Source of the DNA: Pelagomonas calceolata
Taxonomy: Eukaryota; Sar; Pelagophyceae; Pelagomonadales; Pelagomonadaceae
DNA length: 64,000 bases
Direction: 5' to 3'
Assembly: GCA_918797485.1 (NCBI GenBank)
Contig: CAKKNE010000004.1
Coordinates: 186,001 to 250,000 of the forward strand
Within the stretch, counting starts at the first letter, position 1. Each line of letters begins with the position of its first letter. The translations under genes and the position numbers were made by a program. Shown here piece after piece: positions 1-64,000 of this stretch. The notes under the pieces were generated by a model. It was not told the DNA's origin and did not search any database. It saw only the letters and a list, made by a program, of their open reading frames with translations.

Positions 1-1
1 C

Positions 2-262
2 GCATGCGTCTGCGACGTGGCGAGTGGCGACGACGGCGGCGTGAGCGTGGCGTTTGTCGACGGCGCGTATAGCTTTTCGGAGACGGAGCGCGAGTCGCAG
101 CGCCTCTCCGTCGTCCCCGAACTAGTGAATGGCCGGCGCGTCACGCTGCACGCCAACTACGCGCCGCCTCCGAACTTTGGCCACGCGGCTGTAGAGTTGA
201 GGGGAGACGGCGCCGATTGCCGGCGCTGGTTGACGGGGAAGCTATCGCTTTTTGTTGAGTAA
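2..262 (+). CDS. 3' end of an unknown gene (partial)
   Basis: An open frame enters at the left window edge and ends at a TAA at 260-262, so only the last 86 or so residues are visible. An internal Met at base 17 is unlikely to be the true start, because the frame is open to the edge. The segment is acidic and polar, has no recognisable motif and ends in a short hydrophobic stretch (KLSLFVE). The next gene starts about 200 bp downstream on the same strand. No function can be given. Confidence 0.55.
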   Translation, partial: ACVCDVASGDDGGVSVAFVDGAYSFSETERESQRLSVVPELVNGRRVTLHANYAPPPNFGHAAVELRGDGADCRRWLTGKLSLFVE

Positions 263-313
263 TTGTATTTCTGTTGTAATTAGATCCACAATGATGTACT
301 TTCCCTGAGCGTG

Positions 314-338
314 GCTAGTGTCTTTACAGGTCGCTAGC
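314..338 (+). promoter_or_regulatory. CTAGTGTCTTA...CGCTAGC element upstream of the anoctamin gene
   Basis: Reads GCTAGTGTCTTTACAG, then GTCGCTAGC. The same composite occurs upstream of many other genes in the window. It lies about 130 bp before the ATG at 465 and argues that the open frame upstream of that ATG (from a GTG at 318) is not translated. Confidence 0.55.
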
Positions 339-464
339 GCGGATTTCACGATTAGGGCCATTCGTTTTTTGGGGCCAGGTCTCGCCTCATACGTGGGCTT
401 CAGTGCTCACAGCAACGCAAACTGCGCTTATTTAGATACCCTGCTCATACCTCAGCCGCAAAAG

Positions 465-2498
465 ATGGCTCAGTACCACGTAGCCGTCGTGCTAGACACG
501 GGTGCTGCCACAGCCATGCGATTGACAGATGCGGAAAGCGTGGCCAAACGCCTGCTGACGCGTTTTGCTGACGCGGGCCTCGAGACGGCACGCGTCAGTG
601 GCGCTGATGACCGCTCGGTCATTCTCGTGCGCCTCCCCGACGCCGAGGCCGCACGCGTCGCTGAGGCGTACGGTGCTACGGCACCAATCGATGCCGCAGC
701 CCTCCAGCGGCGCGCGGCGGCGAGCAGCACGTATTTCTGCGGCGACGCGTCTCTCGGCAAGACGCGGGGAGAACGGGGCTCGTGCCGCCGACTCCTCGGA
801 TCTATCTTCGGTTTCGGCGGCGGCAAGGGCGCACGCAATCCGTACGCCTTTCTACACGCCCCCTACAAGGCTGCGCTCGCACCGCTCCTCGCGAGCGACG
901 CGCTCGAAGACCCGCTGCGCGTGGCGCTCGCCTGGCGCGCGGCCGGCGCCGCGGCGGCGGTCGACGAAGGCAACGGTGCGCCGTGGGCAGGCCTGCCTTC
1001 GCTCGTCGCTCGCGGAGATGCCGTCGCAGCGTTCCCGCTGCACGACGAGGGACGGCGCGCGGCCTTGGCGGAGGCGGCGAAGGACGGCGTGCACACCGTG
1101 TGGAGCCGCTCCTACGGGCGCTTCGCGGAGCGGGACCTCGCGCGGTATTTTGGCTCGAGCGTCGCCTTTTACTTCTGCTGGCTCAGCCACTACGCGAGCT
1201 GGCTGCGCTACCTCGCCGCGGCGGGCCTGGCCCTGGTCGGCGTCGTCGCGTGCGCGCCGGCGGGCCCCGTGATCGCGTTCGCGCGGCTCGGAGCGGCCGC
1301 ATTCATGGCGGTATGGTGCGCGCTCCTCTGCCGGTCGTGGCACGCGCGCGAAGGTCGGCTCGCTCTACGCTGGGGCACGCTGGCGGCGGCGAAGCTCCGC
1401 GGCGTGCGGCCGCGCGCGACGCGAGCGGCGTTTCGCGGTGCCGCCGGCGCGCTCGACCCGGTCACCGGCCGCGCCGATCGGTCCTACTTCCCGGCCTCGG
1501 TACGCGCCCGGCGGCGCTTCGTCTCGCGGATCCGCCTCGCGTTTGACGTGTTGATCGCGCTATTGAACGTCGTATTCTGGAAGGCCGTGCACGTGCGCCT
1601 TCGCGCCGCTGGTCTGCCCGGAGTTATTGCCACGGTCGGAAACGCCGTCGCCGTTTTCTTCCTGAATGAACGAGCCATGGACACGGCGACGAGGCGCGCC
1701 GACGCGGAGAACCACGCCCTCGACGCCGACTACGACAGCGCCATCTTCGAGTACGTGCTGGCGTTTCGCGTGATCAACTCGTACGCCCAGATCTTCTATG
1801 TCGCGTTCGTCCAGCGCGCGCTCGAGGGCGGTTGCGGCCACCGCGACTGCTTCGCGGCCGTGGGCCACACGGCGGTCGTCTTCTTCGCCGTGCAGCTGAC
1901 GCTCGGGAATTTCCTCGAGCTCGGCCCGGCGACACGCGCGGCTGCGGCGGCGGCAGCGGCAGCGCCGAGCGGCGACGCCGCAGCCACCGCGGCTCGGCAA
2001 TACGCGCTCGCGGAGTCGCCGGACGTCGACACGCTCGACGATTATTTAGAGCTTACCATCCAGTTCGGCTACTGCGTATTGTTCTTCGTGGCCGCGCCGG
2101 TGGCGCCATTCCTCGCGTTGCTGAGCAACGTGCTCGAGGCCAAGGTCGATCTGCTCAAGCGAGTCGCGAAGCGCCGACCGGTTCCGACCTTAGATGCGAC
2201 GACGATTCAGAGTTATACCAGTGCGTGCCTGGCGCTTGGCGCCGCCGCCGTCCTCACGAACGCGGCGCTACTCCTTTACGTCGCACCGGGTGGCCGAGAC
2301 GTTCTGAACTCGCAGCCGCGCGCCGTCGCCATCGTCCTCGCCTCCATGGTTGCCGTCGCTCGCTTCGCGTACGCCGGCCGCGGCAAGCTGCCCGGCGACG
2401 TCGAGCTCCAGCTCCAACGCAACGAGTACGTCCTCTCCACGGACGCGAAATTGCTGTCGCCGGTCGAGCGCGCGGCGCCCGGGCGCGGGGAGCCTTGA
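465..2498 (+). CDS. Anoctamin/TMEM16-family membrane protein
   Basis: Single-exon gene for 677 residues. The hallmark anoctamin core is present in order: YFGSSVAFYFCWLSHY near the first transmembrane helix, LALRWGT, RVINSYAQIFYVAF in the central membrane region, and DYLELTIQFGYCVLFF followed by PFLALLSNVLEAKVD, the conserved late helices that carry acidic residues of the Ca2+/scramblase groove. About eight hydrophobic segments are visible. Family members are Ca2+-gated chloride channels and/or phospholipid scramblases of plasma or internal membranes; which applies here cannot be told. An Ala-rich run lies in the loop before the last helices. The ATG at 465 was chosen because the upstream stretch is promoter-like. 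Many family members are longer, so this is a compact version. Confidence 0.9.
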   Translation: MAQYHVAVVLDTGAATAMRLTDAESVAKRLLTRFADAGLETARVSGADDRSVILVRLPDAEAARVAEAYGATAPIDAAALQRRAAASSTYFCGDASLGKTRGERGSCRRLLGSIFGFGGGKGARNPYAFLHAPYKAALAPLLASDALEDPLRVALAWRAAGAAAAVDEGNGAPWAGLPSLVARGDAVAAFPLHDEGRRAALAEAAKDGVHTVWSRSYGRFAERDLARYFGSSVAFYFCWLSHYASWLRYLAAAGLALVGVVACAPAGPVIAFARLGAAAFMAVWCALLCRSWHAREGRLALRWGTLAAAKLRGVRPRATRAAFRGAAGALDPVTGRADRSYFPASVRARRRFVSRIRLAFDVLIALLNVVFWKAVHVRLRAAGLPGVIATVGNAVAVFFLNERAMDTATRRADAENHALDADYDSAIFEYVLAFRVINSYAQIFYVAFVQRALEGGCGHRDCFAAVGHTAVVFFAVQLTLGNFLELGPATRAAAAAAAAAPSGDAAATAARQYALAESPDVDTLDDYLELTIQFGYCVLFFVAAPVAPFLALLSNVLEAKVDLLKRVAKRRPVPTLDATTIQSYTSACLALGAAAVLTNAALLLYVAPGGRDVLNSQPRAVAIVLASMVAVARFAYAGRGKLPGDVELQLQRNEYVLSTDAKLLSPVERAAPGRGEP

Positions 2499-2516
2499 TG
2501 TGTTATAAGTGACTGA

Positions 2517-2692
2517 TGGTACTATCATGGCAGCGGCGGCGCCGTCGTGGGCACCTGCGATGTCGATAGGGCGTCCGTGCGGCGCGCGTACGAAAGGGAA
2601 GGCTTCGTGTTCGTCGAATTGGAGCCGCGCTTCTTAGACGATGGTGACGGCGTGCTGGCGGCGCGGATGGGCGAGGTAGCCCTGGATGTGTA
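2517..2692 (+). other. Coding-like stretch without a start codon
   Basis: Between the anoctamin stop and the converging ankyrin gene, one plus-strand frame stays open for 58 codons and has coding-like composition (for example VRRAYEREGFVFVELEPRF), ending in TAA. It has no plausible in-frame ATG. It could be a last exon, a remnant of a duplicated gene, or chance. No homologue is recognised. Confidence 0.3.
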
Positions 2693-2704
2693 AGTTTAGT
2701 AATC

Positions 2705-4288
2705 TTATAATTCGAACTTTCGGACCTCCGCCAGGAAGTCCTGGCACATGGCCTTGAGGTCGTGGTTGGGGGTAAGGAACGTGTGGGGCAGCTCCTCGTT
2801 CGTTTTCGGCGACGTGCGCTTGCCCCGGGCGAACCAGGTCGCGATCTCGCGCCGTTCGTACGAGAAGCCGTCCGCGGCCATCACGGGGTCCTCGTAAATC
2901 TCCAGACTGAGCGGACAGACCAACCCGTCCGGAATACCACGCTCGGTCAATAGGCCCTTCAGTCGCCGGAGCTCCTCCTGGTGCGCCGTGAGGGACGTCT
3001 CGAGCGCTGCCGCGCGGGCCGCAGCGGCGGCGGCGTCGTCGAGAATCTCGTCGACGAGGACTTTCCCGGGCGGCGGCGGCGGCGCGGCGACCTCCGGCGA
3101 TTTCGATTCTTCGAACGCGAGCGGCGCGATATCGGGCAAGTCGTTCTTCTCCTCGTCGGCCACAGCAGCACCGCGCCGCTTCTTCTTCTTTTTCCTTCTT
3201 CTAGCCTGCTTTTTGGCCCGCGCCGCCGCTTCCTCCTCTTCCTCGCGTAGAAGTGCCGCCGCCGCTCGCTCTGCCGCTTCCTCCTTCTCCCGACTGTTCG
3301 CGGCGGGCGCCGGCGCGGGACTGGCGTTTTTCTCCGGCGTGCCGTCGGGCGTGACGGTTGCGCTGGCGCCACCGACGGCCCGGGATTCAAGCAGCGCGAC
3401 GATGGCAGAGTGGCCCAGATATTCTGCCATGGACAGAGGCGTCACGCCGTTCAACGTCGCCCGATCGACGTCGGCGCCTTTGTTCAGCAATAACCGCACC
3501 TTGTCGACGTGGCCCTCCTGGCATGCGATGTACAGCGGCGTCATACCGTCCTTTTCCGCCCGATCGACCTCCGCGCCTTTCTCCAGCAACAGCCGAGCCG
3601 CGTCGATGTGGCCCTTCCAGCAGGCAACGAGCAATGGCGTCCAGCCGTCCTCCGTCGCCCGATCGACCTCCGCGCCGTTGTCCAGCAGCAGTCGCGCCGC
3701 GTCGATCTGGCCAACCAGGCAGGCGATATACAGCGGCGTAGAGCCGTCCTTCTTCGCCCGGTCGACCTCCGCACCGTTGTTCAGCAGCAGCCGCGCCGCG
3801 TCGACGTGGCCCTGCTGGCAGGCGATCAACAGCGGCGTCCCACCGTCCTCCGCCGCCCGATCGACATCCGCGCCTTTATCTAACAACAGCCGCGCCGCGT
3901 CGACGTGGCCGTTCAGGCAGGCGACGAGCAGCGGCGTCACGCCGTTCTTGTCCGCCCGATCGACCACCGCCGTTTGGTCCAGCAACAGCCGCAAAGCGTC
4001 CACATCGCCCTTTACACACGCGACGAACATCGCCTTCTGCGGCTGAGCCGGCGCCTGAATCAAGATGGCAGCCGAATGCTCACGGCAAGGGAGTTTTCGA
4101 GCCCGTAGACTAGCCGGGGCTGGTGCCGCTTGCTGCCGCCGCCAGAGACCTTTCGTACCTGCCGGAGCACCACTAATGGGTTGCAGCCCGCAGTCCCGTC
4201 GCGTTTTGGCTAGGCTTCTCACAAAAGCGCACATCATGCGTGTGTTCGGGTATCTCGAGCTCTGGAAGGACTCCAGGGGTATCGCCAT
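2705..4288 (-). CDS. Ankyrin-repeat U-box protein (probable E3 ubiquitin ligase)
   Basis: 527 residues in one exon. Residues 1-86 are a basic, poorly conserved leader. From about 87 to 315 there are seven ankyrin repeats of 33 residues (consensus GxTPLxxACxxGHVDAARLLLxxGAEVDRA). A Pro/Lys/Glu-rich linker with a very basic KKKKKRR stretch, possibly nuclear-localising, follows. The C-terminus (about 450-520) is a U-box: PDGLVCPLSLEIYEDPVMAADGF ... YERREIATWF ... SPKTNEEL. U-boxes recruit E2 enzymes, so the likely role is ubiquitin ligation with the ankyrin array choosing the substrate. The repeats are nearly identical to each other, suggesting recent internal expansion. The gene converges with the anoctamin. 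Confidence 0.88.
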   Translation of the reverse strand: MAIPLESFQSSRYPNTRMMCAFVRSLAKTRRDCGLQPISGAPAGTKGLWRRQQAAPAPASLRARKLPCREHSAAILIQAPAQPQKAMFVACVKGDVDALRLLLDQTAVVDRADKNGVTPLLVACLNGHVDAARLLLDKGADVDRAAEDGGTPLLIACQQGHVDAARLLLNNGAEVDRAKKDGSTPLYIACLVGQIDAARLLLDNGAEVDRATEDGWTPLLVACWKGHIDAARLLLEKGAEVDRAEKDGMTPLYIACQEGHVDKVRLLLNKGADVDRATLNGVTPLSMAEYLGHSAIVALLESRAVGGASATVTPDGTPEKNASPAPAPAANSREKEEAAERAAAALLREEEEEAAARAKKQARRRKKKKKRRGAAVADEEKNDLPDIAPLAFEESKSPEVAAPPPPPGKVLVDEILDDAAAAAARAAALETSLTAHQEELRRLKGLLTERGIPDGLVCPLSLEIYEDPVMAADGFSYERREIATWFARGKRTSPKTNEELPHTFLTPNHDLKAMCQDFLAEVRKFEL

Positions 4289-4486
4289 TTAGAATTGACT
4301 CGTGAAGTGAATCGCGGCCGCGATCAAAAATCAAAACGGGTTTCTCTGACTGAGACGCCTCGACGCGACCGGTAAAAACCCCCGCGGCGGGCCGCGGCTA
4401 GGCGGCCTAGCTCTTTCAGCAAGCAAAAACACTCCGAATAGATCTCCGCCGGCGAGTTAAGCTAGATAAATCTCGATACACAAACA

Positions 4487-4972
4487 TTACGCGACGACGA
4501 CGCGCTGGTCGTCGCTCAGGCTCTCGTAGAGCTCAACCATCTTCCGCAGCTTTGTCGAGGTAAACTGCTGCGGGTTCCGCTTCCGGTCCCGCGCCATCTT
4601 CGCGAAGTCCCGGCCGTGCTTCTTCATCAACGTAGAGATATATTTCTGCTTCTCCTCGCTCATCGGGTTCCTCCTCTTATTCGTGTTCTTGTCGACGTCC
4701 ATGAGCCGCGCCGGCTGCGGCGCGTCCACGAGCCGCAGCTTCACCTCCTGCGCGACCTCGACGCGAGAAGGCGCCGCGCCCGGCACGCCCACCGCTCTAT
4801 TGGCATCGTCGCTCAGGCCCATGCGCGCGAGGTTCGCGCCCCGGCTCCGGCGCGGGTCCCAGTGCTTGGCGATCTCCGGCTCGTTGACCTGCACCTTCTT
4901 GAACAGGCGCTTCTGCTGCTTTTGCTTCGGGCCGCCGGCCGCGCGGGCGCCGCGCTTCTTGATGCGGACCAT
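4487..4972 (-). CDS. NOP16: NOP16-like ribosome biogenesis protein
   Basis: 161 residues, very basic. It shows the NOP16 pattern: a basic N-terminus (MVRIKKRG), a central KHWDPRRSRGANLARMGL block (the family has HWDxxxTxxQNxxxLGL), and a C-terminal YISTLMKKHGRDFAKMARD followed by NPQQFTSTKLRKMV. NOP16 is a nucleolar factor for 60S subunit assembly. The length is typical of the family. It is divergently transcribed from the gene at 5464 across a ~490 bp spacer. Confidence 0.85.
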   Translation of the reverse strand: MVRIKKRGARAAGGPKQKQQKRLFKKVQVNEPEIAKHWDPRRSRGANLARMGLSDDANRAVGVPGAAPSRVEVAQEVKLRLVDAPQPARLMDVDKNTNKRRNPMSEEKQKYISTLMKKHGRDFAKMARDRKRNPQQFTSTKLRKMVELYESLSDDQRVVVA

Positions 4973-5463
4973 TTTTTCTTTACTGTTGTTTTTGTGCTAC
5001 TGCTGTTATCTCTGGCAGCTGTGCTGCTCGTCGGCTGGTGCTGTATTGCTGCAGCTCCTGTGCAGCTCCTGTGCAGCACTGCAGGTTCGGTCGACTGGCG
5101 TCCGGCGAGCGGGTAGCGTTGATGCGGTGCAGTGCGACTGCCGATGCGCGTCGATGCAGAGGTGTGAGAGCACCGCTGCGGCAGCGTCGCCCGTCCTCAG
5201 CTACATGCAAGGGGTACTATATGTATACTTGTACTTAGTACTTAAGTACCCCCTCCTTCATTCCTTTGAAGAGCAGCCCAGCCCTTTTAGCCTAGCCCTC
5301 GCCCTCGGGGCTCACGGCAGCGCCAGCCGTCGTCAGGAGTGCGCATTCGTGTTAGCCTGATAGCGCGCGACGAGCCATCCACCGCTTCGGCGAGACAGAG
5401 CCGACCGAGGCAGTGGTAGAGCGAGAAACTGAGCCGCGCGGCGCGCACGTCAACGACGCAAGA
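4973..5463. other. Divergent intergenic region, no gene seen
   Basis: Spacer between two divergent starts. The left part is CTG/CAG-rich, with a direct duplication of CAGCTCCTGTG near 5055-5078. An AT-richer stretch with TACTTAGTACTTAAGTACC lies near 5230-5252. The common CTAGTGTCTTA element was not found here. Confidence 0.5.
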
Positions 5464-7023
5464 ATGTTCGCCTGCTGCACGCCCAAGGCGACGCCGCGGC
5501 AGCGCACGGCCGCGACGAGCCCGCGGCGGCCAAGCACGGCGTCGCCGCCGCGGTCCGCTCCGCTCGAAGTCGAGGTAGCAGCCCCTAGGCCGGGCCTCTG
5601 GAGCTCGCATCGCCAGCAGTCCATCGCCGAGACGCCGCGCAACGAAGGGGGCTCGTGGCAGTGGATCGACGTCGCCGAGTCGAAGACGCCGTCGCCGAGA
5701 AGACGCGACGAGTCGCCGGCGCCGTCGCCGGGCCCGTCGCACCGGTCGACCTCGACGTTTTTTAGTGGCGACGACGAGCTCGACGACACGAACTACTCGG
5801 GGAGGATCGTGAGACGGTCCACCAGTAAGGGGGACGTCGAGCTCTACCAGCCGCGGAGCCCGAAGCCTGCACCGAAGAGCGCCGACGAGTCGGAGGCCGC
5901 CGGCGATTTACGACGACTCATGCTGCGGACGAGCGAGGACGACATGGCCTTGTACTCCGAGGACGAGGACGAGGACGAAGCAATTCGGAGGAGGAGCTGG
6001 GGCGTCAGCGCGTCCTGGGGCGACGAGAGCGTGGCGGACGTGGAGCGGGCGGAGCTGGACGGGACGAACTACGACGGGCGGCCCGTGACGTCGACCTCCT
6101 TCGCGGACGTCGGCGCGTTGGAAAGGACGACGGACCACCTGTCGGGCGTGGCGAACGGCATGGGCGGCCTCTCGGCGCAGTTCGCGCGGGCGGCCGCCGC
6201 GAAGGCCCCGGAGCCCATCAATGACGACGAGGGTTTGGATAATTCGCTCCACGACAGCCGGTCCGGCGGCCAGCGGATGGATGAGAGGGGCTTCGCCCTA
6301 CTCACGAGACGGTCGTCGAGCGTGCCGACGATCGGCGGCGAGGCGCCGCCGCCGCGCGTGAACGGGCGGGTGCGGTTCGGCGAGCCGCTCGTGAAAGGGA
6401 TTGCGTGCTTCGAGCCGGCCTCGTCCAAAGAACGGGCGGCGACGTGGTACACGCGCGCCGAGTACCGTTCCATCAGAGATGCGGCGTGGTTCATCGAGTC
6501 GTTAGATGTTGTGCGGGATTTGGGTGATGACGCGCCCTCAGCACCGGCGACGGCCTTCGGCGAGAGCCGGCGGGGCTTGTGCGACGACGACACGACCAAA
6601 AAGCGCCTCGCGCGCATCCGCGCCGTGCGCTTCGCCGTGGCATCGGCGTCGCGGCACGGCCTGCCCGCGGACGTCGTCGCGCGCCTCGCAGCGACGCCGG
6701 ACGCGGCTTTACAAGCGGTCGAGCACGCGCGCGAGGACCGCGAGGCCGCGCTGGCCTGCGACGAGGCCGAGGCGGATCACGTTCCGGCCGAGCCGCCGCG
6801 CGTCGACCGCGCCGCGGTCATGAAGCTGCTCCAGGACCACCGCGGCGCCTTCGGCATCGCGCCGCTCGTGCGCAAGGACTCGTTCTCGCGGCTTGAAGAC
6901 GCGGCGTCGCAGTCGCCGCCGCCAGAGGCAACCGCCGCCGCGGCCGCGGCGGCGCGGTACCGCCACGCGCTGCGCCTGTACTCGTCGACGCGCGCGCGGT
7001 CCGCGCCGGCCGAGCGCGGCTGA
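5464..7023 (+). CDS. Heterokont-type protein of unknown function with repeated TNYxGR motifs
   Basis: 519 residues starting at the first ATG; the frame continues upstream to a GTG but without an ATG. The first half is Ser/Pro/Arg- and Asp/Glu-rich, probably disordered, and repeats a short motif (LDDTNYSGRIV, LDGTNYDGRPV and a weaker LDNSLHDSRSG) next to TSKGDVELY/TSFADVGAL, like docking sites. The second half has a VRFGEPLVKG segment, then TWYTRAEYRSIRD, SRRGLCDDDTTKKR and an Ala-rich helical tail. From memory this order (VxF..., WYxxxE..., RGL..., helical tail) matches a large uncharacterised family in diatoms and other heterokonts. No enzymatic motif is seen. Confidence 0.75.
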   Translation: MFACCTPKATPRQRTAATSPRRPSTASPPRSAPLEVEVAAPRPGLWSSHRQQSIAETPRNEGGSWQWIDVAESKTPSPRRRDESPAPSPGPSHRSTSTFFSGDDELDDTNYSGRIVRRSTSKGDVELYQPRSPKPAPKSADESEAAGDLRRLMLRTSEDDMALYSEDEDEDEAIRRRSWGVSASWGDESVADVERAELDGTNYDGRPVTSTSFADVGALERTTDHLSGVANGMGGLSAQFARAAAAKAPEPINDDEGLDNSLHDSRSGGQRMDERGFALLTRRSSSVPTIGGEAPPPRVNGRVRFGEPLVKGIACFEPASSKERAATWYTRAEYRSIRDAAWFIESLDVVRDLGDDAPSAPATAFGESRRGLCDDDTTKKRLARIRAVRFAVASASRHGLPADVVARLAATPDAALQAVEHAREDREAALACDEAEADHVPAEPPRVDRAAVMKLLQDHRGAFGIAPLVRKDSFSRLEDAASQSPPPEATAAAAAAARYRHALRLYSSTRARSAPAERG

Positions 7024-7121
7024 CCAATTTATTTCCTACCTACTACGCCCGGTCTCGGGCGGTCTTTAATTCGAAGTTTGTGTTATTTTCTTCTGATGTT
7101 TACGCCCCGGGGGTGAGTCTG

Positions 7122-7820
7122 TTAGGCGTTGGTCACGCAGGCGAGGGGCTGGCCCTTCGCAAACTTGGCCAACATGCGATCCGTTCCATTCGAATAAATG
7201 GAGAGCTCGTCCTTTAACGCGACCAGTTCCATTCTCAACTCGTGATTCTCGTCCTTCGCCTTGCTCAGCAGAGCTTCCTTGGCCTTGATCTTAGCGTGTA
7301 CTTCTAGTAAGGGTTTAATATTGGTCTTGAAAAAATCTTCGAGGGCGTTGATCCTAACGTCATGGACCTTGACCTTATCACATAGCGTCTCGTTGAAATG
7401 TTCCGCAGACTTGAGCTTGGCGTCCTTGGCCTTGAGTTGTTCCTTGCACGCGGCGAGCTCGGCGGCGAGCTCCTCGTCGCGTGCTTCAATCTTCGATTCC
7501 GCGTAGAACTTGACCTTGAGCTGCGCATTGCATTTCTCGAGCCGATCCTTGTAGGCCTCGAGGAAGTACACCGTGTAGACCGTACAAGGAACGGCCCGGT
7601 CCACTTTGGACAAAATATAATCGCGTCCGGCCTCATAGACCGTCTTGATCTCGTCATCGCCCGCACGCGCAAGCGCGTTTAGGGCCATGAACAGGTCATC
7701 TTTTTGCAAGGCCCTAAAGGCGCGCAGCTTCTCGTCATCCTGGTCCATCCTCTGGTCCCACGTCAAAGCTGGCTTGGAAATCTCTTTGGCTGTGTCGGGC
7801 TTGATGTCGAGAGTCGTCAT
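7122..7820 (-). CDS. Coiled-coil protein of unknown function
   Basis: 232 residues, rich in Lys, Glu, Ala and Leu, with heptad-like coiled coil over most of residues 90-220 and no catalytic motif. The start (MTTLDIKPD) and about 490 bp of upstream DNA closely match the start and 5' flank of the kinesin gene at 14183 (MRTPDIDYD), in inverted orientation. The last residues and 3' flank (VTNA-stop, then ACTCACC) resemble those of the coiled-coil gene ending at 12926 (ATNA-stop, then ACTCACC). It therefore seems to belong to a local family of coiled-coil genes derived by duplication. Confidence 0.7.
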   Translation of the reverse strand: MTTLDIKPDTAKEISKPALTWDQRMDQDDEKLRAFRALQKDDLFMALNALARAGDDEIKTVYEAGRDYILSKVDRAVPCTVYTVYFLEAYKDRLEKCNAQLKVKFYAESKIEARDEELAAELAACKEQLKAKDAKLKSAEHFNETLCDKVKVHDVRINALEDFFKTNIKPLLEVHAKIKAKEALLSKAKDENHELRMELVALKDELSIYSNGTDRMLAKFAKGQPLACVTNA

Positions 7821-8312
7821 TTTGTGTGGGCCTGCGTTAACATGGGGGTTGTACGGTGTCGGTCGGGACAGCGCGGGGATGGGAACTACGCGCGTGGCTG
7901 CCCCGCGGGCGCGCGGGTCGCGTGTTTTGAGATGCTCCCGGTGCTGCGCGCGACTCGGGGCAGCCCGCGCGGGCGCGTACGCGGTTTTTTTGGCGTGTGT
8001 TTTGGCTGCCTATTTTGGGGCGCGCGCGCTGCGCCTCGCGACGCGCCGCGCGTCCCGGGGCAGCCGCGGATGCGTGCGCGGGGGTGGCGCGGCGGGCTCT
8101 CGCGCGTTGTTGTCACCTGGTTACTGTTGTGTTGCTCGTGTCTATTGTCGTCGATCGAGGCTCTCAACAAACGGTGCCAGCTCTAGCTCGCCCGGCAACT
8201 CGTCTCAGGTATGCGTCAGCCTGTTCCGCCGGCCCTGCCCGGCCGGTAGAGCCCCTAACAATTTTTTTGGGAGAGCAAAGTTTAAACTAGTGCTTTTGAA
8301 CGCTAGCTTGCT
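7821..8312. repeat. Inverted repeat copy A: duplicated divergent promoter region
   Basis: About 490 bp that reappear in inverted orientation at about 13691-14182, at roughly 85-90% identity by eye. Near 7821 it abuts the ATG of the coiled-coil gene. At its far end (8286-8308) it carries ACTAGTGC..CGCTAGC, a variant of the window's common upstream element, about 70 bp before the methyltransferase ATG. It is very GC-rich in the middle and has CTCTCCCAAAAAAA-type A/T runs near the far end. Confidence 0.85.
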
Positions 8313-8372
8313 CGGCTCCGCCTCTCGAGAGCTCGGCTGCGCCTCTTTCGCACAGCAGCAGCAGTCGCATAA

Positions 8373-9188
8373 ATGCTCCTCTTCCTCCTAGCGGCGGGCC
8401 GCCGCCTCGTCGCGCCGCGGCGCAGTTGGTGCGCGGCCGTCGGCGACCTGCACCTGCACGAAGGCTGCCGCACGCTGCCGCCGATGGTCCAGGCCGACGG
8501 CACGCGCTTCGGTCTGCCGAAGGGCCTCGTGCGGCCCCCGTCCTCGGACGCACTCTGGGAGTGGTACTCGTCGACGGGCCGCGCGGCGCGCGACCCGGAC
8601 CCGTCCTGGGCCGACGTGTGGGACAGCGCGGCCTGCCTCGCCCAGCACGTGCGCGCGACGCCCGCCGACGTGCAAGACAAGCGCGTCGTCGAGCTGGGCT
8701 CTGGGCTCGGCGTGTGTGGCATCGCTGCGGCGCTCTCTGGTGCAAAATCTGTAGAGTTTGTGGATCGCGAACCGGAAGCTCTGCACTGCGCGATGGCGAC
8801 CGCCCAGCTAAACGGATGCGCCGACGTGACCGCGCGCCTTGCGACCTTCGGGGACGAAGATGGAGAGTCTCCAACGTTCGACGTCGTCCTGGCGTCGGAC
8901 GTTTTATATGATGCGCGGGATATGGAAGCGTTAGCGGAGGCTTGCAAGCGCCTGGCGCCGCGCGCTTTGATTGCGGATCCGCGGGCTGGGCGTGCGGAAG
9001 GCGCTCGCGACGCGTTCGTCGCCGCGGCGAAGGCGTCGGGTGGGAGAGTGATCGAGCGAGATCTCGCGCCAGCGCCGGAGGCGCCCGAGCCGACCATGAT
9101 GCTCGACGTGCGATGGCGACAGCCGAGCGACCAGTACGCGGACTCGCTCGGGGCGATGATCGATGGGGCGAGTTCGTGTTGCGCGTAA
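8373..9188 (+). CDS. Class I SAM methyltransferase, protein-lysine methyltransferase (METTL21/Nnt1) type
   Basis: 271 residues. SAM-binding motif I is VVELGSGLGVCGIAAALSG, the acidic end of strand 2 is VEFVDRE, and the post-motif region FDVVLASDVLYD matches the D-V-x-Y signature of the Methyltransf_16 group (METTL21/EEF2KMT-like), whose members methylate lysines of elongation factors, chaperones and similar proteins. A preceding WxDxWDSAACLA segment fits the family's W-x-x-A motif. The N-terminus is hydrophobic (LLFLLAAG) and could be a targeting signal. The substrate cannot be predicted. It is divergent from the gene at 7122 and convergent with the acyl-CoA synthetase. Confidence 0.82.
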   Translation: MLLFLLAAGRRLVAPRRSWCAAVGDLHLHEGCRTLPPMVQADGTRFGLPKGLVRPPSSDALWEWYSSTGRAARDPDPSWADVWDSAACLAQHVRATPADVQDKRVVELGSGLGVCGIAAALSGAKSVEFVDREPEALHCAMATAQLNGCADVTARLATFGDEDGESPTFDVVLASDVLYDARDMEALAEACKRLAPRALIADPRAGRAEGARDAFVAAAKASGGRVIERDLAPAPEAPEPTMMLDVRWRQPSDQYADSLGAMIDGASSCCA

Positions 9189-9249
9189 TAAATGTTCTGT
9201 CACAAGTCACACAAGCGTCTCTTAGGTCGTGCATACAAGGGGGAACGCG

Positions 9250-11487
9250 TCAAGGGAACCACACAGCGCTTTGCGCGTCGCCGTAGAGCCGTCTGAGCAC
9301 GTCCGCGTACTTCTTGACGACTGCCGCCCTTTTGAGTTTGAGCGTCGGCGTGAGCTCTCCCGTCGCCTGGGAGAAGTCGAGCGGCAGGATGGCGAACTTC
9401 TGGACGCGCTGCGCCGAGGACGTGGCTTTCTCTTTGTTGTAGTCGTCGATGGCCGCTTGTAGAGTTCGCCGCCAAACCACATCGTCCGCCGCTGCGACGG
9501 CAGTCGTAACCTCCGGGTTGACCGCCGCGGCCGCGCCCACCAGCACGTCGTCGAACGTATCTTCGTTGGGTCGCTGCTTCAGCGTGAAGAGGACCGAGAG
9601 GAACTTGAGCCGATCTCCGATAACTACAGCTGTGGACACGCCCGGCAGGCGTCGCTTGAGGTCGTCTTCGATTGGTGCAGGGGCGACATTCTCCCCACCG
9701 GCCGTCACCAGCAGCTCCTTGATGCGGCCTGTGATCTTGAGCATCGGCGCCGCGCCGTCCTGCAGCACCTCGAAGCGCCCGACGTCGCCACTATGCTGCC
9801 AACCGTCCGCGTCGATAGCTTCGAGGCTCTTCTCGGCATCGCGGAGATAGCCTAGCATAACCGAGCGCCCTCGGAAGCAGACCTCGCCCTCGCCGTCCCG
9901 GTCGCGCCCTTGAACATGCTCCAGGCGGATCTCGACGCCCGGTGAGGCGACGCCGCACCACCCGGGCTTGTAGTACGAGTCCATCGTGACTGTCGCCGGT
10001 CCAGACACTTCACTCATGCCGAAGCACTCGTTCACGATCAGGCCGAGACTCCCAAAGTACTCGAGCGTCGACGTCGCGATAGGTGCGGCGCCGGTAAAGA
10101 CAAAATGCGCCTTGTCCAGCCCGATCGCCGCGTGGACCTTCTTCAGGATGAGGTCCGCGAAAACCTCCTCGACGGAGCTTAAAGCACCACCAACTAGACC
10201 GAGGTCTTCAGGTTCGGCGCCCGCAACACCGGCCAAATAGCGCCGCAGCGCCACTCGTTTGGCCCACGTGGAAATCTTTTTCTTCGCGCCCGTGGTCTTC
10301 GCGCCCACGGCTTGTAGAGCTTCGGCGAACTTCTCCCACACGCGCGGTACTCCGAAGAAGACAGTCGGCCGCACGGCATTCAACGTGTCCTTGAGGGATC
10401 CTTTCAGCGCATCGGGCCGCGCGAAATATAACGTAGAGGACTGGACGCCGTCCCTCCCGGTGCACACCAGTCCCGCATAGATGTCGATCGCCTGGGCGGC
10501 AATGTGCGAGAGCGGAAGGTAGGACACGAGGCGCTCGCGGCCGCCCGGGGCCTTGCCGAAGCCCACAAACGCGGCGAAGGACGCCACGACCCAGGTGACG
10601 TTGTCGTGGCTGATCATGACGGCTTTCGGCGTGCCAGTAGTACCGGAGGTATAAATCAGCGTGCACGCGTGGCCTGGCTCCGCCTCGTCGACGCGCTCGA
10701 GCAGCGGCGCCGGATCCTCGGGTGCATTGTTCAGGAAACCGCGCCACGTCAACGCGTCGGATCTTCTCGCGGCCTTGTCCGCGTCGGCGCCGCCCCACAC
10801 AATGATCTTCTTGAGCTTCGGCAGCGTCTCGGCGGCCTTGCGGATCTTCTCGAGCTGCGCGGCGCCGTCGCAGAAGCAGAGCTGCGCCGACGAGTGGTCG
10901 AGGACGTAGCGCGCGGCGTCAGCGCCGTTCGTCGCGTAGATGCCCGCCGCGAGCCCGCCGGCCAGGACGCATCCTAAATCGGCCACGACCCATTCGAGCG
11001 AGTTGAAGCCAATAATACCGACGCCCTTCCGCGGCTCCAGTCCTATCGCGATCATCGCGCGGGCCGCCTGCCTCACGAGCGAGACGTAGTCCGCCCACGT
11101 CAGGTCCCGCCACGCGCCGTTTTCCTCCCAGGCGACGGCTTTCGTGGTGTTCGTCTCCAGGCGTTTTAGGAGCTCGGGCACGGTCTCGGGGTCTCGGGCG
11201 CCGGGGCCTGACGACGACATGCCGCGCACGAGCGCCGAGTCCGCGCCGGTCACGAACGACTTCACCGGAGGCTCGTGGCAGTAGTACGACGTCGGCTGGG
11301 GCGCCGGCGGCTTGCCTTTGCGTCTTCTGCGCAACAGCAGCACGCCGCCCGCGACGGACACGCAGACGGCCACTTTTGTAGTGGTGCTCGCGCGCCGCAG
11401 CCGGTTGACGAGCCCGCTCGCGCCGATGTCCAGCTCTGTGAGCCTCTTGGGGAGGCGGTTCATGAAGTATGAGTCGGCGGCGGCCAT
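9250..11487 (-). CDS. Long-chain acyl-CoA synthetase, bubblegum (ACSBG) type
   Basis: 745 residues in one exon. An N-terminal hydrophobic helix (about 34-52, VAVCVSVAGGVLLL followed by RRRRKGK) suggests a membrane anchor. The adenylate-forming signature TLIYTSGTTGTPKAVMISH and the later GYLRDAEKS ... DGWQHSGDVG, ITGRIKELLVTAGGENVAPAPIE block are intact, including the catalytic lysine region (ITGRIKEL). Architecture and spacing match the ACSBG long-chain branch (EC 6.2.1.3): ATP plus CoA plus fatty acid to acyl-CoA. It feeds lipid synthesis or beta-oxidation at the ER or peroxisome. The C-terminal PTLKLKRAAVVKKY is also typical. Confidence 0.92.
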   Translation of the reverse strand: MAAADSYFMNRLPKRLTELDIGASGLVNRLRRASTTTKVAVCVSVAGGVLLLRRRRKGKPPAPQPTSYYCHEPPVKSFVTGADSALVRGMSSSGPGARDPETVPELLKRLETNTTKAVAWEENGAWRDLTWADYVSLVRQAARAMIAIGLEPRKGVGIIGFNSLEWVVADLGCVLAGGLAAGIYATNGADAARYVLDHSSAQLCFCDGAAQLEKIRKAAETLPKLKKIIVWGGADADKAARRSDALTWRGFLNNAPEDPAPLLERVDEAEPGHACTLIYTSGTTGTPKAVMISHDNVTWVVASFAAFVGFGKAPGGRERLVSYLPLSHIAAQAIDIYAGLVCTGRDGVQSSTLYFARPDALKGSLKDTLNAVRPTVFFGVPRVWEKFAEALQAVGAKTTGAKKKISTWAKRVALRRYLAGVAGAEPEDLGLVGGALSSVEEVFADLILKKVHAAIGLDKAHFVFTGAAPIATSTLEYFGSLGLIVNECFGMSEVSGPATVTMDSYYKPGWCGVASPGVEIRLEHVQGRDRDGEGEVCFRGRSVMLGYLRDAEKSLEAIDADGWQHSGDVGRFEVLQDGAAPMLKITGRIKELLVTAGGENVAPAPIEDDLKRRLPGVSTAVVIGDRLKFLSVLFTLKQRPNEDTFDDVLVGAAAAVNPEVTTAVAAADDVVWRRTLQAAIDDYNKEKATSSAQRVQKFAILPLDFSQATGELTPTLKLKRAAVVKKYADVLRRLYGDAQSAVWFP

Positions 11488-11858
11488 GGTTTGGCTGCGA
11501 AGCTTGAGGTGGATTACTGCGGTCTCTCGGCGTTGGGAACGAAAGCGCTCTGCTGTGGGTCTTGTGTGGATTAGTTGCCGAGTATTTGTGCGCTTTTTAA
11601 CAGCGCAGCTTGTTCCACGGCCTCGCTATGGCGTCTCAAAGCCACGGCAGACAAAGCTTAAAGCAAAAAAAATGAATTAATTCAATTCATTTTTGTATAA
11701 AAAACTTGAGACCTCATTCGTACGGGTCGCACGTTGCCTGTAAAACTGCAGAACCGTAGCACATTGTGATAAGGTAGACTAGAGAGCACCGGACTAGAGA
11801 GCAGCAACGAAAAAACGACTCCTCGTTGCTGCCCAAGAAGCTGCCCCCGCGGTCGGAG
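11488..11858. other. Divergent intergenic region, no gene seen
   Basis: 371 bp between the acyl-CoA synthetase and the coiled-coil gene at 11859. It contains an A/T-rich palindromic stretch (ATGAATTAATTCAATTCAT near 11670-11690) and a direct repeat, GACTAGAGAGCA, at about 11776-11802. The common CTAGTGTCTTA element was not found. Confidence 0.4.
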
Positions 11859-12926
11859 ATGGACGATCCCGGGCCGGCCAGCGCGCGCTACATCGAGCGC
11901 GCCCTCAAGGCGATCCAGGATGACAAGGACGCGGCGCGCGATGTGGAGACGTACAGCAAAAAGTTGAGCGAGGCTCGCAAGGCGCAGCACGCCGCCGGGT
12001 ACGACCTCATCATCGCCTGCGGGTTTACCGACGTTGCGCGAATGTGGGCGTTCCTGGCTGCGCCCGACGAGCGCCGGGTCACGCACGGGTCCATCAAAAA
12101 ATTTGTCGCGCACGTCGAGACCTCGCTCGATGGAAACAACGGGGTCTTGACAACGTTCGAGCGCAACGTGAAGTACTTCTGGAAGCTGCTCGAGAAGCAC
12201 GGGCAGAAGATATACGCTGGCGCGGGCTTCCAACCCGAGGATTTTGTCAAAGACTGCTGGTCGAAACTCCGGGGCAATTCGCACGTCGCGGAGCGCCGCG
12301 TGCTCGAGTTCGTGCTCTCCGCGGACTTCGAGGCGGCGTTCCTCAAGGAGCTCGAGGCCCAAAACAAGGCCGTTTATAAACTTTACGACGAGGCGATTGG
12401 AAAGGCGCCCTACGTGCCCAAGGCCAAGGCCGCCACCCGCCGCCCGAAGAAGGCCGCACCGGCGCCGGCCGAGACCACGGAAGCAGCTGAGACCACGCCC
12501 CCCAAGGCCAAGGCCCCCGCCCGCCGGGCGCGGCGGCGAGGCCGGCGGCGCGAGGACGACGACGACGACAACTTCGCGCCGCCGCCGAAAGCGAAGGCTG
12601 AAGACGACGACGAGATCGAGACGGCCGTCGGCGAGGCAGCACCGACGAGACTTAATCTCATGGTGGCCAACGAGGTGCTGCGACGCGACCTCGCCGCGCG
12701 CGACGAGGAGCTCGCGGCGGCCAGAGCCGAGATCGCCGCGTACAAAGAACAGATCAAAAAGAAGGAGGCTGACAAGAAGTTTGTTGAGGAGATGACTATA
12801 ATACCTTTGAAAAATAGGCTCGCTACTGTAAGAGACAAGCTCGCCAGGGAGATGGCCAAGAACAAACATCTGTCCGCGGCTGTCTGTCCCCGGACCTCGC
12901 CGCTCTGCGACGCCACCAACGCCTGA
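11859..12926 (+). CDS. Coiled-coil protein with acidic/basic linker, unknown function
   Basis: 355 residues from the first ATG. Residues 1-190 are a mixed alpha-helical region without known motif. Residues 195-250 are Pro/Ala/Lys/Arg-rich with a DDDDD run, probably disordered. Residues 260-335 are a coiled coil (LRRDLAARDEELAAARAEI, then AAYKEQIKKKEA). The last residues, ATNA-stop, and the DNA just after resemble the 3' end of the gene at 7122, suggesting shared ancestry. A long open frame antisense to this gene is only a GC-rich shadow. Confidence 0.7.
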   Translation: MDDPGPASARYIERALKAIQDDKDAARDVETYSKKLSEARKAQHAAGYDLIIACGFTDVARMWAFLAAPDERRVTHGSIKKFVAHVETSLDGNNGVLTTFERNVKYFWKLLEKHGQKIYAGAGFQPEDFVKDCWSKLRGNSHVAERRVLEFVLSADFEAAFLKELEAQNKAVYKLYDEAIGKAPYVPKAKAATRRPKKAAPAPAETTEAAETTPPKAKAPARRARRRGRRREDDDDDNFAPPPKAKAEDDDEIETAVGEAAPTRLNLMVANEVLRRDLAARDEELAAARAEIAAYKEQIKKKEADKKFVEEMTIIPLKNRLATVRDKLAREMAKNKHLSAAVCPRTSPLCDATNA

Positions 12927-13018
12927 CTCACCTCCTGCGCTGCCTGATATTGTTGTAGTCCGCCCGGACAAGCCGGGCCTGATATCCTGCCTCTGGCGCG
13001 ATAGCCGATTCGTAATAA

Positions 13019-13078
13019 GAGGCACTACCACTAATACACATTATATAATAAAAGCCACTACCACTAGTACACATTATA
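13019..13078. repeat. Short tandem duplication in convergent 3' flanks
   Basis: Two copies of CACTACCACTARTACACATTATA, spaced about 37 bp, lie between the ends of the gene at 11859 and the gene at 13064. A CTACTA(C)TAGTA-type sequence recurs between other convergent genes of the window, so it may be a 3'-end processing signal. Confidence 0.5.
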
Positions 13079-13561
13079 CCCCGTGAACGTCAGTCCCGGC
13101 CTATGCCGGATCGTGACGGCGTCCCATGGCTCGTGGCCGAGGCGCTCGATCTCCTGGCGATCGCCGTTGAAGTCGGGTGCCTGGGTTCGCGCGTCGTCGA
13201 GATTCGCGTCGGAAAACGGCACGACGTCCGCTATTTCGGGGATTCGCGCTTGCAGGTAGTTCGCCGCGAGATCGTAGACTACGCGCCGCGAGTGCCAAAA
13301 CATCCCGACCAGTCGCAGCGTCACGTCGCAGCCGTCGATGCCCGCGCAGCGCACGTCACCGCTCATCTTCAAAGATTCGTCCTGGTAGAACACGGCGTCG
13401 TACTCCCGTTTGCACTCGTCGAGCGCGATCGCCACGTGCTCCTCGCAGAGAAACAGCGGCTCGCCCGGCGCCGCAGCAACGACGACGCTCCGTCGAGGCG
13501 GCACCGTGGGCAACTGCAGCGCGCGCGCTGCGGTGAGGAGCAGCACGGCAAAGCGCACCAT
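13064..13561 (-). CDS. Small secreted or plastid-targeted protein, unknown
   Basis: 165 residues starting at the ATG at 13561; the frame extends further upstream, but that part lies in the duplicated promoter repeat. The N-terminus, MVRFAVLLLTAARALQLP, is a signal peptide. The following basic, Ser/Val/Ala-rich stretch could be a heterokont plastid bipartite signal (ALQLP in place of the usual ASAFxP), but this is uncertain. The mature part contains three Cys residues (FLCEEHV, DECKREYD, RCAGIDGCD region) and a helix with FWHSRRVVYDLAANYL. No family is recognised. Confidence 0.65.
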   Translation of the reverse strand: MVRFAVLLLTAARALQLPTVPPRRSVVVAAAPGEPLFLCEEHVAIALDECKREYDAVFYQDESLKMSGDVRCAGIDGCDVTLRLVGMFWHSRRVVYDLAANYLQARIPEIADVVPFSDANLDDARTQAPDFNGDRQEIERLGHEPWDAVTIRHRPGLTFTGYNVY

Positions 13562-13690
13562 TCCTGCCTGTAAACCAGCTTTTTGGCCGCAAAGCTTGGG
13601 CGCACAGCCGGCGCGTGATTCAGAGCGATGTACTGCGCAATGGCTTCGCAGCGAGAGCGCGCACTGGTCGCACTTTGCGCACTTGGGCCA

Positions 13691-14182
13691 GCCAGCTGAG
13701 CTAGCGTTCAAAAGCACTAGTTCAAACCTTGCTCTCCCAAAAAAAATGTTAGGGGCTCTATCAGCCAGGCAGGCTCGGCGGAACCGGCTGACGTATACCT
13801 GAGACGAGTTGCTGGGCCGAGCTAGAGCTGGCACCGTTGTTTGAGAGCCTCGATCGACGACAATAGACCGAGCAACACAACAGCAACCAGGTGACAACAA
13901 CGCGCGAGAGTCCGCCGCCCCACCCCCGCGCACACATCCGCGGCTGCCCCGGGACGCGCGGCGCGTCGAGAGGCGCAGCGCGCGCGCCCCAAATGGGCAG
14001 CCAACACACGCCGATCCCCCCGCGTACGCGCCCGCGCGGGCTGCCTCGGGCCACGCAGAGCGTCGAGCAAATCCCGAGAGGCGCGCTGCGCGCAACTTCG
14101 GGCAGCCACGCGCATAGTTCCCATCCCCGCGCTGTCCCGACCGACGCCGTACAACCCCCACGTTAACGCAGGCCCACACACG
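13691..14182. repeat. Inverted repeat copy B: 5' flank of the kinesin gene
   Basis: Inverted partner of 7821-8312. It ends directly at the kinesin ATG, and the match continues about 20 bases into both coding regions (ATGACGACTCTCGACATC versus ATGAGGACTCCCGATATC). Its far end carries the element variant, read on the minus strand, about 135 bp upstream of the small secreted protein at 13561. Each copy thus sits between two divergent genes. Confidence 0.85.
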
Positions 14183-17100
14183 ATGAGGACTCCCGATATC
14201 GACTACGACAAGGCCTTGGGGGTCGTCGCGCCCCGTTTCAAGCTCCTCGAGAAGACCGAAGATGATGTCGTCTGGGCCGCGCTGCCCAAGCTAGACCAGG
14301 AGGTGCTGACGCAGCTGAAGGACCACGACGAGTTCGAACCGGGCCTCGTCAAGATGACCAAGGCGCTCGGGGACATGCAGAAGGAAGCGGGCAAGTTTCT
14401 CGCGGGCTGGCACGAGGCACAAGAGCGAGTCAAAACCGCGAAAGAATTGCTGGACGGGTACAACCTCGCGCAGACCGTCGACACGTACGGCGAGCAGCTC
14501 GCCACGCACGGCGATTTGCACGCCGCGCACGTCGCACAGTTCGCCGAGCATGAGACCTTCATCTCGGGGCAGAAGACCTTCAACGCGGAGCAGAACACCA
14601 CGAACGCGTTCGTGAAGAAGGAGCTGGACGCGAGGAAGCAAGATAAAAACGACCTCAAGATTAGGATGAGGAACGTCGAGGGCGATGTGCGCGAGCAAAA
14701 GGGCAAGGAAGCAATCGTCGAGCGAGTCCTCACGTTTAACAAAGAAACAAAGGAAGAGGAGCTGCAACGCAGCCTTTCGCCGTGCGGAAATCAAATTCAC
14801 GGCGCCTATCACTTCACGGCGCCGGCGTGCTGAATTATCGGGTCGACTCGCCGCCATCGACCGGTGGTTGTTCGCGCAGGCCTCGCAGAAAACAAGGAGT
14901 TGCGCAAGAAGGCGGAGCGCCTCGCCGCCGTGGAGGCGGAAAAAGAGATGCTCGAGAAGCTACTCGACGACCTGGCGCTGGTGCGGGACACAAACAAGAA
15001 GGACCTCGCGGACGCGGACAAGGCGATCGCCGCGCAAGGCACGACGATTGCCACGCTCGAGTCCAAGCTCACGCAGAAGGAAGACGCCATCGCGCTGGTC
15101 GCCGCGAAGGACAAGGAGATCGAGAAGATGAAAGAGGCGCGCGCGAAGGAGAAGATCGACGAGGCGAACGAGAAGATGAATTTGCGGCGTCAGTCGGCCG
15201 AGCGCGCCAAGACCAAGGCGACGGCGCTCGAGGACAAGTTAGATACCGTGAAGGCGGAGAACGACGCGTTGCGCCGGGACCTGGCCGCGAAGGACAAGTC
15301 GCTGGCGGAGCTCGCCGAGGCCCAAGTCAAGGCCACGGCGCTCGCGGAAAAGTTAGATGCGGCCGCGGTCGCGGAAGCGGCGCTGCGCCGGGACTACGAC
15401 ACGCTCACGGCCGAGGCGCGCCAGTCGGTGGCGCGGCTCGAGACGACGCGCGCCGAACTGAAGGCGCGTGAGGAGAAATCAGATGAGGCGCGCTGCGCTT
15501 CCGAAGCGGCGGGCGCGAAGGCGGCGACGGAGCGGGAGAAGCTACGCGTGAAGCTGGAAGCATCACGCGCGAAGTGCGCCACGCTCGAGTCGGAACTCAA
15601 GGCCGCCGCCGCGCGCGCGGCGCAACCGGAGCAACCGGAGCAGGTCGACGAGCCGACGCCGTCCGTGCGGAAGCCGAGAATGGGCGTGCTGTCTGCGCGA
15701 CGGAATTCTCGCAAATTATCTTTGAAGGCGCCGCTCCCGGGGCCGCTCCGCGACGCGAACACGGAGAACCAGGGCCCAGCGGCGGCTGCAGAGCCGGAGC
15801 GGTCGGCGGCCGTCAAGGAACTGCGGGGCGAGCAGGACGCGGCCGCAGGCGCTGCGTTTGCGGCGGTGCTAGCCGAGAACGATTCCAATGCCGCGGCGCT
15901 CTCGATCAAAGTCGCGGACCTCCGACGGGCCAATCTGAAGATCGAGGAGCAGGGGCGGGCACTCGAGGCGAAAGAGAAGGAACTCGAGGCGCACGGTGAG
16001 CGCGCGAAGGAGCAGGAGGACCGGCTCCAGATGTACTCGCGCCAGGGGGACGCCAATAAAAAGTGCGAGGACCAGGCGCGGCAAATCGTGAAGATGGACG
16101 AGGCGCTGGCCGAAGCCGCGGTCAAGATCCAGAATCTCTATAGAAAGTACCTCGATGCCAGTGGCGCCCTCGAGGTTGTGATCCGCATCAAGAAAACGAC
16201 GGGCGATGCTGATGATCCGGCCGTGTCCGCCCTCAAGCCCATGTCCGACGGCCAGCAGGTGGTTCTCGCTACGGCCGACGGGTCGAAGCTCTTCGAGTTC
16301 GACCGGGTCTTGGGGCCCGACGCCGATCAGAAAATAGCCTACGATCAGGTCGCTCCGTTTGTGGCATCTGCGCTCGACTTGCACAATGATGCCCTCGTGA
16401 TGGCATACGGTGGAACCGGCGCCGGCAAGACGTTCACCATGCAGGGCGACGCGTCGGGCGCGGGTCGGGGCATAGTGCCGCGGGCCGTGGAGCAGATTGG
16501 GGCCTACTGCGTGCAGCGCGCGACCGCCGGCTGGGACTACGAGATGATAGTCCAGTACGTGGAGATCTACTATAATGACGTGCTTTGGGACTTGTTGGTG
16601 CCAAGGAGGAACGCAGACTACGGGCGCTCCAAGGCGCTGTCTAGTTTAGGGATCCGCCGCCACTCGGAGACGAAGCGCCTCTACGTCGAGGGCGCGACGC
16701 AGATCTCGGTGGACCCCACCGACGCGGACGCCGTCCAGAACCTCCTGGCGGCCGCGGCGCCGCGGCGCTCGGTCGCGTCGACAAACACGAACGACGTCTC
16801 GTCGCGGTCGCACGCCGTCCTCGTGCTGCTTCTGAAGGGCACGAACGAGGTCCTCGGCGAGGTCGTCCACAGCACGTTGACCCTCGTCGACCTCGCGGGC
16901 AGCGAGCGCGTCGAGAAGTCGGGCGTGGTCGGCGAGCAGCTGAAGGAGGCGGGGGGCATCAGTCGGTCGCTGTCGGCGCTCACGAACGTCTTCGACGCAC
17001 TCGTCGACAAGCGGTCCCACGTGCCGTTCCGCAACTCGAAGCTCACCTACCTGCTCACGGACGCGCTCTCGCACGGCAAGGCGCTCGTGCTCACGAACGT

Positions 17101-17266
17101 GTCGCCGGAGCCGGAGTTCGCGGCCGAGACGGAGAAGTCGCTCCTCTTCGCGCAGCGCGTGAAGAAGGTCGAGCTGGGCAAGGCGCGCCGCGATGTCAAG
17201 TACAAGGGCTCGGGAACGGCCGTCGGCGCGAAGCGGACGGCGTCGCGCGGCGGCCGCCGCGCGTGA
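14183..17266 (+). CDS. Kinesin with C-terminal motor (kinesin-14-like), two exons
   Basis: Exons 14183-14771 and 14880-17266 give 991 residues. Joining at a GC donor (14772) and CAG acceptor (14879) keeps the frame. Residues ~1-620 are mostly long coiled coil, then a Pro/Arg-containing linker (~460-500). The motor (~625-970) has P-loop GGTGAGKTFTM, switch I NTNDVSSRSH, switch II DLAGSERVE, ISRSLSALTNV and VPFRNSKLTYLLTD. A motor at the C-terminus indicates the minus-end-directed kinesin-14 class, used in spindles or transport; the usual neck motif is not obvious, so class is tentative. The P-loop starts GGTG rather than the common GQTG. The intron is an introner. The 5' flank is duplicated at 7821-8312. 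Confidence 0.88.
14780..14879 (+). mobile_element. Introner (spliced MITE-like element) in the kinesin gene
   Basis: 100 bp starting CCGTGCGGAAATCAAATT and ending TTCGCGCAG. It shares an inner ACGGCGC..CGTGCTGAAT stretch with the introner at 33485-33653. Flanks are GCCTTTCG (14772-14779) and GCCTCGCA (14880-14887), a decayed 8-bp duplication. The intron is 14772-14879 with a GC donor from the left duplicate and the AG from the element end. Confidence 0.75.
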
Positions 17267-17369
17267 GCCTCTACTCTTCCCGCGCGGCGGCGGTCAGCGC
17301 GGCCATTCCCCAGCCCCTCAAGTCCCAGTCGTAACCTTGCGTTTGAGACAAATAGAAAGACCACTACTA

Positions 17370-18713
17370 TTACGGCGTCGGCCAAACATCCTTCGGGAAG
17401 AAATCGAATTCCCGATTCAAGCACCGCGGGCACCAGTCCTGCACCGGCGCGCCCCGTATTTTCGACGCCCGGATCGCTACCCGTAGCCGTTTGATCTCGG
17501 CCGTGCACGCCAGGATCTCCTTCGTCGGCAGGGGCTCCCGCGTCTTGAGCTCCGCCTTCTTCGCCTCGGTCTCCTTCAGCAGCTTCTCGTCCGCTTCCTT
17601 TTGCAATTTGACCTTGGGCAATTCCTTCGCGCGCACCTGACGATTCGCAATGTCCCCGTTCTGCACGTAGAAGACGTGCTCGCACTTTGGACACAAAGCC
17701 CAGCAGAGCATATGCTGCTGGATCGCGTCGTTCGCTTCCGACGCGGGCAACACGGTCCACTCCGCCTCGATGGCCGGGAGCATCAAATCGCCGACCTCGG
17801 GAGAGCTCTCGGGCGCAAATAATACGACCTTCATTCGCTTCTGCATGCGGCCCACACTCGAAATGATGGCAAACACGCCCTCGTAGTCGTTCGCCTTGAT
17901 GACGGTGCCCGCCCGCAGGAGCCCGCCCGGTAGTCGTTGCCACGGCGCGACGCGCGCGGCCGAGCAGGAACTACACCGTATTTCCTCGGCATCGTTCGCG
18001 GTTTGGCAGACGCCGCACTTGAATTGGGGCGGCAATGGGCGGTCGCCGCTCATCATCGAGCTCAGCCTTCCCACGAGCCGTACACCGCAGTACACCCTTT
18101 CCGGGTCGGCGCCGTTTGTTTCGTCTTCAGCTTCGCGCGCCAGCCGCCGCTCCTCGGCCGCCTTCGCCTCCGCCTCGGCTTTTATTCTTGCTCTCTCGGC
18201 CTTCTCCTCGGCGAGTTTTCGAGCTTTCTCGGCCAGCGCCGCCCGAAAGGCCTTGCCGTCCTCGGACAACTCCGCCGCCGGCGCGGGCGCCGCCGCGGGC
18301 GCGTCCGCCGGCGGCGGCGGCGCGTCTTCGGGGTACTGCGCCGCGCGGTCGTCCGCGAGCTCGTGCCACGACTCGCTCCAGTCCCCGGATTCCGCGAACT
18401 GGACTTTCCTCGGCGGCGCCGGCTTCCCCGTCCGCTTCTCGTACGCCCGCCGCCGCGCTTCCTCGAGCTGGGCCTCGAGCCGCGCGACTTCGGCCTCCGC
18501 GTCCTCGCCCTTGCTCTCCTCGTAGGAGTCCAGCGTGATCACGCGTCGCGCTTGCGGCGACGCGGTCCGCACGCGGGGCGACTTCGTCGCGGACCGCGGC
18601 GCCGAGGGCGACATGCCGTTCGCCGCCGCGCGCGCCCGCCGCACGCGCTGGGCCTGGGCGGCGGCGTGCTCCCGGGCGCCGCGTGGGCGCCGCCGCTGCG
18701 CTTGGGCCGACAT
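17370..18713 (-). CDS. RanBP2-type zinc-finger protein, unknown role
   Basis: 447 residues. The first 60 are Arg/Ala/Gln-rich. Residues 60-200 hold long helices with Glu/Lys/Ala coiled coil (ARLEAQLEEARRRAYEKR; AERARIKAEAEAKAAEERR). Around 235 a RanBP2-type zinc finger is visible, CGVCQTANDAEEIRCSSC (C-x2-C-x3-N-x6-C-x2-C), though the usual Trp before the first Cys is Phe. Two further CxxC knuckles (CPKCEHVFYV and WCPRCLNREF) could form another zinc site. RanBP2 fingers bind ubiquitin or RNA; neither can be chosen here. It converges with the kinesin 3' end. Confidence 0.75.
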   Translation of the reverse strand: MSAQAQRRRPRGAREHAAAQAQRVRRARAAANGMSPSAPRSATKSPRVRTASPQARRVITLDSYEESKGEDAEAEVARLEAQLEEARRRAYEKRTGKPAPPRKVQFAESGDWSESWHELADDRAAQYPEDAPPPPADAPAAAPAPAAELSEDGKAFRAALAEKARKLAEEKAERARIKAEAEAKAAEERRLAREAEDETNGADPERVYCGVRLVGRLSSMMSGDRPLPPQFKCGVCQTANDAEEIRCSSCSAARVAPWQRLPGGLLRAGTVIKANDYEGVFAIISSVGRMQKRMKVVLFAPESSPEVGDLMLPAIEAEWTVLPASEANDAIQQHMLCWALCPKCEHVFYVQNGDIANRQVRAKELPKVKLQKEADEKLLKETEAKKAELKTREPLPTKEILACTAEIKRLRVAIRASKIRGAPVQDWCPRCLNREFDFFPKDVWPTP

Positions 18714-18908
18714 TGGTCTGGACGGCGCGCCGACGGCGTGGAGCCAAGCGGTGGCAAAGGCTGCCCCAAGAAGAGATAGTCAAAAGCCGATGGCTGCCGC
18801 AGAGACGGTCGTCTGCGGACGGAGCTCGAGCGCGAACACCGACGCGTCGTGTCTGTCCGTATCTACGTCGCGAGCAGCTTACCGGTCGGCAGCGCTGAAA
18901 ATGTGCTT

Positions 18909-18957
18909 GCTAGTGTCTTACCGGCCGCTAGTTAGCTAGCGCCAGTAAGACACTAGC
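18909..18957. promoter_or_regulatory. Head-to-head pair of the common upstream element
   Basis: GCTAGTGTCTTACCGGC (plus strand, from 18909) faces an inverted copy (GCCAGTAAGACACTAGC ending at 18957). They lie between the divergent genes starting at 18713 and 19067, so each gene has its own copy. Together the pair forms a large imperfect palindrome. Confidence 0.6.
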
Positions 18958-19066
18958 AAAAAGCCCGCATTGCAAGTCCAGGCACTCAAAAAAAGCGTGT
19001 GTCGCACGCCACAGCGGTGATCCGTATTGCTCCGACAAAGTGAGCACAGCAAGAGCCGCCTGCAGC

Positions 19067-20893
19067 ATGGCGCCGCAGCACGCATTACTGCTGGTCACAC
19101 TGCTCACAGATGCCCTACACCTCCCAAGACGACCATTAGTCTTCGTCACGCCGCCCGGCTGGGCCGCGGCCGACCGCCGCGCCGACCTCGAACGCGTCGC
19201 GCGCGCCGCGGCGAAGGGCGGCGCGTCGCTGGTGCAGCTGCGCGACGCCGACGCGTCGAGGGACGAGTTGCAATCCGCCGCCGCCGCCGTGCGAGACGCG
19301 TTGCAAGGTACGGACTGCTCCGTAGTAATCAACGGCGTCGAACACCTGCCCGAGCGAAAGTGGCGAGCAGCAACAGAGCGACCAAATGGCCCGCTGGGCT
19401 GCTCGGCGCATTCGGTGGAGGCGGTCCTCGCGGCCGCCGCGTTGGGTGCGGACTACGTGCAGCTCGGCACCATGTTCGCGACGCAGACGCACCCCGGAAA
19501 AATACCCGAGGGGCCCGGCCTCGCGACCGAGTGCCGCCGCGCGCTCGACGAGCGAGAAGCGCCGCCTTTGTTGATCGGCGTCGGCGGCGTCGACGCGACG
19601 AACGCTGCAAAACTCATCGAGGCGGGCTGCGACGGCGTCGCGGTGATTCGGGGTATTTCGGATGCGCGCGACCCGGAGGCCGCGGCGCGGGCCATCTGCC
19701 GGGCGCTCGCCGGCGCCGGCACCCGTATTTCGAAGGCCGCCCAAAATACCAGAGCTGAGACGACCGCCCAAAATGCGGCGGACGTGCGTGAGCTGATGCG
19801 GACGCGGCTCTCCATGACCGAGGCGGAGCTGGATAGGATGGTGCGGCGTCGGCCCTTGGGCGCCAGAGCGACAGCGGAGCCGAAGCTCGACTGGCTACAG
19901 ACGCGCCTCGAACTAAGCGACGCGGGGCTGAAGAAGATGGTTCTGATGCAGCCGCAACTGCTGACGCAGAGCGTCGAGAAAATGGAGTCGAATTGTGACT
20001 GGCTACAGCGACGCCTCGACCTGGACGATTCGGGACTGAAGAAGGTCGTGTTGGAGAATCCGTCTCTACTGGCCTTCAGCGTCGAGGACAACATGGCGCC
20101 GAAGCTCAACTGGCTACAGGATCGTCTTAATTTGGACGCGGCGCAGCTAAAGAAGGTGGTGCTAGGGCGCCCGTCATTGCTGGGCTACAGCGTCGAGGAC
20201 AACATGGCGCCGAAGCTGGATTGGCTGCAGACGCGCCTCGAACTGGACGCGGCGCAACTAAAGAAGCTTGTTGTGGCGCAGCCGACACTGCTGGGCTACA
20301 GCGTCGATGCCAACATGGCGCCGACACTCGACTGGCTGCAGACACGTCTGGACCTGGACGACGCGGGGCTGAGGAAAGTGGTTCTGGTGAAACCTCAACT
20401 GCTGAACTACAGCGTCGAGGACAACATGGCGCCGACACTCGAGTGGCTCCAGACGCGTCTCGACCTGGATGACGAACAGCTGAGAAAGGCGGTTCTGAGG
20501 CTTCCGCCGCTGCTGGGCTACAGCGTCGAGGACAACATGGCGCCGAAGCTCGAGTGGCTACAGACGCGTCTCGAACTGGACGAGGCGCAGCTGAGGAAGA
20601 TGGTTTTGACGCTTCCGGCACTGCTAAGCTATAGCGCCGAGACCAACATGGCGCCGAAGCTCGCCTATCTTGAGCGGGAAACCGGCCTCTCGCGTTCCGA
20701 GCTTCGCGATCGCGTTCTGATATTTCCACAAATTATCAGCTACAGTCTAGAAAAGCGATACCGCCCGCGCCTCGAGGCGTGCCGCGCGGCCGGCGTCGAC
20801 GCGGAGTACGTCCTCACCTACGTCTCGAAAACGGACGAGAAATTCTACGAGCTCCTCGAGAAGAAGAAGGACGCCGTCGGGGAAACAATGTGA
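19067..20893 (+). CDS. ThiE/TenI-like domain fused to mTERF repeats
   Basis: 608 residues in one exon. The N-terminus, MAPQHALLLVTLLTDALHLP, is a signal or plastid-entry peptide. Residues ~24-230 are a thiamine-phosphate-synthase-like TIM barrel: GASLVQLRDADASRDEL, GCSAHSVEAV, GADYVQLGTMFATQTHPGK and PPLLIGVGGVDATNAAKLI, then AGCDGVAVIRGI. After a linker, residues ~270-570 are eight 36-residue mTERF repeats (LDWLQTRLELDxAQLKKxVL.. PxLLGYSVEDNMAPK), an organelle nucleic-acid-binding solenoid, encoded by a 108-bp tandem DNA repeat. mTERFs regulate plastid or mitochondrial gene expression. ThiE joins the thiazole and pyrimidine moieties of thiamine. A fusion of the two is unfamiliar to me. Confidence 0.85.
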   Translation: MAPQHALLLVTLLTDALHLPRRPLVFVTPPGWAAADRRADLERVARAAAKGGASLVQLRDADASRDELQSAAAAVRDALQGTDCSVVINGVEHLPERKWRAATERPNGPLGCSAHSVEAVLAAAALGADYVQLGTMFATQTHPGKIPEGPGLATECRRALDEREAPPLLIGVGGVDATNAAKLIEAGCDGVAVIRGISDARDPEAAARAICRALAGAGTRISKAAQNTRAETTAQNAADVRELMRTRLSMTEAELDRMVRRRPLGARATAEPKLDWLQTRLELSDAGLKKMVLMQPQLLTQSVEKMESNCDWLQRRLDLDDSGLKKVVLENPSLLAFSVEDNMAPKLNWLQDRLNLDAAQLKKVVLGRPSLLGYSVEDNMAPKLDWLQTRLELDAAQLKKLVVAQPTLLGYSVDANMAPTLDWLQTRLDLDDAGLRKVVLVKPQLLNYSVEDNMAPTLEWLQTRLDLDDEQLRKAVLRLPPLLGYSVEDNMAPKLEWLQTRLELDEAQLRKMVLTLPALLSYSAETNMAPKLAYLERETGLSRSELRDRVLIFPQIISYSLEKRYRPRLEACRAAGVDAEYVLTYVSKTDEKFYELLEKKKDAVGETM

Positions 20894-20913
20894 TGAATAA
20901 ATACTGTTGTGTG

Positions 20914-21927
20914 TTACCAGGTCGCAAACTTTGGGTCCGGCGCGGCCTCGAGGTCCTCGACGCCCGCAGGCTCGGGGCACTCGTCGAGGAGCCAGGACTG
21001 CAGATCGAGCGGCGACGTGAAGACGTCCTCGCCGCCCAGGCCCAACGCGCGCATTCGATGATGCGCGGCCGAGCCGAGCGCGGACTGGGCAGCCGCTAGT
21101 ACCGCAGACACATCTTCCACTGCCGGCGAAGCACCCATTCTCCGGAACCCCTTCAAATGGGACCAGGAAGACGGGTGCTCCCGCGGGTCCGCGTCCAGTT
21201 CAATAATGAACCTGTGTAGATATCAAATTTCGCGGCGCGTCTCCGCCACTGCCGAGTCTAACATTCACGCCATCAACGCGACGCCTGCTCGATGGCGTGG
21301 AGGCGTCGCGTCGATGGCGTGGCAGTGTGGGTCTTACACCACTCGATTCAGTCATCACGGCCGCTTTGTCGACGAAGGTGCATCCGACTCACTGGTTGAT
21401 TTCCACACAGTAATGAACGAGCCGGCGCAGTTGTCCCGCAGCACCGCGGCCGCGGCGTCGGCGGCGGCAGACCCCACGCAGACGCACGACACGCAGTCCA
21501 GCGCCTCCGCGAGGGCCGTCAACGACCCGGGGATGTCGTCCTTCACGAGGTCGCCGCAGACGCCGCGCTGAATCCCGTAGGGCGGCCCGCCCTCCTCGTA
21601 GAACGAGCAGGCGTTCTTCAGCCTCTGCTCCGTCGTCGCGTCCACGGACCGGCGCGGGTCCAATCCACCCATGAAGTCGGAGGACAGCGTCGACGACAGC
21701 GTCCGCCGCTCGAACGGATCTTTAAGGAGCGCCACCGGCTCCTTGAGCCCCGAGGCCCAGAGCCCCTTGAGCCGCTGCAGGTAGCCGTAGGTCGTCGCGC
21801 CGAGCTGCGTGCCGCAGGACAGGACGCCGACGTTTTCGCGGCCGCGGGCCGGGTCTTTGGCTGCGCCGCGCGGCGTCAGCGCTGATACCGTTTGCAGTGC
21901 ATAGATGAGGAGGAATTGGAGACGCAT
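20914..21927 (-). CDS. Secreted or plastid-targeted protein of unknown function, two exons
   Basis: Exon 1 is 21419-21927 and exon 2 is 20914-21211. Splicing at a GT in the target duplicate and the AG of the introner gives 268 residues in frame (CAGSFI then IELDADPRE). The N-terminus, MRLQFLLIYALQTVSALTP, is a clear signal peptide ending in an ASAF-like SALTP, compatible with plastid import. The mature part has several Cys (CSFYEEGG, GVCGDLV, LDCVSCVCVGSAAAD) and alternating Ala-rich helices. No family is recognised. Only 20 bp separate its stop from that of the ThiE/mTERF gene. Confidence 0.75.
21212..21410 (-). mobile_element. Introner with perfect 8-bp target duplication
   Basis: 199 bp with inverted ends (CTGTGTAGATATCAAATT at one side, TTGATTTCCACACAG at the other). 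It is flanked by identical TAATGAAC at 21204-21211 and 21411-21418. The interior holds a hairpin built on CGCCATC(G/A)ACGCGACG and CTGCTCGATGGCGTGG. The spliced intron is 21212-21418. Confidence 0.9.
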
Positions 21928-22125
21928 CGTTGGGCGTGGTTCGCTTCGTTCGACGCGTATCGTCTCTGTAGCAGGGAGAGCCCTTTAGGATTTTTTGTCC
22001 AGAGACTTGCACTGGAAGCTCGGAGAGGGCTGTGGCGGAGAGCAGAGACCTAAGATCGCTCCACGGCAGCCTTGCTAGCATCGATTGTACAGCGCAACCG
22101 CTTCGATTGGCGTCTGGCTTTGCTT

Positions 22126-22149
22126 GCTAGTGTGTTACAGGCCGCTAGC
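22126..22149 (+). promoter_or_regulatory. Common upstream element before the SAP/CvfB-like gene
   Basis: GCTAGTGTGTTACAGG followed by CCGCTAGC, in gene orientation, only 45 bp before the ATG at 22194. This is the closest spacing in the window. Confidence 0.6.
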
Positions 22150-22193
22150 TAAAGGTGCTTTTGCGGACGCAGTACTCCCGTCAGCCCGAATCA

Positions 22194-22988
22194 ATGCGTC
22201 TACAGACCGCAGGAATAGTAATGTTCGCAATGCGGGCGCGAGCGCTGCTCGCACCCATGCGTACGCGCGTGTCTGCCGGCGCTGCCAGCCGCTGCAAGTC
22301 CTCGCAGCGATTGCGGACGCTTGCGGCGTCGCGCGCGGACCTGGAGGGTCTAACGGTGCCCGTGCTAAAAGATAGACTTCGAGCACAAGGTTTGAAAGTC
22401 GGCGGAAAGAAACAGGAGCTCGTCGAACGCCTCCTCGAGAGCGCGCCCGCGCCCGCGGCGCCCGCAGCGCCCGCAGCGCCCGCACCGGTCAAGCAGACGA
22501 AGCCTCGACGCGGCGACGGCCGCCCGCACGCGAACCCGCACAACGCCGAGCGCTGCGAGGCCGAGATCGTGTCGTTCGGGCCGCTGGGAGCCTCCGTCGT
22601 CGTCGAGTTCCGCGACGGAAGATTCGGGGAGGGGCTCGTCCTGCAGAAGGAGCTCCAATATTTACGAGAGTCGCGGCGGGGCGCGGGAGCGGAGCTTGGG
22701 GAGATGGTGTCGGCGTTTGCGGCGCCGTCGCCGACCGTCGAGGACAAGTACGACGTCTTCCTGCGGCCGCCGTCGGCGGAAGGGAAGAATCGCGACGCCG
22801 CGGCGCTGATCCTCGCGGAATTAGAACGGCGCGGCGGCAAGCTCGACGTCGGCGACAAATCCTCACCCGAGGACATCGCTGCGATTTTACCGGGCCTCTC
22901 GAAGTCCGTCTTCAAGAACGCCGTCGGCAACCTGTACCGCGCGAAGAAGGTCGTGCCGGGGCGGCACGAGGTGCGACTGGCGGAGTAA
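22194..22988 (+). CDS. SAP-domain protein with S1-like and CvfB-type winged-helix regions
   Basis: 264 residues. The N-terminus (MRLQTAGIVMFAMRARALL) looks like an organelle presequence. Residues ~45-80 are a SAP motif (LEGLTVPVLKDRLRAQGL, then KVGGKKQELVERLL), a nucleic-acid-binding helix pair. After an Ala/Pro linker comes a short beta-rich S1-like piece (AEIVSFGPLGASVVVEF ... GLVLQKELQYL). The C-terminus matches the CvfB/YitL winged helix: YDVFLRPP, ILAELERRGGKL, DKSSPEDIAAILPGLSKS and FKNAVGNLYRAKKV. CvfB proteins are RNA-binding regulators in bacteria, so an organellar RNA-binding role is inferred. Confidence 0.75.
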   Translation: MRLQTAGIVMFAMRARALLAPMRTRVSAGAASRCKSSQRLRTLAASRADLEGLTVPVLKDRLRAQGLKVGGKKQELVERLLESAPAPAAPAAPAAPAPVKQTKPRRGDGRPHANPHNAERCEAEIVSFGPLGASVVVEFRDGRFGEGLVLQKELQYLRESRRGAGAELGEMVSAFAAPSPTVEDKYDVFLRPPSAEGKNRDAAALILAELERRGGKLDVGDKSSPEDIAAILPGLSKSVFKNAVGNLYRAKKVVPGRHEVRLAE

Positions 22989-23297
22989 TTGTGTGTGGCT
23001 ATTAGTCTCCGTATCATCTACTCGTATCGACCACGACGCCCGCGGGCTCACTGCGCGCGGCGCGCTCTTCGCAGCCAAACGGGTTTCGTTCTTTTGGACA
23101 GTTGTCAGCCAGTTATCTAGAGGGCTCTTGGAGGGCGTGCGCCGCGCCGCGCCCGTGCTGCACCATTGCCTCGGGCCCGAGCCCATGCTGCCGCGAAACC
23201 GCCGCCGACACTTCTCCGAGCCCGCGAGCCTCGCCCGGCGCCCGAAACACCGTCGGACGAACGCGGACGCCGTCGAGGATGCGCGCGTAGCCTATCG
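22989..23297. other. Intergenic region, no gene seen
   Basis: 309 bp after the SAP/CvfB-like stop. GC-rich, without a recognisable signal; open frames here have the composition of chance GC-rich DNA. Confidence 0.4.
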
Positions 23298-23507
23298 ATG
23301 TTCAGGACCCCAGACCCGGCTAACGCGGGCACCTTCATCGACCCTCCGCCGCCTTCGAACGACGACGTGCCGCCGCCGCCGCGCGCGCGCGCGAGGCGTC
23401 GTGCCGCCGCCGAGGAGGCCGTGGAGGAGGATGCGCCGCAGCCGCCGCCGAAGAAGCCGAGGAGACGCTCGCCGCGGAACTTCACAGAGGATATGAAGTA
23501 TTGGTAA
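23298..23507 (+). CDS. Small Pro/Arg-rich open frame, possibly a first exon
   Basis: 69 residues from ATG: MFRTPDPANAGTFIDPP, a Pro/Arg/Ala low-complexity centre with a PPKKPRRR stretch, then NFTEDMKYW. The stop sits inside TGG|TAATG, which could equally be a 5' splice site (G|GTAATG), so it may be the first exon of a longer gene. No downstream exon is recognised. Confidence 0.3.
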   Translation: MFRTPDPANAGTFIDPPPPSNDDVPPPPRARARRRAAAEEAVEEDAPQPPPKKPRRRSPRNFTEDMKYW

Positions 23508-23690
23508 TGTCTAGTACTCTACGCTCGTAAGACTACGGGGGCTGCGCCTTACTCAAACGAAGAGCTTCCGCCGCGCCCGGACCGAGTCCCTCCAACTATG
23601 CGTCCCGAGATCGACGTGTGATTCCAGACCGCCGAACGTTGAATCGTATTTCCTCTCTCGAGCCATCCCTCGACTAAAGCATTATAAACA

Positions 23691-24149
23691 CTACTTGCAC
23701 CGTGACGTTACGGCCGGGGGAGGCGCGCGCCGCCGCGCATCGCGCACGAGGCCCTCGATGTGCCGCGCGTCGCCCGCGGCAAGCTTCGCCGCCCGCGCGC
23801 AGGCCCGCACCTTCTTCTCGGCCGCCTGGCACCGCTTCAGCGCGGTCTTGGACCGCTCCGCGAGGGACGCCACCAGGCGCGAGTCGTGATCGCGCGCGGC
23901 CTGCTTCCGCGCGAAGCGTTGGTTCTGCCGCGCGCGGACCGCCTCGTCTCGTTTCGACTGGGCCTCGCGCCGCTCCCGCGCCAACCTATCGGCCTTCAAT
24001 TGTTCCGTCTTGCGCCGGCGCGCCTGGAGCAGGGCCGTCTCCTCGTCGGCGGCGCCGTCGTAGCAGGCCACGACGTCGTCGATCGTCACGCCGCGACCCG
24101 CGAAGTTCTTCGCGCAGCGCCAGCTCGTGACGTTGTTTTCAGCTCCCAA
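23691..24149 (-). CDS. Lys/Arg/Ala-rich helical protein fragment, 5' end unclear
   Basis: A minus-strand frame of about 150 codons with coding-like helical composition ([40 protein letters not shown]). It has no convincing ATG start, and its first ~15 codons overlap, antisense, the PP1-derived piece at 24106-24282. It may be the 3' part of a gene whose upstream portion was lost or replaced near 24100. Function unknown. Confidence 0.4.
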
Positions 24150-24282
24150 TTACTGCGGCGAGTTCGACAACTCGGGCGCGGTCATGAGCGTCGACGCGTC
24201 GCTGATGTGCAGCTTCCACATCCTCAAGCCGCGGTCGGCCGCGCCGGGCACGCCGGACACCGTCGGCCGCGGCGCGCGGTGA
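24106..24282 (+). pseudogene. Isolated 3' piece of a PP1-type Ser/Thr phosphatase gene
   Basis: The plus frame reads [20 protein letters not shown] then [20 protein letters not shown] and KP. This is the conserved C-terminal block of the protein phosphatase 1 catalytic subunit, including the SAPNYC motif that forms the beta12-13 loop over the active site. It is followed by a short tail and a TGA. The frame is closed by a TAG at 24061-24063, and none of the metal-binding motifs (GDxHG, GDxVDRG, GNHE) is seen upstream within several kb. It is either a stray gene fragment or the last exon of a rearranged gene. Confidence 0.75.
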
Positions 24283-24518
24283 GAGCCGCGCGCGCCTGTA
24301 TCTATAGAGTTTAATCGCTCGGTTCCGCCAGGTAGTTTCACTCTCGCGTCCGGATCGCGTCAGCCCAAAACCCGACCTCGAGCGCGCTTACGCGCTGCTC
24401 GATGAATCGGCGACGCGCGGTCTCCCCCCGCCCTGGGCAGGGGCTCCGCCCACTAATCCTAGCACCGTAACAAATTTCAGACGACTATATTTACTTCCCT
24501 ACCACCTAGCACTCTACT
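24283..24518. other. Intergenic region, no gene seen
   Basis: Contains inverted-repeat stretches (GAGCGCGC..GCGCTGCTC near 24391-24411; GGGCAGGGGCTCCGCCC near 24434) and A/C-rich CTACC runs near the helicase stop. No gene is evident. Confidence 0.35.
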
Positions 24519-27062
24519 CTACCACCCGTCCGGCCCCGCCCGCCGCACGGACCGCTGCGACTGCGACACCGTCCCGCTCATCATACCCCCGCCACCCATC
24601 AACGCCGCCAATGATAGCCCGCCCCGCGGTCGCGGCGTCGCCGGCGCGCCCGGCGCCGCGTCTTGTTGCTCGCACCACGCGCGTAGGGCATCTAACTTCG
24701 GCGGAATATATAAAGTGCGCCGCGCGCGCGTCACGGCCACGTGCCAGGCATTAATTTCCTCGGCGTGGACAAACGACACCGGGTCCCCCAGATCATCGAC
24801 GAAGGGAGCAAAATCATCATGCACCACAACCGTGTCCCACTCCAGACCCTTGGCTTTATGGGACGTCGTGAACACGACCGCGCGCTGCCTCCCCTCCTCC
24901 GTCGCGCCGCGCTGGGCCGCCCGCCGCAACGCCGCGGCGAGCTTGCCCGCCTGGGGGCCCCACCTTCGACATAATTCAAAGGCGTCTCTGACATTGCGCT
25001 CGACGAGACTCCCCTTGCCATCACCCGAATCTTCGTCCTGGACGGCGCGCTCCAACTCCGGAAAACTCGACCACTTGCGCACGGCCCGCGACTCCGGCGG
25101 CCGACCCGCCCTCAGGTCGGCGACGTCCTCGAGCGTCCGCAACTGGTTGGCCAGCAACTGTTGTCCTTTATCGCCGGCGAAGGCGATGGCCGCGTCCTCG
25201 GCGAAGGGATCGAACGTCGCGTCGTCCCCCTTCTCCGGCGCGAGACCACACACCTTCGCCGCCGCGTCGACGGCGCCCCGGTTCGACCGGCAGATATAGG
25301 CGTAGGGCGGCGTCGGCAGGCCGCTCTCCCCCCACGACTTGACGACGGAGTCCTTCTCTGAAGAACCTTTGGGCCCCAGTCCGACGACAGGCGTGTACGA
25401 AAAGGTCCGGTCGTAGCGCCGCTTCGTCGCGAGCAACCGATTCGCCTCGCGCGCGATCGACGGCCCGAACCGAAAGCTTCGAGCTAACGCGAACTCCGTG
25501 TCCGCCTCGCCGAACCGCGCCGTGTCCCTTAATGCATCCGCCGAAGCTCCTCTAAAACCATATAAAGCTTGCGCGGGATCGCCCACGAGCACGACAGCCG
25601 TCGGGCCCCGCTTCCTCTGGATGTCGACGACGGCCAACATACATTCATCTAGATCCTGGGCCTCGTCCAGCAATAACACGTGGGGCGGCGGCCCGCCGCC
25701 CCAGCCCCACCCCAATTTCTCGTCCGGGTGCTGGCGCAGGCGCTTGAGGGCCACCTTCTGCATCACGTTCTGCGTACAAGCGATCGTCGCGTCGTCGGGG
25801 TCCGCGGCCCGCTTATAAAGCTCCTTCGCCCAGCGCGAGCAGTAGGGTCTCAAGCTACCAGAAGGAGGCGCGTGTTTCGATCTAAAAGCGTCGTCGGCTC
25901 GCACTACATCTCTTGGAACGTGCTTTTCTTTGACGTCGTCATCCGCAGAATTGCAGAAGTTCTCGACCGTGCGCCAGGCGCTTCGCGCCAAGGATCTCCT
26001 CAGCGTGTCCGCGGCCTTCTGCTTCGCTTCTCGATCTCCCTTGAGTTTTTGCGACGAGATGCGGTCCTCGGCAATGTCGCCCAGGCCCAGAGCGTCGAGG
26101 ATGGTCGCGAGGGCCTCCATGGTCTGGGGCAATCGCGTCGGGCACTCGAGGCGGTCGCGGCCGGCGTCGCGCTCGCCCTTTTGGACGAAGGCCAGTAAAG
26201 CGGAGTTGATGGACCGCGCGTCGACGCCGTATCTAGTGGTACGCCCGCCGAAGCGCTGGGCCGCGTCGGCGGCGGCCGAGCGGTTGAAGGTCCAGTAGCT
26301 GAGCTTGAGCCAGGGCTGCTCGCCCTCCTTGGGCTTCGCCTGTGTGGGAAGGCTCCCGTACGCGCCTGCTGCCCGTCCCTCGTCACACGCGTCGACGGTC
26401 CGCGGGTCGCGTCGACGTATATGGACGCCGGGCCGCGCTGACGCCGCGAGGTTCGCCGCGAGCGCCGCGAGCGTCGTCGTCTTGCCCGTCCCGGCGTGCG
26501 CCACGACCCGCACGAGCTTGCCGCGGCGGTCCGCGGCCCAGGCCGGCGGCCGCCAGGCCGCGACGGCGCGCTGGTCCGCCGTGAGCTGGCACGGGACGGG
26601 CGGCGGCGCCGGTGGCGCGCGTGTCGTGCCGCCCGTGCTGCCGCTCCGGGGCGGCGCCCGCGTCGTGCCGCCCGTGGAACCGCTCGTCGCCGTCCGGGCC
26701 TTGGCCTGGCTCGCCTCGAAGGCCGCCGCCGCCTCGGCCTCGCGCTCCCGCCGCAGCTCGTCCTCGTCCTCGGGCTCAACGTCCCATTCCGGCGTCGGGG
26801 GCCGCGGCGTCGGCGCGGCGCCGCGGCGCCGCGGTTGTTTTTGCGACGGCTGCGTCAGGCGCGCGTTCTCGCGGAGCACGGGCCGCGCCTCGGCGCAGGG
26901 CCGCTTCGCCGGGCGCTGCGGCGGCCGCGGCTTCGCCGCGCGGCTCTTCTTCTGGGCCGGCGGCGCCACCGTCGGCGCGACCTCGTAGGTGACCTCCTCC
27001 TCGCTGTCGTCGGACTCTACTATCCTCCGGCGGCGGCGTTGCGGGCGGTTGGGCGCTTGCAT
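24519..27062 (-). CDS. UvrD-like superfamily 1A DNA helicase, FBH1-related
   Basis: 847 residues from the ATG at 27062. Residues 1-155 are basic and disordered, with an SDDSEEE acidic patch and a duplicated GSTGGTTRAPP. The helicase core follows: Q-motif LTADQRAV (~160), Walker A AHAGTGKTTTL (~188), an alpha-helical insertion, Walker B LLLDEAQDLD, motif III GDPAQALYGFRGA, motif IV SFRFG, motif V TSHKAKGLEWDTVVV and motif VI VAVTRARRTLYI. The SHKAKGLEWD and DEAQDLD forms are typical of FBH1, an anti-recombinogenic 3'-5' helicase that dismantles Rad51 filaments; no F-box is visible. Likely nuclear. A further 86 in-frame codons upstream without an ATG were excluded. Confidence 0.88.
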   Translation of the reverse strand: MQAPNRPQRRRRRIVESDDSEEEVTYEVAPTVAPPAQKKSRAAKPRPPQRPAKRPCAEARPVLRENARLTQPSQKQPRRRGAAPTPRPPTPEWDVEPEDEDELRREREAEAAAAFEASQAKARTATSGSTGGTTRAPPRSGSTGGTTRAPPAPPPVPCQLTADQRAVAAWRPPAWAADRRGKLVRVVAHAGTGKTTTLAALAANLAASARPGVHIRRRDPRTVDACDEGRAAGAYGSLPTQAKPKEGEQPWLKLSYWTFNRSAAADAAQRFGGRTTRYGVDARSINSALLAFVQKGERDAGRDRLECPTRLPQTMEALATILDALGLGDIAEDRISSQKLKGDREAKQKAADTLRRSLARSAWRTVENFCNSADDDVKEKHVPRDVVRADDAFRSKHAPPSGSLRPYCSRWAKELYKRAADPDDATIACTQNVMQKVALKRLRQHPDEKLGWGWGGGPPPHVLLLDEAQDLDECMLAVVDIQRKRGPTAVVLVGDPAQALYGFRGASADALRDTARFGEADTEFALARSFRFGPSIAREANRLLATKRRYDRTFSYTPVVGLGPKGSSEKDSVVKSWGESGLPTPPYAYICRSNRGAVDAAAKVCGLAPEKGDDATFDPFAEDAAIAFAGDKGQQLLANQLRTLEDVADLRAGRPPESRAVRKWSSFPELERAVQDEDSGDGKGSLVERNVRDAFELCRRWGPQAGKLAAALRRAAQRGATEEGRQRAVVFTTSHKAKGLEWDTVVVHDDFAPFVDDLGDPVSFVHAEEINAWHVAVTRARRTLYIPPKLDALRAWCEQQDAAPGAPATPRPRGGLSLAALMGGGGMMSGTVSQSQRSVRRAGPDGW

Positions 27063-27261
27063 TTTTGCGGTCGGCTCAGTGCGTTTTTTTTGCTGTGGGC
27101 TTTGCAGCGCCTGGCGCGGCGCGGGGAGCGAATGAAACCGCCGGCTCTTCGCACAGCCGTGGTGTGTAGCCCTCGCAGCACTGCTGCTGGCCGGCTTCAG
27201 GCCTGAAGCCGCCGTGCGCCGCAATAGGGCGCCGAACCGCGCTTGGGCCGGCTGGGACCGA

Positions 27262-27285
27262 TCGTAGCGGTGTAAGACACTAGCC
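27262..27285 (-). promoter_or_regulatory. Common upstream element before the helicase gene
   Basis: On the minus strand it reads GGCTAGTGTCTTACACCGCT, in gene orientation, about 205 bp before the helicase ATG. Confidence 0.5.
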
Positions 27286-27917
27286 AGCAAACTCGAACGC
27301 GCATGCAGCCGTTTGAGCATCCTTCAGTTCGCTACTGGTCCAAAGTGACAAATGGGACACTTCCTGGGGGGCGAAAAAGGTAATTTTTTTAATTCGCGAT
27401 TTTGACGTCTCCGCCGTGACGGCCGCGTCGATGGAATCCTGTCCATCCACGGCCCGGAGGTCTCCCTGGGGTCGCCTAGGGTCGGTATTAGACGTGCGCA
27501 ACCGCCTACGCCGCCGCTGCCAGCGTAAGATACATCTCCCAAGGTCCTTTGCGCTCCAGTGCACCGGACCACGATTTGCCAAAGTTTTGGATCCAGAGCT
27601 CTCCGGAGAGCCCCAAGCACCGGCGCATGCGGCGTAGGGGACCACCCGACCCCAGACCTGTCCCGGAGGGCGCCCGCGAGCCGATCTACATCCGAAAAAA
27701 GTAAATAGTTTGGACCCGATGGCGCCCCGTCCCCGTAAAAAACGTTAATTACCCGAGGCCCCCCAGGAATCGTAATAGCGGTCTCGTCGGACCCCGTACT
27801 ACCCCAGCGATAGTCAATTACAAGTATATGACATCTACATTATAAGAAGGGTACTTTTGGCTGCCCACGCCCGGGACGTGAACATCTTTATCTGGACCTC
27901 GCGCAAGTCGGTCGGTC

Positions 27918-28043
27918 ATGGAACAAACGATCGCATCATGGTTCATGGTGATGGTACACGGGCTGATGGTCGCAGTTCCAGTTTTCTGTGCCATATTGAA
28001 GCGATCGTGCGGTCGGGAGACCGAGAAGGCGCGGAGACCCTAA
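27918..28043 (+). CDS. Small single-pass membrane ORF, copy 1
   Basis: 41 codons from ATG. A Met/Val-rich hydrophobic segment (WFMVMVHGLMVAVPVFCAIL) is followed by a basic tail (KRSCGRETEKARRP). The 15 bp before the ATG are almost identical to those before the start of copy 2 at 28208, and the frames align codon for codon. It may be a micropeptide gene or a coincidence of a duplicated non-coding segment. Confidence 0.3.
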   Translation: MEQTIASWFMVMVHGLMVAVPVFCAILKRSCGRETEKARRP

Positions 28044-28207
28044 GGTGAAAGAAATCAAATGTAGTAGTCGCTCAGGCCGGTTATCTGGCCCGTCCCACAA
28101 CTAAAGCGCCTGAAACGCAAATTTATTTTACAACTCACCGGTCTGGGGCCTTTCCGGTGCTCCGTCTACGCACCGTCGTCCGCGGAGAACGGGCAAGTCG
28201 GTCGATC

Positions 28208-28330
28208 GTGAATAGAACAACGGCGTTATGGTCCATCTGGGTGGCGGCGTCGCTGATACTCGCAGGTTTATGTCTTGTGGCCACAACGCGGATTCGTGGG
28301 TCGCGGATTCGTCGTTTCGCGCGGCTCTAA
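28208..28330 (+). CDS. Small single-pass membrane ORF, copy 2 (GTG start)
   Basis: 40 codons beginning at the GTG that aligns with the ATG of copy 1. A hydrophobic segment (LWSIWVAASLILAGLCLVA) is followed by a basic tail (TRIRGSRIRRFARL). Nucleotide identity to copy 1 is roughly 58% over 60 bp, plus 14 of 15 bp upstream. There is no ATG, so it may be decayed. Confidence 0.22.
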   Translation: MNRTTALWSIWVAASLILAGLCLVATTRIRGSRIRRFARL

Positions 28331-28860
28331 CGGAGCCCCTAATATAGATAGGCAACTGTACTAGCGCTCTAGATGGACTATACCACTAACAAACGGATTA
28401 AAACGAACATAAACTCGGGAGTTGTCTAGTAGAATTCTTTTCCCGCCCTCCGAGCGCGGGCCGTCGGCTCCGGTTCCGCCGATTGTGTATGAAAACTGGG
28501 CTGGAGTTGATATAATGTATCATCTGGACGGTAGATGGCGGCGTCAATCGCTGGTGTATTTTGGCAAGTCTTAAGACTCATTCGCGAATGTCGCGGGCGG
28601 TGCCTTCCGGGAGGCGCGAGGGTATGTTCCCGGGCCGCTACTCTGAAATAATTGGTCGCAGCGGACGACTAGGATGTATTCTGAATTTGGGTCACTCTTT
28701 TGACGCTATCGAAGCGTATCTTTGAATTTGCTAGAATGTCGTTACGCTAGGTTATTACTACTTTCACAGACTTACTAGTAGAACTCCAGACATCAATCTA
28801 CACAAGTAGAAGCTACCGCAAGACGGCGCCGTCGACGCGAGAATAAAACAAAAGACTTAC

Positions 28861-29703
28861 TTACCCGAGCGAGTACGCCACGCGCGAAGCTTCGCCCCGC
28901 AGCGCCTCCCGCGGCATTTTTGGAGAAGCGTGGTCCGGCGCCCAGGCCAACACTTTCGTCGGGCACTCGAGAGTTTCATCATCCTTCTTCGACGGCACGT
29001 TCAAGGAGACATATCCGCGACTCTTGCCGTTCCAGGGGTTGATGTCGGCCATGGCCTCCCACAACAGTTGAGTCGGCACCCAGTGGGGCGGGTACTTGAA
29101 GCGCGCCGTATCCAGCACCAGGACCATGTCCGACGACGGCGCGAGCCCGGCGACCGGCGAGAAGTGGCCCTCGCCCGTCTGGCCCAGGACACTTCTATTG
29201 TAGCTCGCAACTAAAACACCATCTTCCAACTCCCCGTCCGACTCGTCCTCGCCGACGCACGCCTTCTCGACGGCCTCGCGAAACGTTTCTATATCAGACT
29301 CGCCGGCGCGTATTGGCCTCGCTTCGGCGCCGTTCCATCTAGCGACACCAGCAAATTCATCAAAAGACATGCCGTCGCGTTCAAAAGTTTCCAAAGGGAC
29401 GTGGGACTCCAACATAGCATCGGTGTACCACCTCCAGACGCCCTTCCATCTCCGTCGAGGGTCCACGCCTAACGCATTGAGCGACATTGACAACGTCGTG
29501 ATGCCGCAGAAGGACGGCTCGGACTGGGTCTCGTAGGTCTCAGCCAAAGCAAAGTAGCTCTTGAGGCCGTTCGACGCGAGCGCCTCCTTGAACAACACGC
29601 GGCCCGCGGGGCTCGAGAGCGCGGGCAGGTGGCGCGGCAGCGGGCGGCGGTAGAAGGTCTGGCTGAGCGAGCGGCGCGCGAGGCGGGAGGACGTTCCCGC
29701 CAT
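28861..29703 (-). CDS. Phytochelatin synthase
   Basis: 280 residues from the ATG at 29703. The papain-like catalytic triad is intact: Cys66 in SEPSFCGITTLSMSLNAL, His180 in TGEGHFSPV and Asp198 in LVLDTARFKYPPHWVP. The His-Asp spacing of 18 equals that of the plant enzyme. The conserved DPRRRWKGVWRWY block is also present. It is the gamma-glutamylcysteine dipeptidyltranspeptidase (EC 2.3.2.15) that polymerises glutathione into metal-chelating phytochelatins, protecting against Cd and other metals. It contains only the catalytic N-terminal domain; the Cys-rich sensor domain of plant enzymes is absent. The basic Ser-rich N-terminus (MAGTSSRLARRSLSQTFYRR) could be a mitochondrial presequence. 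Confidence 0.93.
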   Translation of the reverse strand: MAGTSSRLARRSLSQTFYRRPLPRHLPALSSPAGRVLFKEALASNGLKSYFALAETYETQSEPSFCGITTLSMSLNALGVDPRRRWKGVWRWYTDAMLESHVPLETFERDGMSFDEFAGVARWNGAEARPIRAGESDIETFREAVEKACVGEDESDGELEDGVLVASYNRSVLGQTGEGHFSPVAGLAPSSDMVLVLDTARFKYPPHWVPTQLLWEAMADINPWNGKSRGYVSLNVPSKKDDETLECPTKVLAWAPDHASPKMPREALRGEASRVAYSLG

Positions 29704-30791
29704 TATTTTGAGTGGGTGCGGCGCGGCGACGCTTTTTGATTGCGTGGCTGGCGCAATATGACCTCCCGGCGCTTTTCGCGCGGTTTGGCGCGGCGGCGGG
29801 CGCTGCCGGGATAATTGGCGCCAGAGCACGCTTACCGCTTTAAACGCGCTCTCCGGTCCAGCAAGCGAGCAGCTGGGCAACTTGCTGTCTTAGGGCTTTG
29901 AGGGCGTCGACAGGCTGCTTTTGGTGTGCTTGAACGCTCGGCCGCGCACCAAGTGCGTCGGTCAGCAGATCAAAAGCTGTGTGCTGCACAAAGTGACAAA
30001 GGGCACGCGCCCGACCAAACCAGCACCAGACCGCTCTCAAAGGCCATTCAGGCTTCGTGTGGATCCGTAGGAGAAGCGACACGTGCCAAGCGCGGTCGAC
30101 GCGGGTTTTGACACCCGGCCTCCCACCAGGAAAGCGGCGCCGCGCGGCGTGCTGGATATCGCGCCTCCACCCGATCACTCTGATCACCGCATCGACCTCG
30201 ACGCGCGAGAATCAAACTCCAAACCGCGCGAGCGGCCCATTTTTTCATCACCACATTTCAAGTAATTTTTGCGCTGACTCGCGCGCGGGCGGACCAGGCG
30301 CGCGTGACGAGGGACTCACCGGCTAGACAACCGTGTCAGGAAACGCCCGGCTCGCTGTCAAAGAGACACACGCAGCCACACCAAAAATAAGCGTTTCCGA
30401 CCTCGTACGTCAAATCAGGTTGACCCATGGTGCGCTACGTGAAGAACGAGGGCCGCCCGGCCCTGGGCTTCGCCGTCGAGAGCGAGGAGAGCGACGAGAG
30501 CTCGGACGACGAACCACTAAGTGACCAGCCCTGGTCATCGAGTTCATGGACGCGGGGAGTTTAGATCATCTAAATATGCGGCGCGCGCGCGTTTGTTCCT
30601 CAGGCGGTCAACTGGCCGTCTGAGAGGTTCGTCAAAGACGCACAACGTTCTAAACGCGTGTAACGCTTGCTTTATAGCGCGTAACAGTCAAGCTCTGGTA
30701 GGCTGGAAAAACCCGTTTTATAGGAGCTCGAGCTCATCTGTCAACTCTTGTAGACTTTCAGATAAACTTATATAAGCTAAACACTCTATCA
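29704..30791. other. 1.1 kb intergenic region with one small open frame
   Basis: Lies between phytochelatin synthase and the 3' end of the M16 peptidase gene. GC-rich on the left and AT-richer after 30570. Apart from the 45-codon frame at 30427, no gene, RNA or element was recognised. Confidence 0.4.
30427..30564 (+). CDS. Small acidic open frame, uncertain
   Basis: 45 codons from ATG: MVRYVKNEGRPALGFAVESE, then an acidic Ser/Glu/Asp run and a Ser/Trp end. Codon choice in the first 30 codons resembles real genes here, but it is isolated. It may be a first exon, a gene fragment or chance. Confidence 0.25.
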   Translation: MVRYVKNEGRPALGFAVESEESDESSDDEPLSDQPWSSSSWTRGV

Positions 30792-33700
30792 TCAAACACC
30801 TGTCGTCCGCCTCGACCGCACCACGGCCACGGCTGCCACCGTCGCGGCGGCGGCCGCCACGAGCAACACACGATTTCTAAAGAACGGCGGCGGCGGCGCG
30901 AGGCGCACCCGCACGCGCCGGTCGAGCGACGCCGGCAGCGCGCGCGTCAGCGTCGCGCCGACCGCGCTCACGCCCTCGGGCCCCGCCAGCGCCGCGCGCA
31001 CGCGTTCGTTCACGCGCATCGTCTCGGCCACCGTGGCCCCCACGTCGCCGCGGTACCGCGGGCTGAGGTAGGTCGAAGACACGGTCGCGGCCCAGTGGTT
31101 GTTCGTCCGCAACCGCTCGGCGCGGTCGTTCGCGAGGGCCTCGAGGACCGAGTCGAGGTCGCGTTTCTTCGGGCCCGCCTTCGCCGCCACCGCGAGCGCC
31201 GACCGGACCATGCCGTCCACCGCCTCGTGCCGCTCGGGCTGGTGCCCGCAGCTAATGTCGAGGATGCCGTCCAAAGGCCGCACCGCGTCGACGAGCGGAT
31301 CCGCCGTGTGGTAGTCGATGTACGCGCTCACGCTGTAGACGTCGGCCGCGTCGAACCGTAAAGCTTCGGTGAGCTGGAGCTGCAGGCACCGCGCCGCGAC
31401 GTCGACGCGCACGGACTCCGCGAGCCGCTCCTCGGCCTTCTCCTCGTCGGTGCTACCTTTGGAGGCGCCGACGCGCACGGGCCAGGACCACCTCGACCGC
31501 GCGCGCGCCAGCTGTTGATCGTCGTCCGTGACCGCCGCGGCCGTCGTCGCCCTTACCACGGCCTCGACCGGCCCTCTCGCCGGGAAGCTCGCGCCGAGGG
31601 GCTCGCACGCCTCCGCCGTGATCGGCGCCTCACCCTTCACGAAGCCGAACTCCTCGGCGCGCGGGTACGCCGCCCGGACCTGCGCCCGGCCCGGCAGGGG
31701 CGCCAGGTAGGCGTCCACCAACCTTGTGAGCGTCGCGTCGTCGGGCAGGCTGCCGACGATGGCGACGCGGAAGCCGTCCGGCGACCTGCGGACACGTCGC
31801 GTCGATGGCGTGGAGGCGCGACGCGCCGCGACAATTTGATTTATGCACTGCCGGCGGACGCAAATCCCGCGTCGTAAAAATCGCACGCCGTCGCCGCGTC
31901 GAACTCGTCCAGGTCGGCGTTCGTCCAGTGGCGCCAGAAGGGGTGGTCGCGCGTCACGAGCTGGTCGCGCTTCGTCGCGAAGCGCGCGCCGGGGTCGCGC
32001 TCCCGCTCCCGCACGGCGTCGCGGCTCGCGTCGACGTAGGTCCGCGCCTGGGCCTCGCTGCGCTGCGGCGTGTTGGCGAAGAGGCGCGCGAGGAGACCGA
32101 AGAGGGTCTCGACCTCGTCTGCCGTGCAATCCCCCGACACGATGCGCCGGTAGGCGTCGATGTCCGCGCCCAGCGCGACGCGCCGGCCGCCGAGCGCGTC
32201 GTTGAGCGCGGCGCGCGGCGCGCCAACCTGTGCGCAAATCAATCGGTGAGTCGGGTGCATTCGCCGCGACAATTTGATTTATGCACTGGCGCCGACGGCG
32301 CCGTAGCGCCCGGCGAGGCTCGCGCCGCCGCGCGCGCTCATCGCCAGTTTCGCGTCTTTCTTCGCGTCGCGCCCGCAGAGCCGGGACAGGCCGCCGGCCG
32401 CGCACCCGAACAGCACGACCTCGTCGTCCTTAAAGTCGGTGCGCACGAAGGTGACCGTGCCGCCGTTGCCCAGCGAGAGCTCCAGCGCCTCGAGGCCGTT
32501 CGGCAGAGGCAGGCGCCGGCTTGTCACGGACGAGCGCTCGCCAGTGGGCGGCGCGAAGAAGGCGTCGGCGTCGAAGGCCTCGGTCGCCGCGACGGCGCCG
32601 CCCGCCGCGTCGTCGAGTAATGTCTTTAGCTCGGCCTCGAGCGCCGCAGCGGGCACTGAGGGCGCCTGCCAGGGCCACCGGAAGCCCGGCGCGGGCCGCG
32701 TCGCCGCGACGACGGCGTCGAGGTTCTCCGCGGGGAACATGGCCGCGATCGCCTCTCGGACGTCCTCGACGGTGACCGTCTGCAGCAGCGCGGCCGCGAG
32801 CGCGACCTCGTCGCGGTCGTCGACGTACGGCGCCGCGAGCAGGAAGTGGTCCCGCGCCTCGTCGGCCAGCGATGACGACTCGGTCTGGTCCCGCTCCTTC
32901 CACTGCGTCTGCAGGTCGCCCAGGATCTCGCGCCGCGCCATGCGCAGCTCGTCCTCCGTGACGCGGTCGCGCTTCTCGACGACGACGCGCCACGCGCTCC
33001 GCAAAGCGTCGGCGACGCGGTCGTGGGCCAGGGGCACGGCGCTCAGCATGCTGACGGTCACGCCCTGGATGCCATCGGCGACGCGCCGCAGCGCGACGGG
33101 CGGCTGCGCGCCGACGGACGCCGAGCTGAACGGCGGCGCGCTCGCCATGGCGAGCTTCGCGAGCTGGCGGTTCACGACGTTCTGGGCCACGTCGCCGACG
33201 AGCCACCGCCGGAATCCGCCGACCGTCGTCGCGGCCTCGTAGCGCTTGGCCACACTGATAGCGGCGAAGGCCGACGTCGCCTCGGCGTCCTCGAAGACGC
33301 TCGCGCGGACGCGCCGCCGCGGCGCCTCCGCGAACACGGCGGCGCCGAAGCTTGACTCGTCGGGGAAGAAGGCCGCCGGCGCGCGCGGCCACGGCCGCGC
33401 GGCGCCCTTCCGAAAGTAGGGCGCGAAGGCCCGGTCGAGCTGGTCGACCTGGACCGCGTCGGGCACCGCGCCGACGACGATAACCTGTGTGGAAATCAAC
33501 CAGTTCGTCGGGTGCACTGACGCGGCCGTCCTGGCTCGGTCGAGCGGTGAGGAACCGGCATCACCACGCCATCGAGCAGACGTCGCGTCGATGGCGTGGA
33601 GGACGACGCGATGATTCAGCACAACGCGCCGTAAAAGTTTGATTTCCACACAGACAATAACGGCCAGGGCGTCGGCCGTGTAGTGCCGCTCGTAGAACCC

Positions 33701-34430
33701 TCGGATCGTCTCGGGCCGGGCCGTGCGCACGACCTCGAGGTTCCCGATGGGGAGGCGCGCCGCGAGCGTCGTGCCCTCGAACGTGTGGCGGAAGTGGCTT
33801 TCCGTGCCTGCGCAGCAATAAAAAATTACCGACTCGACACAGTGGTTGATTGCGACGCAGCTCGGTACTTCGCTGGGCCCAGTCCTTGCCCTGGCGCCAC
33901 TCCTCCAGCACGATCTTGCGCTCCGCGTCGACGTCGGACGCGTCGACCTTCGCCGCCTCGCCGACCAACGCCGCCAGCAGCTCCAACGCCCGCCCGAAGA
34001 AGTCCGCCGGCACGTGCAGAAAAAAGACCGTCTCCTCGAAGGACGTATAGGCGTTCTGGTGCGCGCCGAAGGAGACGCCGTGGGCCTCGAGCTCCCGCAG
34101 CGCGGACCAGCGCGTTCCGTCCGCGTCCGTGCGCGCCCGGAACGCGAGGTGTTCCAGGACGTGCGCGAGGCCTCGTTCGTCGTCCGTCTCGTCGATGGAG
34201 CCCGCCCGCACCGCAATCACGAGCTCCACGCGGTCGCGCGGCTCGTCATTTTTGCGCCAGTAATACGTGAGGCCGCTCTCCGGTAGCACGCCGGTCCGCG
34301 TCTTCGTGCCCCGCGGGAGCGGCGCGTCGTCGTCGAGCGGGCCGGTCCACTGCGGCAGCGACTCGATGAGTTTTTTCACGGCTTCCTCCTCGCGCTGCTG
34401 CCAGTTCGACGCATTGCTGGTGGATGGCAT
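30792..34430 (-). CDS. M16 (pitrilysin-family) zinc metallopeptidase, five exons
   Basis: Exons 33869-34430, 33662-33807, 32297-33484, 31860-32227 and 30792-31785 join in frame to 1085 residues. The inverted zinc motif HVLEH (His90, Glu93, His94) and a third ligand around Glu170 (DAERKIVLEEW) are intact. DADGTRWSALRELEAHGVSF and FYERHYTADALAVIVVG are also typical. Two M16 halves are recognisable, the second starting near FWRHWTNADLDEFDA; only the first has the zinc site, as in pitrilysin or insulysin. The C-terminus ends in a hydrophobic helix and basic tail (LLVAAAAATVAAVAVV, RSRR), suggesting a tail anchor. All four introns are introners, of 61, 177, 69 and 74 bp. Confidence 0.88.
31786..31850 (-). 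mobile_element. Introner in the M16 gene (fourth intron)
   Basis: Ends CAGTGCATAAATC (donor side) and GTCCGCAG (acceptor side). Flanked by GTCCGCCGG and GTCGCCGG, a slightly decayed duplication. The end toward 31850, ACAATTTGATTTATGCACTG on the plus strand, is identical to that of the element at 32228-32288. The intron is 31786-31859. Confidence 0.75.
32228..32288 (-). mobile_element. Introner in the M16 gene (third intron)
   Basis: 61 bp with ends CAGTGCATAAATCAA and TTGATTTGCGCACAG. Flanked by GTCGGCGC/GTTGGCGC (7 of 8 identical, minus strand). The intron is 32228-32296 with a GT donor from the duplicate. Confidence 0.85.
33485..33653 (-). mobile_element. Introner in the M16 gene (second intron)
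   Basis: 169 bp with 15-bp perfect inverted ends CTGTGTGGAAATCAA/TTGATTTCCACACAG. Flanked by GTTATTGT and GTTATCGT. The interior includes CTCCACGCCATCGACGCGACG and CTGCTCGATGGCGTGG (hairpin) and CACCGCTCGACCGAGCCAGG, nearly identical to the element at 38957 but in the opposite orientation relative to its host gene. The intron is 33485-33661. Confidence 0.93.
33808..33860 (-). mobile_element. Short introner in the M16 gene (first intron)
   Basis: 53 bp with ends CTGCGTCGCAATCAA and TTATTGCTGCGCAG. Flanked by GTACCGAG and GCACGGAA. The protein reading favours GCACGGAA as the original target, so the GT donor arose by change of the left copy. The intron is 33808-33868. Confidence 0.7.
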
Positions 34431-34582
34431 GCTGTCTCTCTGAGAGCAACTACTGCTGCACCACAGAGCGAGCTGTCCTCGCACAGGTGCGTGCAGTCGC
34501 CGAACAGCGATGTTCTTGGACCACCACGCGATGCGCGATCACGGCGGGGCCTCGCGTCTCGCGTTTTTTTTAGGCAAGAAGA

Positions 34583-34605
34583 GCTAGCGGTATAAGACAC
34601 TAGGC
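34583..34605 (-). promoter_or_regulatory. Common upstream element before the M16 gene
   Basis: On the minus strand GCCTAGTGTCTTATACCGCT then AGC, in gene orientation, about 155 bp before the M16 ATG. Confidence 0.55.
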
Positions 34606-34821
34606 ATCTCGAGCAAGCTGCGCGCGGATCTAGCGGTTAATCGCAGCTTATTGCCAGTTTTTGCCTGGCTACGTTTGTTATCGATCGCTGTGAACGCAGT
34701 GCGCACCGCTCGAGCGCTCGCCACCACGGCTGTAGCAAAATATCAAAATCAGCATTGAGAGCACTGTCTGAGCACTGCCAGATCACTGCCCCAATCTAAC
34801 CCCCACGTGCGGCAAGGCATT

Positions 34822-36201
34822 ATGATTACACGCAACTCCTCGACGACGGCCGCCGCGACCGCCGCAACCGCCGCGGCCGCGCTCGCGGCCCTCGCCTGGC
34901 GCCGCCGCCGCGCCCGGAGCGCGGACACAAAAGCTATGGCGATACTGGCAGCGCGCAACGCGCGCATGCACTCGACCGAAGCCATCCGCCACGGTCGAGC
35001 CTTCGACGTGAGGGCGAGCGACGTCTTCGTCGTGACGTACCCCAAGTGCGGGACGACGTGGGTCTCCGCGATCGCCCACTTTTTGAGGGGCGGCGACGAG
35101 GACGACTTCGGGGAGATCTGCGAGGCCATGCCCTGGGACATTATTGCCTTGGACTGCGGCCAGAATTGTAACGATGAGCAGGGCCGGTCGCCGCGGCTCT
35201 TCAAGTCGCACGAGGCTTATCATACGATCGCCAAGGGCGGCAGGTACGTCTACGTGGCGCGCGCGCCGGCCGACGCACTCGTATCGTTCTACAAGTTCCT
35301 CCCCCCGTACATGCACGCGCCGCACATGTCGATCGAGGCTTTTTGCGCGGGCGTCTTCGGCGGGCTCTCGCACAGCGGCGGCGTCTGGGCCCACCTCTGC
35401 GGCTGGTGGGCGCGGCGCCGCGACGCGAACGTCTGCTGGGTCTGCTACGAGACGTTGCGGGCGCACCCCGAGCGCGAGATCGCGCGCATCGCGCGGTTCA
35501 TGGGCGTGCCCGCCGACGCGGCGACGGTCGCGCGCGTCGCGGCGCGGACGTCGCTGGCGGCGATGCGCGCGGCCGGGCCCAAGTACGACGACCACTTCGT
35601 CTTCCACCGTCTCAAGGGCCAGATCGGCATTGCTGGGGAGCACCGCGCGTCGAAGGTGCGGCAGGGCACCGTCGGCCGCGGTGCGGCGCTGCCGGCTTCC
35701 GTGCGGAGGATGCTCGAGGCGCGGTGGCGCGACACGGTCTTCCGGCGGACGGGGCTCGCGTCCTACGGCGAACTGCGCGCGGTCGCGGCGCGCGAGGCCG
35801 CGGCGCCGTCGGTGACGCGGTCGCCGAGGGGCTCCTACGACGCCGACGGCCTCGCCGAGCTCGCGCCACCGCGGCCCCAGGCGACGCGCGGGCCGAGCGG
35901 CTCCTATGACTGCGGCGACTTCGACGAGGCGCCGCCCGCCGGGCCCACGCCGACGCGGGGCCCCCGCGGATCGTACGACGACAACAGCGACTTCGAGGAC
36001 GACATCGCGAACCTGACGCCGCCAGCGCCCGACTCGCCAATCGACCGTGCGATCGCCGACGCGCGGGCGGACATCCACGACCGCGTCGAGCAGCGCGTGG
36101 CCGAGCTGGGTGCCGACGAGGACGCGCGCGCCGCCCCGCCGCCGCGGCCGCCGCCCGCTCCCGGCGACCCGTACGACTGGATTCCCGTCGAAGAGGATTA
36201 G
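34822..36201 (+). CDS. Sulfotransferase with membrane anchor and repeated C-terminal tail
   Basis: 459 residues. An Ala-rich hydrophobic helix (TAAAALAALAW) followed by RRRRAR near the N-terminus suggests a type II Golgi membrane protein. The PAPS 5'-phosphosulfate loop is TYPKCGTTWVS (usual TYPKSGTTW) and the 3'-phosphate motif is YVYVARAPADALVSFYKF. It should transfer sulfate from PAPS to a hydroxyl or amine; the substrate is unknown. After the domain (~300) a tail carries three copies of TRxPxGSYD spaced about 30 residues, then a Pro/Asp-rich end. The tail is not part of known sulfotransferases and may be a docking region. Confidence 0.87.
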   Translation: MITRNSSTTAAATAATAAAALAALAWRRRRARSADTKAMAILAARNARMHSTEAIRHGRAFDVRASDVFVVTYPKCGTTWVSAIAHFLRGGDEDDFGEICEAMPWDIIALDCGQNCNDEQGRSPRLFKSHEAYHTIAKGGRYVYVARAPADALVSFYKFLPPYMHAPHMSIEAFCAGVFGGLSHSGGVWAHLCGWWARRRDANVCWVCYETLRAHPEREIARIARFMGVPADAATVARVAARTSLAAMRAAGPKYDDHFVFHRLKGQIGIAGEHRASKVRQGTVGRGAALPASVRRMLEARWRDTVFRRTGLASYGELRAVAAREAAAPSVTRSPRGSYDADGLAELAPPRPQATRGPSGSYDCGDFDEAPPAGPTPTRGPRGSYDDNSDFEDDIANLTPPAPDSPIDRAIADARADIHDRVEQRVAELGADEDARAAPPPRPPPAPGDPYDWIPVEED

Positions 36202-36294
36202 TCCGAGTGAGTAATTTCGAGGAGGAGTGATCATCACGCGCGCGCGAATACTATCAGAAGCAGCGTGCTGCGTGCGGAAGGACTTAATTTTGGT

Positions 36295-36314
36295 GCTAGT
36301 GTGTTGATACGCTA
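36295..36314 (+). promoter_or_regulatory. Common upstream element (variant) before the gene at 36432
   Basis: GCTAGTGTGTTGATACGCTA, in gene orientation, about 120 bp before the ATG. Confidence 0.5.
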
Positions 36315-36431
36315 AGTTTTAATTTTTTGCAAATAGTTCGCGCGCGCGAACGAGCTGAGATCGCATTGCTGCGTGGCGAGACGTCGCTTGCGTGGCGGGG
36401 CGGCCAGGCTCTAAGCCCCACACTGAGCGGC

Positions 36432-37688
36432 ATGGAGACAAAAACGCCGTGGGCCGCCGAAGGGCTCACCCTCTCGAGCCGCGAGGAGAAGCTAGCTCAT
36501 TACCTGCTATCTCGCGGCAAGACAGATCAATTGGAGCGGCTTCTCGCGAAAGCGCGCGCGGGCGTGTCGACGGGGCTTACATCGCCCGCGGCGGGCGGTC
36601 ACGCCCACGCGACCAACGCGTCGCGGCCCTCGCGGGCCCGGCCGTTGGCGCCCCACAATCGTCCGCCGCCGCGGCCCGGCAAAGGTCCGCAGCGGCGCCC
36701 GCCGTCCGTCGCCTACGCGGCGCGACGCGGCCCCGAGCAAGCGCCGGTGAAAGCGCCGGTGACCGCGACCGCGCGAGCGCCCGATCCGCCGTCTCTGCCG
36801 CCGCCGCCGCCGCGCAAGGAAACACCATCGCCACCCGACGAGGCGTCGCCGGGCGAGACGCCGTCGCCCGCGAACGTGACGCTCCGTCGGCGCGGACGCG
36901 CTGGACCCGTACGGTCCGTACCGCCAACTCCTCAAGGTGCTACGCCGCCGCAAGCGCCACCGACGCTCGTGCGCGAAGCGACGCCTCCACAGGCTTCCCC
37001 GGTCGCGGCGACGGCGACGCCACCCCCCCTTCGCGAGGCTACTCCGCCGCAAGCTTCGTTGTCGGCTCCGACACCGGTGCGGAACGCGACGCCGCCAGCC
37101 GCGCCGACGCCGGTTGTTGCGGCGCCGGCGACGGTCTCGCCGATCTATCGGGACACGGCCCTCATCGCGGCAGATGACGAGGCCTGCGAGCGAGCGCTCA
37201 CGAATTGGCTCAGGGCACCGGGTCTAGCGGCGGACGCCTCGGCCGCAGAGTGGCGCGACGCGTGGCGGGTCGCCGCGGCGGCGGCCGACGTGGCCCTCCA
37301 GAAGGCCGTGCAAGTGGATCAAGAGCGAATGCGGGTTCTGAACGATTATGAGACCTTCCGGGCCGGGGCCACGAATCTCGCCACGCTTGCGGCAAGAAAC
37401 GCGCACGCCGAGCTAGAGACGGCCAAAACGCGCATCTCCGCCCTCAAAGTGAGCCTGGCGCGCTACCAGGCCGCCTACCCCCCGCCGCCCGTCGGCGACG
37501 AGGCGGCCTCCGACGACGCCCACGACGGATCGGCGCTACCGGCTTCGGAAGCCGCGCCGCGCGCCCAGACGGACGTCCTAGCGCCGACTCCGCGGCCCGG
37601 ACGCGCGCGCCTATCGGTCGCGACGCCGGCGCCGCGCCCGCGGCGCTACGCCACGAGATCCTCGACGCGCCGCGGCCGCGCGGACTGA
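36432..37688 (+). CDS. Pro-rich protein of unknown function
   Basis: 418 residues from the ATG at 36432. Residues 15-45 form a helix (SSREEKLAHYLLSRGKTDQL) resembling a short dimerisation or docking segment. Residues 60-260 are Pro/Ala/Thr-rich low complexity with repeats of REATPPQAS and RNATPP. Residues 275-390 are predicted helices and coiled coil (AADVALQKAVQVDQERMRVL; AELETAKTRISALKVSLARY). The tail is Arg/Pro-rich. No family recognised. It converges with the ABCA gene; the spacer holds CTACTACTAGTACG. Confidence 0.65.
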   Translation: METKTPWAAEGLTLSSREEKLAHYLLSRGKTDQLERLLAKARAGVSTGLTSPAAGGHAHATNASRPSRARPLAPHNRPPPRPGKGPQRRPPSVAYAARRGPEQAPVKAPVTATARAPDPPSLPPPPPRKETPSPPDEASPGETPSPANVTLRRRGRAGPVRSVPPTPQGATPPQAPPTLVREATPPQASPVAATATPPPLREATPPQASLSAPTPVRNATPPAAPTPVVAAPATVSPIYRDTALIAADDEACERALTNWLRAPGLAADASAAEWRDAWRVAAAAADVALQKAVQVDQERMRVLNDYETFRAGATNLATLAARNAHAELETAKTRISALKVSLARYQAAYPPPPVGDEAASDDAHDGSALPASEAAPRAQTDVLAPTPRPGRARLSVATPAPRPRRYATRSSTRRGRAD

Positions 37689-37786
37689 AGTCATGTGGCG
37701 AACCCCCCCAAGACCCAAGCAAGAACGACGACTAAAGAAGACCTACTACTAGTACGACGGGATAGGAACGACGGGAGGCGAAGATG

Positions 37787-40700
37787 CTAGGCGGGCGCGA
37801 CCGAGCCGCCGGGGTTCGACGCCGGCGCCCGCAGGCACCACAGCGCGCACCCGGCGCACCAGAACCAGGTGAAGCCCATCAGGTAGAAGAAAAATTCAAG
37901 GGCATGCGGCGCGTAGTAAAACCCCATGAGGACCCGGAGCCACAGGCCCTGGGGGGTTTCTTCGCAGTTGGGGTCCCGCCAGTACTGTCGATTTATTCGT
38001 GAGCAGTGCCTCGCCATTTCACTAGCATGGAGGCCCGCCCAAAGGAGGAGTCCCATGATGCCGGAGCCACAGAAGTGGTAGATGCACGTCGCTTTCCACG
38101 CGTACTTGTTGCAGCCGCAGCAAGTCGCCTCGGAGAAGACCACCGCGTCCAGCTCCTTCTGCGCCTCGTCGTCGGCCTCGGCCTGGAGCATCTCGGCGAT
38201 CTCCCGGCCGAGCCGCGACTGCGCCAGACCCTCCTCGCCGCCGGCAATCCTCAAAAACACCTTCTCCATCGTCGCGCGCGCGAGCGAAAAGTCGATCACG
38301 CCGAGCCGCGCGCACGCGTCGTCGTCGAACGCGCGGAACGCGAGCGCCGGCGTCCGCCGCGGGTCGACGCCCGCGAGCTCGAGCGTCGCAATGTCCGCGT
38401 CCGCGGCGGCGACGTCGACGTCCGGCGACGAAAAGGCCCCGCGCGCGAACGCCACGAGATCCGCGACGTGCGCGTCGTCCCGCGTCTCCAGGCGGCACGA
38501 GATCTCGTAGCCCGCCGCGTAGCGCTCCTTGAGCTCCTGCGGCGTCCCGATGCAGCGCATGGTGCCCTTGACCATGATGCCGACGCGGTCGCAGAGGAGA
38601 TCGGCCTCGCCCATCGAGTGCGTCGTCAGGACGACTGCGCGGCCCTTCATCGTGACCTTGATGAGGTCCCAGAGATTCCTTTGCGCTCCTGGATCCAGGC
38701 CCGACGACGGCTCGTCCAGCAACACCACCGAGGGGCCGCCGACCAGCGCCACCGCGACCGCCAGCTTGCGCTTCATGCCCCCCGACAGGCGGCCGGCCGC
38801 CTTGTCGGCGTGGTCGGACAGGCCGACGACGGCGAGCGCTTGCTCCGCGGCGTGGCGCGCGTCTCCTTCGATGTCGACGCCCCGGAGCCGCGCAAAGAGA
38901 CTCAGATGGTCTCGGCAGCTCAGGTGGTCCCAGAGGACGTTCTTCTGGTTGACGACCTGTGTGAAAATCAAAATTTTACGGCGCGTTCGTGCTGAATCAT
39001 CGCATCGTCCTCCACGCCATCGACGCGACGCCTGCTCGATGGCGTGGCGATGCCAGTTCCTCACCGCTCGACCGAGCCAGGACGGCCACGTCATCGCCGA
39101 GAAATGACTTAGTGAAGAATTGTCGGGTGCACCCGACGCATTGGTTGATTTCCACACAGTTGACGACGCCGAGCGACCGCGCTGCGTCCTCGAAGTCCTG
39201 TGTGGAAATCAAATTTCGGGCGCCCCACGCCATCGACGCGATATTTTCTCCGTAGCTGCGTCTGCTCGATGGCGTGAAAGTCAACCTAACTCACTGGTTG
39301 ATTTCCACACAGCTCTTGACGGCCAGCACGCTCTTCCCCGCGACCCTGGCGTCGCCGGACGTCGGCTCGACGGCGCGGCAGACCATCGACACGGTCGTCG
39401 TCTTCCCAGCGCCGTTCGCTCCTAGTAAACCAAAAACCTGGCCCGTCGGCACGCCGAACGCCGCGCACTGGACGGACTCGACGGCCGAACCGCCGAAGAA
39501 CCGCGGCGGGTAGATCTTCCGCAGGTCCGAGACGACGAGGCCGTCGCGGTCCGCTGACTTGATGTCTCGCACGAGCGGCGGAGGGTACGGGTCGTCGCCC
39601 GGCGGCACGTTCCGCAGCATGGCGACGGTGTCGCGCACGGCGGTGGAAAACCTCGTCGGCGGCGGCCGCGACGGCGGCGCCTCCTCCTCCGGCTCGTCTA
39701 CCACAATCTGAAAGTCGTCTTCGTTCGTCGACAGGGCGTCGCCCGCGCTCGCGGCGTCGCCCGCGCCGGTGAGCGCCGCGACGCGCGCGCGCTCCGCGGC
39801 GACGTCGTCGGGCATCGCGGTCGCGCGCACCTTGGAGACCCGCGTCTTCACCCAGGCGAGCGGGCGCAGGGCCCGTCGATCTTTAAAGACGACTATTCCT
39901 TCATAAAGTATGATGTGGAAAAAGGCAAAGATCACGGCTGCCCAGCCGCTCGGTAAAGGCGGGTCCGCGCGCTGCCGCCAGAGGGGCCCGTCGCCCGACG
40001 CCTCGAGAAACCCCCCGCGCTTCAGCTGCGGGTGGAAGGCCACCTTGCAGACCTGGACCGCCAGGTTGCCGAACGGCGTTGCGATTGACGCGAGCCACCC
40101 TATCTTACAGAAGAATTCCTGGAATAGGAGCTGGTTGGGTTTGCTGGTGGCGACCCACCAGAGGCCCGCGAGCCCGGCCGGCGCCGCGCCGCCCAGGAGA
40201 CCGATGAAAATGGGCGTCGACGCGACCGCGATGAGCGGCGAGTCGAACGTCGTCGTCGCAAAGTGCGAGAAGCTCACGATCCCGGCGCTACAGAGCGGCA
40301 GTAAAATCCACAACCACGGCCAGCGCTCCATCCAGCGGCGCACGACGAACTTCGTGGCGTTCTGCCGGGCCCCGGCCGCGTGATGTTTATCCCAGATGCT
40401 GTCGCAGTACCACTGTTCGATGGTATCATAGGGCTCGGAGTGCCACAGATCGTTCGGGTCTTCTTCGAAGCCCCCCGGGTACCGGTCGTGGAAGGCGATT
40501 TCTAGCGACGTGGCGGTCGCGTTGTAGGGCCCGAGGTCGAGGTCCCCCTTCCGAGCGGCCGCGTGGAGCTGCGCGTAAGTCGGCGCGCTGCTACATAACC
40601 GCTTGCGATATGCCATGCGGGTCGCCGCTAACATGAAGACGACGCAGACGGCGCCGCTCACGAGTACCAGCGCGTCGCTGAGCCAGTTTCCTAGCCAGTA

Positions 40701-43700
40701 CGTCAAAGTGTCGAGGCCCGAGACGGCCAATAGATTCCGCAGACCTCTGGCGCGCTCGCGGACGTAGGGCTCCACCACGAAGCCCGCCACAAGAAGATAG
40801 GCGGCCACCAGGACCCCCGCGACGAGGGTGTTGTAGTACTCCGCGTGTCTACTTTTGAAACCGAACGCCCGCTTTCCTTTGCCGGGCATTTGCGCGCGCA
40901 CGACCAGCGGCATCGCCGCCGCCGCCACTTGGAGGAGCACCAGGGTCGTTCCGTGTATCCCGGCAGAACAAAACGCCGAGGCGAAGACGGAGCCCAAAAC
41001 TTCCACGACGAGGCCAACAAAGAACCCGGCGACGCCGCCGGCGGTCCGCGCCCGCGCGCGGCGGCCCGCCGCGCTCGCGGCCATGCGCCGAAACGTCTTT
41101 TTGCGCACGCTCAGGCATACGCTCCTGTGCGGAAATAAACCGGCGTTTTGGGTGCTTGGACTCTACGCCCGTCGAAGATTTAGAATTGAGCACTGAAAGC
41201 GCGCCAGCCCGTGAGCCATCCGACTAGGCATCCCGCGACCGCGCCGGCTGCCGACGTGGGTACGCCAAAGTACGGCCGGAGGCCGGCCTCGAGGCCGACC
41301 GCTACGGCCGTGGCTATCGCCCACGTCAGCCCTCCCGTAAAGGCGTGAAGAACGAAATGATGCTGCGCATTTAAACCACACACGCAAACGCCGAAAACGG
41401 AGCCGACGACGCATCCCGCGACCGAAAACGGCGCGGACAACGAGGCGCCTCCAATAAAACGTATGCCGCACTCCAAAGCAGCCAAGGCGAGTGTCGAAGC
41501 CGCAACGGCCGATCCGGCCGCCGTGCCCGCCGCCCACCCCCGGGGCGAATCCCGGCTTCCCTTTTCGGTCAAGCCCACGGCCAAGCCAACGATAAACCCC
41601 GAGGACAAGACCGCGGCGAGCACGGCGAAATGCGTTGGCACGGTGAAAGTCGTGGCGCCGCCCTTGTCGCCGCGGGCGCGCTTGACGGCGCGCCGGAGCC
41701 CGCCGGGCAGCGCCGCGCCGCCGAGGACGAACTTTTTGATCCACACGAGGTCGTCTCTTATTTGCTGGAGCCTGTGTGGGAATCAAGAGGTGAGTCGAGG
41801 TCACTTTGATCTGTCTGCACCGCTGGGAGCCGAAACTGGACCACGGCCGCGACGAGCCTCCCCGCCGGCACCGGCTCGCCCGGCGCCGACGGCAGCAAGG
41901 CCCCGCCAACCAACGTCTCCGCCTCTACGGGCGCCGCCGCGCCCTCGACCTGCTCGCCGACGGATATGAACACGTCCTCGAGCGACGTCGCCGTCACGGA
42001 AACGTCGACGAGACCCAAGCCGTCGGCCTCGGCCTCCAGCCCCTCGAAGAGAGCGGCGACCCGTGACCTGGATGCGTGGATGGTGTACGTCGTCGTGACG
42101 TCGCGCGCGGAGTCCTCGAGGAGGGGGGCCTCGGCGCCGTCCGCCCAGTTCCGCGACGCGGAGAAGCTCGAGCCCCGGGTCGCGTTCAGGAGCGGACTCT
42201 TAAATGATGAGGAAAAGCTTTTGGGTGTCGACCCGAGGAGCGGATTCGCGGCGTCCTTTTCGGTCGCCCGGCGGAGGTCCTCCTCGAGCTTCGAGGCCGC
42301 CGCTAGCTTCGCTTTGGGCATGTGCTGCGCAAAAACCGCTTTAAGTTGATCGCGCGCCGCGGCGGCCGTCGTCACCGCCACGTGGAGGCCGCCGATTGAC
42401 GTGTCCGACGTGTCCGCGCCGTCCGCTGCGTCGCCGCCGCCTCCGAAGCGCCGCTTCAGGAAAGAGAGAGTGCCGCAGCACTTCACGCTCCCGGCCGCCA
42501 TGATCGCCACCCGGTCCGCCAATGCTTCGGCCTCCTCCATGTGGTGCGTCGTGAGGAGCACCGACCGGTCGACGCGGACGTCGCGCAGCAGGGTCCAGAC
42601 CTCGCGCCGCGCCACGGGATCCATCCCCGCCGTCGGCTCGTCGAGGACCACGAGTCTGGACCCGCCGGTCAGCGCCGCGGCCATCATGACCTTGCGCTTC
42701 TGGCCGCCCGAGAGCTTGAGCGGAAACCCCTCGGCCATTTCCGTGAGGCGGAAGAGCTCCAGCAGGCCAGACGCCTCGTTCTCCGCTCTAGATTCCTCGA
42801 CGCCCTTGAGCCGCGAGTAGAAAATGAGGTGCTCCCGGAGCGTGAGCCGAGGGAATAGCGCGTCGTGCTGCGGGCAGAAGCCGAGGAGCTGGCGGAGCCT
42901 ATCCAAACCATCTGCGTCGGCTAAGGGGCCGAGCGTGCGGATCCCAAAGAAACTTGCGCTGCCGCCGTCGGGCGCCATCGCTCCAGTAATCATCGACATG
43001 GTGGTCGTCTTGCCCGCGCCGTTGTGACCCAGCAGGCAGAAGATCTCCGAGTCTCGAATCGCGAACGTCGCGTCAGATACGGCGACCTTCTTCCCGAAGA
43101 CCTTCCGGAGGCCTCTTACCTGGACCGGCGCGTCGGCGCTTTCATCGTTCTCGAACCACTCGTCGTGGTTCACGAGCGGCGCCTTCTCTACGACCTCGTC
43201 CGGCGGCGGCGGTCGCCAGTACGCCTTCCGGAGGCAAAACAGCAGGTCCTTGCCCTTGCCCCGCGCCGCCGACGTGGAGACCTGGATCACGTACCACAAG
43301 ATGGCCGCCCACAGCGCCACGGACACCATCAGCATGCAGTAGACCCCGGCCGTCCACGAGGACTCGGGCCGCCAGCCCCGATCCTCAGTCTTCTCGTACC
43401 AGAAGGGCCAGACGTCCTCGCACATGAGGTGCTCGTCGGCGCAGGGCGCCGCCGTCAGCGACTGGCTCTGCAGATACTGCTCGAAAGCCTCGAGCCGCGG
43501 CCTCGGGGCTTTTTCCCAGCACTCTTTTCTGCACATCTCGCACGGGTAGCGCTCCCCCACAAAGCCGTCGGCGACGAGCCGGCACCGCCAGCCCGCTCGT
43601 TTTTTCGTCGGGCTGAACGAGTCCACCAACAAATCGTAGGCGAACTGCGGCAGGAGCGCGCTGGCGAAGTGCGCGCGCGGCCGCGCCCGCAAGCGCCAGT

Positions 43701-46700
43701 TCGTTTTGTATCTCCGTTTCCCAACGTTCCACGTCCGGAGCGGGGCCCAGAGCAAGTAGCACCCGTGCAGGGCCGCGTGCAACAGGGGCGGGAGCCCCGC
43801 CGCGGCGATCTGCGACCGAAGGAGGCACGTGACCACCACAAAGGTCTGGAGGACGAGCGCCAGCAAAAAGAACCAATGGAGGGCGAAGAGCTCGAGGAAC
43901 GCGGCGACCTCAAAACTCTTGCCGGCGCGCCGGAAGAGGCCCGGCGCGGCGCCCGCGGCGATCGCGACGGCGACGCCGCCGCCGAGGGCGACGCCCTCGA
44001 TAAAGAAGGATGCGAGCCAGTAGGCCGCGTCGGCGCCGCCTGCCGCGCGCGTCGCCTCGCGCGTGCCTTGTGCAACGTCGGCGACCAACGCCGAGGCGAC
44101 GACCTGGACCCACGGGAAGAAGAAGAGCTGGAACAAGGTGAGCTCGAAGTCGCCGTGGTTCGTGTCGAAGGTCGTTCGCTTGCGGGTCTTCGTGACGGCC
44201 GTCGGCGCGCTCGTCGCGCTCGTATCGCTTTCAACGATGCTCCTCGCTAGCCGGTTCTCTTCCCTGGTGTCGTACAGTAACCACAGGAGGCCGACGCCGA
44301 GGAGCGGGACGATTACTTGCTTGGCCAGCGCGCCCGTCGTGCGCTTCTTCACCGTCCACGCCTTGCGCGCGAGGAGCGCGGTCCGTTCCACGAGCGACGG
44401 CGGCTCGGCGGCGTGTTTCGGCGCGGCGGCGCCGTCGCCCGCGGGCGCCGCCTCCGCGAGCGAAAAGAGCTGGCCCCTTTGGACGCCCTCCGGCACCTTG
44501 ACCTTGATGCCGTCGGGGCGGGTCACGATCGTGCCCGGCGGGCCCGGCGCCACGACCCACGGGACCGTCTGCTCCGTCCCGTCCTCCGCGGTGTAGACGG
44601 CCGCGGGCGGCCGCTTGACCAGGCATCGCCGCAAGGAGTCCCACCAGCAGCAGCAGTAGCGCGCGAGGCTGCCGCGGCAGCGCGCGAGGCAGGACCTGAG
44701 GGGCCTCGCGACGGCGCCGGCGCCGGCCGAGAGCTTTTTCTTGAGCGACGCGACGCCGGCCGAGAGCTTCTCCAGAATTGGCGCGACGCGGCGTCCGAAC
44801 CAGGGGCGCCGCTCGGAGAACTTTTCGTAGCGCGCGCGGACCTTCTCGCGGAAAATGTAGAGCAGCCCGCCGAAGAACAGGCCGACAAAGAGCAGCAAGA
44901 CGCCTAATTTGTCTCCGTCTACCCCGTCTTCGTCTACATCGTCAAAAATCCAGAGCCCGGCGAGCGTCGCCGCGAGCGCCAGGGGAACGACCGTGACGCA
45001 AAACAGCGCGGGCCAGCTCAACTTCTGGCAGCCCGCGCGCACCTCGTTGCGGAGGATGAAGAGGTTCCCGCCGAAGAACAGGGCGACAAATAGCAAGAAG
45101 GCGTATTCATGGTAGACTATGTAGAGGCCGGCGAGCGTCGACGGGACCACGACGGAAACGATCGTGACGCCGAGCAGCGCGGGCCGGCGCAGCGAGAGTT
45201 CCATGTACGCGAAGATCCAGCCCCCGCAGCACCAGAAGACGCAGCGCCGGGCGCAGCCCCCCTCGCCCTCGTGTGCCCAGTTGCGCAGCTTTTGGAGCCG
45301 CGCGTAGCCGACGCACGACGGCTGCGAGACGCAGCACGCCGCCGCGACGCCGACGACGTAGATGACGAGGAGGCCCAGCCACGCGAGGACGTAGAGCACG
45401 GTAATCCACAGTCCGTCCTGATCCCAGGCGAACTTCGGGCGAAAGGCGCAGACGTCCGGAATCGCCTCGCCGCCGCCCCCGTCGGGCCACTTCTTCACCG
45501 CGGCCCTGAGCTTCTCGAAGAGGACGGGGTCGTGGCCGAGCTCGCCGCACGTCTTTCCGCAGGTCCCGAGGCAGCCGCTGTAGAACTCTTTTTCCACGTC
45601 CCGCGCGCACGCGTCGGCCGCGGCGGTCGTCGGTTCCGCGTCGAGCCCGGCGAAATGGCGGGGCGCGCGCGTCGAGACCCAGAAGTTCGTCCACGGGTGG
45701 TCGAACCACCTATCTTCCCAACGTTCATGGTAGTCGGAGCTGTACCAATCCCGCCTCCATCTCCACGCCTCGTCCCACCGCTTCCTCTCCCGGAGCTGCG
45801 CGTGGAAGAAGTCGCCGTCTTCGGTGACCACGCCGCAGGCCCGGATGCGTTGTCGCTCGCCCATGCGCCGGTTCCGCGAGCTGTCTGGCCACGACGTCCC
45901 CGTGACGTCGCGCCTCCACCATTGGCGTTCACAACTGTCCCAAGGCCGCCAATTGTGCCAGTCACTCAAGTCCCACCAGCGCCACGAATCCGAGCGGGTG
46001 TAGTAGAGCGCGCCGGACGCCGGGTCGCAGCGCAGGTCGTCGCAGGCGTAGGGCTCGCCCCGGAAGCGGCAGGGGCGGTTCCGGACGTCATTCCATGAGT
46101 GCGGACTCTGCTCGGCCCCAAAGTACTTCAGGAGGATATCGCAGCGCCGAGGACCGCTGTGGTGGAAGCAGTCGGGCACCGGCGCGACGCACTTCGCGTC
46201 GTCGGAACTCTTGTTCGTGCAGCAGGTGCCGACGCCGCCGACATAATCCACGCCCGCCAGCGTGTGGTTGTCGGCGCAGTACCGCGCCGCGGGCGGCGGG
46301 CGCATCCCTTCATCCCAATGTGACCCATGATCCCCCCATCTTTCCCAATGGGACGATGATGTGAAACACACGTCCTTGTAACTCATTTGCGGGTCCCACC
46401 AGTTATCTGAGTGACCATTATCCAGTATGGCCGGGCCGCCGGGCTTGAACCTGCGCGGACGTCGGAGTCAGGCGGTCCCGGTATCTACGTCTACGCCGGA
46501 TATCGGACGTGCGGCACGCGTCCTCGACGCAGTCGGCGCGGCGCTTGCGCTCGAAGCACGCCGCCGGCGCGGAGGCGCGCGGGCAGCAGTGAGTCTCGTA
46601 AGTTTCCCCTTGCTCCGGGTGACTTTTAACATAGACCTTTTGCTCCCCGCCGGGGCACGCGTCCGTTTCGTCATCGCAGCATTCGCCAACGAGGGGCGGG

Positions 46701-48478
46701 CGCCGCCCCTCGTCCGCGTGGGCCTCCCAGCAGAAGCCTTCGGCGTCCACGTCCGCGGCCGTCGTCAGGTTGTCGACGGCGCCCTCGCAGCACGTGAAGA
46801 CGCACGGCGCGTCGCCCGCCACGACCGTGTACCCGTCCGCGCACGCGGCGGTCTCGTTCGGCCCCGCGCAGCAGCCGCCGGCGTCATAATTGTGATGCTC
46901 CCACCGGTCCTCCAGCGCGACCTCGTCGCCGGACGCCTCCTCCCCGTGCTTGCGCACGGAGCACTCGAAGTTCGGCAGCGCGCCGTCGGAGCCCGTCGGC
47001 CCGGGCCCGCAGTACTCGTCGCCGCTCCCGTGGCGCACGCTCACGCATTCGCAGTCGACGTTGAAGTCGCAGCAGTCGTGGTGGTCGCAGTCGTGGTAGC
47101 CGACTGGACACCAGCCGGCGGGCTGGGACACGTTCTCGTGGTACGCGAGGCTGCAGTCCTCGTGCGAGCCCAGGTCGCACGTGTCGTCGCAGGCGCAGTC
47201 CGCGTCGCGGTCGCAGCAGCCGTCGCACTCGTAGTATCCCTCGGGGCACTTGGGCGTGCGCCAGTCGTGCTCGTAGGCGTCGCCGCCGAGCCCGTCGCAC
47301 GCGCAGTCCGCGTCCTGGTCGCAGCAACCGGCGCAGGTGTAGTACCCGGCGGGGCAGCCCTCGAAGTCGTAGGGCTCGACGAAGCGACCAAGGAATGCGT
47401 CAGAGGGAAGACAGCGGTACCCCTTCCTGCCCGGCCAGCAGCCCCAAGGCGGGCCTTCGTTGCCGCGCACGAGCGTGTACCCGTCCGCGCACCACGTTTC
47501 GTGGTCGTAGCCGCAGCAGTCGCGGTCGTGGTGTTCGCATACATGTTCCCGGCACTTGTCCGGGTCGTGGGCCGAGAGGTCCTGCGACCCGTCATAGTAG
47601 AGCGCTGTGTGTGTGCAGATCCCCCCGTCCTCCTCGGCGGCGCCCGGGCACCCCAAGCTGAAGAGTTGCCAATCCCATTCCCGCCTTGCCTCCGTGCAAT
47701 TGCCGGTGACGCAGCGGCAGTTGCCCCCTCTGCCTCCCCAGTCCTCCCAGTAGAAGAACTCGCCGCGGCACCCGTCCTGGCCGGCGTGCGCGCGCACGGC
47801 GGCGACGCAGTCCATGAAATCCATCGTATGGTTGCCTCCGTGCCAATAAGAGTGATGACCAAAGTTTTCGTACCGACCCGCGCCTATCTTGTCGAGTCGA
47901 ACGGTCTCCTCACATCTGCGGTCGGTGACCGTGCCGACGTAGGTCGGCGCCGTGCAGTCCGAGACGTTCCAGGCGGCGCAGGTGACGACGCACCCCCGCG
48001 TGTCGTGGAGGTCCGACGCGGGATGGTCGGCGAGGGCCTCGTTCGCGTCGCACATGAAAAAACCGCCGCCGGTGCCCGCCGGGCAGCACGCAAACGGGTA
48101 CCAGTCGTGGTCGTGCGATGAGTTGGGCATCGGGGAGTAGCCCTCGGCGCAGATCGGCTCCCTGTGGTAGTTGTGGGCCCAGCAATGATTATGCTCGCAT
48201 TTATCCTTGCGGCAGCTTTCCGCCGGCATCCCGTCGCAGCGCGGGTCGTACACGCCGCTGCAGTTTTCGTGGCGCGCGCACGCCGCCAGCGCGTCGTCCA
48301 GGACGAGGTACGCGTCGCCGAACGTCGAGCAGTCCCGGTCGATCGCGTACTCGCGCAAGCACGAATCCTCGCTCTCGAGCAGGCACTTGGAGTTGTCGCA
48401 GACCATGCTCGGCTCGGGCAGCAGCTCCAGGAAGGAGGTCGCCGCGGCCGCGGCCAGCGCCAGCGGCAGCGCCCTCAT
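37787..48478 (-). CDS. Giant ABCA-type transporter with Cys-rich ectodomain, six exons
   Basis: Exons 46509-48478, 41831-46450, 41205-41771, 39321-41124, 39168-39197 and 37787-38956 join in frame to 3386 residues. A signal peptide (MRALPLALAAAAATSFLELL) leads into ~980 extracellular residues rich in Cys, Trp and His, including CPxGYYxCxGCCDxDADCACD repeats (~370-480). Transmembrane helices start near 1000. NBD1 (~1770-2000) has GHNGAGKTTTM, LSGGQKRK, VVLDEPTAGMDP and TTHHMEEAE; NBD2 (~2910-3170) has GANGAGKTTTV, LSGGMKRK, LLDEPSSGLDP and TTHSMGEAD. All ATPase motifs are intact, so it should pump or flip lipid-like substrates. The C-terminus adds unusual membrane helices. The first junction (46451-46508) is the least certain. 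Five introns; four have introner ends. Confidence 0.8.
38957..39159 (-). mobile_element. Introner in the ABCA gene with perfect 8-bp duplication
   Basis: 203 bp with ends CTGTGTGGAAATCAACC and TTTTGATTTTCACACAG (minus strand). Flanked by identical GTCGTCAA on both sides. The interior is nearly the same as in the element at 33485-33653 but reversed relative to its gene. The intron is 38957-39167; splicing restores LGVVNQKNVLWDHLS of NBD2. Confidence 0.93.
39168..39197 (-). other. 30-nt micro-exon of the ABCA gene
   Basis: Ten codons (DFEDAARSLG) lying between two introners. Skipping it would keep the frame but remove part of NBD2 just before the Q-loop-like VVNQKN. It fits the conserved ABCA order (GxxV..D...R..LGV..Q), so it is real coding sequence split by two insertions. 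Confidence 0.8.
39198..39312 (-). mobile_element. Introner in the ABCA gene
   Basis: 115 bp with ends CTGTGTGGAAATCAACC and AAATTTGATTTCCACACAG. The inner hairpin is built on CGCCATCGA and TCGATGGCGTG. The flanks GTCAAGAG and GACTTCGA do not match, so the duplication is decayed or one end was exchanged. The intron is 39198-39320. Confidence 0.85.
41125..41195 (-). mobile_element. Degenerate introner in the ABCA gene
   Basis: About 71 bp with ends CAGTGCTCAATTC (donor side) and TTTATTTCCGCACAG (acceptor side). Weak duplication GCGCGCTT/GAGCGTAT. The frame requires a GC donor at 41204; the intron is 41125-41204. Confidence 0.6.
41772..41822 (-). mobile_element. Short introner in the ABCA gene
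   Basis: 51 bp ending TTGATTCCCACACAG on the acceptor side. Flanks are GCTCCCAG(C) and GCTCCAGC. The frame requires a GC donor inside the left duplicate; the intron is 41772-41830. Confidence 0.75.
46451..46508 (-). other. Inferred intron joining ectodomain exons of the ABCA gene
   Basis: The frame must shift between the Cys-rich exon and the Trp/Arg-rich exon. A GT at 46508 and CGCAG ending at 46451 make a 58-bp intron that restores the frame (VEDACRT then FKPGGPAIL). It lacks clear introner ends. An alternative in-phase donor lies about 10 bases upstream. Confidence 0.5.
47041..47361 (-). repeat. Tandem Cys-rich module repeats in the ABCA ectodomain
   Basis: Three copies of a ~65 bp module encoding CPxGYY(E/T)CxGCCDxDADCACD, the third diverged (CPVGYHDC...CCDFNVDCEC). 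The Cys spacing is regular, suggesting small disulfide-bonded knots. Confidence 0.8.
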
Positions 48479-48796
48479 GGGGCTATCGCAGGAACCACCC
48501 GCTGCTGCACGCTGCACGAGCGTTACGCCAAGCGCCGATCACGCTCCTGGGATCACGCTCTGGGCGCGGGCAAAATGACAATGCCGGGGGGCAGCTAATC
48601 AATCTGCATGCCTTGGGAAGGAGCATTTTGTTGATGGGGGGTTCGCAGGGGAAAGCTGCAGAGCCGACGAGAGTCCTGCCGGCCGGCCCCGAGGTGTCCC
48701 CGACGTTTCCCCGCCGGACCCGCGCGTCGATTTCAAACGCGACGCGCCCTACCCCCCGGCCGGCGCCGGCGGACGAATTACAAGGCTCGCGAAGTA
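48479..48796. other. Upstream region of the ABCA gene, no gene seen
   Basis: 318 bp between the HMG-like gene's stop and the ABCA ATG. It contains a TGCTGCACGCTGCACGAGC stretch and direct GATCACGCTC repeats (48538-48558), but no match to the common element. Confidence 0.4.
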
Positions 48797-50485
48797 TTAC
48801 GTCTTCTTCAGCTTGGGCAGCGTGAAGCCCTCGAGGCCGGCCATCGGGTTCGCGCGCTTCTTCTTCCGCTTCTTCTTCCGGGCCGGCTTGCGCCGGGCGC
48901 TGTCCTCGGAGTCGGACGACGACCCGGCGGACGAGCCGGCCGACGGGGCCGCGGAGTGGCGCGGCGCGGCGCGGATCTTGCGCTTCGCGGGCGGCGCCGC
49001 GGGCGCGGCCGGCGGCGCCCCGGCGCTCTTGCGCGGCCGGCCCCGCGGCCGCGCCGGCGGCGCCTCGTCGGCGCTCGAGTCGCCGGCGGTCGGCGGCGCG
49101 GCGGCCTTGGGCGCCGCGGCGCTCTTGCGGGGCGCGACGTCGAGCCACCGGCCCGCGGCCGCGTCCCAGGTCGCGGGCTCGCCGGACCGGTTCCGGGGCG
49201 CGCGGCCGCGTGGCTTCGCCGCGCCGCCGCCGCCGGCGTCGCCGCGCCGGCGCTTCGCGGCGGGCTTCGCCGCGCTGCGCGCGGGGAAGACGGCGTCGAA
49301 GTCGTCCTCGTCGCTCGACTGCTGCGACATGGGCTCCTTGCGCGACGGCTTGCGCCTCGGGGGCGCCGCGGCCGGCGGCGGCGCGGGCGGCGACGCGGGC
49401 GGCGCGGCCTCGGGCGACAGCGAGCCGCGCCGCGTCGCCCGGGCCGGCGGCGAGGCCCACTCCTGCTGGAGCCGCCGCGCCATCTCCTCGTCGGTCTCCG
49501 CCCGCGGCGCGGCCGGCTTCGGCGCCCGCGGCTTCGCCCGCGCGGCGGGCTTCGCGGCGCCCTTCTTCGCCTTGCGCGGCTTGACGGCGACGAGCGGCGC
49601 GTCGTCGGCGAACGCCTGCTTCTGCGCGGCGTCGAGCTCGCCCCACATGGCCGCGAGCTTCTTCATGACGGCCTGGTTCCGCTCCTGCGCGCCGAGCCCG
49701 GCCGTCGCCGGGTCGCTCTCGACCATGGCCCGGGCGAGCTCCCGGTTCTGGGCGTTGTGGTGGAGGTAGCCGGACTGCTTCTTCATCGCCGGCGGCGCGT
49801 CGCCCGCCGCGGCCGGCTTCCTGGCCGCGGGCCGCGGCGCGTCGTCCTGCGAGATGGTCGCGGGGCGGGCCGTCGCCGGCCGCGGCGGCGGCGCGGGCGC
49901 GTCGTCGGAGTCGCTCTCGACGATGGTGCGCCGCTGCTTCGCCGGCTTGGCCGGCGCCGGCGCGGGCGCCTCGTCGTCGTCGGAACTGTCGGCGATGGCG
50001 CGCCGCTGCTTCGCCGGCTTGGCCGGCGCCGGCGCGGGCGCCTCGTCGTCGTCGGAACTGTCGGCGATGGCGCGCCGCTGCTTCGCCGGCTTGGCCCTGA
50101 CTGGTGCCGCGAGCGGGTCGAACGGCGGCGCGTCGTCGGCGGCGCGCCGGCGCGCCGCCGGCTTCGACGCGGGCTTGGCCGACGGCTTCCTGGCCGCGGA
50201 CGGCTTCTTCGGCGGGCGCGCCGGCTCCGACTCGGAGTCCGACTCCGCCGCCAGCGCGCGGTCGAGGGCCTCGCGCGTCTCCCGCACGCGCGCGCGCGCG
50301 GCGCGCAGCTCCGGCGTGACTGCAGGCGGCACGGGGCGCGCCTTGATCGCAGCGATGCGATCCCGCCGCGCCCTCTCGCGGACGCGTGCCGCGTCGCACT
50401 CCGCGAGGACCGCGGCCACGCGGTCCGCCAGCGGCTCGGTCGGCGCCGGGAGGCGCTGGCGCGAGAAGGGCGTGCTTTCACTCAT
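48797..50485 (-). CDS. HMG-box-like chromatin protein with tandem acidic repeats
   Basis: 562 residues, strongly basic and Pro/Ala-rich. Three near-identical 24-residue repeats (AKPAKQRRAIADSSDDDEAP plus APAP) span ~130-205. Residues ~235-300 resemble an HMG box: KKQSGYLHHNAQNRELARAM, GAQERNQAVMKKLAAMWGEL, DAAQKQAFADDA (helices 1-3 with the Tyr/Trp core). SDDDEAP and SSDEDDF acidic Ser patches look like CK2 sites, and AKPRGRAPRNRS/RPRGRPRKS like AT-hooks. The C-terminus is a KKKRKKKR signal. A nuclear chromatin-binding role is likely. The long antisense frames are GC shadows. Confidence 0.75.
   Translation of the reverse strand: MSESTPFSRQRLPAPTEPLADRVAAVLAECDAARVRERARRDRIAAIKARPVPPAVTPELRAARARVRETREALDRALAAESDSESEPARPPKKPSAARKPSAKPASKPAARRRAADDAPPFDPLAAPVRAKPAKQRRAIADSSDDDEAPAPAPAKPAKQRRAIADSSDDDEAPAPAPAKPAKQRRTIVESDSDDAPAPPPRPATARPATISQDDAPRPAARKPAAAGDAPPAMKKQSGYLHHNAQNRELARAMVESDPATAGLGAQERNQAVMKKLAAMWGELDAAQKQAFADDAPLVAVKPRKAKKGAAKPAARAKPRAPKPAAPRAETDEEMARRLQQEWASPPARATRRGSLSPEAAPPASPPAPPPAAAPPRRKPSRKEPMSQQSSDEDDFDAVFPARSAAKPAAKRRRGDAGGGGAAKPRGRAPRNRSGEPATWDAAAGRWLDVAPRKSAAAPKAAAPPTAGDSSADEAPPARPRGRPRKSAGAPPAAPAAPPAKRKIRAAPRHSAAPSAGSSAGSSSDSEDSARRKPARKKKRKKKRANPMAGLEGFTLPKLKKT
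49918..50095 (-). repeat. 72-bp tandem repeat inside the HMG-like gene
   Basis: Two nearly identical and one diverged copy encode the KPAKQRRAI..SSDDDEAPAPAPA unit. Near identity at the DNA level indicates recent expansion. Confidence 0.85.
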
Positions 50486-50634
50486 GGCTTGTTAGCACGA
50501 TCTGCTTTCACGGGCTCGCGATTGCAGCAAGACTGCCGGTCGCAGCGCTGCAGAGAGAGCACAACTCGATCTATTATGGCTGTATCGTCTATATAGATTG
50601 GCGCCGTCCTCAAAATTAAAACTAAAATTGAGCG

Positions 50635-50654
50635 GCTAGTGTCTATTAGCTAGC
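50635..50654 (+). promoter_or_regulatory. Common upstream element (variant) near the HMG-like gene
   Basis: GCTAGTGTCTATTAGCTAGC, about 150 bp upstream of the HMG-like start but in the opposite orientation to that gene. The motif is quasi-palindromic. Confidence 0.4.
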
Positions 50655-50713
50655 TAACAAGCGCAAAGCTTAGCAAGAAGGGTTTCAACGGACGAGCCGG
50701 GATACGATACAAT

Positions 50714-51829
50714 TTATAAAGGCGCCCGCCGCGCCTCCCCGAAAGCGCCCAGCCGTCGCCGTCGGTACGTGTACCGTCCCCCGGGCGCGGGACATTGGGC
50801 CATGACGTTGCAGCTCTCGACCGTGGCCCCGCTCGACGCCATCGCGCGGGCCTGCAATTCCGTCGCCGGGCAGGCCCAGACCGCTCGCACGTGGGGCCTC
50901 TTCGAGCGCACGGCCGCGAGGCGGAAAAAGGAACTTCGTCGCGTCGGCACGAGGCGGCCGCACTCCGACAGGGCGTAGTTCTCGGCCAACGCGCCGACGG
51001 CGCCGGGAGGCAATCCGAGCTCTACGACGCTCACGTTCCGCGCCCGCGCCGCGGCGTAGAGCTCCTGCTGCAACCAGGCGGAGTGCCCGTCGCTCGCCAC
51101 GAAGAGGCCACCTCTGTCTCCGAGTAGTGGCAGCAGCTTTGTGAATGGCGTCTCGTCGCCGTGCGACCGCTTCTGCGAGCGGGCGTGAACGCCGAGGGCG
51201 CACCCGCCGGCCCGGGTAAGGGCGTCCCGGACCGCGTCGCGGATGCTGCGTCTTGGCCGCAGCAGATAGCGCTCGAGCGTCCGTTGCGAGATAAGCGCGT
51301 CCGGCGGGAAGAGTCGCGTCGAGTTGACGCGCTCGTTGCAGAGGACGGCCAGGAGGTAGTGGTGATCCGTCCGCACGTCGAGGACGCCTCGCGTGATTTC
51401 AAAGAGGTTCGCCCTTTGCAGCGTCGCCTCGAAGCCGTGGTAATTGAGATTTCTGGCCGCTTTCGCACAGGCCACCGCCTCGGGCGCCGTCCAGTTGAAG
51501 GGCGGCCGCTCGTAGAGCTCCTCGGCGCCGACGTCGTCGCAGGCCACCGCGACTCCCGCATAGTTGTCGCAGCCGCGCGGCGGCCACTCGACGACGAGAG
51601 CGGCGTTCGCGGCCAAAGCGAGCGCGAAGCCCGAGAGGAGGGCTTGCTCGCGGTTCCCTAATCCGTTTTTCACCTTCGCCCGCACGATTCGCGCCGCGGG
51701 GTCGCCCTTCTCGAACGCGCGCAGGTTCCGGTCGTGGACTCGCGGGTAGTTTTGCAGGGCTATTTCGAGCCTCGACCAGGCCGCGGCGGTCGCCAGGCAG
51801 AGGGCGGGGACCAGGGCCGCCCTCATCAT
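50714..51829 (-). CDS. Secreted or Golgi fucosyltransferase-like protein
   Basis: 371 residues. Signal peptide MMRAALVPALCLATAAAWS. The segment KVKNGLGNREQALLSGFALA, then LAANAALVVEWP, resembles the GLGNR-type start of GT37/NodZ-like fucosyltransferases, and GVHARSQKRS with LFVASD in the second half resembles the GDP-fucose-binding region (usual HxRxGD). It would add fucose or a related sugar to a glycan or protein in the secretory pathway. The assignment is by pattern only. A related-looking C-terminal half occurs in the gene at 53108. Confidence 0.6.
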   Translation of the reverse strand: MMRAALVPALCLATAAAWSRLEIALQNYPRVHDRNLRAFEKGDPAARIVRAKVKNGLGNREQALLSGFALALAANAALVVEWPPRGCDNYAGVAVACDDVGAEELYERPPFNWTAPEAVACAKAARNLNYHGFEATLQRANLFEITRGVLDVRTDHHYLLAVLCNERVNSTRLFPPDALISQRTLERYLLRPRRSIRDAVRDALTRAGGCALGVHARSQKRSHGDETPFTKLLPLLGDRGGLFVASDGHSAWLQQELYAAARARNVSVVELGLPPGAVGALAENYALSECGRLVPTRRSSFFRLAAVRSKRPHVRAVWACPATELQARAMASSGATVESCNVMAQCPAPGGRYTYRRRRLGAFGEARRAPL

Positions 51830-52166
51830 GAATCTATTATGATATCAGAGGTCCCTCAACTCTCGCTGTCGGGCTCGACCAGGACGCCGCGCGGTCGCCA
51901 GGCTGCAGAGGGCCGAGACCTCCAAATGTTATTGGTTTGCATTGATGATCTCAGCGACCGAGCGCTCGCATAGATTTTCTAGGTGAATGATGAGATGTAC
52001 GAGAGCGGAGAAGACGACAACTTTGGCCGTCTGCGCGCAAAATGACTCGCACGCAAAAACCCGTTTTGTACACGAGCGTTCTACGAAACTCGCGAGCCGC
52101 GCGCTCCGCGCCCGCGAAATGTCGCAGTAGAACTGTTTCCAAGTAGTACTACATTTATTACGAGAC
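51830..52166. other. Intergenic region, no gene seen
   Basis: 337 bp between two minus-strand genes. Moderate GC; CAAGTAGTACTACATTTATTACG near 52140 lies at the uL29m 3' end and resembles other 3'-flank sequences of the window. No other signal. Confidence 0.35.
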
Positions 52167-52700
52167 CTAGGACCCGCGGCCGAAGAGGCCCGCGAGACCG
52201 CCCGCGCCCTCGCCGGCGTCGTCGTCCTCAGGCAGCTCCGGGACAGGCTGCTCGCGGTAGATTTTCCGGCGCTCCGCCAGGACCTGCTTGATGCGCGCCA
52301 TGCTCTTGCGCACGGCCGCCTTGCGCTGCGGGTATTTCAGGCGCATGCCGTTGCGGCGGGCCCGCGCCGACTCCGTCAGCAGCACGTTCCGCTCCTTGTA
52401 CAACGTCCACCACAGGCGGTGCAGGTCGTTGAAGCTCTTCCGTCGCAGCTCGCAGGCCTCCCACGCGCGGCCCGCGGCGCCGTCCTCCGGCGCCTTCGAC
52501 CGATGCCGCGCGTCGTAGAACTCCTCGAGGCCGCGCCGCGGCCCGGAGGCGTGGAAGGACGCGGTCGGGGTCCAGACCGCCGCGGAGCGATGCGGCGCGG
52601 CGGCGAGCGGCGGCGGCGCGCGCAAGGACGCGGCGACGGGGCGGAACGCAGTGCTGCGGCGCGAGGCCGCGCGCAGGCCTTGGGCGAGCTGTGACAGCAT
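52167..52700 (-). CDS. MRPL47: Mitochondrial ribosomal protein uL29m (MRPL47)
   Basis: 177 residues from the ATG at 52700. A basic Ser/Ala-rich N-terminus (MLSQLAQGLRAASRRSTAF) is a mitochondrial presequence. The conserved MRP-L47 block follows: GLEEFYDARHR, AWEACELRRKSFNDLHRLWW, TLYKERNVLLTESARARRN, then RKSMARIKQVLAERRKIY. It binds near the exit tunnel of the mitochondrial large subunit. The C-terminus is acidic and Gly-rich. Confidence 0.88.
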   Translation of the reverse strand: MLSQLAQGLRAASRRSTAFRPVAASLRAPPPLAAAPHRSAAVWTPTASFHASGPRRGLEEFYDARHRSKAPEDGAAGRAWEACELRRKSFNDLHRLWWTLYKERNVLLTESARARRNGMRLKYPQRKAAVRKSMARIKQVLAERRKIYREQPVPELPEDDDAGEGAGGLAGLFGRGS

Positions 52701-52890
52701 GACGAGCCGCGCGCGCGTCCGTGGCTTTGAGAGCTGGTGCAAGCGACGTCGCTGCTCCGTGTATTTGCGAGCTGTTCAGCGGGTGCAACTTCAATGCGCG
52801 CTCGCAGCGGTGCAAATTGATCTCGATGAACGCGCACAGTGATCTAGCGCCTACAACCTGCTTGCCAACGGAATTAAAGTGCTATGCGTA

Positions 52891-52914
52891 GCTAGCATGC
52901 AGTAAGACACTAGG
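52891..52914 (-). promoter_or_regulatory. Common upstream element before uL29m
   Basis: On the minus strand CCTAGTGTCTTACTGCATGC then TAGC, in gene orientation, about 190 bp before the ATG at 52700. The gene at 53108 lies on the other side. Confidence 0.55.
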
Positions 52915-53107
52915 AAACAAGCCGCGTGAAAAATTATTGCCTGTAAGAAGTGCTCACGAGGCAGCATTGATCCCCGATGAAGCGCATTGATGCCCAAATT
53001 TGACAGTATAATATGCGCTCCTTGGGGCTGCCGGCAAAAGGGCTGAATTGGGCTGCCAAGATGCTGCCAGTCGGATGAGACCTTGTCCTGTGCATCACTA
53101 AGTAGCT

Positions 53108-55093
53108 ATGCGACTGCGCATCATCGCACTCCTCACCCACGCCGCCGCCGCGGCATCAGACGCCCTCGCCCGCGTCGACGGCGTCCTGGCCTGGCTCGCG
53201 GGCAACGCCACGGCGCCGGCGCACTGGCCTATTCGGTCGCGGGACGACGTCAAGTCCAAGAACTGGAAGCATTTGGGTGGTGGCAACGTCAAGGACGTCT
53301 ACGAAACGAAAATCGACGGGAAAAGGGTCGTGGTCAAGACGCGCCTCACCAGCGCGGCGCATCAAGATAGGGTCGAGGCCGACGCGCGGGGCGAGCTGCT
53401 CTACCTCGAGTTCCTGCGGGATTTTCCCGGCGTGCCGCGGCTCCACGGCGGCTGGCTCCAGAGCGATAGGCTCTGGTACGTCGTGCAGCACGCGGGCGAA
53501 AACTTCGGCCTGGGCAAGGGCACGCGGCATCGCCCAACCCGCGTGAACCGCGGCTGGGCGGCGCTCGTGAAGAAGGACCCGATGGGCGCCGCGCGGGCGC
53601 TGCTGGAGTGCATCCGCTCCTTCGCCGACCAGGGCTACTTCCTGACGGACTTCATCGCGAGCCAGTTCGCGGTCAAGGGGTCCACCGTGTCGCTCATCGA
53701 CGCGCCTCCCGCGTTAAGCGGACCCATGGTCGCGCGGGGCGTGCCGCGCGTCGCGCTCATCCCGCCGAACAAGAAGGGCGCATGCACGACGGACGACGAC
53801 TGTCCCCACAGCTTCAGCTGGCACTGCTGCTGCCAGGCCCGCAACGCGGGCGAGGAGTGCGAGAAGAACACGGTCGGCGGGGGCGCGCCCGAGGCCGGGG
53901 GGCGGTGCCTCGCGGGGACGTGCGCGAGGCTCACCGCGAAGACGCACGTCTTCGACGTCGCGTCGAAGGCCTGGGCCCTGCCCTACGTCCACCGCGCCGC
54001 GCGCGGCGACGACAAGCGTCGATTGGAGGCGCTGATGGCGCGCATGCGCGCGCCCGAGCCCGCCGATCGGCCGAACTTCACGGAGGCGCTGGATTATCTG
54101 AAGAGGCGCCGCCTGAAGCAGGAGGAGTGGCACGGTGAGTGCGGCGGCGCCGCGAACGGCTCGCTCGTGATCGTGCCCCATGTGAACCGGCGCGGGTTCA
54201 TCGACGTGATGTTTCGGTACGAGTTTGCGGGTGAAATAGCGGCGCGCGTCGGCGCGCAGGTCGCCCTGCCGCGACCCTGCGACGCGCTCGCCAAGGTGCA
54301 CAACGGCAACCACCTCGTGAACTGTTCGCACGGCTGGGGCCGATATAGGAACTGGTCGCGCGTCGTCGGCGATGCGCCCATGGTCGCGAACTCGTCGGAG
54401 GCCGGCGGCCGCGCGCCCGTGACGGGCGCGAGCTTCGACGCCCAGTTTCGGAGCGCGCGAGAAATGGCCGCAAAGGGCGAGGCATTTGTGTGGAACCTCC
54501 CGTCCAACGTGCGGGACCAGAAGCGACATATTGTTGGGCTGGATGAGTGGCAGGCCTGCGGCCCGCGCTACAAGACGCGCAAGGATTTCGTGGGTTCGGC
54601 CATGGACGCCGGGCCCTCGGCCTCCGTCGTCGACTTGGCGGATCGCTTCCGCGCCACGCTCGCGGGCAATTTCTCGACGCTGCACCTCCGCCGGAGCGAC
54701 GCGCTGACGCACAAGGCCCAGAAGCGCAAGCGCTGCGGCACGAAGGTCTCGACCGTGAAGACCTACGTCGACTGCGTCTACCCTCCGCCGCGGTGCGGCC
54801 CGACGCGCTGCAAGAGCAAGGCGGACGCCGAGCGCCGCGACACGCTCGTGGTGTTCACGGACGAGCGCGACCAGCGGTACCTCGACGAGTTGTATGACGC
54901 GCTCAAGAGCACGGGCCGGGACGTGGTCTTCGGGGATGCCGCGCTGCGCGAGCTCGCGGGCGACGGCGGGCGGGACAACTACTTCGTCTTCGCCGCGAGT
55001 TTGGTGGTCCGCGAGGCGAGCTTCCCGCGGCTCGCGATGGACCGGAGCCACTGCGAGACGCACCGCACGTGCGCCCAGTTCTCGGGGAAGTGA
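53108..55093 (+). CDS. Secreted kinase-like domain fused to a glycosyltransferase-like domain
   Basis: 661 residues. Signal peptide MRLRIIALLTHAAAAAS. Residues ~55-350 look like a divergent protein kinase of the secretory FAM69/DIPK kind: GGGNVKDVYETKIDGKRVVVK (glycine loop and VVK lysine), YFLTDFIASQFAV in place of the catalytic loop and VSLIDAPPA in place of DFG, with an inserted Cys-rich loop (CTTDDDCPHSFSWHCCCQ). Residues ~360-655 resemble an O-fucosyltransferase-type fold: IVPHVNRRGFIDVMF, STLHLRRSDALTH and DTLVVFTDERDQRYLDELY. The kinase part lacks a canonical HRD Asp, so activity is doubtful. This would be a lumenal bifunctional or scaffold protein. Confidence 0.65.
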   Translation: MRLRIIALLTHAAAAASDALARVDGVLAWLAGNATAPAHWPIRSRDDVKSKNWKHLGGGNVKDVYETKIDGKRVVVKTRLTSAAHQDRVEADARGELLYLEFLRDFPGVPRLHGGWLQSDRLWYVVQHAGENFGLGKGTRHRPTRVNRGWAALVKKDPMGAARALLECIRSFADQGYFLTDFIASQFAVKGSTVSLIDAPPALSGPMVARGVPRVALIPPNKKGACTTDDDCPHSFSWHCCCQARNAGEECEKNTVGGGAPEAGGRCLAGTCARLTAKTHVFDVASKAWALPYVHRAARGDDKRRLEALMARMRAPEPADRPNFTEALDYLKRRRLKQEEWHGECGGAANGSLVIVPHVNRRGFIDVMFRYEFAGEIAARVGAQVALPRPCDALAKVHNGNHLVNCSHGWGRYRNWSRVVGDAPMVANSSEAGGRAPVTGASFDAQFRSAREMAAKGEAFVWNLPSNVRDQKRHIVGLDEWQACGPRYKTRKDFVGSAMDAGPSASVVDLADRFRATLAGNFSTLHLRRSDALTHKAQKRKRCGTKVSTVKTYVDCVYPPPRCGPTRCKSKADAERRDTLVVFTDERDQRYLDELYDALKSTGRDVVFGDAALRELAGDGGRDNYFVFAASLVVREASFPRLAMDRSHCETHRTCAQFSGK

Positions 55094-55172
55094 TCATGCG
55101 CAGCGACGGACGCGACGAGCGAGAGTAAATCTATGATTGTGTGTCTTACGCACACGGTACAAACAGGGGGGA

Positions 55173-56240
55173 TCACTCGACCTTCGTCCGCGCGTGCGGC
55201 TTCCACCGCGTCGGCGCCTTATTATTGGAGCGGAACTGGCGCACGTTTTTCGGATGGCGGTACGTCCCGCACACCCGGTCCCAGTACGAGAAGAGGTGCC
55301 CATAATTGTAGCTGAACAGCTTGTGGTGCACGTGGTGGTCCGCCGCCGTCCCCATGCCCACGGCCTGGAACAGCCAGTCCCAGGGGTGGTGCGTTTCCGA
55401 GTGGATGAGGCAGAGCCAGTTCGCGTAGAGCGTCCCGAAGGCCATGTAGCTCCAGACGTTGCAGTGGACTATGGATTTGGTCGTGAACAGCGGGAGCACG
55501 ATCATGAAGAACGTATCTGCAAAAGAGCCGTTAAAAGCATCAAAAAGTCTGGGGTTCGTGAAGTCGTGGTGGGGCTCGTGCGACGCGCGATAGAACGCTT
55601 TCGAGACCTTATGTTCCGCTCGATGCATGCCGTACTGCAACAGATCCTGGAGCAGTAAGCATGCCGCAACTTTAATCCATTCGACGCCGCCCTCGAAACT
55701 GTAATAGGACGAAGGCATGAGGTGGAGCATCCAGGTTAGCGTCAGGTAGCCGCCGATCAGCGCGAAGCCCTCGGGCTGCGACAGGTGCTCTTGGGCCGCC
55801 TCGGCATAGTCGTACACGCGATACTCGTTCGGCTGCACGGGCACCAACCGACCCGTGTACTTGGACCCCGTCCACCTCAAATATTGGTAGCACAAGACAA
55901 AAACCTGGCCCACGGCCACCGCGAGCAACCCTAGACAGAGGCCGAGCGGTTTCGGCCCTTCACTATAGTCGTACCAGGCCTCGTCAAACACGTCTCGATA
56001 GGTATGCTGTAATACCAGAGGCACGGATAGGATCAACGGCCAGAGGATCAAGGTGGCCGTGAGGCCCATCGTCGAGTCCCATACCGTCGTCCGGCGGGCG
56101 GCGTCGGCGTGGCTCGGGGGTAACGCTTCCACGGTCTTCCGCGCGCTCGCCGCGTCGTCATCGCTCGGCGCGGGGGCGGCCTTGGCCACCGCCTCTGTTG
56201 GTTTGGCTTGTTGCGTGGTGAAATCGGGGGCTCGGCACAT
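55173..56240 (-). CDS. Fatty acid hydroxylase/sterol desaturase superfamily protein
   Basis: 355 residues from the ATG at 56240. Several transmembrane helices and the full set of iron-binding histidine clusters: HRAEHK (HxxxH), HEPHH (HxxHH), HSETHH and HHVHH. This non-haem di-iron group includes C-5 sterol desaturase, C-4 methyl oxidase and sphingolipid or fatty acid 2-hydroxylases. The reaction is O2-dependent hydroxylation or desaturation of a lipid in the ER. The exact branch cannot be told. A short upstream in-frame extension starts at GTG and was excluded. Confidence 0.87.
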   Translation of the reverse strand: MCRAPDFTTQQAKPTEAVAKAAPAPSDDDAASARKTVEALPPSHADAARRTTVWDSTMGLTATLILWPLILSVPLVLQHTYRDVFDEAWYDYSEGPKPLGLCLGLLAVAVGQVFVLCYQYLRWTGSKYTGRLVPVQPNEYRVYDYAEAAQEHLSQPEGFALIGGYLTLTWMLHLMPSSYYSFEGGVEWIKVAACLLLQDLLQYGMHRAEHKVSKAFYRASHEPHHDFTNPRLFDAFNGSFADTFFMIVLPLFTTKSIVHCNVWSYMAFGTLYANWLCLIHSETHHPWDWLFQAVGMGTAADHHVHHKLFSYNYGHLFSYWDRVCGTYRHPKNVRQFRSNNKAPTRWKPHARTKVE

Positions 56241-56709
56241 GCTGGCCCTGCGCGGCGAAGCGCTCTCTTTTCGCTGTGGCGTGTTCGCAGTACGATGGAC
56301 TGTCTTTCGCACGTCTCGGTGGACCCAAGTCGTTCCCTTAGCGTGAGTGGCCGCGGTTTTAAGACCAGCTACGCAGCATAATCACGCTAGACATAATCAC
56401 TCTAGAGTTCACAGTCCGAGCAATAGTCCAGGAGAGGCCTCTCCCGGGGGCCCGGCGAGTGCTGGAGGAGCGTGCGGCCTGCTTTGCACCTTCGACTCTC
56501 CGGCTCAGCGCCCTGCAGAGACCCTGGCAATTGCCTCAGCGCCCCCGCAAAGGCAGCCGCAGCACAGGCCCGACGCCCGCCGACGCGCGTGCCGCCGACG
56601 CAGCCGACCCCTCGAAGCCAGCCAGCCAGCAGTAGACAGGCAGCGCACACCAAACCCAAGGGCAGCCCTCTCACAACAACACTGTAACCCAGCGCTTCAC
56701 ACGACCACG
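56241..56709. other. Divergent intergenic region, no gene seen
   Basis: 469 bp between the hydroxylase and the gene at 56710. It has a CTAGACATAATCACTCTAGAG stretch near 56387-56407 and a GC-rich 5'-leader-like part. The frame upstream of the ATG at 56710 stays open but has the character of non-coding DNA. Confidence 0.4.
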
Positions 56710-57363
56710 ATGGCCGACCCCCTCGACGACGACGAGGATCCGGAAGCCGCCATGCGCGCCTACATGGAGAAGACGAAGATCAATAAGGACAAGGGCGGTC
56801 CCCGCAGGACGTTGGTCGAGCGCGCGTCCGACAACACGCAGGGCGGCGCCGACGCCTTCAAGCAGAGCGAAAGGATCATCAAGTCGACGCAAGCCATGAC
56901 CGACGGCCTCAAACTCAAACGAAAAACAGCGGCCGACGAGATGGAGGCCGACTCCAAAGAGATGGCTAGGTTAGACAGAGAACTCGACGAGTTCCGAAGG
57001 AAGTACGACGCGGTCTGCCAGTCCTATGATGATAATGTGGCGAAACGGAACCACCTTCGAGCGACGCTCGCCGACGCGAAGCGGCAGATGGACGACATGC
57101 AAACTACCTGTGGCGAGTGGGCGGCGCGGAACCGACGAGACCAGTACAAGTTCAACTCCAAGCTTGTGAGTGAAGAGTTACGGGAGCTGCGGGGGTATTC
57201 TGTGGAGCCGGGGTCCACGTGCACGCGGAAGGAGGCGCAGTCGCGGACGCGGACGTCGCGCACATTGCAGACGAACCGGGAGCAATCTCAACAGGACCAA
57301 CTGGCGGAGCTCATGCGGCAGACGAAGGCGAAGGCTCGCGCCTTGGCGAAGGGTAAGAAGTAG
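56710..57363 (+). CDS. Coiled-coil protein of unknown function
   Basis: 217 residues. The acidic N-terminus MADPLDDDEDPEAAMRAYME is followed by a Lys-rich segment and a long coiled coil (EMEADSKEMARLDRELDEFR; HLRATLADAKRQMDDMQ). The last 30 residues are Lys/Arg/Gln-rich and end KAKARALAKGKK. No family recognised. The stop lies 13 bp from the stop of the converging FkbM-type gene. Confidence 0.7.
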   Translation: MADPLDDDEDPEAAMRAYMEKTKINKDKGGPRRTLVERASDNTQGGADAFKQSERIIKSTQAMTDGLKLKRKTAADEMEADSKEMARLDRELDEFRRKYDAVCQSYDDNVAKRNHLRATLADAKRQMDDMQTTCGEWAARNRRDQYKFNSKLVSEELRELRGYSVEPGSTCTRKEAQSRTRTSRTLQTNREQSQQDQLAELMRQTKAKARALAKGKK

Positions 57364-57376
57364 TCACTCACAACAG

Positions 57377-58523
57377 TTAATCTCGCCGAGCGTCCACGTG
57401 CGACGCGAGCGTGTCGTGCTCCGCCTCGCCGCAGCCCGGCCACTTCCAGAAGCTGGAATAGCCGTGGTGCCGCAGGTGCTCGCGCACCGCCAGGTACTCC
57501 TCGTCCGACAGGTGGACGGACTCATAGAGGACATGGTCCGGCCGCGGGGCGAGGCGGCTGAAATTCGTCGCCAGGATGATGGCGTGCTCGAGCTTCTCGG
57601 TGTCGAGCTGGAGGATGTCGACGCGGTCGGGCAGCCACGGCGCGACGTGGCGGCGCCACAGCGACTCGAGCGAGAGGCACGTCACGTCGACCCGCGCGAA
57701 GGCGGAGGGGTCCGCCTCAAAATCTCGTTTGTCGATCGACGCCGCCTCGGCCGTAGGATGCGCCGCGTCCACGTAGAGCGTCGCCGGGCCGTCCGCCCCA
57801 CAAACTGCTGCATTGACGGCCGAGACCCGATCTGACGCATTCGCGTAGTTCTGTGCCAGCAGTTTGAACGTTGTGGGATTCGGTTCCACCACCATACCCC
57901 GCCACTGAAACTTCTTTTGGTCCATCCAGATGGGCTCGCCGCAGACGGCGCATTCGTAGGTGCCTGTGTGGAAATCACATCTCTGTACTGCGTCTGCTCG
58001 ATAGCGTGGAGGTTCACGAAGGTTGATTTCCACACGGCGGCCAACCGCAGTTGGCCCCGACCTGCACAAACGCAATCTTCCTAGGATCCGCCGCAACGAG
58101 GTCGTTCCACAGCGGCATTGCGAAGCCCTCGCGGCCGCCGCGATTTAGGGATACGCGTTTGACGAAGCTCCGCGCGCAGTCGTCCCAGCCCGTGTGGTCG
58201 AGCCCATCGCACGCGACGGCAGCCCTCTCGCGCGGATCGTCGGAGGGGGCGACGTCTACGCTTCGCAGGCCCGCGCCGTCCACCACGATGTCTATCGTGA
58301 GCGTTCGGTCCTGTTCGACGCGCGCGACCATCAGATCGACGCACTCTTGAATTGTGCGTCCCTCGTAGACCTTTTCGCACGCTCGCGCCACCGCGGCCCG
58401 GACGTCGTCGGTCCAGCCTACTTCAAAGTTCACCCTGTCGGCGCCCTCCCCGACGTAATACTCGCGCGGCGCCCCGATCTGCGCGGCCGCAAAGCCACAA
58501 ACGACGAGGGCGCGGCGAGCCAT
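57377..58523 (-). CDS. FkbM-type methyltransferase, two exons
   Basis: Exon 1 is 58046-58523 and exon 2 is 57377-57963, giving 354 residues. The join gives FVQVGANCGTYECAVCGEP, the FkbM opening (FVQIGANDG). FkbM motifs continue: GMVVEPNPTTFKLLAQNY, VSAVNAAVCG, EAASID, VDILQLDTEKLEHAIIL. FkbM enzymes are SAM-dependent O-methyltransferases, often acting on sugars or small molecules. The N-terminus (MARRALVVCGFAAAQIGA) is signal-like, and residues 25-120 are an unrecognised domain. The invariant Glu/Gly of DTEG appears as DTEK. Confidence 0.82.
57964..58037 (-). mobile_element. Introner in the FkbM-type gene
   Basis: 74 bp with ends CCGTGTGGAAATCAACC and ATGTGATTTCCACACAG. The inner hairpin uses CTCCACGCTATCGAGCAGACG. 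The flanking octamers GTTGGCCG and GCACCTAC do not match. The intron is 57964-58045 with a GT donor. Confidence 0.8.
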
Positions 58524-58976
58524 GGTCTCCTGCCGCTTGCGCGCACGCTGCTCTCCCGCTCGATGGGGGCTGCCCGCAGCAGGGGCTGCCTTACTGCTGC
58601 CACCAATGCCTTAGAATCATTTCTATGACTGGCACCGCTGCGTATGCGTCCTAGTCATTTTTCAAAGCCAGCAAATGCGCTCGGTCGAGGAGCCAAAACA
58701 ATGAGCATGCTGAGACCAGTCCAGACTGGTCTGAGAGACGGACCCCGCACGCAACCAGAAACACAGTCATGCCTTCTTCATACTACTACGCGCACGCCTC
58801 TGCGACGAGCCACGGAGTACTGCAGTACCTTGCGATTGCGATATCCTACTAGCTTCTATCATTTTCGACGAGTCGGGCATCTCGACGCGCCACGCGCAAA
58901 GCCGCATCGGCCGGCAGAAAAAGCTGCCCGAGCGGCTGCTGCCCGGCGGCGACCGGGCGAACCCACGACAGCAACG
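58524..58976. other. Divergent intergenic region, no gene seen
   Basis: 453 bp between the FkbM-type gene and the gene at 58977. The frame stays open upstream of 58977 with other ATGs (58701), so a longer N-terminus cannot be excluded, but its composition is not coding-like. Contains GACCAGTCCAGACTGGTCTGAGAG, an inverted repeat, near 58717-58740. Confidence 0.4.
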
Positions 58977-59774
58977 ATGCAGCCCCACGAGGCGGACGAC
59001 GAGGAGCAGGCGGTGGCGGAGACGCCGCTGCTGGCCCAAAAACCGCGGCGGCGACCACACCTCGCCGCCGCCGCCGCCGCCACGCTCATGCTCGTCGGCG
59101 CCGCCGCGACGCCGACGGCGCGCACGGCCATCCAAAAACTGTGGACGCCCTTCGATGGGACCCTCATGCCCCCAGACGACTGGGCCGGCTTCAGCTGCGA
59201 GTTGTACGACGACGACACGCGCTATCCGGTGGCGCCCTGGGCGACCGAGGACGGCGACCCGGCGACGGACTGCACGGTGCAGGACGCCACCCCGGAGCGC
59301 TGCGAGGCCTGTTTGAACCACGAGGTCTGCGCGTCGGTCTGCGGCGAGGCGACGGCGAACTGCGACGGCGGGAGTGGCGACATGGAGTTCCTCGAGCCCT
59401 GCATGTGGGAGACGATCACGAATTTGCAGGATGTCTGTGGGAACACCTTCGAGGCCGTCGCGCCGCTGAGCAGTGCCAATATTGCGCCGTGGGATGCGCT
59501 GACCGATACGATCGATTGGTCCTGCCCCACGCACGCGTTCTGCAACCAGTGCGCCGACGACACGGAGCCGGGCGGCATCAACCGGTACTGCGTGGCGCTC
59601 ATGCTGAAGACGTCGTCGCTCTACCCGCACCTGGACCTCTTCGACCACCTCGAGAGCTACTGGTGCTGGCCCGAGGTCTGGCAGGCCATCGAGGACGCGT
59701 CCTTCTTCGACGCGTTCAGCGACAAGCTGAACCCGCGGCTGGCCTTCGAGGACCGGACGACGGGGTCGCGCTAA
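58977..59774 (+). CDS. Single-pass membrane protein with Cys-rich lumenal domain, unknown
   Basis: 265 residues. A cytosolic N-terminus (MQPHEADDEEQAVAETPLLA) with an acidic/dileucine-like ETPLL is followed by a transmembrane helix (~45-65, LAAAAAATLMLVGAAAT), so a type II topology is likely. The remaining ~195 residues contain about 14 Cys, often paired (CEACLNHEVCASVCG; CPTHAFCNQC), and conserved-looking Trp residues. The EETPLL signal could sort it to endosome or vacuole. No family recognised. Confidence 0.65.
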   Translation: MQPHEADDEEQAVAETPLLAQKPRRRPHLAAAAAATLMLVGAAATPTARTAIQKLWTPFDGTLMPPDDWAGFSCELYDDDTRYPVAPWATEDGDPATDCTVQDATPERCEACLNHEVCASVCGEATANCDGGSGDMEFLEPCMWETITNLQDVCGNTFEAVAPLSSANIAPWDALTDTIDWSCPTHAFCNQCADDTEPGGINRYCVALMLKTSSLYPHLDLFDHLESYWCWPEVWQAIEDASFFDAFSDKLNPRLAFEDRTTGSR

Positions 59775-60021
59775 GTTATATTTGTTGTTTATACTATGAG
59801 TGCCTTCGAGTTTGAGAGTTGCGTCGAGCCCGTGCCGTCGCCGCGTAAGACGTCTCGTCGGCGGCGCATGGGGTATTTACGTGTTGGGATCGGCGTCAAC
59901 TAATTAGGCCCGGGGTTCGTTGACCAGTGGTGCAGCGGCGTCCACGCTCGCGACGCGAAGGCGAAGTGTCGGCTGACCCCGGCGTCGTCGACGCGGCATA
60001 GACTACTAGTAGTTAGCCCTC

Positions 60022-61003
<982 letters not shown>

Positions 61004-61148
61004 AAAGAACTTTCCCATACGCATGCGCCTGACGGGTCCATCCGCCACCCAGGGCTAGCCTAGTACGGCTAGGAAGCTACCGGACGGTCGCCCCTCGCTT
61101 GGGCTACGCCACGCGTCGCGTCTATGTACAACGACATTAACCACAACA

Positions 61149-62285
61149 CTAGCGCCGCCGCAGCAACCCCACGCTCGTCGAGAACGTGTGCACGAACGTC
61201 CGGCCGCCGACGGGACCGATCTCGCCATTGGCGAAGAAGCCGGCCAGCTCCAACGACGGACCGAGCGCCTCGGACTCGACGCCGTCGGCACCGTAGAGCG
61301 CCGGGCCGCGCCCCACGCAGGGCACCATCAGGCCGCCGCCCGTGGTGCCGTCGAGGCGCTCCGCGGCGTTCGCGAGCTCGTTTCTCGCATTACTGGCGGA
61401 AAACGCGTGCAGCCGGATGCGGACGCCCTCGCGCACCAAGTCCGGGGCCGCGCCGATCGCTAGCGCCGACGCGTCGCGGTCGAAGCCCAATAGTTGTCGT
61501 ACGACGTAGGGCCGGTCCTCCTCGACCACGGGCCCGCCCTCGGCCGCGGCGGCCGTGGGCACCTCGACCCCGACCATCAAATTACCCGGTTCGTCGAGCA
61601 TGAAGTCTTGCAGCACCGGATCCAGCACTTCATGGACGGGCCCGCCGTCGAGCTCGCGGACGACGTTCCCGTCCGCTCTCGTAATCACCATCGAGCGGCC
61701 GAAGGGCGCGGCACCCTGACTCACAACGGCCTGCATGTCGCAGTCGCGGAACGCCAGGCCCACGACCCCACCGTCCGTAGCTTGGTCGTTCAGGAAGAGG
61801 CGATCCGAACAGACGACGCCGCCGACCTTCCTCGACCACGGCAAGGCACTGTCCATGCGCGCGAGCCAGCCCTCGAGGTCGAAGGCGGCGTTCGCCGGCG
61901 GCGCCGCGAGGAGGAACAAGGGCGGCGCCTGCTCCGGCGGCGCAGAAGCCAACGAAGCCCAGTCGTCGAGCTCCGGCAGACCTTCGGGCGGGCTGTAGAA
62001 CGGCGTCACGGCGCCGGCGTTTTGAATGGCCAGCGCCGAGACGCGCGCCTCGGCGCCCGGCGGGCCGTAGTATTCGCTGCCGCCGCCAATCAATCCTGCA
62101 TCCGTGCGCGCGCCGATCGATGCGCAGGCGCGACTCGCGACCTTTGCTACGGCCGCGGTTTGTTGCGAGTCCGTCAGCCAGAGCAGCGCGTCCGGTTTCG
62201 CCTCTTGGAGTTTAGCAGCGAACTTGGTGCAGAGCTGCTCGATGCTGGGTGCGGCTACTGCCAGGGATTTGATGCGTAGCGCCAT
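61149..62285 (-). CDS. FIST-domain protein
   Basis: 378 residues from the ATG at 62285. The FIST N domain is seen as DALLWLTDSQ, GLIGGGSEYYGPPGAE and PFGRSMVITRADGNVVRELD, then GGPVHEVL. The FIST C domain is seen as ARNELANAAE, MVPCVGRGPALYG and LELAGFFANGEIGPVGGRTF, then VHTFSTSV. FIST domains are thought to sense small ligands such as amino acids and are found in signalling proteins and in F-box protein FBXO22. Here they stand alone, without an F-box or output domain. An N-terminal extension upstream of the ATG was excluded. Confidence 0.85.
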   Translation of the reverse strand: MALRIKSLAVAAPSIEQLCTKFAAKLQEAKPDALLWLTDSQQTAAVAKVASRACASIGARTDAGLIGGGSEYYGPPGAEARVSALAIQNAGAVTPFYSPPEGLPELDDWASLASAPPEQAPPLFLLAAPPANAAFDLEGWLARMDSALPWSRKVGGVVCSDRLFLNDQATDGGVVGLAFRDCDMQAVVSQGAAPFGRSMVITRADGNVVRELDGGPVHEVLDPVLQDFMLDEPGNLMVGVEVPTAAAAEGGPVVEEDRPYVVRQLLGFDRDASALAIGAAPDLVREGVRIRLHAFSASNARNELANAAERLDGTTGGGLMVPCVGRGPALYGADGVESEALGPSLELAGFFANGEIGPVGGRTFVHTFSTSVGLLRRR

Positions 62286-62474
62286 TACTGCTGCAAAATT
62301 TTGATGGCAAGCGACGTGCGGTAAGAAACAGCTTCTGTTCCAGAGAGATGCGGCAGCGCCGGTCGAGCAATGAGGCCGCGCACTCACAAAAAGTCGCCAC
62401 TGCAGGCTGTGACGGGTTTTGAAGCTGCAATTGTGGACGATCTCTACTTAGGCAAGTTCGAAACGTAAGAATTG

Positions 62475-63578
62475 TTACTTCCTACCCGCGTCGATAGCGC
62501 TCCGTCTCTCGCGCCGCCGACGCAACTCCCCCGTCTCGACATCGTAGAGAGATACGGTGTTGTCCCACGAGCCGATAGCGATGGTCGCGGAATCTGGGCT
62601 GAACGCGACGGTGGGCACCGCGCCGCCGCGCCTCAGCACTCGGCGACAGATGAAGCGATCCCTCACGTCGAAGAGCGTCACGGCCCCGGTGAAGTCGCCC
62701 ACCGCGAGCCAGCGCCCGCACCGCGAGAAGTCCGAGCTCTCGACGGAGCCGCCGAAATGGAGCGTGCGCAGTCGCGCGCCCGTCGCTGCGTCATATACGG
62801 CGAGCATCATGAAACGGTTCCCGGCCACGACCATCGACGAGTCCGGAGAGAATTTGACGGTGAATATCAGGTTGCCGCCCGGCCTCTCCCACCTCATCGT
62901 CGCTCCCGTGGCCAAATCATACACCGCCAATAAAGCGTCGTCGCCGCCGCAGGCCAGCAGTTGCCCGTCCGGACTGAATGCAACCGCGTTCACCTCTCCG
63001 TCGCGGAAGAGCTCCTTGCGCACCTCGTAGGTCGTCGTGTCGTACAAGGTAACCTTCTCGTCCTGACCGCCGGCGGCGAGCGTTGCGCCGCCCGGAGCGA
63101 ACGCCACGGCCCAGACGACGCCTTCGCGCTGCCACGTGTGCCGCAAGGCGCCGTCGACGTATAACGTGCAGAAATCAACGTTGCCCTCGTGATCAATACC
63201 GCCCGCTGCGAACGTCAGACCAGGCTCGTCCGAGAACGCGAGCGCCCGGACCTCGCGTCCCGTGCCCATGTCATAATTCGTCTGGCGATAACACAGCTGG
63301 CCCGTAGTTGAATCGTACACGCTAATATCGCGGCCGGCGTCCGTAGCCACATATCTCCCGTCGGACGAGTAGCACACGTTCCAGAGCTGTTTGCAGTCGC
63401 ACCCGCATCGGAGCACGAACGCCCGTCGCAGCGCCGCGTAGTCCTTGCAGATTCGCGCGACGCTCGCATCGTCGCGCTCGTCCAAAAAGCCGAGGACCGT
63501 GTACAAGATGCCCTCTTGGAGGGCCGGGCCGCGCAGGCGTGCCGCGCGGCGGCGTCCGGCACGAGTCGCGATGCGCAT
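62475..63578 (-). CDS. WD40-repeat protein
   Basis: 367 residues. A basic N-terminus leads to a short helical region (ILYTVLGFLDERDDASVARI) that loosely resembles an F-box. Residues ~60-355 form seven WD-like blades (GEVNAVAFSPDGQLLACGGD, DALLAVYDLATG; VPTVAFSPDSATIAIGSWDN, TVSLYDVETG). This is a beta-propeller scaffold; if the N-terminus is an F-box it would be a substrate receptor of an SCF ligase, which is speculative. The stop lies about 190 bp from the FIST gene start on the same strand. Confidence 0.8.
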   Translation of the reverse strand: MRIATRAGRRRAARLRGPALQEGILYTVLGFLDERDDASVARICKDYAALRRAFVLRCGCDCKQLWNVCYSSDGRYVATDAGRDISVYDSTTGQLCYRQTNYDMGTGREVRALAFSDEPGLTFAAGGIDHEGNVDFCTLYVDGALRHTWQREGVVWAVAFAPGGATLAAGGQDEKVTLYDTTTYEVRKELFRDGEVNAVAFSPDGQLLACGGDDALLAVYDLATGATMRWERPGGNLIFTVKFSPDSSMVVAGNRFMMLAVYDAATGARLRTLHFGGSVESSDFSRCGRWLAVGDFTGAVTLFDVRDRFICRRVLRRGGAVPTVAFSPDSATIAIGSWDNTVSLYDVETGELRRRRERRSAIDAGRK

Positions 63579-63886
63579 TGCAATTGATGCGGCGAGTTGG
63601 GCACTTCAGACACACAGCCTGATTTTGGCTCTATCTGCGCTTCCGCGGCGGCACGGATGCAACGCTCTCGTCGACGGCAGTGCCGCACAACCAGTAGTCA
63701 GTATGCGGGCGTCAGATTGAGATTGGCACCACCACCCTGGCCGTACGAGGCAGGAGGGCGCGGCGGGCGGCGCGCGGCGCGGGAGAGCAGCAAGAGCTGG
63801 ATAAGGAACCGAATTTGGCTCGACGCCATCGACGCGTCCCAAGGCCTCTTCTAAACCTCACTTTACGCCATGGGAACAACGCGTAC
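63579..63886. other. Intergenic region with an introner-like remnant
   Basis: 308 bp. CGACGCCATCGACGCGTC near 63820-63838 matches the hairpin arm found inside introners, but no terminal repeats were seen. Nothing else recognised. Confidence 0.35.
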
Positions 63887-64000
63887 CTAGGGCTCCGTCA
63901 CGAGCGCCACGGCGTCCTGGGAAGGCCCGTCGTTCTCCGTCCGCGCGAGCCACGCCGACAACGCCGCGACCTGCTCCTTCTGGGCTCTGATGGACGTGCC
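63887..64000 (-). CDS. 3' end of an unknown gene (partial, runs off the window)
   Basis: A minus-strand frame open from the right edge to TAG at 63887-63889 encodes a helical C-terminus (RAQKEQVAALSAWLARTEND) ending VALVTEP. The composition fits a coiled coil. The rest lies outside the window. Confidence 0.5.
   Translation of the reverse strand, partial: GTSIRAQKEQVAALSAWLARTENDGPSQDAVALVTEP

Follow-up and report, generated by a model that had tools for sequence, protein, structure and literature searches.

Short elements delimited by the inverted ends CTGTGTGGAAATC...GATTTCCACACAG recur in a 64 kb stretch of Pelagomonas calceolata DNA (the window, 64,000 nucleotides at its full length). Judging from sequence, we consider it highly probable (about 0.93) that they are introners, that is, predicted non-autonomous DNA transposon copies that would each turn into a spliceosomal intron upon landing in a gene. 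Introners of this kind are already known from Aureococcus and Micromonas. What appears to be new is a sense-strand rule, by which the duplicated target begins with GY, together with a set of predicted GC-AG introners (13/63). How introns arise is an old question, and no source of mass intron gain is clearer than introners; here they can be followed in an open-ocean alga whose chromosome-scale assembly holds roughly 1,600 likely copies, their duplications still readable. The GY rule allows a single count to part insertion preference from splicing selection, and it points to a way in which the unusual GC-AG introns of these algae may have arisen.

Probable introner copies in the window and the genome

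The 15-base end gave 12 left and 8 right matches in the window at no more than four mismatches, and 9/12 and 6/8 of these had three or fewer. Five base-by-base shuffles of the window, searched with the left end only, yielded zero matches at up to three mismatches. The copies and their host genes are as follows.

30795..34538, minus strand: M16 metallopeptidase gene; spliced frame open over 1,121 codons, first Met at 34430
33808..33868, minus strand: M16 intron 1, introner-like; 53-bp element 33808-33860 with degraded ends and no clear duplication
33485..33661, minus strand: M16 intron 2, introner; 169-bp element 33485-33653 plus octamer, 7/8 duplication
32228..32296, minus strand: M16 intron 3, introner; 61-bp element 32228-32288 plus octamer, 7/8 duplication GCGCCAAC/GCGCCGAC
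31786..31859, minus strand: M16 intron 4, introner; element 31786-31850, donor flank 31851-31859
37790..41162, minus strand: ABC-transporter frame; 1,013 codons with both introners removed, 623 unspliced
38957..39167, minus strand: introner intron in the ABC-transporter gene; 203-bp element 38957-39159, 8/8 duplication TTGACGAC
39198..39320, minus strand: second introner intron in the ABC-transporter gene; GT donor, no recognisable duplication
21212..21418, minus strand: introner intron in the gene at 21212; 199-bp element 21212-21410, 8/8 duplication TAATGAAC
57964..58045, minus strand: introner intron in an FkbM-type methyltransferase gene; 74-bp element, GT donor, no recognisable duplication
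41772..41830, minus strand: tentative decayed introner; GC donor, left flank GCTGGAGC, right flank GCTGGGAGC, right boundary not fixed by the frame test
41125..41193, minus strand: tentative decayed introner; left end at two mismatches, right boundary guessed

In the copies at 21212, 38957, 32228 and 33485, all within minus-strand host genes, the right-hand octamer carries the 5' GT and the left end of the element the 3' AG. A preliminary description of this DNA had reported shared ends and near-matching octamers for these four copies, and both were recovered at the same places (8/8 at 21212 and 38957, 7/8 at 32228 and 33485). The four M16 introns that it counted were likewise found, at 31786-31859, 32228-32296, 33485-33661 and 33808-33868. 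Both 13-base ends of the 33485 element are exact; those of the 33808 copy are degraded and those of the 31786 copy badly decayed, the flanks of the latter (CCGGCGAC and CCGGCGGAC) differing by a one-base insertion. As for the five genes counted in the preliminary description, in-silico splicing confirms four (the gene at 21212, M16, the ABC transporter with two copies and the FkbM-type methyltransferase), the assignments at 41125 and 41772 being tentative. Near-identical predicted introns sit in these four unrelated genes.

The longest unspliced frame of the M16 gene has 645 codons, against 1,121 when spliced. With the four element-plus-octamer introns removed, the predicted protein could be aligned to a full-length homologue of 84% identity, and 4/4 junctions were free of gaps; this homologue (1,080 aa) has no introner residues and comes from a 5,224-bp contig that could be a transcript, or whose gene could have been spliced ahead of translation. 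In the ABC-transporter gene, 30 bp of exon separates the 38957 and 39198 copies, and the Pfam ABC_tran match covers both junctions. When RNA of the 38957 copy is folded, its terminal repeats pair with each other on either strand (z = -4.9 and -4.2). A metagenome sequence (P0004) that is 98% identical over 37% of M16 spans the 32228 site without the introner, with ∼23 extra residues elsewhere, and also, by eye in a shifted frame, the 31786 site without the introner; it could be DNA or RNA and was left out as evidence.

Introners should have other genomic copies with matching ends, and these exist. The exact 13-base end was found 878 + 843 times genome-wide (1 + 0 for the reversed control), and the 15-mer end with up to two mismatches 1,653 + 1,597 times (3,250 in all, where the reversed control gave 14 + 8, or 22). 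Halving these 3,250 near-exact ends gives roughly 1,600 likely introner copies; the set in the window, earlier called unusually complete, seems instead typical of this genome. The ends form terminal inverted repeats (CTGTGTGGAAATCAA). Elements were 68-204 bp long in a sample of 85 end pairs chosen regardless of their flanks, and full-length copies on contigs C1-C6 were 87-99% identical among the best 40 candidates scored per contig.

Target duplication, the GY rule and predicted splicing

An 8-bp duplication with at most two mismatches flanked 77/85 end pairs, exactly so in 52/85, and shifting the register by 1-3 bases left no more than 4/85 pairs within two mismatches; the fixed-length target duplication that marks cut-and-paste DNA transposons and MITEs is present here at 8 bp. 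The duplication was absent in 8/85 pairs, two of which are window copies (39198-39312, with 6/8 bases differing, and 57964-58037, with 7/8 differing); another observation on these eight is that two, L012 and L085, are also without GY at the expected donor place.

The sense strand could be called with a codon model for 63 copies. The first two sense-strand bases of the duplication were GT in 49, GC in 13 and GA in 1, giving GY in 62/63, whereas the antisense end had GT in 8 and GC in 5, or GY in 13/63 (Fisher p = 2e-21). AG was present at the sense end in 63/63 and at the other end in 59/63. Genome-wide, GY stood eight bases outside the exact ends in 1,074/1,721 cases (62%), beside the 60% expected from the sample ((62+13)/126). 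When spliced in silico, 62/63 copies left a frame open over ±120 bp, and frame-restoring splice sites of the form GY...AG were found on the sense strand in 62/63; a retained element would cause a frameshift or a stop in 56/63. The preliminary description had the element supply the AG and the octamer the GT. The former holds in 63/63 and the latter in 49/63, about one copy in five (13/63) having a GC donor instead. Its proposal that the exon is restored once the element and one octamer are taken out agrees, in silico, with the M16 alignment and the 62/63 open frames. The 85-pair and 63-copy tests, the genome-wide GY count and the M16 alignment all favour its introner reading of these predicted introns. 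The single GA copy, which carries GT on the opposite strand, may have had its strand miscalled.

GC-donor junctions were gap-free in the displayed alignments of a class II aldolase (1 of 24 matches shown) and a flavodoxin (2 of 77 matches shown); an aminopeptidase alignment has a one-residue gap near its GC-donor junction. U1 snRNA has a usual start, and both U1 candidates in this genome begin with that sequence, ATACTTACCTG; their scores (64.3 and 58 bits) do not reach the Rfam cut-off of 69.5. Since both have the usual start, an altered U1 snRNA behind the GC donors is not supported.

We propose that a transposase, so far a presumed one, would insert the element and thereby duplicate 8 bp. 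As each end is an inverted copy of the other, the element would show TTGATTTCCACACAG whichever way round it lies, a complete predicted acceptor consisting of a branch-like TTGAT, pyrimidines and CAG. Where GY forms the first two sense-strand bases of the octamer, the spliceosome would excise octamer plus element and restore the pre-insertion message; coding-sequence insertions without GY would mostly be purged by selection.

The elements might instead be ordinary MITEs inside genes, with GY reflecting the target preference of the transposase and the copies being untranslated or disabling, an account we regard as very improbable. A weak symmetric target preference is indeed visible, in that a pyrimidine occupies the second position counted from the antisense end in 48/63 and octamer positions 3 and 4 favour C and G, respectively. 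However, GY in 62/63 on the sense side and 13/63 on the antisense side counts against target preference alone, because such preference is blind to the gene strand. Moreover, retention would disrupt the gene in 56/63 copies, yet the reading frames on either side are unbroken and, in those genes that were looked at, conserved.

Slightly less credible still is a donor inside the element (CTGT/GTGGAAATC), with the left octamer and four bases, 12 bp in all, staying in the message. The end does contain a GT (CTGT/GTGG), so that single copies could be spliced in this way, and an addition of 4 + 8 bp is described for 'Aureococcus sp.' in Gozashti et al. (2022; PMC9860276). An internal donor would nevertheless leave the start of the octamer unconstrained, against GY in 62/63, and would add four residues per junction, where the M16 and aldolase alignments have none. 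RNA-based spread by reverse splicing, in which the repeats would merely reflect shared sequence, has been proposed for fungal introners, which are described as having neither inverted ends nor 8-bp duplications, and is scarcely tenable here given the 8-bp duplications (52/85 exact) and inverted ends in both gene orientations, which are marks of DNA transposition.

Under the introner reading the two orientations may splice unequally, as orientation relative to the gene is skewed 34 to 15, with 14 unclassified (n = 63). Conservation was no higher at the sense end than at the other: of the 63 copies, 5 had fewer mismatches at the sense end, 14 had more and 44 had equal numbers at both (sign test p = 0.06, in the direction opposite to selection on the sense end). 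Asymmetric end decay was dropped as a test of selection; AG itself is the one feature that fits (0 vs 4 changes). Base 8 is altered in 7/63 sense ends and in 0 antisense ends.

Known introners and GC-AG introns

Among the nearest known systems are the Aureococcus anophagefferens introners of Huff et al. (2016), as described in papers that cite that work, the comparison being one of description. They likewise occupy a pelagophyte host as ∼200-bp introns, bear terminal inverted repeats and constant-length direct repeats, and occur in both orientations with co-opted splice sites. The intron lengths of P. calceolata peak at ∼210 bp, an introner length, in Guerin et al. (2022; PMC9481584), where the passage concerned gives length alone. 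Introners of Symbiodinium microadriaticum (Fig. 2B of Gozashti et al., 2022; PMC9860276) share terminal inverted repeats but are shown with a 4-bp duplication, in contrast to 8 bp here. Family 4 of the 'Aureococcus sp.' MAG (Fig. 2F of the same paper) shares the 8-bp duplication and a pelagophyte-genus label; its element is depicted as holding both splice sites and adding 12 bp, whereas none are added here in the alignments examined.

In P. calceolata the donor would be taken from the target, and the predicted GC-AG introners (13/63) would follow from this. A GC-AG excess is reported as unexplained for Aureococcus (39.6%) and Micromonas pusilla (22.2%), the two classical introner species; the ordinary level, across all species, is 1.3% of introns. 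We lean, by a small measure, towards a joint account in which target-derived donors turn the spliceosome's tolerance of GC into GC-AG introns, the GY rule acts as a survival filter, and introner invasion causes the excess in Aureococcus and Micromonas.

Candidate sources of the elements

Among the genomic features that the preliminary description proposed to look for, matching ends (3,250 vs 22) and duplications (77/85) were recovered, and an autonomous partner was not found in the part searched: neither the ∼1% of the genome read for ends nor a crude first-look, genome-wide search for five families (KDZ, hAT, MULE, Merlin/IS1595 and P) revealed a transposase with introner-matching ends. MULE (PF10551) and Merlin (PF12762) had no match in the genome, nor did P (PF21787) and KDZ (PF18758), but for these two the control genomes gave none either. 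One hAT transposon was detected (C4:4499541-4503200), with a single 721-codon frame that includes a hAT dimerisation domain, ends CAGGGCAGCAGA and an 8-bp duplication TTGCTCGC; its protein, used as a query, retrieved no further copy. The hAT superfamily is characterised by an 8-bp duplication and ends starting with CAG. The introners share the 8-bp duplication with the superfamily and with this single-copy transposon; their ends start with CTGTG, not CAG, and are shared by no hAT transposase found. Its own differing ends rule out the C4 hAT as a sequence match for the introner partner.

In viral contigs the 15-base end had 43 matches, one per contig and never an exact pair, which we put down to chance as a matter of judgement. 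There were 0 matches there to longer patterns built on each end or to a pattern that pairs the ends across a short gap, in scans that may omit records of or near this genome. A survey of 325,676 bases, made up of the window and loci of the same genome (some overlapping), turned up seven element ends that had no partner within 700 bp. Three of them are window ends, which we take for decayed copies, and one (L115) belongs to a short copy whose right end has lost one base.

Abundance and target duplication of the element

With its ends, its target duplication, a donor rule on the sense strand and the restoration of reading frames in silico, the element is well supported as an introner family of an already known kind. 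Its chief value is that donor supply by target duplication, GC donors included, can be tested on it by clean counts. All copies named in the preliminary description, at 31786-33868 and elsewhere, were found in the sequence. The genome searched had 32,445,274 bases in 8 contigs; the published P. calceolata RCC100 assembly is described as six nuclear contigs totalling 32.4 Mb plus plastid and mitochondrial contigs (available text of PMC9481584). The exact 13-base end gave 1,721 genome matches versus 1 for the pattern read backwards, and the 15-base end with up to 2 mismatches gave 3,250 versus 22 for the control. Assuming two recognisable ends kept per element, the genome would contain roughly 1,600 elements.

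Adjacent left and right ends (at most 3 mismatches in 15 each, 30-600 bp apart) were then paired with flanks ignored, in the window and in loci fetched from the same genome, which gave 85 pairs, including 5 from the window. The flanking octamers, which match where the 8-bp duplication is present, had 0 mismatches in 52 pairs, 1 in 20, 2 in 5 and 5-7 in 8. When one octamer was shifted by 1-3 bases, two or fewer mismatches were seen in at most 4 of the 85. Most sampled loci came from two similarity searches scoring the best 40 of 875 and the best 40 of 798 candidates, so that young copies are over-represented; the 3-mismatch cut-off also excludes decayed copies, including those at 32228, 31786 and 33808. 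The 7-8 matching positions reported for the four best copies were reproduced as 8/8 in two and 7/8 in two. At locus L038:1493-1711, an element of 203 bp whose two ends are both perfect is flanked by GTTCTGGC and ACCAGAAC, which are not direct repeats but reverse complements with one mismatch, perhaps from inversion between copies.

Donor and acceptor dinucleotides on the sense strand

For the copies that have a duplication (77), gene strand was called with a codon model built from 25 long window frames; 63 calls were confident (62 in the first version of the rule, with unchanged GC and GA counts). The sense end of the element was AG in 63/63, as had been proposed for the acceptor. The duplicated octamer had been proposed to supply a GT donor; its sense-strand start was GT in 49 copies, GC in 13 and GA in 1, so the proposal holds for most copies and needs widening to GC. 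The opposite end, read antisense in the same 63 copies, gave GT in 8 and GC in 5. The lone GA copy, L033:1501, carries GT on its other strand. With the strand call ignored, GT (63) or GC (14) was present on at least one strand in 77/77 copies. Six of the eight pairs lacking a duplication had GT or GC at the donor place on the called strand. Genome-wide, GT or GC stood eight bases outside the exact end in 1,074 of 1,721 matches (62%; interval 60-65%); about 60% is predicted if sense ends nearly always carry GT or GC and antisense ends do so in 21%.

GC donors numbered 17 of 77 overall. Among octamers not starting with GT, GC accounted for 13/14 on the sense side versus 5/55 antisense (Fisher p = 3e-9). 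Relative to the dinucleotide supply of the window (GT 5.3%, GC 13.0%), a GC site is used about one-ninth as often as a GT site, a crude figure whose contrast weakens when antisense ends serve as background. In Aureococcus anophagefferens 39.6% of introns are GC-AG, and in Micromonas pusilla 22.2%, versus 1.3% overall, according to the available text of Iwata and Gotoh (PMC3033335), who tie the abundance to high genomic G+C with other factors necessarily acting, and state that present knowledge does not easily explain it. Introner families with 0-50% GC donors are listed in the accessible part of Gozashti et al. (PMC9860276). In the open-library papers searched, a set without the text of Huff et al., none was found to attribute the GC-AG excess to donors captured from the duplication.

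Orientation relative to the gene was uneven in the 63 confident copies: end 1, one of the two inverted ends, lay at the 3' side in 34, the reverse held in 15, and 14 were unclassified. Base 8 from the outside was changed in seven sense 3' ends (four C to T, in a pyrimidine run) and in zero antisense ends, possibly through acceptor tuning or subfamily drift.

Reading frames and homologous proteins

Retaining octamer plus element would cause a frameshift or in-frame stop in 56/63 copies. Removing both in silico left the frame open for 120 bases on each side in 62/63, in keeping with the earlier claim of exon restoration.

Introner introns of the M16 metallopeptidase and ABC-transporter genes (window coordinates)
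31786-31859, minus strand, M16 intron, from ends and splicing in silico
32228-32296, minus strand, M16 intron, from ends and splicing in silico
33485-33661, minus strand, M16 intron, from ends and splicing in silico
33808-33868, minus strand, M16 intron, from ends and splicing in silico
38957-39320, paired introners of the ABC gene, element-to-element spacing 38 bases

All four introns described for the M16 gene were located; the outer two (31786 and 33808) are decayed, one with an indel in its flanks and the other without a clear duplication. Removing the four gave a frame of 1,121 codons with M16 domains (longest unspliced, 645). Keeping the 33485 element and removing the other three gave 1,180 codons, because this element is in frame and stop-free; frame length alone is therefore no proof of its removal. 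The homologous protein P0001 (84% identical, 1,080 aa) has neither insert nor gap at 4/4 junctions. The named pelagophyte proteins P0003, P0005, P0006 and P0007 likewise have none within their coverage, P0005 lacking the stretch around the second junction. The homologue alignment thus speaks for removal of the 33485 element. A metagenome protein (P0004) matching part of the M16 gene at 98% identity apparently lacks two introners of the window and has about 23 unrelated extra residues where the window has none; it may reflect presence/absence variation.

In the ABC gene, two introners surround a 30-base exon inside the ABC_tran (ATPase) domain, and a 1,013-codon frame was obtained only when both were removed. 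The second has no recognisable duplication.

Spliced frames were built for 17/17 GC-donor copies, and 6 with recognisable families were chosen by eye for further search. For L032, the aldolase portion (177 residues) crosses the junction without a gap when aligned with 7rgn, the best solved class II aldolase; the remainder of that frame contains another unspliced stretch. The flavodoxin portion of L112 is likewise gap-free at the junction in both alignments shown. The aminopeptidase L115 is a weaker case, with a one-residue gap near the junction in the alignment shown. The best Pfam stretch spans the junction in L112, L026 and L016 and stops short of it in L091.

Proposed insertion and splicing, and other repeats

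A transposase would insert the element, TTGAT-TTTCC-ACACAG would be recognised as the acceptor, and the major spliceosome would remove the intron; coding insertions without GT or GC would be lost through selection. Two U1 candidates, both below the Rfam cut-off, have a 5' end of the usual sequence. In the 203-bp copy at 38957, the terminal repeats are predicted to pair in RNA of either strand.

No autonomous partner was found in transposase-family searches, which are weak negatives, or in the roughly 1% of the genome read directly. The lone hAT transposon detected has its own ends.

Single-copy, apparently complete hAT transposon
C4:4499541-4503200 (genome contig C4; loci L083/L084), exact 12-bp ends CAGGGCAGCAGA, 8-bp duplication TTGCTCGC, frame of 721 codons carrying a hAT dimerisation domain

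A long plus-strand frame contains, at window 20000-20743, a tandem repeat whose period is 111 bases; of its five overlapping matches of 300 bases, the four after the first are 65-77% similar to it.
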